NCBI GenBank assembly: GCA_016795425.1
Contig: JAEUHG010000028.1
Coordinates: forward strand, 1-64,000
DNA: 64,000 bases
DNA from: Verrucomicrobiales bacterium
GTDB lineage: Bacteria > Verrucomicrobiota > Verrucomicrobiia > Limisphaerales > CAIMTB01
Direction: 5' to 3'
The position numbers were made by a program, and so were the translations under genes. Below are positions 1-64,000 of this stretch, piece after piece (positions within the stretch are counted from its first letter, which is position 1; each line of letters starts with the position of its first letter). The notes below the pieces were generated by a model, which was given only the letters and a program-made list of their open reading frames with translations, did not search any database and was not told where the DNA came from.

Positions 1-186
1 CTGGTTTACTACAACACCGGGTCGAAAACGGATCCCTTCAAGGATGCCGCAGTCGTTCGGTTGGGGCTTCTCGCATCCAACTCCCTGAGCCGAACTACGG
101 GTCTGGTGCTGGCCAATGTCGACGACGACCGCGATCTGGACGTCATCGTTGTCAACGATGGGCAAGCCAATGCGATCCATCTCGGC
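1..186 (+). repeat. Last blade of an FG-GAP/VCBS beta-propeller cut by the window edge
   Basis: The first ~60 codons read ...LVYYNTG... then LANVDDDRDLDVIVVNDG. This is the Asp-rich calcium loop and beta-strand pattern of an FG-GAP/VCBS repeat. It matches the blades at 2047-3165 and is followed by the same kind of beta module, so a second propeller probably lies just upstream of the window. Confidence 0.75.
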
Positions 187-3100
187 CTCGAACGTAAAGT
201 CACGCGAATCGCCTTCGCCGATTTGACGGTCAGTGTCGCCGGTCAGACCATGGACCAAGGCCAGGGCGTATTCATTCTCACGGATGCGGGTGTGGCGGGT
301 TCAATCTCGGGGACTCTTGCCATTGGCGTGAGCGGTGGCTTGGAGGTCGGCGGCACGATCAGCGCCCGCGTCAAAACCTTCGGCGGTCAGGCGGTGGATG
401 AGACCATCGAAATCGGCGGGCAGAAGCTTCGGATTCAGTTTGGCATGGACGCCGAGGCCTTCAGCTTCACCGCCAACGACCTCATCATCAGCATCGGCAA
501 ATTTGTCACCCTCGAGGGCAATCTCACCGCCAGTTCCGACTATTTCCGCGCCACCAATGCCCGCGTGTTCATGGGCGACGGCCCGGCATTCTTCGATAAA
601 GCGGGAACCGAACCCAACCCGAATGCCAAGGGCATCCTGCTCACCAACGCGGCGGTCGCTTACAAGAAGGTGGGCTCCGGAACGACCGCCACCTACGCAC
701 TGTTCGCCACCGGCGAGATTCAGGTGCTTGGCATCCCCGGAGTAACCCTCGTCGGTCGTGCCACGGCCAAACTCAACGATCTCAGCACCGGCGGGATCAC
801 CTTCGACTTCGGAGCCGATATCGAACTGGCGGATGGAACGACCACCAGGACCGTCAGCCTGCCGGCTACTCCGCAGTTCTCTCTCAGTGGTGACCTGACC
901 TTCACAGCAGGTGGCGTCGACCTCGTGGGTACCTTCGGCTTCCTGCGGGAAGCTGACGGCACGATCACCGTGAAACTCGGTGGCGCGGCCAACAATGACG
1001 AAGTTCGCCTCAACCTCGGCGACGCCATCCGCAAGGACGCTCAGAACAATGATGTTTTCCCGGTCAGTTTTGTCATCGACAACACCACCCTGGTGCTCCG
1101 GAAGGATGGCATCGTCGGAACGATTCAAGCGGTTCCTGAAATCAATTTTGATGGGTTCTCGCTGAGTGGCTCGATTGATGTCCTGCTCAATACCACTCCG
1201 AATCCGTTTACGCTGAACAGTGTCGAAATCCCGGCCAATTCGGTCCGTGCCGAAGCCAATAACACCGAGTTGTCCGTGCTCGGTCAGTCCTTGAAGGGCA
1301 ACTTCGTTTTCGAACAGATCGTCGGGAAACTCAGTCCGCAGGCCGCCCCCGATGCGAAACCGCCCAAGACCGTGCGCATCGCCGCAACGGACGTCTCGCT
1401 GGTCTTGGGAGACGCTGGCCCCACCGAATTCCTTGGCAACGACGGCGACGCAGACGCTGGTGTCCAACTCACCAATGGTTCCGGATTCTTTGTAGTCACC
1501 GAGCGAGGCATGGCTGGCCGCCTCGGGGGCACGGTCGAGTTTGACATTCCGGGTGATGCCATGGCCTTCCAAGGCACGTTTGGCGTGGTCATCAATACCA
1601 CCGCCGCCGCCGTGAACGAGGAGTTCAAGGTCGGCGCGGAAACCGTCAACTTCACGGTGCCCGCCGGTCCGTACCTGCGGGTCGAGGGGACTGATATCTC
1701 GCTTCGCCTTCAGAACCAGTCTGTCGGTGGCGACTTCGTCTTCGAGCAGACTTCCCTGGGCGTTGGCCAGAACGTCGTGCGCGTCCTGGCGCGCAATGTC
1801 ACCGCATCCTTCGGCGATGGCGTCACCGACTTTGTCACTCTCGATGGCGGTTACGGTTTCTTCGTGCTCAAGCCTGATCCCGACGGTCCCAACGGGCCGG
1901 GCACGGGTGGAATGGCAGGGGAAATTGGCGGCGATGTGTCAGTCAATCTGCCGGGAGTCTCCCTCTCGGGGACGTTGGCTCTGGCGATCAACAACACTCA
2001 TTCTGCGATCACCGAGTCCATCACGTTTGGTCCACAGAACAACAAGACCACGGCCATCGTGGTGGGAGACGTTAATGCCGACACTTTGCCGGATCTGATT
2101 CTCGGCAAGGACGGTGAAGCCAATCTCCTGTACCTCAACGATGGCGACGGCAATCCCTACGATTCGCTCGCTGCCTTGGAGATCGGTGAAAGCACTGACG
2201 GCGTCGGCCCGGTGCGGACCATGGCCCTGGGTGATTTGAATGGGGATGGGGCCCCGGACCTCGTCATTGGTTACGCCACGGGGACGGCCAATCGGATTTA
2301 CCTGAATCAGGGCGGCGGGGTGTTCGCCCTCACCGCCAGTGCCGATGCCGGATCCATCGGCGACAATGCCAGCGGAACGGACACGACATCGTTCGCCCTG
2401 GGCGATGTGGACGGGGATTCCGATCTTGATCTGATCGTCGGCGGTAGTGCTGGGGTGGCCCTGCATCTTAACAACGGCCTCGACACCACCAACGACACGT
2501 GGTCTGGGTTCGCAGCTGCCGTCTCGATTGGCTCCCTGTCCAATGTCACGGCAGTGGCCCTGGCGGACGTCGACCAGGATCCGACCGTCGCCAACGTGGC
2601 TGGCAAGAGGCTCGATTTGGTGGTGGCAAGTCGCGGTGCTCCGCTAAAATTGTTCCTGAATTCGAGCACTGGTCCGCGATTCGCGGATGCGGCCTCCACT
2701 CTCTTCACCGGTGCAACCTCCGACGCGGTCGCGCTGGCGATCGGCGACCTGAACCGCGACGGATTCGTCGACATCGTCGTGGGGATCGATGGTGCGAAGA
2801 ACCAGTACTATCTCAACCAGGCGAAGAATCCCTCGGATTCCGCCTGGAAGGGTTTCGGGACCAACCTGGAGATCGCCGGCACGGGCGCGGCGACCACCGC
2901 GTTGCTTCTGGTCGATTTTGACACGGACGGTGATCTCGACGTGATCGAAGGCGTGAACGGCACGGACCCTGGAGCTGGAGTCCGCGTTTATCCGAATCAA
3001 GGCTTGGATTCGGATGACAAGTGGCTCGGTTTCGGTGCCGCTGGAGTTTTGGGAACCACCGGCCCTGCGGCGATCCGTTCATTGGCCATCGGCGACGTCA

Positions 3101-6100
3101 ATCTCGACGCCAATGTTGACTTGGTGAGTGGCGTCAACGGCGCTCCCAGCCGGGTTCACTTCAATGATGAAGGCGGGAATCTTGGCGACGGCGTCGAACT
3201 GGGGTTGGTGCACCTGAACCTTCCGACGGGTCCGTACCTCGAAGTGAGCGGCACCGAGGTGGAACTCGTGGTTGCTGAGCAGAAGATCTCCGGCACCTTC
3301 CGATTCCGCCAAGAAGCGCGCGACGACGGACAACGGGTGGTCAAGGTGACGGTTCCGACCGCCACCATCAACCTGGGGGATGGGCTCGCCCTGATCACCC
3401 TCACCGACGGCGCGATGACCATCACTCAGGCGGGTCTCGCTGCCAAACTTCCCATTGGGGCGCAACTCAATCTCGGTCCGGTCACGCTCGCAGGTGACTT
3501 GGAGATCCTGGTTAATACCGGTGCCGAACCGGTGGTCCTCGAGGACGCCGACCAAACGCGGATTCCCGAGGGGCCCTTCTTCCAGATCTCGGGTTCGTCG
3601 GTCAGCATCATCATCGCGGATTTCAAACTCTCCGGCAGTTTTGTGGTGCAGTCGGAGACTAACGCGACCGGGCAACGTCGAATTCTGCTCGCCGCCAATG
3701 GCATTTCGTTGACCGACAAGAATGGCGGCGCCTTGTTCGGCGGTGTTTCGGTGACCGACGGCAGCGGCGTTTTGCTGGTGCTGCCGGATCCGGATGGCAC
3801 GGGTCCGCTGACCGGCGGGATTGCGGGGACCTTGTCTGCCAGTGTCGATCTCTCGGGTTTGATCGACGGGGTCACCTTCCGTGGAAATTTTGGAGTTTCC
3901 ATCAACCAGACCCGTAAGGCCGTACACGAAGAGGTCTTGGTCGATGAAGAACTTCTCATCCTGGACCTGCCGGAAGGACCGTATGTTCGGGTCGAAGGCA
4001 ATCCTGTCGAACTGGAGATTGCCGGGCAAAAGCTCAAAGGCAGTTTCGCCTTTGAACAAGTCACCTCCCTGGGTGCGAATGCCAACGATCCGTCCGACGA
4101 CACCACGGTCACGCGCTTGACCGCGCAGGATGTCGAGTTGCGCATAGGAGATGGCAGTCAGGATTTTGTCGTCATCTCCGAAGGGCAGGGGAGCTTCGCC
4201 TTAAGGGAATTTCGCCCGACACCCAACTCGGTGCTGAAGAAAGGACTTGCCGGTAAGCTGAGCGGCAAGGTGGAGGTCCTGGTTCCCGGGATTGAGTTCT
4301 CTTCGACGCTTTCGCTCGAGATCAATAACACCGGCCTCGCCGTCAGCGAGAGGTTCCGCATCGGCGATGAAACCCAGGAACTCGAGCTGGAAGCGGGCGA
4401 TTACATCCGGATTGGAGCGAGTGATCTGAATCTCACCGTCGCGGGACAGCAACTCCACGGTAACTTCTACTTTGAGCAAAGCCGCAAGCCGGCGGTCTCG
4501 CCCAATCTTCCCGAGGTCAAGATCGTCCGGCTCGCCGCCACGGACGTCAGCCTGTTTATCGGCGATGATCGGCGGAGCGACTCGGCCCCCAACGATTATA
4601 CGGGTGTGCTGGTTTCCAATGGCCGCGGTGCATTTCTGGTGACGCCTGAAGGGCTGGCCGGACAGTTCAGCGCCTCGGCTCACATCAAGATTCCGGAGGT
4701 CTTGGATGCCGACGTCCAAACTCTCTCGGTGGCCATCAATAACACCACGGTGCCGGTGGATGAAACGTTCCGAATCCCGAACGCTACCGAACCGCTGCAC
4801 CTGGTCCTCGACGCCGGTCCATTCGTCAGTGTCGATATCACCGGCTTCTCACTCACCATTCTCGGCCAGACGTTGACTGGGAATTTCTCGTTCTCGCAGT
4901 CGAGGAATGCGGGCCCGGACGGCGTTCTGCGGACCACGGACGATGAATCCGTAATGCGTATCGGGGCCACCAATGTCGGATTGTTCCTGGGTGCCGACGG
5001 CGGCACACCCTCCGATTTCAGCGACGACGTGGGCGTGCGCGTCTCGAACGGAAGAGCTCTGTTCCTGGTGAACAACGCGGGATTTGCTGGCGAGGTCAGC
5101 GCCGCCGCGACGGTCTACTTCCAGCCCGGCCAGGGCGTCTCGGTCGCTGAAGTCAAGGTCGCCATCAACAATCAGATCAATGTTCCCGATGGCATTCCGC
5201 AACCGGTGGAGGAGGAATTCGTGGTCGGGGAAACCACCGAATCCCTGTCGCTGCCTGCTGGACCTTATGTGCGCGTCGAGGTCAACGGACTGAGCATCGC
5301 CATCGGCGGCCAGACGTTGTCGGGCAACTTCGCCTTCGAGCGCGTGACCTTGTTGGGCGACGACCGAAAGGTGAAGACCGCCGACGACCGGACGGTCACT
5401 CGGGTGGAGGTGTCGGATGTCAGCCTGCGCCTGGGAACGTCGCAACGTGACTTCGTCCTGGTCTCGGATGGACGCGGATTCTTGCAGATCGAGGGCAACA
5501 CCTCATCGACGGCAAAGGACGGCGGCGTGTTCGGTGAAGTCGAGGCCACGGTGCGCGTCGATGTTCCGGGTGTGGTCGTCGGGGGAACGCTCGGGGTGCA
5601 GTTCAATTCGACTTCGGTGGGACGTCTCCTGGACCGTGGAACGACGAATCCGGCGGATGATGCCAGCCTTGAGGCCGGTGCCATCGTGGTGACGGGCAAG
5701 AACGTTACCCTCACGATCGTGGGCCAGACGCTCAGTGGTAACTTCACCTTCCGGAAGTCGCCCACGCCGGGAACCGACGGCGTGATCGGTACTCCCGATG
5801 ACGGCCGGGTCATCGCGATCGCGATGTACGGGGTGCATTTGGGCCTTGGCGACGGCAGCCGCGATTTCGTGTCAGTGAACAACGGCACGGGTGCCTTTCT
5901 CATCACACCGGCCGGCCTTGCTGGCCGTATCAGCGCGGATGTCGATATCGACGTTCCTAGCGTCGATTTCCTGGGGACGTTTGGGGTCACCGTGAACACG
6001 ACGCAGAACGCGGTTCCGCGGACAACGTTCGACGTGGCGGGTCAGGAAGTAGTGCTGGAGATCGACACCCCAGGGCCGTACATCCGAGTGGAAGGTGGCC

Positions 6101-9100
6101 AGGGTGTAGCTCCCAACGCCCAGAAGGTGATGCTGACCATCGCCGGACAGACTCTGTCCGCGAATTTCTCCTTCGAGCAGATCACCACCGGGGCGAACAA
6201 CAAGGTGGTTCGGATTGCCGTCGACGACGTGGAGATGTTCTTCGGTGATACCGGCAATGACAATGACCCGGGCAATGACATTGGCGTGATCGTCGGGCCG
6301 GACGCCGGGGGGTCCCTGCTCGTGACGCCGCAAGGCATCGCCGGAGAGATCGAAGGCTCGGTGCACCTCAGCAGCGCGTTGGCCAGCCAGATCGGCGTCA
6401 GCCTGAGCTTGGGCTTGAAGCTTCAGATCAATCGACTGGGCGTCGCTGTCCAAGAGACTTTCAACGTCAGCGGCCAAGAGAAGATTCTTGATCTGCCTGC
6501 CGGTCCCTACCTTCGGGCCACCGCCACCACCAACCTCCAATTCAGCGGTGTCACCGTCGCCGGCACCTTCTTCTTTGAGCAGGCGACCACGCGGCCCAAG
6601 ACCCCGGCCAACGCTCCGCCGATCACGGTGATTCGCATTGGCGCCGTCGACGTGACCATCGGCGAAGGCAATGCGGTCGAGGGTTCCGGCGACTTTGTGG
6701 GGCTTAAGAATGGCGAGGGACTCCTGGTCATTATTCGGCGTCCGACAGGGACCCAGGTCGCCGGCAAGATTTCCGGTAAGGTCGAATTGCCGAGTGCTGA
6801 CCTTCCCGACATTGGTGTGGAGTTCAACAATGCGAACTTCGCGATTAACGATTCGGTCGAGATCAACGGAAAGACCCTGGATCTCGTTCTCGAGGCCGCC
6901 TCGCCATCGCCGTTCTTCCGATTCAAGCTGCTCAATGTCAGCTTTGACTTTGGTGACTTCCTGGAGATCCGTGGCGACTTCGCGATCGGCGGGGATTCGT
7001 TCTCGGGAACGGGCCTCGAGATCTTCGTCGGCAAAGGGCCGTCCAAGAAGGATGGCGCGGATAATCCGGATGCGGTGGGCGTGCTCATTACCAACGCGAG
7101 CATTGGTTTCAAAAAGGGAGCTGGAACTACCTATGGTCTTTACGCCACTGGACGATTGGCTCTGATCGGACTCGACGGTCTGACCGTGGAAGGCACGGTA
7201 ACGTTCCAACTCAACACATCGACGACGACTCCGGTGACGGTTCTTGTGACCGATCCCGATTCGGACGATCCAAAGAGGACGGTGGCGAAAACCATCGCTG
7301 CCAGCACCTTCAACTTCATCGGCACGAACGTAAGATTCGCCGTTGGCGGTGTGTTCGAGGTTTCCGGGACCTTGGCGCTGACTCGGAAGCCGAACGGCAC
7401 GTTGGACATCGCCCTGGCCAACGCCGGAGTATCCATCTACATCGGCAGCGATACCCCGGCCATCACGGTCAATGGCTACGCCTCCTTCCAAATCAGTCCC
7501 ACCAGCGGATTCCGACTCCAGGGCTTCGCCGTCAATGACTTCACCATCTTCGAGGGCATCAGCCTGCCGAGTTTGTCGAACAACGGAATTCTCGATGATC
7601 CTCCGGTCAATCCGACGCCGACCACCAAGCCCACCTTGTTCCCGACGGCCGACATCGCGACGTCCTACGGTTCGCGACCGGCGAACACTATTCCCGGAGT
7701 CATTTCCGTTAGCGAGTTGTTGGCGACCGATAACGGCATCGTGGTCACGTTCAATGATCTCAATGGGGTTGGGATCAAACAGGTGTCGATCTCCGATGAT
7801 GCGCCGGAATTCGATCTTTTCCTGAATGGAAACGAGGTCAGAGCGATCAGCGGCATCGGAACGGCGGTGGAAGGCAGGGTCAACACTTACAAGTACGCCT
7901 TTACCAGCGGATCGCCGTTCCCCGGCAACGAAGGCGTGGTCACCGTTCAGTTCCGCGGCAATTCGTTTACGGACAATAGCGGTGTCGGCAATTTCGCTGA
8001 GACCGAGAGCTTCACCTTGGGCACCGAGTTGCGGCCTTACGCGGTGCTGGCCAATCCCCCGGCAGGCGGCGCCATCACCGTACTCAACATCAACGCGCAG
8101 CGGTACCTCGACATCACCTTCGTCAGTCAGAATGGCGCACCGATCGACAAGCAGAGCATTGTAGACCAGGTGCCGTTCACCATCACCGGCTCGGGCGTGG
8201 CCGATCTCGCGGTCACCACCGCGGCGCCAGGCGTTACCGCCAATGTGCCAATCATCGTGGGTTCGCCCGTCTTGATTTCCGGCACCGCCGACGATGCGCA
8301 ATCCGTCACCTATCGTTACTTCCTAAAGGACAAGAATCCGTCCAACGCAATCAACTTGTTCCAACCCGGTGCCGTTCGCCTGGACTTCTTTGGCGGGCGT
8401 AGCGGTCCGGACGTGGCAAAGGGCTTCAAGACCAAGGCCACCACACAGCCCGCACTCGAAGCGCTCGGGAACTTCGAAGGTCTCAACCAGACATTCACCA
8501 TCGACCCTTCCGCGCCGGGCGAGAAACCCACGACCCGTTCGATCTCACTCGGCCCCGTCATCCTTCAAGGCCCGTCGGTCAGCCTCGCAGACGTCGGCTT
8601 CAAGGATGGCATGCTGGTTCTTACCATCGGCATCGGAGTCGACCGAGCGACGTTGGCCTTCGGCGGTTCATCTCCCGCCGCCCAGTCGGGTCCCCAGACC
8701 GCGCCCACGACCGCATCAGGGAAACAGCAGGACAGCGGTGTCCGTGCCGATCTCATCGGAGTCCTTGGGACGTTCGATGTCGCGGTCGACGCCTTTGGGC
8801 TGCTGAGCGGAAACGTGCGCGTCGATGTTCCGGGTAAATTCGGTCTGCGGGTTGGCGCGCTCGAAGTCGAAGTTCCCGATGTGGTGAAGATCAACGCCGA
8901 GGGCGTGCAGATCAGTTACGACCCGGCCGGCGCACGCGATCAGGAGATCCTGGTGGTCAACAGCGCTACCATCACCTTCCCGAAGTTCAATGTGCGGGGG
9001 TCCATCAGTCCCTATGACCCCAACGCCGGGCAGAATGTTGTGCTGGCCAACGATGCCGAGGCGGCGCCCGGAATCATTCCCGGCCTTACGGTGCGCCAGA

Positions 9101-12100
9101 ACGGGTTCACACTGGGTACTGCCCAATTGATCTTCGGCGGTCAACCGGACCCGCGCGCCGGCCAACTCAGTTCCACCACGCCAGGGCAGAACAAGATCCG
9201 ATTCGGCAGCATCCTCGAATTCGACGACATCCGCATCGGGGTCAATAATTTCGAGGTCAACTTCGACACGGATCAACCGGTGGTCTTCAACGGTTCGATC
9301 TTTATCGCTTCGGGCGGCGCCAAGTTCTTCCCCGGCAAACCGGTGTCGGCCACCATCACGGACCGCACCTCGGCCGACGATGTCAATCCGGACGGCACCC
9401 AGAACACCGAGGCCGTCCGGCTCCAGCTGACCTTCACGGACGGCAAGGTCGATTCCTTCCAGTTCAGCGTCGATACCCTCAACGTTCAGATCAGTTCCTT
9501 CGTCACGCTCAGCGCCGTCGGGTTCAACTTGAACACGGGGGCCACCGACACCCAGAGGCTCGTCTCTTTCCGGTCCGTGGGCGCGAAGGTAAAGATCGGG
9601 TCGTTGGAACTCGCCGGTGAGGCGCGCAATTTCGGATTCCTCGGCGACGGCAGCTTTGTCACCGACCGCGGATTTGGGGTCTTCATCAGCATTGGCGGCG
9701 CCACGGGCGATTCCTTCAAGTGGCCGAGTTTCCTGCCCATCAAGATCAATGCCATCGGGATCGAATGGGAGAATATCGAGGAACGACCCGAGGACTTCGT
9801 CCTGACCCTGTCCGCCAGTGTGGAAGGCATCAAGGGCATCGCCGGCCTCGAATTTGCCGGTGCCATCGAAGGGGTGAAGATCTCGCCGCGCCTGCTCCTG
9901 GAAGGGAAGTTCCCCATCATCGACATCGCGTCGATCGGTGTGTCGGTGAAGGGCAAGCTGTTCGGCGGCGAACTCGACGCGCAATTGATCGGCGGCATTC
10001 TCAAGTTGGATTCCAACTTCTCGATCATCGGTCCGCTGGACTCCACCACGCCGGTCAACCAACGCGTCTTCTTCATCGGCGTGCAGGGTGGCTTCTCTCT
10101 GGCCGGTATGGGACTGACGATCCGATTCGCTCTCAGCGAACTCGGGCCGTTGGGAGTCTTCCTCAACGTGGAGGTCCCGGGTGGCATCGTCATCGAGCCG
10201 AATTCCGGTCTTGCCATCAATGACTTCGCGGCCGGTGTCGAATTCTTCAAGACCCTCCCATCCATCGACGATCCGTTCGCCTTGCGCAGTCCGGAGTTCG
10301 GTCTGCCTACCAATGTGTCGCCGCAAGGCTGGCTCGACACGGTCAAGCAGCAGGTGGCCACCCAGGCGCGTCGCATTGCCGACAATCCGTCGTTGAACGG
10401 ATTTACCGCAGCGTTCACGGCGCCGATGACCATCACGGGCAGTGCCAAACTGTTCACCATTTACGCCTCAGAACAGGTCTTCAATGGGCAGGTCATCATC
10501 AAGATCAGTACCGACGGCAAGATCCTGATTTCAGGCAAACTCAACTTCGGCGGCGATAACATCAGCCTGAGCGCCAAACTCTACGCGGACCTCTCCAACG
10601 TCACCGCGGGCGATGTCACGGTGCTCTTCCTCGCCGATGTGCCGGATCAAGTCCGACTGTTAACGGTGCATGGCAAATTGAAGATGGGCTTCCGCAATGC
10701 CGCGGGAGAAGAGGTGATGTTTGACGTCGTCGAGGCGCCGCCCGCGGCCCCGGTTGCCACAGCCCCCACGGGATCGTTGGCGGATCCGGTTCAAGACGGT
10801 GGCAGCGTCGATATCAACGTGCTGAACAGTGGGACGGACAACGGCAAGTACTTCATTGACGTCAATTACAACGCTCCCAGCGGTGCGGCACTTGACCTTG
10901 CTTCCATCTTCGACGGTCCCGCCGAATTCACATTGAGCGCCCCGGATGTCACCGACACGGTGCGTCCCATCGCGTTGTCGACGGGTCTTCCAGTGCCGCT
11001 CCAGACCCTGACGACCGACTTCGGCACGCTGACCGTGCCTCTCAAGGTCGAAACGGTCGTCGTTGACAACAAAACCACGCGATGGGTGACCCGGTACGGA
11101 CCGAGTCGAGCCGAGATAGTGGCATCCGATGAACCGGCGTTTGCCAACCTGACGGGGGCCGCATTGGATGCGGCTCTTCTGGCGGATCCGCGCGTCAACA
11201 ATGCCGTCGACCCTCAATTGGAGAACATCAACCGACGACCTCAGTCGGACGGCACGGTCAAGGTGGTCCGGGCGGTGACCGCCTTCGCCAAGGAGACGGT
11301 GATCAAGGAGGAGGACCTTGACCTGGAGAATGCCACGGAGACGGATCTCTTGATGGCGGCGGTCACCCGGTCCGGTGTGAACCGGTTCCGGTACTACATT
11401 GATGACAACAATCCGAACAACGGCATCAACACCAAGGGCTTTGGCAAGGGCGAGGTCACGGTGGCGTTTGCCGAAGGTGCGTTTAAGAACGGCGATGTCA
11501 CCGGTTCCGATGGCAACGCCGTCGTCGGCGCTGCCAACGCGGCATTCACTCAGACATTTGTTATCGAAGGGGCCACCGCCATTGTCATTGATCCGGCGGT
11601 GGGTGGAGTCATTGACATCAACCGCCTGAACAACCGCACGTTCATCGATGTTTTGTTCAAGGCGCCAACCAACCCGTCGGATCTACTCATCGACGACGGT
11701 TCGATCACCGACTTCGAACCTGAATTCACCCTGACCGGGCCGGGAATCGGTTCCGTCGTGGTCGATACCAGTCGAGCTCCCGTGCTGATCAGCGATTCCG
11801 CCAATCCGGAACGCACGTATCGGTATTGGTTGTCCGGCAAGTTTGCCGAGACGGGTAAGGTGGCGCTGACCTATCTGGCGAACTCTTGGAGCTTCACCAC
11901 ACCTCTTCCGAGTGGCGCCCAAACCGTGACGCTGCCCAACCCGACCCTCACCGTCGTCTTCCCGTCGCCGCCGGACGGCCAAAGTCTCGTGGAGGACTCC
12001 ATCAATGGCCCCACGGACAACGATCAGGAGATCCAGATCGTCGAACTCTACAATCCAGAGACGGGCACGGTGTTGGCCGGTGATGATCGTTGGAATATTT

Positions 12101-15100
12101 TGTTGAGCCCGACGGTCAAGCCCGTCCGACTCGATACCGGCATCTTCCAATACCGCCTCGATGTCGATCCCGGTGCCTCCACTCTCGCGGTGATCGAGGT
12201 TCGGTACAGGTTCGTGGCCAATACCTGGAAGACTCGCCCCAGCAATGATCCCAACGCCGTAGGCACGAACGTTTCCACGGTTCCGGATGCGATCACGCCG
12301 GCCGAGGTCAATCGTCCGCAGGAACTGGCCCTCGAGGCGGGGGATGCATTCCTCACGGTGGTGTTCCCGCAAGCCAACACCAACAATGAGATTGTACCAG
12401 GCTCCATCACCGATCCTGAGCCGGAGATCACCATCCTCGCGGTCACCGAAGTCGTTACCGATCCCCTTGTACCCGCTGCCGAATGGACGGTTTCTCTGAA
12501 ACCGGAGACTACGGACACCGTCAAACGCGTGGCCGACAACGTTTATCGTTACGCCATCAACGTTGATTTCGGCAGATCGACAATCTCACGCGTCATCATC
12601 CGCTATGAGTTCCGCGACCAGAGCTGGAAGGAGCGCGCCAAGAATACATCCGGAGACGGTACGCCGGTGGTCATCGCCAACAAGGATGCCAATCCGAACG
12701 TTGACGGCATTCAAAGCATCAATGATCCCAGCCATAACGCGGCCCTTTTCCAGCCGTTCCGACTCGGAGAATCGCTGCCGGGTTTCCTGCGGGTGACGAT
12801 TCCTGCAGGACCGTCGGGCTTCGCTCTCGATCCAGATTCCGTCACCGATGCCGCCAACGAATTCGCCGACGCCAATCCTACTCTCGACGGTGTTCAGATC
12901 GCGAATAGCGGTAACTGGACCATCTCACTGGACGCGAGCCGGGACCCGGTCCGGATCGGTGAGACCGATGATTTCGACTTCCCGATCCTCATCACCTTCG
13001 CCGACGGGGTGAACCCGAATCCTTCGGTGGTCGCCACCGTCACTTTGGTGGAGCGATCATGGGCTTACACCGGCGAGACAGAGGGGGGGACACAGGGTGG
13101 CGATGTGGAAGATCGAGGAAACCTGGTCGCCCAGAATGACTACACCTTCATCGACGTCACCTTCCGTCCCAGCGCCGATCACGACCTTGACGGGACGGGA
13201 ATCAACGGGGACGAGTTCACGCTGGGAGGTTTTGGGGCCTCGGAAGTGACCTTCGTCAATGATGCGAACTCACTCAAGCCCGTGGGAGAGGGCACGTACC
13301 GGTACCTGCTCCGCGGCAATTTCCAAGCTGGTGTCGTCACTGCCCAATTCGCCGAGAATACCTGGGGTGACAGCGGGCCGGGTGGCTACAAAAACCGAGC
13401 ATTCGAACAGTCCTTCGAAGTTCAAGGTACCTCGGGCGATATCGTCAACAGCGTCGATGTGCCCGTACTCGACGAGGACGGTCAACCCACCGACGAAACC
13501 ACCGAAGGCGTCGTTACTCTGAACCGCGGCGGGATCGGTCGTGACCTGATCAACGGCCGGCGGTATCTCGAAGTCACCTTCTATCCCAGCGACGGTAACG
13601 TTCTCGACTTTACTTCCATCAACGGAGACGAACTCGAACTTCTTGACGCCGACGGCAACGCCATCGCTCTTGACTCGAATCCCACCCGGGTTGGTCTGAC
13701 AAACACCTTCCGCTACGGCTTCAGCGCCCCCCTCGCCGTCGGCTCCTATACGGTCAATTTCGTTGCCGGTTCCATCGCTGACAGCGCCGGTGTGCGCAAC
13801 CGACCGGAGACCGAAACATTCCGGGTGGAGCAGCCCGAGGCCCAACTTGCGGATCCTGCCGGTGGTGCGGTGATCAAGCGCGAGGATTTCAATAGCCGCA
13901 CCTACATCGACATCATCTTCCGCGATATCGCCGGCGAGGCGGACGCCGCGACGCAGACCGTCGATCCCGATTCCATCCTGGATGACGCTCCGGAGTTCAC
14001 GCTACGCGGCGCTGATGGCGACGCGCTGGTCATCCATCCGAAGCCGGTCCGTTTGACCCTTGGCGGTGTGCCTTCGAACACCTATCGCTACTTCATCAGC
14101 GGCAAGTACAGCGAGGCTGACATTGCGCAATCCGACATCACGTTCCTCGAAGGTTCGTGGAAGGACGTGAGCGGCAATCCGATCACGAAGGAGCAAATCG
14201 ACGCCCGGACCGCCGGTGATCTGGCCAACGTCACGGATTTCACCGAGGTCACGCCGGTCCCGGCGCCGAACGGCAAGATCAGCGGCAACGACCTCAAGGG
14301 AAGGCTATGGCTCGATGTCGTCTACACGCCAACCACCGGAACCAAGGTCGATGCCGCCACCGTGCTCGATGCCGATGCTGAATTCGGTCTCGTCGGCGCC
14401 GACGCCGAGAACCTGGTGGCGGTCCGCACGCTGCAGGTGAATGACACAACCTTCCGGTACCTGTACCGCGGTCAGATTGATGCCGGTCCGCTGACCGTGA
14501 ACTTCGTGGAGGGCAGTTGGAAGGATAAGGCCGGGAACAGCGTCGCTGGTTCGTCGGAGCGGATCAACGTCATCACCGAGTCGAAGTCCTATTTCATCGA
14601 GCTTTCCGGCGGCGTCATTCTGAATGCGGCTGGTTTCCTCGATGAACCGTTGCTCGAGCTGAAGGCCGAGGTGACGTTGGAACTCGATTTCGATCGCGAG
14701 GTCTTCACGCTCGATTTCAACGGTCAGCTAAAGATCATCAAACTGGGAACCGTCGGCTCGACCGCGGGTCGGTTTGTTCTCGACACCAGCAACACGCTCA
14801 GCAATTCGCCGCAGTTCTGGGGCGTGGCGACATTGGAAACCAACTTCAGCGTGCTCGAACAGTACGGCATTTTCCTCTTCGCCAAGGGAACGCTGCAGGT
14901 CAACACCACCGAGTTTCTCAAGATTGAGACACTGACGTTGAAGGGCATCGGCGAAGGGGGCGCGGACGTCAATCGCACCTTCAACCTGGCGCCGCTGAGC
15001 TTCTCGCTTGAACTGGTCGGTCAGGCCCGAATCCGGCCACCGGGCACGACCTCGGACTTGATCCGGCTCCAGGGTGGATTCTACCTCAGCATCAATCCGG

Positions 15101-18100
15101 AACGATTCGAACTGTTTGTTACCGCCGAGCTTTCCTTTGGCATCGGCGATTCTCAGCTCACTTACGGGTCGGCCACCGGACTGATCATCATCCAAACCGG
15201 CCTTGCCGAGGGTCGCAATCCTGGCATTGCCGGTCTGTTGAAGGCCAGCGCATCAGCCGCCCTCGGGCTTCCTGGACTGGGCAGCCTGTTCAGCATCGAG
15301 GGCTCGGTCCTGGTGATGTTCAACACTACGCTGCAGGATCAGTCCTTCGCCATTCCCGAGGCGTTCCTGCCGCTGCTGAAGCCGGGTGACCCGCTGGTGA
15401 TTGAAATCTACGGCTCAGCCCCGGGACTCGATGGCCTCCGGAATCCCAACGCTCCTCCCGGCGGTGAAGTCTACGTCTCCGTCAGCATTTCCGCCGAAAT
15501 CACCATCGGCGGCGTCATCACCCTGACCGGCTTTGTTCAACTGGAATTCGCGGTCAGTGCCAGCAACGGCCTGCGCATCGAGATCACCGGCGCCCTCAGC
15601 ACGGAGATCGCTTTCCTGGGTTCGTTGTCGGCGACGTTGAACCTTAATCTGTTTATCGGACCCAACCCGGGAGTCGTCGGGCGCATCCTGCTGGCGCTCC
15701 AGAGCAACGATGTCCCCGGCTTGAACATGAACGGTCTGTTCCTGCTGGAGATCAATTCCTACGGAACGCCGCAAACCATCGACACCTTCAAACTGAAAAC
15801 GGTGCAGCGACCCTCCAGCAACGGGCCGCCCCGCACCTTCTTCGGCGGCTTTGAACGCGACAGTGCCGGCAACCTGATTGTCGTTCGGGAAACCCTCAGC
15901 GTGGTCGGCGGATTCAAGTTGGTCTTTGCCGGTGAACTGAAAATTGCCGACATCCTCACCGTCGATGCCTCGGTCGAATTCCGGCTCGAGCTGGCGGGCA
16001 GCAACCCGGGCATTGAACTTATTATCAACGGTTCGATGAAGCTGGGCGCCATCGGGAGCATCCAACTCATTGACAGCGGATTCAGGATTAATGCCGACGG
16101 TTTGGTGGCGCGCCTGGATCTCCAGATTGACTCGGAGTTTGGCAAGGAGATCGGTCTTTCGTTCGAGGTCTCGGCGCTGATGCAGCTGAACACGACGGGC
16201 CGGGTGCAGACGCTCGGATCCAGCCGGGTGGATCCCGGCTTCCGCCTGCGGCTCGAGGGTTCGGTCAGCTTCGTCGGTTTCGCCCGGGCCAGCGGCTTCG
16301 TTGATATCATCATATCGCCTGAAGGCTTCCAGCTGGAGTTCGCCGTCAGTTTCAACCTCGGCTTCCTCATCTTTGAGGCCAATGGCGGTGCGGCGGTCAT
16401 CACCGGCGACGATCCGGGCTTCGTGCTCAACCTCAACGTCCGAGCGGTGGCCGATGCATCCGTCTTTTACATCGAGGCCGCCGGGACCTTGCAGCTCAAT
16501 ACGACCAACACCTCGCGTCTCGGTGTGTTCGCGAACTCCTTCGTTCTGGCCGTCCGGGGCAAGCTGGAGATTCTCAAGGTTCTCAAGATGGACGCGTCGT
16601 TCCGCGTCGAGGTCCGCAGCAATGAGTGGACCCTCAATGCCAGTGCCAGCATGAATTTCTTTGGCCTGGTGACGCTGAGCGCCAGCATCTACCTGGATTC
16701 GAAGGGTAATTTCGACATCCAGCTCCGCGGGGAAATGGTGCTGGGTTCTCGCAGTTTCGGATTGGTGGGTGAATTCCACTTCCGCGTCCGGTCTCAATCC
16801 ATCGAGGACAACTTCGGCAACGCGTATTACATCTTCGAACTGAGCGGCGGCGCCGAGGTCAGCGCTCGTCTCTTTGGCATCTCGATTGCGGGACTCGGCC
16901 TCGACTTCGCGTTCCGTGCGGAAGGCAACGGCAGCGTTCCCATCGTTTTGTCCGTGACGGTGCGCATCAAGATCCTGTTCGTGAAGGTCTCCAAGACGGC
17001 CCACTTCAAGATTGGAACTTTGGAGCTTCCCAAACCCGTTTACCTGGCAGGACAGGCCGGGGCCGGCAATGAACGCACCTGGAATCCGGATGGGCCGGCA
17101 AGCAACCGTGTGCTCGAACTCAATGTTGGCGCCCGCGGTTTCCAAAGGAACATCGGATTGGGCGATGCGAACGAGGCCTTCCAGATCGAGGATCTTGGAC
17201 AGAGCGATAAGGGGCGACTGATCAAGGTCACGGCCTACGGACGGAGCAATCTCTTCAAGAACGTCGTGGCCATTAAGGCCGACTTCGGGGCTGGCAATGA
17301 CTATCTCAAAGTCCTCCCCTCCGTTTCGGTGCCGATGATCATCAGCGGCGGAGATGATGATGATTCCCTAGTGCATCAGGGTTCCGGCCCGGTCGATCTC
17401 TTCGGCGGCACCGGCCAGGACTACATCGAGGCTTCCGGGAACGGCGAGATTCGCATCGACGGCGGAACCGACGGCGACTTCCTGGTTCATACCGGACGCG
17501 GTCGGGCGATCATCGACGGCGGGGACGGAGACGACCGGATACTGGGCGGCAGCTCCAATGACCTATTGATCGGTAATAGCGGCAGTGACGAAATCGACGG
17601 TCCGGCCAGCGAAATCTACGGAGAGATGGCTCCGGAACTGCCATCCAACCCGAGGCGTACCTACTCGGTCTTTACCGAGTCCGACCTGCGCGCCGCGGTC
17701 TTCCAGTCTGGAATCTCCACGGCGAATCGCACGGGATCCCAATCGATGGACGAACGGGATCGCATAGGTCTCTCGGGCGCCGACATCATCACCATCAACT
17801 ATGAGGGTGTCCCAGTCATCATCCACGGCGGCGGCGACCGGGCGTCCCTCGATCCTAGCGATCCCGGACAGATCAGTGGCGATTCGGTAGTGATTTTCGG
17901 CAGGCCACTCGCTGAAATCTTCGAGATCGGAAAGGGCGCCGTCGACGCCCAGGGAAACAAAGTCCTGGAGATTGGCATTACCGACACTGCGCCGAAAACT
18001 CTGCAGCGCCTTACCGCGGTCGAGAACCTGTCCATCAATGCTCGTGGAGGTGCCGATGAATTCCACATCGCCGATCTCGAGAATTCCGGACTTTCCACCT

Positions 18101-21100
18101 TCGAGATCGGTCTGGGGCGCCAGTACACGATCAACGGAACGCGCCGAATCACGGAGACCGTCGACGGTCGGGTGATCAATCGCGTGGTGCCGAATGCCAT
18201 TGAGTCCGAGGACGGCGCCAACGATGAGGTCCTGGTGGTGGGTACGGACGTCCCCGACCAATTCAACTTGGACGTGGGTGAAGCCAACCCGGCGACTGGC
18301 CAGTTCACAACGATCGTCCTGGGCCGCACGACGCCGACGGGCGCCTACCAGTTGACAATCCGCGAGTCAGTGCGACGTGAAGGCGACGCGCTCACTGTGG
18401 ACGCCAAGGGCGGCGATGACATCCTGGACGCCTCGCGACTGGGGACCGCCGACGCCACCCAGAATATCCGCCCCTCGGATCTCATCGCCGTCACGTTGAT
18501 CGGTGGCGATGGCAACGACACCCTTGTGGGAACACCGTTCGAGGATGTTCTCGATAGCGGCAACGGAAATGACACCGTCACCGGCGGCGAGAGTTTCGAC
18601 GTCTTCCGGGATTCCGGCGGTACCGACAAGCTCATCGAGTCATTCGATGCCGACGTTGTCATAACCGACAGCCATCTGGTGGTCGGCCACATCGTTGGCG
18701 ACGGCCAGACCCAGATCTTTACGTCGCAGAATGGTGTCAGCGAGCGGGCCGAGGTGAGGCGAATTCAGCACACCGCGACCGCGGGTTCATTCACGCTCAC
18801 CATCGGCGGTTCGACCACGGTTCCCATCGCCTACAACGCCAGCGACGATGATCTTCGGATCGCGTTGCAGGCTAAGCTCAATGATCTGTCGCCTGGGTTG
18901 ACCGCCAGCGTCTCCAAGGTGGCGGCTCCTACCAATTCACCGAACCTGCAGACGTGGCGTGTCACCTTTACGCGCACCAGCGACGGAGCTGCCGTTGCCG
19001 TACCCGCCATGGTCGGCACGCCATCCACCGGCTTCACCTCGGGTGTCGAAATCACCATTGCGACGCTGGAATCCGCCATTCTCAAGGCCGACACCAAGGC
19101 GGAAGTGCAAGTCGTCCGACATAGTGGTGCGGGCGGCACATTCAGCCTCTACTTCGACCGAACCCCGGTGGAACAGCGTGTCGTGGTTCCATTCGATGCC
19201 AGCGCGGCCCTTGTCGAGTCCCTGCTGCAACCCCTGGTCGCGGGTCTGTTCCCCAGCCCGCTCAAGGTTCCGCTGATCAAGGTCACGCGGCTCTCGACGA
19301 CCCCATTCACCTGGGAGATCCGTTTCGCGATGGATGCCGCGGGTACCGTTGGGGTCGCCATGCCGCAGTTGCGGGCCAATGTGGCGAACCTGACACCCGG
19401 CGGCGTGATTCCCAACTCACCGACGCGCGCCGAGTTGATGGAGACCTTCCGCGAGGATGATCCGATCGTGGGCATCCTCGACCGTGGGGACCGCTTCGCC
19501 AGCGGTGCCATCGTGGAGTCGCTGGACAATATCTTTGAGAGCGCCTCCATCACCGGAGGGAACAGCCGTAACATCCTCGTGGTCGGTGATTCGGACGGAG
19601 TCATCACCGTCGGCGGCGGCGAAGTTCCGGTGGATGTGTGGAGTGGCGACCTTGTTCTCGACGGCCTAGACACCGTGGGATCCACCACCGAATCCCTGCT
19701 CAATGAGTTGTTCATCGTGAATCTGTCGGGCGGCAATGGTGCCAACGTTTCGGTGAAGGATACGGGCGCGGATACCAACGAGATCATCATCAACGGCACT
19801 GCGGAGGCCGACGAGATCACCCTCAATGCCGTCGGCGGCGGCAGCGCGCGCGTCGGAGCGGTCACTTTCGGCGAGGTGGGCGTCGACTCTTCCGACATCG
19901 TGACGTTCCGCAATGTCGAGGTGGTGACCGTCAATGCCCTGAGTGGGAACGACACCGTCCTGTCGAACGATACCGCCGCCATTACGATCCTGAATCTCGG
20001 CAGCGGGGATGATACGGTCACTATTGGCACGGTGCCGCTCATCCCTGATACCGGCAATCGCACCCTGGAATTCCCGGATGGGGTGCCGGTGGCGGACGTC
20101 CGCAACATCACCAACGGTAATTCCAACGAGCTCTTTATTCTGGGCGGCGGACAGAACGACGAGTTCGAGGTGAACTTCAACCGGGCGCGACTCTTCCTGC
20201 ACGGCGGCGCCGGTGACGATGAGTTCCGACTGAAGACCTTCCTGGTTTTGCGCGAGGATGCGCAGAACCCGGATGAAGTCACCAACCTCAGCGCCGCTTT
20301 CGGTGGGGAAGGCTCGAACCGCTACAATTATCTCGAGAACGGTCCGGTTCTGATCAATGGCGGCCCGGGTAGCGATACTCTAGTGATCGAGGGCACGGCA
20401 ATATCCGATACCTTCGTCATCACCGATCAAGTGATCGCGGGCGCCGGCCGCCTGGTGACGTTCGAGGGATTGGAGAGCGTCGAAGTCTCGGGCGCCGGCG
20501 GCGATGACGTCTTCTACGTGCTCAGTACCAGCGACGCATTCACGCTGACCATCGATGGCGGCTCTGGCGACGACGTGATTCACCTGGGCGGCGATCATCC
20601 AGCCCTGGTTTTCGACCCGCCATCCTACGAATTCATTCCGCCTGCAATCCGAGTGGAGCTGCCACCCGCGCTCACGTTCGAGACGCAACGCATCAACTTC
20701 GGAAGTTTCACGTTCAATCTGCAGTTCAATTTCTGGGAAGCGATCATCGCGCTGTTCACCACGGGCAATTTGCAGTCCATCGTCGACCGCGCCGTGGCGG
20801 TGGTCACGAATGTCATCACCGGATGGTTCAATGTTTGGAAAGACCAGATCCCGAACTTCCGCAATCCGCAGATGAACTTCGCGATTACGGGGGTGAGCAT
20901 CTACAGTCGGTTCGGCATCTTCGGCATCCTGCTCGACCGGCAGGTACGCATCACCGTGAGCAATCTCTCGGTGTCCTACGAACGCGGTGTGCTGGTGCCC
21001 CAATTCACCAATATTCAGCCGCCTCCGGTGGTGGTCGACCCGCCTCCCTTCGCCTTCAAGGTCCCCGCAAAATTCAGTGTCTCAGATATCAAAGGGCGAT

Positions 21101-24100
21101 TGATCATCGACGGCGGTGATGCCTTCGAGTCTGCCGGCGACAAGGTCATTGTTCACAACGGGGACGGGAAGGCGGAGAGCGGGTTGCTCACTTATCGCCA
21201 AGAGCCGCGCCTGGAGCAGGATGGCTTCGATAATCAGGGCCGCCCGATCCTCATCCAACAAACCATCGGACAGGACAATAACCGGGACGGAGAGACGGAC
21301 ACGGACGGGGATGGAAATGAAATCCTGATTCCGGTTTTTGATACGTATCTGAGTCTCGAAGGTCTCGGCCTCAATATTCCTCAGAACGGATTTGTACCGG
21401 AAATCGATGGCGGGACGCCCATGGTGACGGCCGACGGCAAGGCTGTTCGCAGCTTCGGGGTTCTTCTTAAGGGCATTGAGAACCTCGATGTTCGGCTCGC
21501 CGACCGTCCGCCGGCGAACTCGGCGGACCTGAGTAGCAACGACAAGTTTACCGTCGCGCTGCAGGAATTGAGGGGAAATGACGGACGCGACGCGAATTTG
21601 CTAGGGGAACCCGAGGGAACCCAGCCGCTCAAGATTCAGATCGTCGGCGGCGCTGGCGACGACACGGTCGAACTGCGTCAGATCACCGGTGAGACGGTCG
21701 TGTTCGGCGGCGATGGCGCGGATACGCTGATGGTCGGAGACAGCGGCAAGCTGACCTCGGTGGGCGCGCGAGTGATCTACGATGGCGATGCTCACATTGA
21801 GGAGCAGACCAACTTGATCACCAGCCTCAACGATCTGGCCAGCCAGGGGCCGTTCCCGAAGGTGTTCATCAACACCACTACTCCCGGAGCGGGTTCGCCG
21901 TTCATCGATGCCTTCGGAAAGCCGATTCCCTTCGCTGACGCTTACCTTGAAGATTTGATCGTGGAGGAGAACGGCCAGGTGTGGGCGTACATCGCCGATA
22001 TCAAGAACGGTGCTCCACAGACGGACAACGTGCGCGCGGAGGGAGTGCCGGAGTGGGGCGTCCAGGAACGGGCGGAGCAGAAGATGGTCAACCGCTTGCT
22101 GTTCTTCCTCAACAGTTCGCTCGAGGAAGTCGCTGAGGGCCACCCGAGCCTGGATACGGTTCAGAATCCGCTCTGGACGCGACTGACCTCCTTGACCAGC
22201 AGCGATTTCCTGAACCTCACGTCGTTTGCCACCAAGTTGAAATCCGCAGGCGACGCGGTCTCTGTCTATCTGTTTAACCGGTTCAGCGCGGAACTCCGCA
22301 CCTCACTAAATGGATGGAGCGCTTCGCAGCCATTGCCGACCGGTCTTGCCGCCGCCTTGGTTGCGGAGATGGATCAGATTGTTAAGGGGTCGTCGATTTG
22401 GGATGCCCCCCGGTTTGCCCAGGTCAGCCTGCGCGCGGAAACGACCACCCTTCGTGACTCAGGGGCAACGGGAAGAGCCGTCCAACGATTGAATCGCCTG
22501 CTGCTGGAGGATGCCTATGCGAAGGAAATCGCCAAGGGTCCGATCGACCAGATTGTTCCTGTGCTCGTTCCAGCCGGCGACGCCAACGGCGACGGCATCA
22601 TTCGGAACATCTTTGTGAATCGGGATGGTCTCCGGGTCTTTGCCGCTACTTACACGGATACCAACGGCACGACGGTTGCCAACTTGCCATCGATTGTCAC
22701 CAGCTTCACCAACCCGCTTCGAAAGGCTGTCTATCTGACCTCCGGGGCGGATCGGACCTTCGATGCATTCGATGCGGCAGGGTTCCGCAATGCGCGGTCC
22801 TTCTTCACGACCTTCACCGATATCCCAGGGGGCGACCCGGATCATCCCAATGACCCGCTGGTCCGGAGGAAGCTCTACGTGGATTCGCGTGGGTTCCGCA
22901 CCGACGTGGCGCCCACGACCACCTTCCTCATCAATCGGGACGACGCTCCGACTGGACTTGCCGATCTGAATGTCTACGCCAAGGAACGCCCGACCGCGGC
23001 GAATTTCAACCGCATCAAGGTGCAGGTCAGCGTCGATGGCATCACCTACCTCGACGCCATTCCGTTGTCGTCGGTGACGTCGATACCGGGGCAGGGGCAG
23101 GTCGATTCTCGTTTCATTAAGAGCTACCGGCTGCCAGGTATTGACGGCGCCCGGTACCAGTTCCTGAGGATCCTGGGAGTCGGCGGAAACTTCGAGTTGG
23201 ACAGCGTCGGTCTCGTTCCGGGCAATGGCGGACCGGCGAACTCGAGTCTCGCCACGACATTCCTCTCCAGCATCGATCCCGCCCGGACCAACGTGAGCTC
23301 GGTTCTGTATCCGGCGGCGACGCAGGCCCCGGACGGCGTCTTCGTAACCCTTGGCAACGGATCCGTCATCTCCTACAAGGCCGCCGCCGTCGATGCGCCG
23401 GCTCTGATCGAGGTGAATCGCACCGTCAAGATACCGCTCACCAAGGCCCTCGATTTCCACACCAGCAGCAGCGCTTCCCAAAACGACCGCCTGTTTGTCG
23501 ACGGCCAGAACATGAGTGGCCTCACCGGCGTTCTCGATTCGATCAACCTCGGGTTCGACACGATTGCGGTCGTCAACAACGCGTCCACGGGGACGATCGA
23601 GTTCCACCAGGGTTCGATCACTCAGACATTCACCTCGCCGTCGCATTCGGTCTTGAGCCTGGCCCAGACTCCGTCGGCCCTGAATCCGGTGGGTGTCATC
23701 GCCTTCGAATCCGTCGCCTTCACCGCGGACCCGGTCGCAAATACGATCACGTTGGCGAATCCTGTAACGGAGCCAATGGTGCTGAGAGTGCTGTTCCCGA
23801 CGGTCGATTCCAACAACCAGCCGGTGGTGCGAGGACAGAAGTTCGAACTCAAGGCAGAGGCCAACACCACCTTGACCCTTCGCAGCGATCTCACCTCGGC
23901 GACGGGCATCCAGGTCACGCGCGCGGTCGTGCTTGAGGAAGGTGAATCCGACGGATTCACGGTCGATGCTACCGCGAAGACCGTGACGCTGCTGAGGGGA
24001 CTCACCGGGCTCGTGGATGTGGTGGTGAATTACGCCAGTGCGGGCGATCTCCAGTCGTATTTCGGCGGCGAAATCCGGTCAGAAGTCGACAACGCCGCGT

Positions 24101-27100
24101 TGCTTGGGTTCTACGTCAACAACATCGAGTCCTTCGCCAGCGGCAAGACCACGGTGTCCCTCGTTCCCGTCACTCACGCCGCCGGCGAAACAGTTTACAA
24201 CCTCTATGCTGCCGGGCAGGCAGTTGTTACCGATCCCGACGGTAAACCGCTCACCTACGAAGGCGGCGAGGCCTTCCTCTTCGCCGTGGATGACCAGGCC
24301 CTGCATTATCGCGGCGAGTTCCAGCGTTGGCTGGGTGGCGAACCGGTTTTGGACGAACTCGGACTCCCGGTGCTGAACTTCGATGGCAGCTTGTTCACCC
24401 ACCCGGCCGGCCAGGTGAAGATTCACGATCGGCGTGACTTGGTCTTTGTCCCCGACTTCAAGCAATTCACCTACTCGGCCCAGGATTTGGTTTTCGAACT
24501 CGAGTCTGAGGGCGCCCTTGGTTTGGACCCGAACAAGGATGTGGCCGGCTGGAGCCTCAACTTTGGTGCCGTCGAACCTGCCGACGCCGCACTGGGTCGC
24601 CGTGCCGATGAGGTGGTGTCGGTGGTCATTCGGAGCGAGCGCGGGGTGTTCGCGCTGGAAAGGGCCCCCAGCCTGGCCGCGGTGTCGTCGGGCAAGTATT
24701 TCGTGGACTCGAACGGCCGGTTGACTCTGGGAGCGCTCGCCGCGGATCGACTGCCAGCGAAGGGCGACGCTCTCATCGAGGTCAACCTCGCGGTGCAGCT
24801 TCTGTACGAGGGCGGTGAGGAGCAGACCTATTTTGGAGATGAATTGGTCCAGGCGGGGCAGCCCGTGGTCGATAGCAATGGGAAGGTCGTGACCATCGAC
24901 CAGGACAACGATCCTGAGACGCCCGAGGTACCTGTGATTTACACCGCAGATCCCGATGATGCGGGTATCGAGAACGGAACGCGGACCTATATCTTCGATC
25001 GGTTTGAGCGTGCGATACGCCATGGCCGCGACGAGGTGATCTACAATGCAGTGCTGACCGAGAACCCGCCGGCGACCGCTTTTGTGTCGCTCAAGCACGC
25101 CACCGGCACACCCAGGCGGCACTCGGGCAACGAGCCGATGATGTACTTCGGCGGGGAACCCGTCCTCTTCCAGAAGTCGGATTCAGTTCAGCAGAAGGGT
25201 GTCGTCCATCGACTGGCCTTCGAAGGCCTCCGCGGCGACATCTTGTACACCAACGCCTTCTTCACTGCGGATCCGACAACGCCGGCCAGCAATGAACTCG
25301 CCGTCAATCTCGGCGTTGGCACCGACAACTTGACCATCGTCACGACGCACATCGGTGCGACTCGGATCTATGCCGGTGGCGGAGACGATAGTTTCGCCGT
25401 GCGTTCCGTCCGCGCTCTGACCGAGATTTATGGCGATGCCACCCGGAATTTCGCCACGGGTGCCCTGAATGATTCGCCCGGAGCCGATCGCTTCGCCGTC
25501 GGCTCCAAGGCGGGTTTCTACCCGGACGCGCAAGGCGCCGTTCTCCTGCGAACGACCAACGGCGTGCTCGGCGGAATCTCCGCGCGCCTTTCGATGATTG
25601 CAGGTGAGGGCACCGACAGTCTCGAAATGGACGACACGGCCGACATGGCGCCGACCAAGGGGATTCTGTCGGCGACCAATCTCACCGGCCTCGGCATGGC
25701 GGGTGAGATTGCTTACACCGGACTGGAGACTCTCAATCTGAATTTGGGACCGAACGGTGACGAGTTAGTGGTGCGGAGTACGCCGACCAACTCCACGACC
25801 ACCCTCAACACGGATCCCAATCTCAAGACGACACTCGGAGGCAACGACCTGGTACGTGTCGAAACGATCGCTGGACCGACCCGCATCAGCACCGGCATCG
25901 GCAACGATGAGGTTCTGGTCGGCGACAAGACCGATTCGGATCCTTCCCAAAGCCTGCTCGATCACTTGATCAATGGTTTCCTGACGTTGAACGCCGGAGC
26001 CGGCATGGGACCCTTCCAGTTCAATGCGGTTGGGCTGTCGACGGTCCTGGCGAACATCCAATCGAATGTCCTTGAGCGAACGACGACGATCGCGCTGTCC
26101 GGTGCCGTCACGACCGGCGAAGTCTTCCGACTTGGATTAAGTGCGGGATCCGCTGCGGCCTACCCTGGATTGGAACTTCAGTACCTCCCACGGCCGGGTG
26201 ATAATCTGACCAAAGTCGCCGAAGCCCTGGCGCGCCAAATCAATGTGCTGCCTGGCTTCCGCGCGCGCGCGGTCGATGGCGTGATCTACGCCGACCAAAT
26301 CAGCGAGGTCGATCGTCTGCGCATCTATGACCAGGGCGATCAGACCGGGGATTCCGGTAGGCTTTCCGCCACCCGACTCACCGGGTTTGGCATGAGTCAC
26401 GGCATCGATTTCGCCGCTTTCGAGTTCCTCGAACTCCGCCTTGGCAGTGGCAGCGACAACCTCTTTGTCGAATCGACGCACACCGGCGACGTGCTGATCC
26501 AGACGGGTGACGAAGTGGGGTCGTCGTCCGCCACCACTGACGTCGTCAATATCAAGTCGATCCAGGGCGCGACTACCCTGGAGCTCGGTCGCGGGAATGA
26601 CCTGGTCCAGGTCAATTACGACGACGCGGGCCGCCAAACCGGAGAAAGCGGCGTCGGCGCGGCTTTGACTCTGCGCGGTCAGGCGGGGAGCGACACCTAC
26701 CGCATCGGACTCGCAGGTCTGGCATCCTCGACCATCGACGTTGAGGACGCCCCGCCTGCGAATGACGATGGCGTGGATAAACTCGAGATCTTTGGTACCG
26801 ATCGGGATGATACGTTCCTCTTCCGCGCTAATCGCACCGCCAGTCGCGCCATGGTTGCCTCCTACGAGGTCGGCCCCGACCGCCAGCCGGTGGCGAACGG
26901 CTTCGTGGAGCGAGTCAACTACGACGGACAAATTAACAGCCTCCAGGTCGTGGGACGGAAGGGCGACGACACGTTTGTCTTCGACGACACCCTGTCGCCC
27001 GTGACGGTCTTCGGCGACGAAGGCGATGACGTGTTCCAGGTAGGTCAGGTCTACGCATCACCACGAGACGCCACCAATCCACTCAACGGGCTCGATACCG

Positions 27101-30100
27101 AGGATTACTTCGAGACGACCCAGGTCACCGACGGCTTCCTGAGCAACGGCATCAGCGAGACGGCGACCCTTTACGGCGGGGCCGGCAACGATTCCTTCAC
27201 CATCTACCGCAACAAGGCGGAGATCTTCCTCTTCGGCCAGGACGACGATGACACCTTCCTGGTCCGGTCGTTCGTCCGGGTCGATCCCAACGATCGCAAA
27301 GCGCCGTTTACCAACATCAATGGCGGCCAAGGCGCTGACTTCATCGCGTTCACAGTGGATGCCCCGGTCAGAATCTCCGGTGGCGATGGATTCGACACCG
27401 TGACCGTGGTGGGGACGGCGTTCGGCGACGACTTCGTGGTGAATGACGAGGGCGTGTTTGGCGGCGGCAAGTACATCACCTACGTGGGAATTGAACGCGT
27501 CGTCGTCGACGCCAAGGAAGGCAACGACCGGTTCTTCATCACCGGCTCGAATGAAGGCACGACGGTGGAGATCGTTGGCGGCCGTGGCAGCGATACCTTC
27601 AATATCGCCGGGAACAACGGCCAACCCATCACGGTGGTGAGCAATGGCCAGGTCGGCCACAGCGGCGTGGTCGATCACTCGGTGACCTCCACCGACCCGG
27701 ATTTCGCGACGCTCTTCCTGCCGGATTTGGTGGTGAAGATCGCCGACAACGATGCAGCGGGCGTCATGATCCGTCAGCCCGTGGGACCACTCCGCCTGTT
27801 CGAGGAGGAGTTCCAGGATGCCAGCCTTCCGGTGCAAGACCCGCGCCGGAATCTGGTAGTTAATCGCTACGAGGTGGTCCTCACCCGCGCCCCCGAAGAT
27901 CCGGTCCGCATCGTCGTCATTCCCGTACCGTTGAGCAAACCGGATGGCGCCGCCGGCGCCAGGGGGATCGTGGTCGGCATTGACCCCGCCAAACCTGATG
28001 AATTCACGACCACGGGAATCACTCTCAGCTTCGATCGTGACACCTGGTTCACCCCGCAGACGGTGTACGTGCTGGCCGACCCGGATGACATCGCCGAAGG
28101 CCGGCAGACACATCTCATCCAGCATCAGGTCATCCAAGGTGCGCGTTCGGGTGACGGCGAGCCCTACGATCAACTTCCGGTTCCAAACGTCGCGGTGGAT
28201 GTCATTGACGATGATGCCGCCGAAGTCGTGATCATTCCGCTCAAGTCGGCCGACCTGATCGACCGCGCCGATCTTGGCACCACGGTCTCTGAGAAAGCCC
28301 CGAGCGGAGGCAGCCTGCCCGGCCTCGATGCCTATGCCGTCGTGCTGAGTCGGCAGCCGCTGGGTACCGTGAAGCTCGACCTGCGATCGGAGCGCGATCA
28401 ACTGCTCCTCTCCCAGGCCGTGTTGGAATTCACCGACGCGAACTGGAAGACCCCGCAAGTCGTCACGGTTCAGGCGAAGGACGATGGTGTTCGCGAAGGC
28501 AACCACTACGACCGCATCCTTCATACACTCACCACCTCGGTGGAGGTGTTCTATGGTGTCCGCGATGTGGACGTGGCGCGTGGCCTCGCCGCCGCGATCA
28601 ATCGGGACACCACCGGCAGCTTCGTCGCCGTCGCTACGGATGACGGCAAGTTGACCATACAAGGCGCATCGGCTTTCAACCTGACCGCGGAGACCCCTCT
28701 CGGTGCCTGGACACCGGTGGCGTTTGACCTGGCCTATCAAGGCCAGATCAATGTTCCGCTGGATGGGGTCAGTACCGGCCTGAAGGTGGGTGAAATCTGG
28801 ACCCTGCGGCTGAATGGTCGCGCGTTCTCGGTTCAGACGCGCAGCACTTCGGCGACGGACCTGGCAACGGACCTTGCTGCCAGCCTGAACAGCGCGGCGG
28901 TTCGTTGGACGCTGACGCCTGCTTCCGGACCGACGTCCGGACTCCTGGGGATCGGCTCTGCAACATCCAGCGCATCCGGCTTTGGCTACCGCCTCGATGT
29001 CGTGCGCGCCGAGAATGGCGCCACGGTGAACCTCTTGAGTGGAACCGTGGCCGCCAACGCCACACTCCAGCTCGATCCCGCGTCCTCACCGGACCTGCCC
29101 CCGATCCAGGCCCGCGACGAATGGCTGTTGGAACTCGATTCCATTCTCTACCGGTACGTGGTGAAACAGGGCGATGACTTGGCGAAGGTGGTCGATGGAC
29201 TGCGCGACGCTATTGACAGCTCGCAACGCGGGAATTTCGCCGGAACTTCGGCGGGCAGCACGTTGACGATCCATTCAGGCGCCACGCCCTTCACGATTGA
29301 GGTACTGCGCAACGAGGTGGGCAGCCCTGAGGCGGAAAAAGTAAGCCCGACGATCACAGGGAGCCGGGCTCCTGACGGCACCTATGCCAGCGTCACACTG
29401 GAAGTCGACGCGGCCGTGATTGCCGTCGGTGATGTTTGGACCCTTCGCCCGGCGCTGGTCGAGGGCAATGGTTTGGTCGCACCCGTTTACCGGTACATCG
29501 CGGGTGACAACGGGGAGGTATCTCAAATCTCGCCGCTGGATGTGCGCATTCTCGACGATGAAGTCCCAGGCGTGCTGGTGACGGAGACCGGAGGTTCGAC
29601 GCAGGTGGCCGAGGCCACCCAAATGGTCGTACTCGGCTCCGGATACGTTACCCAGGTCGTAAGGGCCGCCACTAATTCGCACCCCACCTGGTTGTTTGGC
29701 GGTGATTTCGGCACCTCGATTATCGACGAGATTCCCGGTGTCCATGACGCCCGGTTCAATGCCCAGGATCTCGAACTGGCGAAGTGGAGCAGCGGCGCCA
29801 GCCCTGAGATTTCCGTTGCCGGTCCGCACCTCACCATCCGCGCGGTGGGCGACGACACGGTGGACGTCTACCGATTCCGTACCACGACGGCCAATGCGAA
29901 GGTCACCATTGATGTGGATCGAGGCTTCGAGCCCAACGACACGATCTTCTGGGCCAGTCGCATTACGGTGCTCGATGCCACGGGTGCCGTAGTGGCCCGT
30001 GGACCTGGCTATTCGGATCCGCTGAATGAAAACAACGGGCTGGGTGGCAGCACTTCCTGGCTGGATGACTTCGTGGGCGACCTGACGATCGCTGATGCCG

Positions 30101-33100
30101 GGGAGTACTTTATCCAGGTCGAGAATTGGTTGGGGTCGGGTGGCATCCCCGAGGGCGCGAGTTACGATCTCCAGGTCTCCGTGCAAAACCATCCGGTCGA
30201 CGGCTTCATCTTCACGCCCGACCCGGTGGTGGATGATGAGAACGCGAACAATGCCCCCAACGGCCAACACTTGAGCATCGATGACTTCTTCAAGTTCTTC
30301 GATGAAACCGTGGGCAACCGTGAAACGATCAGTTTCGAGCAAAACCCCATCGACTTCCTGACTCCCTACGCCCGCATCCAGGGTGCGGGTGACGGCAGTT
30401 TTGACATTTATTCGTTCACCATCACACAGGCGATGCTCAATCCGGTGGCGCTGGAGGGTGGCGGACTGAACTCGAACAGTATCAAGGATGCATCGGTCTT
30501 CTTCAGCAGCATCACCCTGAGAATCAGCGGCACCGTTCGCCCGACGGATACTTGGAAGCTCGGTCTGCGGTACATCGATTACACCGTCACGGGTCAGTCC
30601 ACTGCCGAGGGCGTGGCGCTGGCCCTCAAGAATGCCCTGCCCACGCGGTACGAGGTTCAACTCAACGGACCCGAAATCACCATCACCGATCCCAACGGTT
30701 TCAATCTAGTCGGCGCCTCCGGCTTCCAGGGCTTCACCCAGCAAACCCAGGGATCGGCCACCATCACGCGGACGACGGCGGCGGTGCAGCGGGGAACCAC
30801 GACCCCTATCGATTTCGAAAACGCGGTGATCCGATTCGACGGGACGCTCAAGGCGAACGAGCGAATCGGCTTGACCATCAATTCGGTGACGAAGACCGAG
30901 TTCCTCGGAGGGTCCCACCTCACCCTCGCGCAGGTGCTGGCCTCGATCGCCAGCCAGTTCTCCCTTACGGGCATCACGGTCACCGCGGGTGCGGATACGC
31001 TGTCCGTGACAGGTTCCGCTTCCAACACGGCGCGCATCGAGGTCGGCATCGCCGGAGAGAATCCGGCCGTGGAGGCCTTCATCACGGGTAAGCCGCTCGT
31101 CGGTCAATTGCCACAGGTCGACTTCTTCTCCGCTCGCATCGCGCTATCGGGCACCGCGCGTGCCGAAGAGGATTACCTGCTTCAACTAACCGGAATTACC
31201 ACTCCGACTCCGTTCGAGAGCAACGCCAGTCAGTCGATCCTCGATGTCGCCAATGGGATCAAGGGCACCGTCCCCAGCAACCTGGGATACGACATCCTGA
31301 CGGATAGCGGCGGGTTGACCATCAACAGGACCACGCGTTTTGCCGTCGGCTTGACGATCCGGCCGTCGGGCACGGCTGTTTACAGCGATTCACCGGCGCT
31401 CGCCGCCCAGAGGATCACCCTCAGCGGCCTGACCTTGAACGCCGGAGACAAGGTCCGATTGATTCTGGAGGGAACGATCACGGTTCCAGAGATCGACATC
31501 ATCGCTACACCGGTATCGGGCAACACCCTCGCTTCGACCCTGGCATCGTCGATCAATGCTTCCGTGACGGGTTACAAAGCCGTGGCCGTTGGCGCCGAGT
31601 TGTTTGTGGTGAAACAATCGTCGGGCGCGTTCACCGCTGCTCTGAGCGTCGTTCGTGGCGGCCAGATTTCCACCGCGTCAACCCATGCGGTGGCGTTGAC
31701 GATGCCGGCCTCGGTGGATGCCACCTTCACCTACCGCCTGACCATTGGTTCCAAGAATTATGATGCGCAGGGAACCAGTTCCTCCAGCCTGGCGACCAAC
31801 CTCGTCTCCACCATCAACGGAGATGGCGACGCCCTGTACGCGGCCGTAGCCAACGGAACCTCCGTCATCGTCATCAGCGCCAGTCAGACGTCTTTCACTG
31901 CGACGCTGAATACCCGTCGGCCCAATCAGACCACCGAGACGGTCATCAATTCGACCAGCCCTCGGAAAGAGAAGGAGACCGTGACCGGCACACCCGCCGT
32001 CGACGAAATCTGGAGTTGGGTCCTCACGGACGCCGATAACAGTGTTATCGCAACGGACATTCACCTGATCACGAGTGGCGGCGCTACCAAGGCCAAAGTC
32101 GCGGAGGCACTGAAGGACGCTCTCGATGCGGTGCCTGACTTCGACGTCGAATACACCAACAACGACGAGTTCTTTAATCTGATCCGAAACTCCGCCCAGG
32201 ATTTCACGCTGACCGTCACAGCCACGGTGGTTGGTTCGGAGGTGAACTCGAGCGCGGGGACAGCCGTTGCCATTGCCTTCCCAGGAACACCGCTGCAGGG
32301 AGATACCTGGAGCGTTGTTCTCGATTCCTCCCATCCGTTCACCGAAGACGTCACCACCGCCTCGGTACCGGTGGCGACGGTTCGCGACAATCTGGCGGCG
32401 GACATTGTGGCGGATATTGCAACGTCCTACCGGACGGTCGTCCTGGGCAACAAACTCTACGTCGTCTCCGACGGCACCACGACGTTGTCGGCCACCGCTG
32501 AAGTGACGGTTGCCTATGGAAGTGCGGATTCTCCGGCTGCCGTGGCGACGCTGACTTTCGCCGAGGCGCCAAACACCGGTGACCAATGGACGATCACTAC
32601 CGATGGCGTTGCCAAGGCGCGGACCGTCTCGGGAACACCCACCTTGTCACAGTTCATCGCAGACTGGGTGGCCAATGAATTCGCCGCCACCTCGAATCTG
32701 GCCGCCCTCGCGAACGGCACGACCCTGCAGGTGGTGAAGCAGGGAGTTGCGGCGCCCACAGCGTCTCTTTCCGTCGCCTTTACCGTTGCGTCGAATCAGA
32801 TGGCAGTCGCGATCTCCGGCACGGTCGCCTTGGATTGGAGTCATTCGATTGAACTGCAGTCCGCCAGCACCTCGGATCCGGTATTTGACAAGGATCGTTG
32901 GTCACTACCGATCAACGCACTCAGCGCCAATCCGTTCGTAGCTGTTGCCGGCGCGACCTCAGGGTTGGACGATATCGCCTCCTCGCTCCGGACCCAATTG
33001 GTGACGGCTTATGGATCGAACGCCACGGTCGGCGGTTCGGCTTCCACCATCACGATCACGCGGACGGATGGGCGGCTTGAGAGTATCGGGAAGGTCGGGC

Positions 33101-36100
33101 AGACCCTGGTTCAATCGACGGCTGCTGGCGTCGGTCGCGCCGTGCAGACGAAACAGACACTCGTTCGCGACCTCTACACCCGGGCGATAGCGGATCTGAG
33201 CGGGGATTTCGTCACGGGTGAGCAGTGGATTATCACCCTCGATGGCACCCCCTATCGGTATACCGTACCTTCGCTCCCGCCATCGCAGGCTGCACAACGA
33301 ACACTGCGGACGATTGCCGACGGCCTGAAAGCGGCCATCGGATCGAGCACATACACCGTGACCGTGACGGACGTTCCCCAGGGGAATGGCACCGTGCCCA
33401 GACTCACGATCGAGGGCAAAAACAACGCCACGACACCGTTCCCATTCACCTTCGATATCTCCCGCGGCGGGAGAACGGTCCGAGCGATCTTTGATATCGA
33501 CAACTCCACCGCCGTCCGTGGCTCGACCGCGTTCACCAATTCCGTCTTCTTCTTCTTTAGCTTCCAGGATGTGGTGGGGTGGACCTCCTATCCGACGGTC
33601 GAGGTGTTCCGAGATGCCAACCTCACCGACCGCATCGGGGAAGCGTCCGCGCCGGGCGATGGTCTGGCGGATACCCGCACCAGGATCGACCTGGGAAGCA
33701 ACACCGTTACGGATCCGTTCTTCGAGTATAATTTCGATGCCGCGGACGTGGGCAGCGGCGACAAGACCTTCTATATCCGGGTGGGATCGAAGATTGTCTA
33801 TGACCAGTTCAGCTTCTACGGCTTCCCCACACCGTTCACCAATTATCAAGGCGGCGTGACTCAAGGACAGTCCTACGACTTGCTCCTCTCGTTGCAGCGC
33901 CAAGCCGCGAATCCGAACGCCATCGATTTGAATCAGAAGCAACTGGTGATCGTCGACGGGCCCGGTACGGGTCAATCGGGTGTCATCGTCAGCTACGACC
34001 CGGAGACCAAATTCTACGAGGTCATGCCTGACTCGGACTGGGACGAGGCCCCGACAGCACTCTCCAAGTACGAGATCCAGTACCGGGATACCAACATCAC
34101 GCCGATTACCGACACCTATGATGTCGTCCTCACCGCCCAACCCGACGCGCTCAAGGAAGTCATCATCGACGTGAGCCCGTCGCCCACCACCACTTACAAT
34201 TCCAACCTCGCTTTCAACGAGAGCCTCAAGTTCGGACGGCGCAACGACGTCCAGGTCCGGGCCGCCACTGAGCGTGCGTTGTTGAGGGTCACAAAAGCTC
34301 CGGAGAGCAACGAGACCTGGACGGTCCGACTTTCCTCGGATCTTACCTTTGTCGAGGGTTGGAATGTGGCGGAGGTCGATGTCGCGGTCACCGCGAATGA
34401 GTCGCTGGCCAGCATCGCCCAGAAGCTGAAGCAGGCGATCGAGAATACGGCCGGCTTCACCGTGACGCTCGGAAGCGAGGCGGGCACCGTCCTCATCGAG
34501 TCCAGTGCCAAGTTCTACGCCGATGTGCGGACGCCGACGAACACCAAGGGCGCGGTCAAGGCCAGCGCCCAACTGCGATTCACGGATACCACCTGGAGCG
34601 TCGCTCAGACCGTCGTCGTGGTGGCCATCGACGACGACTACATCGATGGCAGCGACGCCATGGTGTTTGCCGCGCCGGAGCCGCGTGCCAACGTGCTCCG
34701 CGGACCGGTCAGCATCGAAGGCGGCGAGATCGTCGGGGCGGAGTTGTTCTTCCAAAACCCGCTGCTCCTGCCCGGTGAAACCAATTTCAAACTCGCCGAC
34801 GGCACGCTCTCGGGAGTCGGAACCAATGCCGATGGCCTGGCCACCCTGCGCGATTTCAATGCCACCCACCTGAACGCCGCCACAGGTCTGCGCCCGGGCT
34901 TCGACCCGCGCATGAACGACTTCCTGTATTTCTTCACCCTGCTGGATGGCGCCGCCAAGGATCAGCGCCTCACGGTGAAGTCGGTCTCGCAGGATATTGT
35001 TTCCGTCGCCAACGCCGCCGGCATCAACCTCGCTCTCACCTACGACGGTCCGGAGGCCATCGGGACTTTGGTCCGCTTTTACGGCACACCCACCATCGCC
35101 CGGTTTAGCGAGGTGTCCTGGGAGAGTGCGGTCATCAGCTTCGACGGTGTGGTCGCCAACCAGGATGACTGGTCCCTGCAACTTACCAACGCCACCAACG
35201 TCGCGGACATTTCGACTTATGCGGTGAGCACCGCGGAAAGCGGCGAGTCCATCGGTCTCATGGCAGCGAAGTTGGTCGAGAAGATCAATGCCGGCGGCAA
35301 GTATGGGGCCCAGTTGCGCATCGGTCTGCGCGGCGAAGCCAATGTGCTCATCGACGCGGCCACCCCGTTCAGGGTCTCCATGAGTGGCGATCTCGCCGCC
35401 GATGAGAGCAAAGACGTCCAATGGCAAGTCAGTGGATTTACCACGGGACTGCCCGACTTCTCCGCGAATTGGCTCATGGCGGCCTTGTATTTCACCGGAC
35501 CAGGAACCGTCGGCAGTGAATGGAGCATCCGGCTGAAGTCGGGTGCCGACGATATCACCCAGGCTGCTGTCGTCGGCTCGGCGTCGAACCTTGGGCTGCT
35601 GACGTCGAACTGGCTCGCGAACCTTGCCCCGGACCTGCTGACCAAGTTCCAACCTCTGGTTTCCGGCACCGAGGTGACCTTCAGGACGGGTTGGCCTGTC
35701 TCCGAAGCCAACGTTCCGTTGGTACCCTCCGCCGGGGACGCCTATTTCTATGCACCGCTGAATCCGAACTTGTTTGTCATCGAGGAGGATCAAGTCGACG
35801 TGCTCAATGTCTACAATGGTGGCAGTCCTTCCGATGATGAGGCCGTCCTCACCGAGGAGCATCTAGGCGGACTCGGGATGCCCGAGGAATCGATCATCGC
35901 CGGGCTGACGCTTAAGGGAGGCATTACCTACCATAACCTCGAGGAAGTGAACCTCGAGCTGGGCAGTGGGGCCGATCACCTCGTCATCGAATCCACCCAC
36001 GCCGGCGCAACAACCGTTTCGGGCGGCGATGGTGTCGGAGAGTTCGTGATCAAATCCATCCTCGGGCACACCGTGATTCGTGGAGGCGCGAAGAACGACA

Positions 36101-39100
36101 CGTTCACCGTTTCCAACGACTTCGCCCGCGTTGACGAGATCGCCGCCAACCTGACCATCGACGGCGGGGCGGGCCACAATGTGCTCTGGGTCGATGACCA
36201 CGGTGACACCAACGCCAATGCTGCTCTCCTCACTCGCACCACTCTGACCGGTCTCGATATGCCGACGGTTCACGAGGTGCAGACGCTCTTCGTGAGAGCC
36301 CTGAGTGGACAGTACCGCATCCAAGCTCCCGGCTTCGGCACGGTTGACCTCGACTTTGCGATGACGGCGATTCAGGTGCAGGCCGCGTTGATCGCACGGT
36401 ACGGTTACGCAGATATTCGGGTCACCGAGACGCGCACGGCGGACGACGTCACCTATCGCATCGATTTCGGTGGTGCACAGGCGGGCTTGGACATTGCCCA
36501 ACTCGAGGTGACCGACATCACGCAATTGGTGCCGGCTCTCGATAAGTCGGTCGCCGCAGCAACGGGAACCCTCCGGAATGGCGCCATTGTCGTCGCGGTG
36601 AACCAGCACCAGACCCTGAGCGTCGACGCCACCGCGGGCAGCTTCACGATCACGCTGCTGGGCAAGACGGAGACGCTGCCCTACAACGTGACGCTCGATG
36701 AGTTCCGCGCGGCGCTGAACCGCATTCTGAATCCCAACAATCCAGCGGATCCCACCGCCACCAGTCCGCTGCCGTTCACCGACAATTTCGAGCTCACCCA
36801 GTTCGGCAACGTGTTCCACCTGCGGTTCCAGGGTGAACACCGCAACCTGACCCTGAGTCCGTCCGACGTCGGCACCACCGGCCTCACTGGCACGGTGGCT
36901 CTGGCGACCCGGCTTGATGGCCTGAACTACTACGACATCGACGGACTCGAGATCGACCTGGGCTCTGGAAACGACGTCTTTAATGTCCAGGGAACCACCG
37001 CCCGCACCAATGTGCGCCTGCATGATGGCGACGAACGGGTCTATGTCTCGTCGACCGCCAGCTACAAGCCGGGCGATATCGTTGATTTCCTGACCGGGCA
37101 CCTCGACTTCGTCACCGGCGCGTTGAACCTCGATTTGGGACTCGGTCGGCACCAGTTGATGGTGAGCGACGAAGCCTCACTGGTGGGCGATGGCACCGCA
37201 CTGAATCCCGTACTGATTACGGATACCCTGGCCACCGCACAGGCCCGCGATGCCGATGTGCCGACCCAAGCGGAGATCTTCGTGATCGGCCTGGCACCAG
37301 GCACGATCACCTATCGCGCCGACGCCGGCGGTAACTTGCTCGATGGCGTCACCTATTGGACGGGTTGGGGTGCCGACTTCCTCTCGGTCGATGGCACGTT
37401 CCAACGAAACCTTGCTGGCACCCGAACGATTACTTCCCTCAACACCGGTCTCGGTGACGACAACGTGGTGGTGAACCTGCAGTCGACCACCGACGGCATG
37501 TTCGTGCTCAACACCCAAGGGCCGTACAACAACAGTCCGTCCACCAGCGACAACGATCGAGTCCTGGCATCGTCGTCCACCCTTCCGCTCATCATCTTCG
37601 GCGGCCAGGGCAACGACGTACTGCAAGGCGGCCAAGCGCAGGACATCCTGCTCGGTGACCGCGGCATCCTCTCCTACAGCGACGGCCCCAACGAGGTCAC
37701 CGTGTTCGGTCATGGCGGTCCGGGCGACAAGACCGACGGTGTGGATCGTCCGCTGGGCAAGGTCTACACCGTCGACGCCACCATCGGTGGCACCGACACG
37801 GTGAACGGCTATCGAGGACGCGACATCGTACTGGGTGGGCCTGCCGATGACATCCTGGACGCGGCCGCCGACGATGTGCAGGCAGATATCCTGGTCGGGG
37901 ATCACGCTGAAGCGGTATTCACCGCCGGAGTTTTGACCACGATCCGAACCTACTTCCCCGAGTACGGCGGCAACGACGCCATCACGGCCGGCTTGGGTTC
38001 GAATATCATCTTCGGCGGCAGCGGAAGGGACCAAGTCACGGCGGGCGGTGACGAATCGCCGGATCTGATCGTGGGCGACAATGGTCAGGCCCAGTTCGAC
38101 TCGAGCACGGGTGTCCTGATCGAAATCGGCACCATCGACCCACAATACGGTGATGACGACGTTCTCATCGCGGGGAACGGTCCCAACGTGGTCCTGGGAG
38201 GCGCTGGCGCCGATCGCATCCGTGGGAGCGACGGACCAGTTCCAGACGTGATTCTGGGCGACAACGGGTTGGCCCAGTTCCACGCGGCCTCGGTACCGAG
38301 TCGGGTGGAATCGAATGCTCCCGAATACGGCGGCGCCGATACGATCGTCGCTGGCAACGGCCCCGATATCGTGTTCGGCGGCTTGGGAGCAGACGTGATC
38401 AACGCCAGCAGCGACGCCATCAGCGATTTCTCGCGCGACATCGTCCTCGGCGATCACGGCCGGGCCGAGTTCACCATCTTCGGAGTGCTTAAGGCCATCG
38501 TCTCGACCGAGACCAATTTTGGCGGAAACGACCAGATCCAAACCGCGGGTGGCTCCGACATCGTATTCGCCGGGACCGGGGACGATCAGGTCGACGCCGG
38601 TGTCGACGACTTTGTCGACATCGTGCTTGGCGACAACGGTCGCGCCGACTTTACCGATTCGGGCGACTTGACCGAAATCCAGAGTGTGGCGCCCGAGATG
38701 TCCGGTGATGACACCTTGGATACCGGGGCAGGGGCTGACATCATCATCGGTGGCGCGGGGTTGGATATCATCGATGCCGGTTCTGACGCTTCGGGTGACA
38801 TCGTTCTCGGTGACAATGGTCACGCGGTCTTCAATCTCCGGGGAGTTCTAACGCTGATTGAATCGACCGGGTTCGAGTTCACCGGGTTCGACCGCATCTA
38901 CACTCGCAACGGCGCGGACGTCGTGATCGCCGGTGGTGGCAATGACGTGGTGGATTCCGGAACCGATGCGGCGGGCGATCTTTCACCCGACACGGTGATT
39001 GGCGACAATGGACGGGCGGAGTTCAGCGAGTTCGGAGTCCTGCTGAAGATCACCACGCTGGCTCCCGGCATCTTGGGTGATGACCAGATCTTCACCGGTG

Positions 39101-42100
39101 GAGGAGCGGATGTCGTGCTGGGCGGCGCCGGCGCCGATCACATCGATACGGGCGGCGAAGGTTCGCGCGACGTGGTCATCGGCGATGGCGGCCGGGCGCA
39201 GTTCGCTGGAAACGGTTATCTCACCTTCATCGAGACCACGGATCCGGATTTCGGTGGCAACGATCGCATCGTGACGGGCAATGGACCCGACGTCGTCCTG
39301 GGCGGCGCAGGCGCCGACGAGGTGGATGCGGGCAATGAATCACTCGCCGATGCCTCGCGCGATATCGTGCTGGGCGATCACGGTCGGGCGGAGTTCATGA
39401 CCGCCGGCTTCGTGACCCAAGTCTACACCACGGATCCGTCCGCCGGTGGCGCGGACAATCTGGTCACCGGTGGTGGTTCGGACATCGCCCTGGGCGGCGC
39501 CGGGGCCGACATCATCAATCTCGGGTCGGGAGACGATTTCGCGCTCGGCGACCACGGTATCGTCCGATTCGCTGTCGATGGCGATCCGATGTCCCTCGAC
39601 GAAATGGTGGTGACGGATCCGAATCTCGGCGGGAACGACATCCTCTTCGGTGGCGCGGATGAGGACGTGATCTTCGGTGGAACGGGAGCGGACGACCTGC
39701 GGGGCGGCTCCGGGCATGATGTCCTCTTCGGCGATCATGCGCGCTATGACCGGGCGTTGCCGGTGGCCCAACGCAGCGTTTCGATCTTTACCTCCGCAGC
39801 GGACGGAGGTGGTGACGATTCCATCGATGGCAAAGATGGCGATGACCTGCTGTACGGTCAGCAAGGCAACGACCGACTCTACGGCGGACCTGGCGAGGAC
39901 GATCTGACCGGCGGCCACAACGTCGTGGGTGGTGCTGATGGCGACGACCTTTTGGATGGCGGCGATTCAATCAGCGTGACACCGGGTGATGACGCCGATG
40001 TCTTGATCGGCGACAACGGCACCATCACGCGGTCCGTCGTCGACGGCTATCCGACCCGTTGGAAGCGGTCGCTGCCACCCTTCGACGACGTCCTGCGGAC
40101 GGTGGTGCTTTTCGATGACATCGATACCGTCGGTGGTTCCGATACCTTGCATGGCGACCTCGGTGACGACCGCATCTTCGGACAACGCGGCAATGACAGC
40201 GTCGACGGCGGGTTGGGAGACGACGAGATCATCGGTGGATTGGGTTATGATAGTCTCGCGGGCGGCGCGGGCCGTGACGTGATTCTCGGGGACATCGGCC
40301 AAATCGTTCGAGCCCTCAACACCGATGGCACGCCGCGTCAGGATGCCAATGGAGCATGGCACCGCGATGTTTGGCTCGAGGAAATCGCCTTCATCACGGG
40401 AATCGTGCCCATCGACACCACCCCACTGCGCATCGGTGACCCCAACCTCGCCCAGAAGCTGCTGGAGTCTGATTTGATCCTGGTCGGGGGCAGCTATCTA
40501 AGCACGGGAGAGAAACTACTGCGTCCCGATACCCAGGCCTGGGCCACCGACCTGGTCCTGCTCGATCTGGTCGCGGCACAGGACGACGTCATCGACGGCG
40601 GTGACGATGCCGACGTCCTCTTCGGGCAGCGTGGCGACGACCAGATCCAAGGCGGTGGCGGCGATGACATGATTTTCGGCGATGCCGTGACCAACCTGTT
40701 GCCGTTTGGCACCGAGCTTCCGCAGGTCGCCAATGGCATTCGGCTGATCGGCATGGCTGCGAATGCAGGCGCGCCGTTCGTTCTGGCGACCGGCGGTTCC
40801 GTGGTAATGCCGCGTCTCTCGGTGCGGGCCGACCAATACGAATGGTTCACTCCTGACGCCTCGGTGGTTTCAGGTTTGGTGCCGGAGTTCGCGAGTCGGG
40901 CTGCGACCGATGGACTCCCGCGCAACGATGGTGCCGTCTTTGATGCCCTGATCAGCATCATCCCGGATGTTCTGCATCACCTCGATCTGCTGCCTGGCAA
41001 TGACCGGCTCGACGGCGGTGCGGGCGCGGATCTGGTGATCGGGGATGATCTAACGGTCGTGGCTCCGTGGTTCACCGGATTGTTGGAAGTCGAAAGGGCG
41101 GCCCAGGATCTCGCCTACCAGGCCAATGCCATCCTCTTCGCTTTGCATCATTTGGCCCTGGATGCCGCCTATTGGGACGAAGTCGTCCTCGGCGCCTCAC
41201 TCCCGGACGAATTGCGCTTCGCCAATGACGTGATCATCGGCGGCGACGGCAATGACACCCTGGTTGGCGATGGCGGACTGTTCCGCGTGCCATTCCAGTC
41301 TGGCTTCCCGGTGACTCCGGATCGATTCCAGGCTGCGGCTCTCGGTTACCATGCGTTCCTGCGTGACATCGGAGACGCTGCCACGGACTTCCTGATGGCG
41401 ACCCAGCACGCGCATGGGCAGGTCTTGCAGGCACTGGTCGATGAAGCCGTATCGCGAAATCCCTCACGGACCGCACCGCGATTCGAAGACCTGATCGATC
41501 CGGCGTTGCACTCCATTTTTGCCCGGAACGATGATCTCGATGGTGGCAACGGCAACGACCTGGTGATCGGAGATGATCTTTCAATGTTGCTGCCCGTGAT
41601 CGTCGGTGACCGTGACGAGCATGCGGTCTATTTCGGGCAGATCTCGTCGGCGGTTTGGGCCAGCACTGAAACCGCCTTGACGGCGCAGCAGAAATCTCGG
41701 GAGGACGGCCAGGAGGCGCACTTGGAATCCGATCATCCGAATCCGGCGTCCGGACTTCCGCCCGCTTCGGACCTGGCACTGATCGCGCCGGATTACGAAT
41801 ACGCGCTCAACCGCGACAACGACATCCTGCGAGCCTCGGCGGGTGACGATTTCATGGTGGGCGATTCCTATCTCCTGGTCGTTCCCATTGTGATCGAACC
41901 CACCGAACCCAGCGACCGCAACGATTGGCCGCATCAAGGGAACGACTGGTTTGATGCTTATCTCTCCATTCGTGGGAAGAAGTGGTTCGACCACCACTGG
42001 TTCAAGGGCGGTGAAAGCTGGCTGGACAACAGTTGGTTCGATCACGGCCATGGCAACGATGGGGACTGGGTGGAACACCACGAGGAATGGCTGGAGTTTG

Positions 42101-45090: not shown

Positions 45091-45150
45091 GAGATTCAGT
45101 TCGTTACCTTGGCCTTGTGGGATGGTGGGTGTGGTGATTTGTTGGCGCGC

Positions 45151-45732
45151 ATGACGACTCGCACCGTGTTCCTCGTCGCGGGAGTTCTTTCGGCCTTCAC
45201 GACCTATGGACAAGGCACCCTTCAGTTCTCCACGCATGTCTTGAACTCCGTCGACGCGCGGGTGGTGCACACGGGCAGGTCACCGATTAACCATGAGGCT
45301 GGACCTGTTGGAAGCCTCTATCTGGGCCAGCTCTACGCCGGACCCGTCGCTGCTCCCCCTCATCTTCTTCAGCCCATTGGCACGCCGACACCCTTTCGTG
45401 ACTCTCCGGATGCCGCACGAGGATACATCATCGATGGCGAGGTGGTGGTACCAGGGGTTCCGGCCGGGGAATGGGCTCTCGTCAAACTGGTGGCATGGCA
45501 GGTCTCCTTGGGTTCATCCTATCTGGAAGTCATGCAAGGTCCTTGGCCTGGCGACCGGGGTGAATCAGGCATCATCACCGTCAGAACGGGCGGCGGCGCC
45601 GCGGGACCGGCGGGGATCTTGACCGGCCTGCAGGGCTTTACACTGAGTTGGATACCGGAGCCGTCTCCCGGGCTGCTTTTTGTCTTCGGCGGTCTTGGCC
45701 TTCTCGTGAGGCAACGGCGGCAATCGCCGTAG
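45151..45732 (+). CDS. PEP-CTERM sorting-domain protein
   Basis: 193 residues. The ATG at 45151 is preferred to upstream TTG codons because it starts a clean signal peptide (MTTRTVFLVAGVLSAFTTYG). The C-terminus has PEPSPGLLFVFGGLGLLV followed by RQRRQ, which is the PEP motif, hydrophobic segment and basic tail recognised by exosortase. The middle (LYLGQLYAGPVA, PTPFRDS, GYIIDGEVVVPGVPAGEWA, GSSYLE, GLQGFTL) matches a secreted family common in Verrucomicrobiota with no known activity. It lies 60 bases after the giant gene on the same strand. No exosortase gene is in the window. Confidence 0.85.
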   Translation: MTTRTVFLVAGVLSAFTTYGQGTLQFSTHVLNSVDARVVHTGRSPINHEAGPVGSLYLGQLYAGPVAAPPHLLQPIGTPTPFRDSPDAARGYIIDGEVVVPGVPAGEWALVKLVAWQVSLGSSYLEVMQGPWPGDRGESGIITVRTGGGAAGPAGILTGLQGFTLSWIPEPSPGLLFVFGGLGLLVRQRRQSP

Positions 45733-45792
45733 CGACCACCGCCGTTCTTGCGAGAACCTGACCTATCCAGGAAGGAGTCCGGACTCGATCCG
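45733..45792. other. Convergent intergenic gap with small palindromes
   Basis: Sixty bases lie between two convergent genes. They contain GTTCT-tgcg-AGAAC (45744-45757) and a perfect 12-bp palindrome GAGTCCGGACTC (45775-45786). Neither is followed by a T-run, so a terminator is possible but not supported strongly. Confidence 0.3.
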
Positions 45793-47169
45793 TCAGCCGT
45801 CCAGCGTCCAGCCCGGACGATAGGTGCGCCGCAGAAATTCGTTGGCTTCCGGACAGTCAGTGACTCTTCCCGTCGCGCCATCGTAGGAGATCTTCTTGCC
45901 GACGCGGTGGGCGACGAGGCCGAGCATCATCTGCTCGATGAGGGTGCCGCCGTAGTCGAAATTGCAGGAGGTCTTCAGGTCGCCTTTGCAGGCATTGATC
46001 CATTGGTCCTGGAACTCGCCCATCGGCGGAATGAGCGCCTCCTTGCGGCGCGGTTTGTAGTAGGTCATGTCAGCGGCGTTTCCGCTGGGAACGAGCAGGC
46101 GGGCATTGAATTCGGCCACCAGGGCTCCTTTTGAACCTTCGAACAAGGCGCCGTGCCCGATCTTGTTCAGGTCCACCCACGGTGCTGGGGAAGCCGGCAT
46201 TACGCCACCCTGGTACCACGACACTTTGATGGCAGGACGCCAGGCATTCGCGGGATGGTCAAAGTGCATTTCCAGCGCCACCGGGCTCACCTCCGGGTGA
46301 TAGGGATCCCCGGCGGCCATGGCAGTCGTGGGCAGCCCGGCATCGATGGCGTTCCAGGCGAGATCCATGGTGTGACTGCCCATGTCACCGACCTGTCCCG
46401 TGCCGAAATCCCAGTACATATTCCACTGCAGACAATTCATGCCCGCGGCACCCGAGAAGTAGTCGGCGTTGTAGGGATGAGCGGGAGAAGGTCCCAGCCA
46501 GAGGTCGAAATGGAAATACGGTGGGGGATCGCCTCCCGGTGGCAGGTAACCCGGGCGGCGCAATTGCCGATTACCCCAAGCGCTGACTTGTTGGAGTTCG
46601 CCAACGGCCCCATCCAGCACGAGTTCGCGCACCCGATTGAAGTTTTCGTATTGATGGCGTTGGGTTCCGACCTGAGTTGCGATCTTGCTCTTGTTCTTGA
46701 GGTAGTTGGCGCGCACGACGCGGGCTTCCTCGACGCTGTTCGCCAAAGGCTTCTCACAGTAGACATGGTAGCCCCGATTCATGGCCCAGTTCGCCACGAA
46801 CGCGTGGGTGTGATCAGCGGTGCAACACATCACCGCCTGAATATCTTTCTGCTCAAGGCACTTTCGCCAATCGACGTGTTTCTTGGCCCCCTTGAACTTC
46901 GCGGCGGCCTCGTCGAGGTGGCGCTCATTGACGTCGCATAGGGCGACTACATTCTCCTTCTCGATGGATTTGTAGTGAGCCAGTCCACGACCCCAGACGC
47001 CGATCAGCGCAATGTTGAGCTTGTTGCTCGGTGCGTTGGCTCCAAACAAACGCAGCCGCGGAAGAATCAGAACACCGGCGCCCAAGGTGCCGGCGGAGGC
47101 TAAAAAGTCCCGGCGCCGCCATGCCGATCGCCGAGGACGTGAAGAACGCGTCGAACGCGGGGATTTCAT
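45793..47169 (-). CDS. Tat-exported Gfo/Idh/MocA family oxidoreductase
   Basis: 458 residues. The ATG at 47169 is chosen over an upstream extension because it is preceded by AGGAAG five bases away and opens a Tat signal (RRRDFLASAG at residues 18-27, then a hydrophobic stretch). The N-terminal Rossmann motif is G-V-W-G-R-G (57-62). The family hallmark E-K-P is at 139-141 (HVYCEKPLA), and a GDMGSHTMDL segment occurs in the C-terminal domain. Such proteins use NAD(P) to oxidise or epimerise sugars or sugar acids. Tat-tagged forms are very common in Verrucomicrobiota and Planctomycetes. It follows the DUF5010-like gene on the same strand after 65 bases, so the two may be cotranscribed. The substrate is unknown. 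Confidence 0.92.
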   Translation of the reverse strand: MKSPRSTRSSRPRRSAWRRRDFLASAGTLGAGVLILPRLRLFGANAPSNKLNIALIGVWGRGLAHYKSIEKENVVALCDVNERHLDEAAAKFKGAKKHVDWRKCLEQKDIQAVMCCTADHTHAFVANWAMNRGYHVYCEKPLANSVEEARVVRANYLKNKSKIATQVGTQRHQYENFNRVRELVLDGAVGELQQVSAWGNRQLRRPGYLPPGGDPPPYFHFDLWLGPSPAHPYNADYFSGAAGMNCLQWNMYWDFGTGQVGDMGSHTMDLAWNAIDAGLPTTAMAAGDPYHPEVSPVALEMHFDHPANAWRPAIKVSWYQGGVMPASPAPWVDLNKIGHGALFEGSKGALVAEFNARLLVPSGNAADMTYYKPRRKEALIPPMGEFQDQWINACKGDLKTSCNFDYGGTLIEQMMLGLVAHRVGKKISYDGATGRVTDCPEANEFLRRTYRPGWTLDG

Positions 47170-47234
47170 GGCAGTCTTCCTGCCTCCATCCCGCGCGATT
47201 GTCCACAGATTTGACGCGTGGTGACCGCGCCGCC

Positions 47235-49070
47235 TTACCGGTCGGGCGGGGCGAGCCGGTACCAACGGGCCACCGCTGTCGCCGCTGCGGCGTCGATATA
47301 GCGGGATTGAGGCAGGAGGGGACGCAGCGTCGTCCCGAGCTGCCAATCCACCAGATTCTCTGAGGTCTCGATGCGATAGTCTCGGCCTGGAACTGCCGTG
47401 AGCTGCATTTCGAAGCCGGACTCGGGATCCAGGCGTTGGGCGCTCAACCCCTCCCGGAGCACGCGGACCCGGCGCACCGCAATCTCCGTCGCCCCCGATG
47501 ACAATCGGAGATCGGCTCCGCCATTCTGGGAATTGTTGAAACGCGCACCTCGGAGTCGAAACGTCGCCGTTCCCCAGGCTCCTGTGCCATTGAGGGCGAG
47601 TGCGTCGCTGGGCGAGTACGCACCCGAAAAGGGTGCGGTCGGATCGCTCCCGTCGAATTCAACGCGCAACGTGCCGCGCTTCCCGTCGAAGTATTCCACC
47701 AGGACCACCACTTCCATCACCTCGGCCCATTTGAAGGAGTCATCGATCCGCAGGTAGAGATAACGCGACGCGTGCTCGGTGCCGACCATGACACGGCAGG
47801 GACTGTCTGCCACAATGCTCGCCTGAGTCACGCCGTCAGCCGACTCCAACTGAAGGAGCCCGGAGGAACGATTGGTTGCCGCTAGTTCGACTTCCACGAG
47901 CCGTTTGCCGGTGAAGGGGCCTATCAGTGCCGGTGGACGAAAGCCTTGCCGGTAGAGATCGGCATATCGGCGATTCAAGGCGATGTACTGGCGGCCGTAT
48001 TCCCGGGAATGGGCGATTTCTGTGCCTTCGTGAAACTCGTTCCAGGTTTCCACCATCACCATTCGCGGGGCCCGCCGGAGGCACGCCAGCCATTGGCGTT
48101 CGAAGTACGCGCCGTCTTCTCGGGGAACCACGAGCGGGGTTCGACCGGGCACCGCCGAGTGGTCGTACCCGGGACCCAGCGACGCCACACCGGGATTCTT
48201 GAAGCCCAGCGCTCCTCCCCAGGCGTAGGTTTGGTCGGCCTCCACGTTCCAGGATATTTCCCGCACCACGTAGGGTCTGCGTCCGCCGAAATCCGCGGCG
48301 AAACCGGCCGCCAGGGTTTCCAAACAGCTTGGGTCATGGCGCGTGGCGAAGCCGGCGGCATAGAGGAACACCACAGGCCGCCCCTCCATCATCGCCCAGT
48401 GACGCGGAGGAATGAGCGAGAAGTAATCACGCACCGATTCGTAGAACCACTGCCTCCCGCTGGGGGTGGTCAGATCGATGCGCTGGCCCGCGGCGTTAAA
48501 CTGGAGGGTGCTGGTGTCGTAAAACATGCCGAGTCGCGGCACGGTTCGGCCTTGGGCGACCAAGGCGTCCCGCGCCTCAACCAAGGGTGTCAATCCCGCA
48601 TAACTCCACGGTTGTTGTGAGACGGGTCTTCCGTCGATGCGGGACGAGGGCTCACCCCAATAAACAGGGAGCGCGACGTCGATGCCCGCGTCCGCCATGT
48701 CGAGAAGCTGTTGGCGGTGCCAGGCACTGGATCGATAGGAAAACCCGGTGAAGGTGGCGGGATGATCGGTCAGCGCGTCCGTTCCATCGGAATCGATGAG
48801 GTGTTCACCTGAAAAGACGTCGTACCAATAGAAATAAGGCGTGACCACCAGGCGGTTCGTGGCGGTGTAGGTCGGGACGCCGACAAAGTCCGATTCGGAC
48901 AGGGAAGTGTAAGGGCCTATCGGCGCATGAAACGCGTGGGTGCCGTCCGCCACGAATGTGGCAGCGTCGGCCGAGGCGCCAGGATTGGAGAGGGTCCCGA
49001 GCAAGAGGAGGACGAGGGCGCACCCGTGGTGCCAGAACCGGGCACGGGATTCACCGGGAACGGAACGCAC
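47235..49070 (-). CDS. Secreted DUF5010-like (GH99-like) protein
   Basis: 611 residues with a GTG start at 49070. The N-terminus is a signal peptide (CALVLLLLGTLSNPGASA). The main domain (about 65-375) has TPYFYWYDVFSGEH at 77-90, GIDVALPVYWGEP and, near its end, ETWNEFHEGTEI (341-352). Acidic residues E341, E345 and E348 flank W-N. This fits the TIM-barrel-like DUF5010 family of putative glycosidases. A beta domain follows, then a short C-terminal module (YRIETSENLVDW ... ARWYRL) frequent in secreted verrucomicrobial proteins. It probably acts on a polysaccharide outside the cytoplasm. Start choice is uncertain because no Shine-Dalgarno sequence is visible. Confidence 0.75.
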   Translation of the reverse strand: MRSVPGESRARFWHHGCALVLLLLGTLSNPGASADAATFVADGTHAFHAPIGPYTSLSESDFVGVPTYTATNRLVVTPYFYWYDVFSGEHLIDSDGTDALTDHPATFTGFSYRSSAWHRQQLLDMADAGIDVALPVYWGEPSSRIDGRPVSQQPWSYAGLTPLVEARDALVAQGRTVPRLGMFYDTSTLQFNAAGQRIDLTTPSGRQWFYESVRDYFSLIPPRHWAMMEGRPVVFLYAAGFATRHDPSCLETLAAGFAADFGGRRPYVVREISWNVEADQTYAWGGALGFKNPGVASLGPGYDHSAVPGRTPLVVPREDGAYFERQWLACLRRAPRMVMVETWNEFHEGTEIAHSREYGRQYIALNRRYADLYRQGFRPPALIGPFTGKRLVEVELAATNRSSGLLQLESADGVTQASIVADSPCRVMVGTEHASRYLYLRIDDSFKWAEVMEVVVLVEYFDGKRGTLRVEFDGSDPTAPFSGAYSPSDALALNGTGAWGTATFRLRGARFNNSQNGGADLRLSSGATEIAVRRVRVLREGLSAQRLDPESGFEMQLTAVPGRDYRIETSENLVDWQLGTTLRPLLPQSRYIDAAAATAVARWYRLAPPDR

Positions 49071-49164
49071 GGGTCCATGCTGCGCTCGGAATCTTTCGTG
49101 TCACGAGGATTTTGGTCGTAAGCCATGCCCCATCGACTACAGTCCAGTCCATCCCTGCACAGCT

Positions 49165-51207
49165 ATGAAACCGCATTTCCTTCGTCTCATCATCGGGATG
49201 GCTGTCGGTTCTGTCTTTTCCGTGTTGGCCCAGACCGGGCCCTTTCCGCCGACGGATTGGCCTGCGACCAAGGACCTCACCAAGAAGGTGCACTATTTTG
49301 TCGCGGGTGAGGGGCTTTCGTCTCCCGGCGACAACTGGGTGGCCGAACTTTCGGTGCTCACGGGCGGTGACCAGAACACGTCGGACATCACCATCGGCGG
49401 ATTTGCTGCCAAGAAGGCGACCGATAATTACCTGAATGTGGCCGACAACCTGTTCGAGGAATGGGCGGACAACGAGTTCATCGACATTCTGGTGCAGGCC
49501 TATGGCGACGGTGCGCTCTTTAATGCGCAGGGCGAGCCGCGCAATTTCACGTTTCTGACGGGAATTCTGCCGGAACTCGCAGCGCCATCGGGCGGACAGG
49601 TGCCCGTCGAAGCCAAGAACCGGAAATGGAATTGGATCCTGTTTCGAATTCCGAACGGCGTCCGCAATTCCGATGGAAGTCTTCTGGTGGGTTCCATTCC
49701 GGCAAACGCCCAAGGGGGCTTCACCAAGGGCGGTGTCAACGGAGGGACAATCCGATTTGAAGGCGTCCCGAATCTCATCATCCGGGTCATCGCCTTCGGT
49801 GAAGAAGGGGCCTTTGGTTCGCCGGAAGCCATCAACGTATTTGCCCCGCCTGATGCCAGTTGCGATCCCGAACCGAACACCAACCTTGCCGGTATCGACA
49901 TCAGCGGAGGCACCTCGGCTCATATGCAGGTGATCAACGACGGCGATCAGACCGTCACCTTCGAGGATAATGTGGGACCGGCCGCCGACCGCCGCCGCGT
50001 GGTGCGCCCGAGCGGCACATTCTTGAATTTTGGGGTGACCGACAATTTTCTGGGCAAGTCGTGCAACGACCCGCGCACGGTGAAAGTCTGCGTGGAGTTC
50101 TACGACGACCCGGCATTCGCCGGGGCTGGCGTGCGTTTTGGCCCGGAGGCCTACGCCACCGATGAAACCACCGGCATCAGCATTTTTCCCGAGGGTCGAC
50201 GTCACACCCTCGAAGGTACCGGGCAATGGATCCGGCGGTCGTGGCTGGTGCCGGCGGTCAATCTTCGCGGTGTGAATGCGGGTTCGCTGACCGCGGGACC
50301 GCGCTTCATCTCCGAGGGGGGATCGGTGGCTGTCTCCAATTTCAAGCTCGCCGTGATTCGCGCAGGAACCCATCCGTTGGCAGGCCAGGATCCGCTGACC
50401 GACTGCTATCAGGATCCCCGCATTTGCACCGAAGCGTATGGCAGCTATGCGGAGCTCGATCTGGCCAAAGAGGTCAAGAATGGACTCGATGTGGGCAGCA
50501 GCGGTGGCGATCAGGAGATGATGGTGGCCGAAGCGGGACCGGCGAATGACCGGCGTCAGGCCGTGCGTGCCGCGCTTGATGACGGTACCCCGGGCTTTGC
50601 CCATCAATACCTGAACTTCGCCATTACCGACGAAGCGCTCGGGCCGAACACGCAGGATCCCGCGCATCTGGCGATTTGCGCCACTTACTACGATGACCCC
50701 GAACTCGCCGGTCGGACCTTCCGTCCCGAGGTCTATTTCACTGAAGTCAATGGCAACGAGGGACTCGGTTTCACCCCTGGCGACGTCGTTCACACGCTGG
50801 AGGGCACGGGCACCTGGCGCGAGGCCTACTGGGAGATTGAGAACATCAAGTTCCGCGGCGTGAACCAGGGACCCCAGGCGGCGGCGCGCTTCGTGACAAA
50901 CGGCAAGATCTTCATCACCCGACTGCGCTACGCGGTGATCCGGCCCTGCGGCCCCAACGCTGGCAAGAACCTGCTCGAGGACTGCAAACCCAAGGTCACG
51001 GACGTCCAAATCGCTGTCAGCCGCCTCGCCGACGGAAAGATTCGCCTGGCTTGGCCGGCCGCCTCGGAAGGCTTCGTGCTTGAGAGCACGGTGGCCATCG
51101 GCGGCACGTGGGAAGCCGTGGCGGATGCCCCGGTGGTCGAAGGCGACAATGTCGTCGTCAATGTGACGCCCACCGGTTCGCGCTTCTACCGATTGCAGAA
51201 GCCTTGA
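49165..51207 (+). CDS. Secreted protein of unknown function with two internal repeats
   Basis: 680 residues from the ATG at 49165, which begins a signal peptide (MKPHFLRLIIGMAVGSVFSV ... LAQT). An N-terminal domain of about 200 residues is followed by two repeats of ~180 residues. Shared features in order are: 'NDRR..VR' or 'ADRRRVVR', LNF.(V/I)TD, C(V/A)..YDDP..AG, F.PE.Y, HTLEGTG.W, N(L/I)..RGVN.G, ARF/PRF, a VIR strand and a final 'DC'. A C-terminal module (FVLESTVAIGGTWEAV ... SRFYRLQKP) resembles that of the divergent neighbour at 47235-49070. The repeats look like jelly-roll, carbohydrate-binding type domains, but no family was recognised. The gap to the divergent gene is 94 bases. Confidence 0.8.
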   Translation: MKPHFLRLIIGMAVGSVFSVLAQTGPFPPTDWPATKDLTKKVHYFVAGEGLSSPGDNWVAELSVLTGGDQNTSDITIGGFAAKKATDNYLNVADNLFEEWADNEFIDILVQAYGDGALFNAQGEPRNFTFLTGILPELAAPSGGQVPVEAKNRKWNWILFRIPNGVRNSDGSLLVGSIPANAQGGFTKGGVNGGTIRFEGVPNLIIRVIAFGEEGAFGSPEAINVFAPPDASCDPEPNTNLAGIDISGGTSAHMQVINDGDQTVTFEDNVGPAADRRRVVRPSGTFLNFGVTDNFLGKSCNDPRTVKVCVEFYDDPAFAGAGVRFGPEAYATDETTGISIFPEGRRHTLEGTGQWIRRSWLVPAVNLRGVNAGSLTAGPRFISEGGSVAVSNFKLAVIRAGTHPLAGQDPLTDCYQDPRICTEAYGSYAELDLAKEVKNGLDVGSSGGDQEMMVAEAGPANDRRQAVRAALDDGTPGFAHQYLNFAITDEALGPNTQDPAHLAICATYYDDPELAGRTFRPEVYFTEVNGNEGLGFTPGDVVHTLEGTGTWREAYWEIENIKFRGVNQGPQAAARFVTNGKIFITRLRYAVIRPCGPNAGKNLLEDCKPKVTDVQIAVSRLADGKIRLAWPAASEGFVLESTVAIGGTWEAVADAPVVEGDNVVVNVTPTGSRFYRLQKP

Positions 51208-51219
51208 TCGAAAGTCGTC

Positions 51220-51246
51220 GCCGGCGCCGCCCGCCGGGGCGCCGGC
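51220..51246. terminator. Possible terminator hairpin between convergent genes
   Basis: A perfect 9-bp inverted repeat (GCCGGCGCC / GGCGCCGGC) with a 9-base loop starts 13 bases after the stop of the preceding + strand gene. It is followed by TTGGTGCTT rather than a clean T-run. It also lies downstream of the - strand gene ending at 51339, so it may serve both directions. Confidence 0.4.
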
Positions 51247-51338
51247 TTGGTGCTTCGCCTGCTGGCAAACCCACGGTGTGCCGGCAGATCAGCACAGGGT
51301 AGCACCCTTTCGGAGCCCTTTCGGTTTTGGGGACCGTT

Positions 51339-51992
51339 TCACGCCTCCGGCGTGAATCCCAAAATGATGTCGAAGCGGGCGGCCAGTTCGCCGGTCCCGG
51401 ATCGCTGGGCAGGTTGGAACGGCACCGTCATGGAATCCCGCTGGCGGGCATCCGTGACGCTCTTCCAAATGGCGTCTCCCGCGTTGCCCGGTTCGCCACG
51501 CACGTAGCATTGAGTCGTGAAACGTTCCCGACCCTTGGATTTCACCGCGAAGTGGATATGCGGTGTCCGACCCGGGTAGGGCACGGGTTTGATGGTGCGA
51601 AACAGATACTCCCCGGAGGAATCGGTCACGAATCGGCCAAAGCCCTGGAAATGGGTGTCGCGTCGCTCCCGGTTGCCACTCTGGGTATGCAGGTAGGCGC
51701 CGTTTCGATCGCATTGCCAGATCTCGACGGTGGCGCCGCGCACCGGCTTGCCCTTGGTATCCAGAATGCGGCCGCTCAACCAGGTAACCTCCCCCAGCGC
51801 CGACCCCGGGGAGTCGTTGATGAACAGGAGGTCATTGTCGGTGTCGAGCGGCAGGTGGTCCGGATAGAAGGGGCCTTCGGTCTGCATCGGGGTGAGCAGA
51901 CGGCGGGCGGCTTGGGTCCTCGACGCGCCCAAGACCAGCGAGCCGAAAACCATTCGAGCCAGGAACCGGCGACGATGAGTGAGGGGTATCAT
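51339..51992 (-). CDS. Exported intradiol ring-cleavage dioxygenase-like protein
   Basis: 217 residues with an ATG at 51992. The N-terminus is twin-arginine-like (RRRFLARMVFGSLVLGAS), so the protein is probably exported. The rest is the catalytic beta-sandwich of protocatechuate/catechol intradiol dioxygenases. The four Fe(III) ligands can be placed at Y100 (DRNGAYLH), Y139 (PVPYPGR), H145 and H147 (PHIHF). The family splits catechol-type rings between the two hydroxyls. It is shorter than the classical subunits and has no partner subunit or aromatic pathway gene nearby. The likely role is extracytoplasmic cleavage of a catecholic compound; the substrate is unknown. It is divergent from the HAD gene with a 91-base gap. 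Confidence 0.85.
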   Translation of the reverse strand: MIPLTHRRRFLARMVFGSLVLGASRTQAARRLLTPMQTEGPFYPDHLPLDTDNDLLFINDSPGSALGEVTWLSGRILDTKGKPVRGATVEIWQCDRNGAYLHTQSGNRERRDTHFQGFGRFVTDSSGEYLFRTIKPVPYPGRTPHIHFAVKSKGRERFTTQCYVRGEPGNAGDAIWKSVTDARQRDSMTVPFQPAQRSGTGELAARFDIILGFTPEA

Positions 51993-52083
51993 GGCGGGTG
52001 ATGGCGTTCATGAAACGGCCAAATGCCAGGCCGCCGCAAGGGTCAATGTTGGAAGTGTGAGCCCCGTGCCCTAGGCTGGCGCG

Positions 52084-52746
52084 GTGAAGGATTTCCAAGC
52101 CGGAACCCGCGCCGTGATTTTCGATCTCGACGGCGTGATCGCCGACAGCGAGCCGCTGCATCAACTGGGGTTCCGCCAGTTGTTCGAGGAACTCGGGCTT
52201 GACCCCGGTCCGACCGACGATTGGCACCGATTCGTTGGAACCTCCGATCGTTCGGTGCTGATTCGACTCCTGGACGGTCGCGAGGTGGGACGGTCATTGG
52301 ATGAATTGCTGGATCGAAAGGCGGCGCTCTTTCTGGATTTGTTGAAGGAACGGGAGCCTCTGTTCCCGGAAATCCCCGATTTGGTTCCAGCGTTGGCGGC
52401 GAGGTATCCCTTGGCGGTGGCGTCGGGATCGCTGCGCACCGCGATCGCCGGTGTGCTCGAGTTGCGTGGTCTGCGCCGCCATTTTCAGTTCACGGTTTCG
52501 GTGCAGGACGTGGCGCACGGCAAACCGGCGCCCGACTTATTCCTGCGCGCCGCGGAATTGCTGGGAGTTGCGCCCCAGGCCTGCGTCGTCCTGGAGGATT
52601 CGGTGGCGGGGGTGACGGCGGCGCGGGCGGCGGGTATGCGGGTCATTGGCATCACCAACACGACGTCGCGGGAATTGTTGGAGGCCGCACGTGCCGATGC
52701 CGTGGTGACGCACTACCACCACGTCCGAAGTCTGTTGTTAGCATGA
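52084..52746 (+). CDS. HAD-superfamily hydrolase, beta-phosphoglucomutase-like
   Basis: 220 residues from GTG at 52084. The HAD motifs are all present: D14-L-D16-G-V (nucleophile and acid/base), S114 in ASGS, K147 in GKPAPD, and E171-D172 in LEDSVAG. The helical cap between motifs I and II is of the C1 type. The order and length fit the beta-phosphoglucomutase/phosphoglycolate phosphatase group; the substrate is not readable. A weak promoter-like pair (TTGGAA at 52049, 17-base spacer, TAGGCT at 52072) ends six bases before the GTG. If real, the mRNA would be leaderless; no Shine-Dalgarno sequence is seen. Confidence 0.88.
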   Translation: MKDFQAGTRAVIFDLDGVIADSEPLHQLGFRQLFEELGLDPGPTDDWHRFVGTSDRSVLIRLLDGREVGRSLDELLDRKAALFLDLLKEREPLFPEIPDLVPALAARYPLAVASGSLRTAIAGVLELRGLRRHFQFTVSVQDVAHGKPAPDLFLRAAELLGVAPQACVVLEDSVAGVTAARAAGMRVIGITNTTSRELLEAARADAVVTHYHHVRSLLLA

Positions 52747-52766
52747 GGGGCTACGCATGAACCGGT

Positions 52767-52846
52767 TTTCACCACAGAGGTACGGAGGCACCGAGATGAA
52801 TGGCCTTTATTCTTCAACTCCGTGCCTCGGTGCCTCTGTGTTGAAA
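52767..52846. repeat. REP-like imperfect inverted repeat
   Basis: Two arms of about 28 bases (52767-52795 and 52818-52846) are near-complementary with a ~22-base loop. Their shared core is CACAGAGG-y-AC-s-GAGGCAC-s-GAG. Each arm is itself built from a ~9-base direct repeat (GAGGCACnG). The element lies 20 bases after the HAD stop and could also terminate transcription. From memory, similar 'ACCACAGAGGCAC' intergenic repeats occur in many planctomycete and verrucomicrobial genomes. Confidence 0.65.
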
Positions 52847-52943
52847 TCTCCCGCAGTTCAGGGTCCCAATGCGCGAACTCCGCTCCGTGGTTCTCTCCCG
52901 AAGCGCGCTGGCTTTAGGTCCTAGTTGGAGGCTTGCTCCCACC

Positions 52944-53549
52944 ATGCGCACCAAGGGCGCTTTCATCCTGCGGGAGAACACCGGGACCTCCGGGCTCGAA
53001 CAGACCCTGCGAACGGCGGTCGAGACCCTCGCACATTTGGGCATCCCGCATCTGGTGGTCGGCGGCATGGCGGTGCAGGAACACGGTCACTTTCGGGCCA
53101 CGCTGGATGTCGATCTGGTGGTTCCGGATGTGCCTCACGCGGTGGACTTCGTGACTGCCGATTTGACGGGTCCGTTTCGCCGGTATCGCAACCTGGGTGA
53201 CACCGTCGTGGACACCCGCAACAACGCGGTGATCCATTTCCTGCCCGCCGGCTATGTCTTGCGGGCGGGTTGCCAGGTGCCGTTTCCTCAACCGGGCGAA
53301 CCCTCGGACGAACCTTGCTTTGTCACGCTGGAACAGTTGATTGCCTTGAAGCTCGACAGTTGGCGGGTATCGCCTTTTCAGCGCCTCAAAGACAAAGCGG
53401 ACGTTGTCGAGTTGATCAAAGAACGCCGACTCCCACGCTCTTTGGCTGTAGTGGAGCCTGTGCGGGCATTGTACCAGGAAACCTGGGATGGCCTCGACAG
53501 GGAGAAGCGAGAAGGTTGCCCCGACGATCCGCCGCGCGCGGAGATTTAA
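52944..53549 (+). CDS. Small nucleotidyltransferase-fold protein (MNT/AbiEii-like)
   Basis: 201 residues. The ATG at 52944 is preferred to an in-frame ATG 75 bases upstream because it follows TTGGAGG at a usable distance and the extra 25 residues look non-coding. The N-terminal region carries the nucleotidyltransferase signature: G40-G41-M-A-V, then HGHFRATLDVDL with D55 and D57 as metal ligands. LEQLIALKLDSWR and DKADVVELI follow, as in AbiEii/DUF6036-type proteins. Such proteins transfer a nucleotide to a protein or RNA partner, often as toxin or antitoxin partners. No companion gene is adjacent here. Confidence 0.7.
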   Translation: MRTKGAFILRENTGTSGLEQTLRTAVETLAHLGIPHLVVGGMAVQEHGHFRATLDVDLVVPDVPHAVDFVTADLTGPFRRYRNLGDTVVDTRNNAVIHFLPAGYVLRAGCQVPFPQPGEPSDEPCFVTLEQLIALKLDSWRVSPFQRLKDKADVVELIKERRLPRSLAVVEPVRALYQETWDGLDREKREGCPDDPPRAEI

Positions 53550-53606
53550 GAGTTGGCCTGCGGGCCTTTCTTGCGCTGGCTCCAACAGCGCGGCTTCCTG
53601 CGGTCG

Positions 53607-55970
53607 CTAAGGTTGTGACGGATCTGCATTGGTGGGGGCGGCGTTGGTCGGAGACGGAACGGCCGCCGCTGGCGCGGGAGTCAAACCGTAGCGTCGCATC
53701 AGTTCAGGGCTCATCGATGGCGCCGACGGTTGGGACGGATTCGCTGGCTCTGTCGACGGCGGTGTTGTCCCCAGGTGCCAGGTTACGAGCCCATAACGCG
53801 CCGCCAAAGCCGGGTCGAGCAGGATTTGCTGGGCACTGCCGGGAGGTGGCGTCGATGGGGTCGGTCGAGGTGGGAGTTCGGAGTCGGGGATGGGGGGCAG
53901 GTTGGCTTCCAGGCGCAGGGCTTCTCGGACCTCATGGGGAATTCGGGCCTGGCGCACGATGGTTTCGCGGTCTTCCACCGTGAGAGGCAGCGAGAAATTG
54001 CGATAGACCCATTGATGGACCTGGGGTTGGTCGGTGGTGGCCAAGGCGTTCGACGACGCGACGGGTGTCCAAACCAGCAGGTTGACTCCTCGGACTCCGA
54101 GCGGGATCAAACCGATCGTCGGCGTTCGCCACAGACGTTCCTCAGCACGTGATAGAAGGTCGCGATAGCGTGCGGTATCCCACGCCATGACCATGCGATG
54201 CTCATAGTTCGAGCGGGCCCGGTCCGTGGCCTGAAGGGCGAGGGCGCCGACGACACACGCGAAGAAGAACAACAAGGAGGCGACGATTTGGAGACGCAGA
54301 CGTCGCACCGCTTGCATAGGAGCGATGAAGTTCCTCCAGGAAAAGAACCAGGGCAGAACCAACGGGAGAAACACCAGGATGAGGCCCAGGATCGCAGTCC
54401 AGGGGCTCCCGACGGTGAGGCGATGGCGCAACGCCTCGATGCTGTCGGCTCCCAAGGCATTGGCCTGTGTGATCCAATGTTCGGGGTCTTGGCCTCCGAA
54501 CATGAGGTGAGTGGTGTCCGCGATGCGCGGGCCGATGGTCCATTGGAAGGTCAAGAGGACCTGGGTGACTGCGGAGAGCACGATGGAAAGAATGAGGGCC
54601 CGCAAGGTGCTGGTGGATCCCGAGGAGGCGAGGAAGGACATCGTGAATGCCCAGGCGCAAGCGGTCAGAACCAAGGGAAGGGGCGGGCGATCGACAAAGG
54701 GGCCACTTGGCAGAGCCACCGCGATGGTCCAGGCGGCAGGAACCGCCAGGAGGAGGCAGACAACGACCTTAAGCCACCACTGCAAACCGCGGCTCGCCGG
54801 CAACAGCAGTTGGCCATCGAGAGTCCCGAGCCGGCGTTCCTCAGCGAGCGAAGTGGCTCCCGCGAAGATCAGGGTCGCCGCACCAAAGAGGATCACCAGT
54901 CCATTGAGGTATTCCCGCAGGTAGGAAATGCTCATTTGGTTCGCCAGATTCGCGACGAGCAGCGCGGACACCAACGATAGGCCAAGCGTGGCCCAGGTGA
55001 CGGTTTGCAGTCGGATCTCTTTCAACAGCAATTTCCAAACCGGCCCCCGAGGAAAGGCGGGTGCGAGCCAGCTGCAGCGGATCCCCTGGGCGAAGATCCC
55101 CTCGCGCTCCAGGGATGCGCCGTCACGAGCTTCGAGACGGATCCATCGGCGAAGGGTTCCCCAAAGGCCGAGCGCGGCGCCGACCGGGGGAAGCACGGTC
55201 GCCAGGACAGAACTCACCCCGGAGACCCACGTTCTCAGGTTCGGGTAGTGCTCTGGGTCGGCATCGCTGAGGGAGTATCCTTGAGCCGCCAACCAGCCCC
55301 AGACCACGGCGATCACCAGCGGAACCACGCCGGCGAACACCATGCCGGGCAACACCCCACGCGTGACGAGGGTCCACCACGGGGTTGTGCCCGCAACCGC
55401 AAATCCGATGGCCAAACCGATCAACACGTCGATCGAGGGTTCAAAGGACCCCAGGGTCGACTGCCATGCCACCAGGAAGAGGACAGTGTGCGTCCCCACC
55501 GCCAGGCCAAGCATCTGAAGCTTCTCCGTCGCGATTCGACGTCGATCGACGGGTTGGGTGAGCAGTGCCGCCAGGGTTCGGTGCTGGAACTCGATACCGA
55601 AGGGGATCGCCGCCAGGAGGGCGCACGTCGCCGTGTAAACGATCATGGCCACCGTGGGGCTGATGGAATCCACCACCAGCGGAACCTGCGCCACGAAGAG
55701 GCTCGCCAGCCAAGGGCCGAGCAATTGCTCGGCCTCCTTGCGCCGGTGGCGCCCCAGGGACTCGAGGAACGAGGGCAACCCCAGGGCGATCACCGACCCG
55801 GCGAGGGTGAGCACGATCAACCAGCCCATTTTCCAAGCAAGAAAGTCATACCAGGACGATTCCGAAAGGACGCGGTTGAGGCTGACAAGGAGAGGCAGGA
55901 CGGGGAGCAGCAGCGCCACGTAGCTCACTGGGATACGAAAGACTCGGGGTGAGGCCAGGCTAAGGGTCAT
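53607..55970 (-). CDS. ABC-2-like permease, third paralogue
   Basis: 787 residues from the ATG at 55970 (an upstream in-frame start is less likely). It has roughly twelve hydrophobic segments in two halves. Landmarks shared with the two upstream permeases are IPFGIEFQHRTLAALLTQP, TRGVLPGMVF, KEIRLQTVT and SLAEERRLGTLDGQLLLPAS. After the last membrane segment comes a ~180-residue tail with the shared element SLPLTVEDRETIV...RIPHEVREALRLEA. A Pro/Thr/Ser-rich end contains ALAARYGL and ELMRRYGL. It is the last gene of the GntR-ABC operon, 31 bases after the second permease. The substrate is not known. Confidence 0.85.
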   Translation of the reverse strand: MTLSLASPRVFRIPVSYVALLLPVLPLLVSLNRVLSESSWYDFLAWKMGWLIVLTLAGSVIALGLPSFLESLGRHRRKEAEQLLGPWLASLFVAQVPLVVDSISPTVAMIVYTATCALLAAIPFGIEFQHRTLAALLTQPVDRRRIATEKLQMLGLAVGTHTVLFLVAWQSTLGSFEPSIDVLIGLAIGFAVAGTTPWWTLVTRGVLPGMVFAGVVPLVIAVVWGWLAAQGYSLSDADPEHYPNLRTWVSGVSSVLATVLPPVGAALGLWGTLRRWIRLEARDGASLEREGIFAQGIRCSWLAPAFPRGPVWKLLLKEIRLQTVTWATLGLSLVSALLVANLANQMSISYLREYLNGLVILFGAATLIFAGATSLAEERRLGTLDGQLLLPASRGLQWWLKVVVCLLLAVPAAWTIAVALPSGPFVDRPPLPLVLTACAWAFTMSFLASSGSTSTLRALILSIVLSAVTQVLLTFQWTIGPRIADTTHLMFGGQDPEHWITQANALGADSIEALRHRLTVGSPWTAILGLILVFLPLVLPWFFSWRNFIAPMQAVRRLRLQIVASLLFFFACVVGALALQATDRARSNYEHRMVMAWDTARYRDLLSRAEERLWRTPTIGLIPLGVRGVNLLVWTPVASSNALATTDQPQVHQWVYRNFSLPLTVEDRETIVRQARIPHEVREALRLEANLPPIPDSELPPRPTPSTPPPGSAQQILLDPALAARYGLVTWHLGTTPPSTEPANPSQPSAPSMSPELMRRYGLTPAPAAAVPSPTNAAPTNADPSQP

Positions 55971-56001
55971 GGTGGGGAGGGGGTGATGCTGTGGATGACG
56001 T

Positions 56002-58071
56002 TCAAGGCGCGGGTTCGCTGGCAACCTCGCGTCGCAGCGCCTCACGCAGGGCTTCATCAATGCGGGTCCCCTCGATTACCAGACGCCGGTCGGCGTCGGA
56101 AAGGGGCAGCGGGAACCAGGCCCAACGGCCGGTGGCGGTCTTTCGGACACGGCGTTGCCCCACGTCGGCCGATGGAATCAGCTCGAGTTCCACGGCCCGA
56201 CTCCAAACCCATTGGCGGTTCTGGCGGTACCGTTGTTGCAGTTCGATGTCCGTGGGTCCGAGTCGCTTGGACCACTGGGCGTGATGCCATGAGGCCACCA
56301 GCAGTTCGGCCTCGGATTTGCGGTGGAAAACCCAGATGGCGTTGGCGCAACTGAGTGCCGTGCTGACGATTAGGCTCACGGCCATCACCAGATTCTGACG
56401 ACGCCACTGATGCTCCGCCTGCGCGGGACGGTCAAAATTGCGTCGCGCCAGGATCAGCGCGACTCCCAATGGGAGCACGGCAAGAGCCGCGCCGATGGCG
56501 AACACCCTTGGATTGAAGGCCTCGAGCTTCCCGGCGCGTTGCACCATCGCCTCGATCGCGGGTAGCCCAAGGGCTTGTGCCTTTCGTAGCCAAACCTCCT
56601 GGGCGGCCAAAGTGGGAATCTCGAACAAGTGATCCGAGATGCGCATGGTCTCGTTTCGGGTGTATTGACTGGCGAGCTGCAGGACGATGGCCGCACCCGC
56701 CGTCCAAGCGATGGCCCAGAGGAGCGCCTTGAGCGGATGGGCCCGTGCCGAAGACGACCAACACGCAAAGGGAAAGGAGGCCAATAGGCACCAGATGGTC
56801 AGGGCCAGGGCAGCGTCGCCGGAACCGCGTGGCAGTTGTGCGCGAAGTGCGATCGCGCCGATGCCGATCGCCAGTCCTGCGAGTCCGGCGGCGACAGTGA
56901 ATTTGATCCACCATTGAACGGTGAGGGACGCGGGGATGAGGAGTTGGGAATCGCGGGTGCCCAGTCGCTGTTCCTCGGCAATCATTGTGACACCGGAAAG
57001 CAGGGCGATGGTTCCGCAGAGGAGGATCAGACCGTAGGTCAGTGTCTCCTGTTGCAGGTTTGCGCGATGATTCCAGACCTCTGCTGCCGCCAACGGAATC
57101 AGCAATGCGACGGCGATCAAGGTGACCGACTGGAGGCGAAGTTCCTTGACCCAGAGTTGCGCCAGGCTGCCGCGCCGGCGTTGGTGCGTCTGGACGCCTC
57201 GTCGCGGTCCGCGCAGGAAAAGTCCCGCGCCCAGCTCGAATTGCCCGTCCGCTGCCTCGAGGCAGTTCCATTTGCGGTAGCTACCAATGAGTGCGGCTGC
57301 GGCGTAGAGCGGAAACAGTCCCCAAATGACACCGGTACTCACCCACTGGATCAATCGCTCGGCTTCTGGAGTCGACTCAGGCCAGCTCACCCAATGCGCG
57401 ACGGCGATCACCGGAATCAACGCCAGGGCTGGAAGAGTCATCGAGAAGACGAGGCCAGGCAGCATTCCGCGCGCAAGGAGTGTCAGCCACGGCGTGGCCG
57501 CCCATGCCACCAAGACACCCAGCGCCAAAACGCGAATCAGTGGCCAGTCCAGGTCGTAACCACAAGCCAGCCAGGAAAGGAGCAACAGAATGCCGCCGGT
57601 GCTCAGAGCAACGCCGGGGACCATCATCTTGATCCACCAAATTCGCGAGCGCAGGGTCGGTTGGCTCAGAAGGTGGCCAACTGTGCGGTGCTGAAATTCC
57701 ACGCCGAATGGGATGGCGGAAAGGAGAAGCGCGCTCGCCATCAGAACCACCGCCCCAAACGCGTCCCCGTCTTTCGGATCCAGCACCGAGCATTGTCCGG
57801 CCAGCATCAGGATCATCCAGGGCCAGCGAAGTTGCTCGATCTCTTTGCGAATCAAAGCGGGCTGCCTCGCGATCCAACCGGGTAATCGAAAGGCGAGGAC
57901 TCCGGCCGCGAGGCATAACCAAACCAGGCTCAAGGCCTGAATTGGACCCGATGCCCTTTCGATGCCCGCGACGTCCAGCCATGTCGCAGTCCAGGGAAGG
58001 ACCGGCAGGAGCAACAGGAGATGCCAGGCCTTGGTTCGGCCCAACCTGGGAATGGGAAGCGCGAAGGTCAT
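56002..58071 (-). CDS. ABC-2-like permease, second paralogue
   Basis: 689 residues, ATG at 58071, 21 bases after the first permease. It has the same membrane layout and landmarks (IPFGVEFQHRTVGHLLSQP, ARGMLPGLVF, KELRLQSVT, MIAEEQRLGTRDSQLLIPAS). The tail stops right after the shared element PLSDADRRLVIEGTRIDEALREALRREVASEP. The Pro-rich extension and RYGL motifs present in the other two are missing. As a long duplicated-type permease it probably forms a hetero-oligomer with its neighbours and the shared ATPase. Confidence 0.85.
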   Translation of the reverse strand: MTFALPIPRLGRTKAWHLLLLLPVLPWTATWLDVAGIERASGPIQALSLVWLCLAAGVLAFRLPGWIARQPALIRKEIEQLRWPWMILMLAGQCSVLDPKDGDAFGAVVLMASALLLSAIPFGVEFQHRTVGHLLSQPTLRSRIWWIKMMVPGVALSTGGILLLLSWLACGYDLDWPLIRVLALGVLVAWAATPWLTLLARGMLPGLVFSMTLPALALIPVIAVAHWVSWPESTPEAERLIQWVSTGVIWGLFPLYAAAALIGSYRKWNCLEAADGQFELGAGLFLRGPRRGVQTHQRRRGSLAQLWVKELRLQSVTLIAVALLIPLAAAEVWNHRANLQQETLTYGLILLCGTIALLSGVTMIAEEQRLGTRDSQLLIPASLTVQWWIKFTVAAGLAGLAIGIGAIALRAQLPRGSGDAALALTIWCLLASFPFACWSSSARAHPLKALLWAIAWTAGAAIVLQLASQYTRNETMRISDHLFEIPTLAAQEVWLRKAQALGLPAIEAMVQRAGKLEAFNPRVFAIGAALAVLPLGVALILARRNFDRPAQAEHQWRRQNLVMAVSLIVSTALSCANAIWVFHRKSEAELLVASWHHAQWSKRLGPTDIELQQRYRQNRQWVWSRAVELELIPSADVGQRRVRKTATGRWAWFPLPLSDADRRLVIEGTRIDEALREALRREVASEPAP

Positions 58072-58092
58072 CGGATGGGTCGGAAAAGGGGC

Positions 58093-60270
58093 TCAAGGCG
58101 CCTTGTCGGTGTTCGTGGCCGTCGGACGGTTGGTCGCCTTGGAGGGTGCCATTAACCCGTAGCGTCGCATGAGGATGGTTCCGTTGAGGAGATTCGGAGG
58201 CGGCAGGGGATTCCCCAATCGTCGGGCACGCAGAGGATCATCAATGGGCGGCGGCGCTGGCTCCGGCGGCGGCGAGCCGGTGATCACGTCGCCCTCCGAG
58301 GCGGCCTCGCTGCGCAGGACGGCGCGCAAGTTCTCCGAGATACGACCCTGCTCGACCACCAGACGACGCCCCGCGCGGTTCAGTGGCAGCGTGAATGCCA
58401 CGCCAACGTCTTTGTGGATACCGGGTCGGTCATCAAACACGCGCACCATGATCTCCATGTCAAAGGCATCGGTTCGATGTCGCTCCCACAGTTCCTGTTG
58501 GCCCGGGGAAAGTTGGAGGAGCAAGCGCTGGACTTCAGCGGCGCGCATCAGCCAATGCGCCTCGGATTGTGCGCGAGTAACCAGGGTGTCAATCGCCGCC
58601 CCGGTGAACGTCAGGGCTCCGACGAGGCCAAGGCTGACCGAGGCCTGGCGGCTCCAGCGGGCGAGGCCGGATGGGGGACGGAGAAAGTTGCGGCGCGCCA
58701 TCGAAAGTGCGGCGGCAGCTCCAAGAACCGCCGGGAGGACGGTCACCCAACGCGAGCCTCCCCAATTCATCCAATCCAACTTCACTTGGAGGCGGGAAAG
58801 ATCCGCGTCGGACAGCGTCGCGGCCTTCTGGCGCAAGGCCCCATGTTCGCTGTAGGCATTGACTTGAGCATGTTGTCGGGCGGCATCCGGGCCGAGGAGG
58901 TTGCCGGCAGCCATGACGATCCAAAAGGCGACCAGGAACACGGCCAAGGTGTTGACCAAGGCGCTGAGGGTCGTTCGACTGGTGGTGGACGCCAGGCAAC
59001 CGATCGCGAAGAAGGCGAGACCGATCAATCCAACGTCGAGAATCTGACCGAGGACCCCATGCCAGTCGCGTGCTGTGCCTCCCGGAAGCCCGCCGTTGGT
59101 GACGTCAGGCAACATCAAGGACACCAAAGCGATGAGGGCGAGCCCGGCCGCGATGCCGATCTTGATCGACCACTGCCGCGTCTTCGACGCCGGGAGTACC
59201 AGCAGTTGGTCGAGTGTGCCCAAGCGGCGTTCCTCGGCGACCATGGTGGTGGCGGCTAACAGCACCGTCGTGAAGGCGAAGAGAAGAGAAACGGCGAAAG
59301 CCCACTCCCAGTTCTGCAACCAAGGCCGCGCCGCGGCGAACCCCACGGCAAAGAGAAGGTTCAGAACAGTGACCGTCTGTAACCGCAGTTCCTTGATGAT
59401 CGTCGAGATCGTCGGCGACCGTGTCGGCGCGGATGTCGTTGAGGAACGGACCAACGACGGCAGAAACACTCCGGTTCGCTCCGAGCCCGTGGATTCGATG
59501 GCTTCCAGTCGGTGCCAACAACGATTCCCGAAAGCCAGACCCACCAGACCGTAGCCGATCGCCCAGGGCCAGATTTCTTCGGGCGCAGGGAAATTAAGGT
59601 CCAACACCAGGCCGAGGCCCAAAATCACGGTGAGCGGCGCCGCGAGTGAGAAGATCATGCCGGGCAGGAGACCCCGCGTCACCAAGGTCCAGGTCGTCGT
59701 CGTGCCCCACGCCATGATTGCCAAGGCGAGCAACCAGAGACCGAGGTCCAAGTGCAGTTCACCCGTGCGCGCGGTCAGCGAGAAGGTGAACACCAGGGTC
59801 AGACTTCCCAACGCCCCTGCCAACAGCCCCATTTTTCGCCACCACGTTTCCCGTCGATCAATCGGTTGCGAGAGCAGGCCTCCCATCGTCCCATGGTGGA
59901 ACTCGTAACCGAAAGGGATGGCGCCCAGCAGGCACGCGGACAGCGCCAGCAAGATCATCGCGATCTGGATGCCGCTGTTATCGCCAGCCAGGAGCGGCGC
60001 TTGAACCGCGAAAAGGGACACCAACCAGGGAACCCGGAATGGATCGGCCTCTTTGCGCCATACTGGCGAGCCGTGCTCCAGGAAGTAGGGCAGTCCCAGG
60101 CCAACGAGCAGGCCCAAGGCGAACAGGGCGACGACGCTGCCCACTCGCGCGCCGGGGTCGATGCCCTCGGTTGGATAGACCAAACCGAGCCACGGCAAGA
60201 CCGGCAACAGCAGCGCCAGGTTCCAAAGCGAGAGGCGAATCTCGCGGCGGTGAACGACAACGGTGGTCAT
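58093..60270 (-). CDS. ABC-2-like permease, first paralogue
   Basis: 725 residues from ATG 60270. A TTG at 60357 overlaps the ATPase stop by four bases and cannot be excluded, but its 29 extra residues look non-coding. Landmarks are IPFGYEFHHGTMGGLLSQP, TRGLLPGMIF, KELRLQTVT and MVAEERRLGTLDQLLVLPAS. The tail has PLNRAGRRLVVEQGRISENLRAVLRSEA, then a Pro-rich stretch and ILMRRYGLMAP near the end. It lies 83 bases after the ATPase, in the same operon. Confidence 0.85.
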   Translation of the reverse strand: MTTVVVHRREIRLSLWNLALLLPVLPWLGLVYPTEGIDPGARVGSVVALFALGLLVGLGLPYFLEHGSPVWRKEADPFRVPWLVSLFAVQAPLLAGDNSGIQIAMILLALSACLLGAIPFGYEFHHGTMGGLLSQPIDRRETWWRKMGLLAGALGSLTLVFTFSLTARTGELHLDLGLWLLALAIMAWGTTTTWTLVTRGLLPGMIFSLAAPLTVILGLGLVLDLNFPAPEEIWPWAIGYGLVGLAFGNRCWHRLEAIESTGSERTGVFLPSLVRSSTTSAPTRSPTISTIIKELRLQTVTVLNLLFAVGFAAARPWLQNWEWAFAVSLLFAFTTVLLAATTMVAEERRLGTLDQLLVLPASKTRQWSIKIGIAAGLALIALVSLMLPDVTNGGLPGGTARDWHGVLGQILDVGLIGLAFFAIGCLASTTSRTTLSALVNTLAVFLVAFWIVMAAGNLLGPDAARQHAQVNAYSEHGALRQKAATLSDADLSRLQVKLDWMNWGGSRWVTVLPAVLGAAAALSMARRNFLRPPSGLARWSRQASVSLGLVGALTFTGAAIDTLVTRAQSEAHWLMRAAEVQRLLLQLSPGQQELWERHRTDAFDMEIMVRVFDDRPGIHKDVGVAFTLPLNRAGRRLVVEQGRISENLRAVLRSEAASEGDVITGSPPPEPAPPPIDDPLRARRLGNPLPPPNLLNGTILMRRYGLMAPSKATNRPTATNTDKAP

Positions 60271-60353
60271 GCTGGGAGTTCCTGGTTGAGCGTCGGGTGA
60301 AGGATGGTTCCGAACGCGGGTCTCGTCCGACACCGGGCGGAGACCCGGATGCT

Positions 60354-61247
60354 TCAAGCCTGGTCGGCCACGACAAAAATCTCCTCGAGCGACAGCGCTT
60401 CGGTGCTGACATCCTCGGGTTGGAATCGTTGAAGCTCGGCCACGACCTGTTCGGTAGCACCGTTGGTGACCAACTCGACTTCACGGCCCTTGCGGGATTG
60501 CTTCAAGACGCCGGGAAGATCGATCCGTGGCGGGTCGGAGGTGAACCGGACGCGCACCTTGCGGAACTTTGAACGCGCCTCGTCGGCATCCAGGGTCATC
60601 GTCGCCTTACCGTTCTCGATGATCGTAAACCGATCGATCAATCCTTCGAACTCGCTGATCAGGTGGGTGGATACAAAGACCGTGCGACGACCCGGGTCGG
60701 CGTCCTGGTAGGCCCCGATGACCGCTTCGATGAATTCACGGCGAACAATGGGGTCCAGTCCTGAAGTGGGCTCGTCGAGCACCAGCAATTCCGGTTCCGC
60801 GCAGATCGCCGCAATCAATGCCAATTGCGTGCGCTGTCCCTTCGACAACCCGCTCACCGGCTTCTGGGCGTCGAGGCGAAATCGATTCAGGAGATCGGAT
60901 TCCGCTTCGGTATTCCACCTGGACCGAAACGACGCGGAGTAATCGAGTGCCTCGCGGGCCGTCATCCAGGGATAAAACGCGACCTGATCCGGGACGTAGG
61001 CGAGGCGCCTTTTGACTTCGAGTTCGTCCTTGGCGGGATCGAGTCCGAAGACACGGACGCTGCCGGCGTCGGGGCGAAGCAAGTTCAGCAGGCACTTGAT
61101 GGTGGTGGTCTTGCCGGCGCCGTTGCGCCCGAAGAACCCGTAACAGGTCCCGGCTGGGACCGTCAGGTCCAGGCCGTGGACCGCCTCGGTTTTGCCGAAT
61201 CGTCGCACCAAACCCTGGATGGCAATGGCTGGAGTGGGGGAGGTCAT
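60354..61247 (-). CDS. ABC transporter ATP-binding protein
   Basis: 297 residues from ATG 61247; an in-frame start at 61304 would overlap the regulator gene. Walker A is GRNGAGKTT (40-48), the signature is LSKGQ (134-138), Walker B is LLVLDEP (154-160), and the H-loop His is H195 in STHLISEFE. The type is that of BcrA/YtrB-like exporters, with a ~90-residue C-terminal extension. It should power the three membrane proteins encoded downstream. It begins 28 bases after the GntR gene. Confidence 0.95.
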   Translation of the reverse strand: MTSPTPAIAIQGLVRRFGKTEAVHGLDLTVPAGTCYGFFGRNGAGKTTTIKCLLNLLRPDAGSVRVFGLDPAKDELEVKRRLAYVPDQVAFYPWMTAREALDYSASFRSRWNTEAESDLLNRFRLDAQKPVSGLSKGQRTQLALIAAICAEPELLVLDEPTSGLDPIVRREFIEAVIGAYQDADPGRRTVFVSTHLISEFEGLIDRFTIIENGKATMTLDADEARSKFRKVRVRFTSDPPRIDLPGVLKQSRKGREVELVTNGATEQVVAELQRFQPEDVSTEALSLEEIFVVADQA

Positions 61248-61275
61248 AGGATCAGTCCTGGCATTGGGAAAGGTT

Positions 61276-61689
61276 CTAATTGCCGGGCACGGGTTCGTTG
61301 TCACGGCGGGCGCTGCGGAAGTGCTCGATCCGGGCCCGAAGTAGGGACAGCACTTCTTCGTCGCGGACCTGGAGGTGGTGCGCCTGAACGACCACGCTGT
61401 CGATCAGGGGAACCAGCATTTCGGCGCGGGCGGCCTTGTGAAAACGCGTCTGGCCGTTGCGCAGGAAGCAACCCTTGCCCGGCCGGGTCTCGATCACGCC
61501 CTCGCGTTCGAGTTCAAGATAGGCTTTGGCGACAGTGTTGCGATTGACGCGGAGTTCTTCGGCCAAAGGCCGAATTCCGGGAAGGGGCTCGCCGGATTGC
61601 AGCGCCCCGGACGCGGCGGCCGCCTTGATTTGGTCCATGATCTGCGCATAGACCGGTTGGCCGAGATCGAATTGGACCTGGATCCGCAT
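61276..61689 (-). CDS. GntR-family transcriptional regulator, YtrA type
   Basis: 137 residues, ATG 61689. The winged helix-turn-helix occupies about 10-77 (PVYAQIMDQIK, LPGIRPLAEELRVNRNTVAKAY, LEREGVIETRPGKGCFL). The C-terminal part is only ~60 residues, the mark of the YtrA subfamily, which usually represses an adjacent ABC exporter until the right compound is present. It is the first gene of this operon. A palindrome overlapping its promoter (61703-61722) is the obvious operator. Confidence 0.92.
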   Translation of the reverse strand: MRIQVQFDLGQPVYAQIMDQIKAAAASGALQSGEPLPGIRPLAEELRVNRNTVAKAYLELEREGVIETRPGKGCFLRNGQTRFHKAARAEMLVPLIDSVVVQAHHLQVRDEEVLSLLRARIEHFRSARRDNEPVPGN

Positions 61690-61702
61690 AGGTGACGGTT
61701 AC

Positions 61703-61732
61703 TGTCATAGTACACTAGGACAGCTCTGTCAA
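61703..61732 (-). promoter_or_regulatory. Sigma70-type promoter overlapping a palindromic operator
   Basis: Read on the - strand, TTGACA (61732-61727, perfect -35) and TATGAC (61709-61704, 4/6 of the -10) are 17 bases apart. A 20-bp palindrome TGTC-n-TAGT-nn-ACTA-n-GACA (61703-61722; 16 of 20 positions symmetric) covers the -10 and most of the spacer. A second, shorter symmetric site GACAG-nn-CTGTC (61719-61730) touches the -35. Binding of the YtrA-type regulator here would block its own operon. The expected start of transcription is about 61697, only ~8 bases before the ATG. Confidence 0.75.
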
Positions 61733-61804
61733 GGGTCCTGTCGCGCGCGGCGTGAATGCGTGCGGTGGGACCGCGAACCGGTGAGGAGGAATGCGGGCGC
61801 CGGA

Positions 61805-63535
61805 TCAGGTCGGCTTCTTGGGATTCAGGGCGGCGTCCAGCACCTGATCGAGATCGATCAAGGAATCCCGCGAAGGTCGTTCCGGTGGCTGGGGGCGTCG
61901 TTCGGGGCGTTTCGCGGGTTGGGGTGCGCGTGAGGTCGGTTTGGGATGGGTGGCAGCTGCTGAGGGCGGCGGCACCGGCGTGACGACTCGGCGTTCCGAG
62001 GCGGGAGCTTCGGCGAGCACGCGAGCCTTGGCCGCGAACCGTTCCTGGGCGGCGGCGAAGGTGAGGCGGGAATTCAGAAAGGGACGCAACCAATCGCGAA
62101 CTCGATCGCCGGCTTCGGCGTTCTCCTCCCACTCCAAAACGGTGGCGGAACCGGCCTTGGAGAGGGTTCGGATGGCGCTCGGGTCCAGGCCTCCGATGCC
62201 GGCCACGAGCAAGCACCAATCCGAGGTGGGGCGGGCCTTCTCCTCGGCGGGAAGACGGAAAAAGGCGCGTTCACCTTGAACCCAGAGGAGCCAGTTTTGT
62301 CGGCGGTCCCTTTGGATCCTATCGAGAAGCAGGTCCGCGTTGAGATACAACGGGTCGGCATTCGCCGCGCGTTGCTGGCGCAGCGCCTCGGGCTCGGGAC
62401 CGAACAGTCGCACCCGGCCGGTTCCCGCGAGATGCGCCTTCAGGAGGCGTTCGATCTCCGCGCCTTCGGCCGGCAAAGGGAGGTCGAGAAGTTCGGCCAG
62501 TCGGCTGGGGAGATCGCTCATGGCCGGTTCGTCGACCAATTGAAGTCCGCGCGATTCAGCCAAGGCCAGGGTCGCGGGGCGGCATCGAAGGGTCGGTCGC
62601 AACAGGATCCATTCAGGGGAAAGCGGTTTGAGGCGACTTCGCAGGCGAACGGCCTGGTCCATCTCGGCGATCCATGTGGCGTCGCTCTCGGCATCGGAAT
62701 CCTGTGGCGCCGCGGCGCCGCCCAGGAAGGTATCGATAATAATGAATCGGCCTCCGGCATGGATGGAGATCCATTCGACGCGCCTCGCGCCGGCATTCTC
62801 CGGCGGGATGGTGCCGCGCCCGATGGAGGCTCCTTCGCGGAGCATGATGCGGATAAGGTCCGCAATGAACCATTGGAAGAGGGTGCTTTCGGTGGCGGCG
62901 CCGACTTCGAGTTGGACGGATGCGAGCGCATTGCGCCAGTGCCAGTCGTTTTGGATCGCCGCCTGAACCACCGGCACCAGCGGCAACGCGGCGGTCGGTG
63001 GTGGCAGAACCTGCCAGGAACCGCTACCGGCGGGTGTCACGGCACGGATCAGATCGGCCGCCATGAATCGGTCGGTGACGCCTCGTTGAATGTCGGGCAA
63101 TGCCTTGGCGGCAGGATTCCCTGCGTCGTCCCGAATCCATTCGGTCCATCCTCCGGTTCGGGACCGGGTCCAAACGCGGATGTTCTCGCGTCCGAGCCAA
63201 GGATCGATGCCCCAGGCTTCCCAACCTGCGGCGTTGTCCAGGCAAATCACCCAACGCTGATCCGGGTCGTCCGGCGTGATCCAAGAGGCCAACTGTGCGC
63301 GCAGGTCCGCCGGCGTCGGCGTTCCGCGTTTCAGCTCCAGCTTCATTTCGGGCTGGGCGACACGGGCCAGGCGTTCCAGGGCATCACCCGGGGAGATCGC
63401 CAGGTCGTACGCGGCGGATTGGTAGATGGAGAGACGGGTGAGGGTCTCGCCCGTGGAAAGAAAATGGGCGAAACACTGAAGCCCCGGCCAGAGGGTGTCT
63501 TCAGCGACAACGACAAGATGCAACGACGTCGACAT
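61805..63535 (-). CDS. Protein of unknown function; possible degenerate CARF-nuclease (Card1/DUF1887-like)
   Basis: 576 residues, ATG 63535. The N-terminal ~140 residues start with an alternating beta/alpha pattern (LHLVVVAEDT ... WVICLDN). At 99-107 they have LDNAAGWEA, where CARF proteins carry an N-x-x-GGTK-like motif. A middle part (about 215-350) has TLFQWFIADLIRIML, then RRVEWISIHAGGRFIIIDTFL, then a helical end (ALAESRGLQLVDE ... LPSRLAELL). This matches the layout of a PD-(D/E)xK nuclease in Card1-type proteins. However, the D...ExK residues read E254...D268-T-F, so the lysine is missing. An added domain and a Pro-rich tail (about 505-560) follow. The family link is my pattern reading and is uncertain; it could be another alpha/beta protein. 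It lies 37 bases after the partial membrane gene. Confidence 0.4.
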   Translation of the reverse strand: MSTSLHLVVVAEDTLWPGLQCFAHFLSTGETLTRLSIYQSAAYDLAISPGDALERLARVAQPEMKLELKRGTPTPADLRAQLASWITPDDPDQRWVICLDNAAGWEAWGIDPWLGRENIRVWTRSRTGGWTEWIRDDAGNPAAKALPDIQRGVTDRFMAADLIRAVTPAGSGSWQVLPPPTAALPLVPVVQAAIQNDWHWRNALASVQLEVGAATESTLFQWFIADLIRIMLREGASIGRGTIPPENAGARRVEWISIHAGGRFIIIDTFLGGAAAPQDSDAESDATWIAEMDQAVRLRSRLKPLSPEWILLRPTLRCRPATLALAESRGLQLVDEPAMSDLPSRLAELLDLPLPAEGAEIERLLKAHLAGTGRVRLFGPEPEALRQQRAANADPLYLNADLLLDRIQRDRRQNWLLWVQGERAFFRLPAEEKARPTSDWCLLVAGIGGLDPSAIRTLSKAGSATVLEWEENAEAGDRVRDWLRPFLNSRLTFAAAQERFAAKARVLAEAPASERRVVTPVPPPSAAATHPKPTSRAPQPAKRPERRPQPPERPSRDSLIDLDQVLDAALNPKKPT

Positions 63536-63572
63536 ACGGAACGGCGACAGTGTCGCCGACCGCTGTCAGGAC

Positions 63573-64000
63573 TCAAGGCGGCAGGAGGAAGGCGGCAAGG
63601 TGGGCCACGGCGGTATGCCCGATCCAGGATTCATCGATCACCAGGCGCCGAAGGGTGCCGACGACGGCCAGAAAGAGCCCGAAAATCGCCTCGTCCCCGT
63701 TCATGTCGCGGGGATTCCAATCGACATTCGCGACCTGCCACGGGTGCAGGACCGCGAGGACGGCGAGCAGCGTGGCGGCGGTTCCAATCAAGCCTGCGAC
63801 CAGTCCCAACCCCTTGTCGACATGGCCACAAGGAAGCACAGAGAGCAGGCGTTCTCCGAAGGCGACCCGCAGGCGGTGGATGGCAATGGCGATGCCGATC
63901 GCGGCGATGGTGTAGGCCAGGCAGGCGGCCAGGGCGTTGGAGAAGTGCCCGACCTGTATGAAGGTGGCCGTGAGAGGACCGGCCAGCGCCGGGCCAATCA
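63573..64000 (-). CDS. Integral membrane protein of unknown family (5'-partial)
   Basis: The frame is open from the right window edge to TGA at 63573-63575, with 141 residues visible. Hydrophobic segments include NALAACLAYTIAAIGIAIAI, GLVAGLIGTAATLLAVLAVL, AIFGLFLAVVG and TAVAHLAAFLL, so at least three or four membrane helices are likely. Between the second and third is a short polar loop with DWNPRDMNGDE. No family was recognised. It is co-directional with, and 37 bases from, the 576-residue gene, so the two are probably cotranscribed. Confidence 0.7.
   Translation of the reverse strand, partial: IGPALAGPLTATFIQVGHFSNALAACLAYTIAAIGIAIAIHRLRVAFGERLLSVLPCGHVDKGLGLVAGLIGTAATLLAVLAVLHPWQVANVDWNPRDMNGDEAIFGLFLAVVGTLRRLVIDESWIGHTAVAHLAAFLLPP

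Follow-up and report, generated by a model that had tools for sequence, protein, structure and literature searches.

A degenerate CARF nuclease family outside CRISPR loci in Verrucomicrobiota with probable descent from a type III effector

An orphan gene, its relatives and its surroundings

We analysed a 64,000-nucleotide stretch of Verrucomicrobiota DNA (hereafter the window) that carries, on its minus strand, an open reading frame with an ATG start encoding a protein of 576 residues (Table 1). The position given to this frame in an earlier sequence-only reading of the window was exact, and its reading frame was confirmed: three of the four other genomes compared from the same genus encode orthologues with 34–38% identity to the window protein, all of them open frames with no internal stops, and the remaining genome, which has no orthologue, is only 82% complete. 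A second Verrucomicrobiota family, from the same order, contributes three further full-length members, for a total of seven full-length frames of 558–615 aa in seven genomes and two families, again with no internal stops. Thirty alignment columns are invariant across the seven members, including W16, G262, A326, an RxQNW motif and positions in the C-terminal helix. The absence of internal stops from orthologues at this level of identity shows that this is a real, conserved coding gene. The family diverges fast, with core (CARF plus nuclease) identity of 28–35% within the genus against 67–72% for the neighbouring secretin and 36–71% for intact CARF4 nucleases compared across families. Searches of Pfam, NCBIfam and the PDB (phmmer) with the single window protein gave no matches, and a scan of the genome collection with the same query gave nothing, so that family profiles were needed; the scan repeated with the family alignment recovered five relatives, the named records being Verrucomicrobiota MAGs.

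A cotranscribed membrane protein had been suggested as a partner of the gene, and a CvpA-like gene does lie 37 nt upstream on the same strand, itself preceded by a secretin gene. The adjacency is not conserved, however, in a neighbourhood survey of the homologues. In genomes G001, G002 and G003 the CvpA gene follows the secretin with no CARF-like gene, and in G001, G003 and G004 the CARF-like gene and the secretin are on different contigs, the former with unrelated genes around it. Because it follows the secretin without the CARF-like gene in these relatives, we rejected the CvpA-like protein as a conserved partner; its gene belongs to the secretin operon. That operon (L005:8174-15099, from window position 64173 onward) includes two prepilin-like genes and PilN/O/P-like proteins without a Pfam match. 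Between the CvpA-like and CARF-like genes, positions 63543–63557 form a perfect dyad, GGCGACAxTGTCGCC, predicted to fold into a strong hairpin (z −3.1), the outer stem of which lies over the start codon; the dyad was not found near the orthologues. Elsewhere in the window, a cluster at 53607–61689 encodes a GntR regulator and an ABC ATPase, along with three ABC-2-type membrane proteins of very large size (754, 689 and 817 aa, the 689-aa protein having no Pfam match), and positions 44677–44730 encode tandem repeats of the GGDGNDILL type known from RTX calcium-binding proteins.

Neither a CRISPR array nor a cas gene was seen near the window gene or any of the other six copies, in agreement with the original placement of the gene outside any CRISPR locus. 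The same genome holds a type III locus on another contig (L064 (G000:C145):742-11979), comprising an RT-Cas1 fusion, a short Cas10/Cmr2, RAMP genes, about seven 38-nt repeats in two groups with 67–70-nt spacing, and an intact CARF4 nuclease (L064:742-1896:-). A further intact Card1/Can2-like gene of this genome, L024 (G000:C23), apparently stands alone, the 16 kb read containing no array. The window protein shares 13% identity with the CARF4 paralogue of its own genome. Of the seven host genomes, five yielded a Cas10; none was found in G003 or G004, both of which carry the gene and are fragmented MAGs of 92% completeness.

Table 1. Features of the degenerate CARF-nuclease gene and the adjoining gene, in window coordinates
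Feature	Position	Strand	Basis
Degenerate CARF-nuclease gene (pseudo-Card1/Can2) with C-terminal extension	61805..63535	-	ORF, orthologues, homology, predicted fold
CARF (Rossmann) domain, ~residues 1-146	63098..63535	-	AF2 pLDDT mostly 80-92; hhalign; A2 profile vs 8z4i CARF, E 0.03
Degenerate NxxGGxK position of CARF: C98, N101, A102, G104	63218..63247	-	residue table
PD-(D/E)xK nuclease-like domain, ~residues 180-351	62483..62998	-	AF2 secondary structure; Foldseek; hhalign
Q221, for helix glutamate kept in 21/21 intact relatives	62873..62875	-	residue table
Former catalytic strands: V253/W255 for ExD, D268-T-F270 for (D/E)xK	62726..62779	-	residue table
Add-on domain, residues 352-517, family-invariant RxQNW	61985..62482	-	alignment A5; AF2 pLDDT 77.9
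Pro-rich linker, predicted disordered, residues 518-557	61865..61984	-	pLDDT <50 over residues 516-557; Pro-rich in all members
Conserved C-terminal helix, residues 558-570 (L.DLD..LD.A)	61826..61864	-	predicted helix; invariant L559, L562, D567
CvpA-like membrane protein, 189 aa	63573..64000 (to contig position 64142)	-	Pfam Colicin_V E 2.8e-4, below cut-off

Predicted fold and homology to CARF4 nucleases

We modelled the window protein with AlphaFold2 from a six-sequence alignment and obtained a mean pLDDT of 73.6; over the first 370 residues most values lay between 75 and 92. The model begins with a Rossmann-type domain that extends to about residue 146 and continues in the order helix-strand-strand-strand-helix-strand-helix-strand, as in PD-(D/E)xK nucleases. 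Foldseek comparison with the PDB placed CARF–PD-(D/E)xK proteins at all of ranks 1–13, ahead of every unrelated entry, namely Card1 (including apo Card1), VC1899, Cdn1, Can2 and Can1, with E-values of 5.2e-11 for Card1 6xl1 (the best match), 1.6e-10 for VC1899 1xmx and 3.8e-7 for Can1 6SCE; the best structural matches in the CARF4 clade were 6xl1, 6wxw, 9u49 and 8bao. A family profile searched against PDB sequences had a single match at E <10, to the CARF domain of Cdn1 (8z4i, E 0.03). Profile–profile comparison of the window family with the intact CARF nucleases of the order using hhalign gave 98.6% probability and E 1.2e-15 over residues 1–272, a span reaching into both domains, and aligned both degenerate motifs with their intact counterparts. 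Structure prediction and profile comparison thus each recovered the CARF and PD-(D/E)xK folds, upholding the Card1/DUF1887-like architecture proposed from the letters of the sequence, and the window protein is predicted to combine the two folds in the same domain order as Card1 and Can2.

The family profile, run against the order, also brought up bridge proteins of 393–414 aa (L039-L042, L044, L046 and L047). With few exceptions they retain NFTGGNKLM at the CARF motif and ExD...DCK at the nuclease motif, and they match both Pfam CARF_Card1 and PADLOC CARF4--CARF_PDDEXK (best E 6.7e-24). The window protein matched no Pfam family, none of the seven members matched CARF_Card1, Card1_endonuc or another CARF model of Pfam, and matches of the members to CARF4 models (three of seven) or CARF_PDDEXK models (one of seven) were weak, with a best E of 1.3e-4. 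The same search of the order returned two 133-aa frames, L043 and L045, matching model positions 177–251; L043 lies antisense to a glycogen-branching-enzyme-like frame and was read as a chance match. The intact CARF4 nuclease at L042 is immediately preceded by a second CARF-type frame (L042:52-1281), TIGR02710-like by eye.

Degenerate sites and C-terminal additions

To assign motif positions we used a 28-sequence alignment that includes intact CARF nucleases. Residues 99–107 (LDNAAGWEA) align with the NxxGGxK motif and residues 253–270 (VEWISI...IIIDTF) with the ExD...D/ExK motif, so that the two alterations singled out in the sequence-only reading, of N-x-x-GGTK and of ExK, both proved correct. 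With Q221, V253, W255 and F270 replacing catalytic residues, the nuclease of the window protein is probably dead, as had been supposed; among the catalytic residues only D268 of (D/E)xK remains. Fourteen columns of the alignment are near-invariant, defined as kept in at least 19 of 21 intact relatives, and most of these belong to the cA4 pocket or the nuclease site. At 13 of them the window protein is changed, A326 alone being kept. The cA4 contacts common to Can1 and Can2 are Ser19, Thr42, Lys99 and Tyr118 (PMC7969007), and the window protein has E12, S40, G104 and T123 at the Can2 positions, with a polar residue kept at that of Thr42. The known cyclic-oligoadenylate contacts are thus lost, and the protein may, as the sequence-only reading proposed, have been recruited for a different signal.

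Across the family, the helix (alpha-1) glutamate and the second CARF glycine are lost in seven of seven members and the CARF lysine in six, while W16, G262 and A326, which are scaffold positions, are unchanged in every member. The ExD aspartate is gone in all four members from the genus and kept in the three others, and the catalytic lysine of the four has become F, R, V or R. L014 keeps the phosphate-binding lysine and serine. With ExD...DxK retained in L012, loss of the nuclease may not extend to the whole family. The pattern looks stepwise, with the ligand pocket apparently lost first.

The extra domain anticipated by the sequence-only reading is present as an add-on domain of about 165 residues, which was modelled on its own at pLDDT 77.9 (Table 1) and for which a PDB fold search gave no match below E 0.001. 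Across 293 genomes of the order the domain was not found outside the family, two weak matches (G085 and G196) apart; that in G085 sits in an HsdS-like frame and was set aside. All seven members have the add-on domain, the Pro-rich tail and the terminal helix, in which L559, L562 and D567 are invariant in every member. The intact CARF4 relatives in the order stop near residue 400, without the add-on domain.

Descent and possible role

A class-wide search recovered a 515-aa protein, L078 (G416:C78), from another order of the same class (E 1.7e-39), in which every CARF and nuclease motif residue is present. L078 is the closest intact relative of the window family, the two aligning over about 340 residues (hhalign E 6.4e-24), and it is encoded in a type III-B locus with cmr4 (E 3.2e-52), cmr6, cmr1, csm6 (1.9e-70), cas1 (5.9e-61), an array of ten CRISPR repeats at 72–73-nt spacing and a second CARF nuclease. 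In a maximum-likelihood tree rooted on Card1/Can2, the seven degenerate proteins form one clade (99/97), L078 is sister to that clade (99/95), and the two together join the CARF4 nucleases at 100/99. Because the closest intact relative is motif-complete inside a type III-B locus, and from its placement in the tree, sequence comparison strongly indicates that the window family arose from a type III CRISPR nuclease and is a former CRISPR effector; that the family descends from a CARF4 effector and has lost both sites we hold to be very probable. The tail of L078 is similar in length to the C-terminal part of the window family, and hhalign of the add-on domain with the C-terminal 170 aa of L078 found no homology (probability 0.2%). 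In the type III-B locus at L081 (G416:C78):8323-11132, the 515-aa link protein stands in tandem with a second CARF nuclease, Can2-like and of 425 aa, and the locus also carries a Csm6 ring nuclease.

Known systems offer precedents for each part of this history. The closest is VC1899 (PDB 1XMX), an orphan DUF1887/CARF protein of Vibrio cholerae that, like the window protein, combines CARF and PD-(D/E)xK domains outside type III CRISPR; its cA4 contact residues are replaced and its nuclease residues Glu291/Asp293 are kept (PMC7969007), whereas the window protein has lost its own nuclease residues and, compared with the 380 aa of VC1899, adds a C-terminal domain and tail. Can1 (PDB 6SCE) has a nuclease-like domain with the nuclease fold but without the canonical active-site residues (PMC6981274). 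Can1 joins this dead half to a live one and does bind cA4, whereas the window protein is degenerate throughout and has no live half fused to it. Card1, Can2 and Cdn1, the CARF4 nucleases activated by cyclic oligoadenylate (cOA), have the two-domain fold and profile homology in common with the window protein, which unlike them has no intact cOA pocket or active site, no type III locus and about 200 extra residues. L078, the sister of the family and similar in length, differs by its complete motifs and its type III-B neighbours.

We propose that a paralogue of a type III effector nuclease of the CARF4 (Can2/Card1) class left its CRISPR locus and would have lost cyclic-oligoadenylate recognition first and nuclease catalysis next, with its two-domain fold kept. 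In this scheme dimers would form through the CARF/nuclease core, as they do in Card1 and Can2, partners would be bound by the add-on domain and by the terminal helix on its tether, and nucleic acid may still lodge in the former nuclease cleft but would not be cut. As both sites are lost and the gene is intact in related bacteria, the protein probably has a non-cutting job. On the basis of architecture, its role may be that of a non-cutting, oligoadenylate-independent homodimeric scaffold, which we put forward tentatively, and we consider the whole chain of descent, loss of both sites and scaffold role reasonably probable. A slightly more tentative formulation is that a type III effector was exapted as a non-immune, non-catalytic adaptor, in which the CARF core would sense a new signal or none, the extra C-terminal domain, of unknown fold, would carry the new function, and the terminal helix would dock to a cellular partner.

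Among the alternatives, a protein that is still a sensor or nuclease is unlikely, although less so than the others. Its CARF domain would bind another nucleotide or small ligand, with the nuclease or C-terminal domain active in a different way, and the kept fold, D268, the ExD...DxK of L012 and the polar residue at the Thr42 position are all consistent with such activity. Yet the helix glutamate and ExD aspartate are gone and the catalytic lysine is replaced in the four genus members, and mutations in the nuclease site abolish activity both in Can2 (E276/D278; PMC7969007) and, for each residue, in Cdn1 (E308, D310 and E323; PMC12825302). The type III locus of the genome itself, with its Cas10, array and intact CARF nuclease, together with the intact L024 and the homodimeric nature of Card1/Can2-class enzymes (PMC7969007, PMC12825302), would fit a regulator of type III signalling, that is, an inactive subunit that heterodimerises with an intact CARF nuclease, or a cOA buffer, and so dampens toxicity. 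We judge this improbable: S40 at Thr42 is the only contact position kept, with E12, G104 and T123 at Ser19, Lys99 and Tyr118; identity to the resident CARF4 paralogue is so low that a shared dimer interface is unlikely; and G003 and G004 keep the gene, yet no Cas10 was found there.

The low core identity within the genus, set against that of the secretin and of intact CARF4 nucleases, could instead reflect relaxed constraint on a decaying gene heading towards a pseudogene, but full-length frames of 558–615 aa in seven genomes of two families, with no internal stops and 30 invariant columns, make this very improbable. We give even less credence to a partnership with the adjoining CvpA-like membrane protein or the secretin apparatus. 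The 37-nt gap, the common strand and the secretin encoded in the upstream operon had made such a partnership worth considering, and the neighbourhood survey largely refuted it, the CvpA–secretin pair occurring without the gene in three genomes and the gene lying on a different contig from the secretin in G001, G003 and G004.

A non-cutting scaffold or adaptor of type III descent would represent a class of CARF pseudoenzyme that is without description in the CARF literature compared, the Makarova 2020 list of inactivated members lying outside that comparison. Orphan CARF proteins such as VC1899 pose the puzzle of what role such a protein has once uncoupled from cyclic oligoadenylate signalling. 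The proteins described here form a graded series, from the intact L078 in a type III-B locus, through members in which the ligand site is lost and the nuclease partly kept, to the genus in which both are gone, and the family adds a C-terminal domain that is absent from the rest of CARF4. Together, the graded series and the add-on domain open exaptation of a CRISPR effector to direct tests on a natural before-and-after pair.
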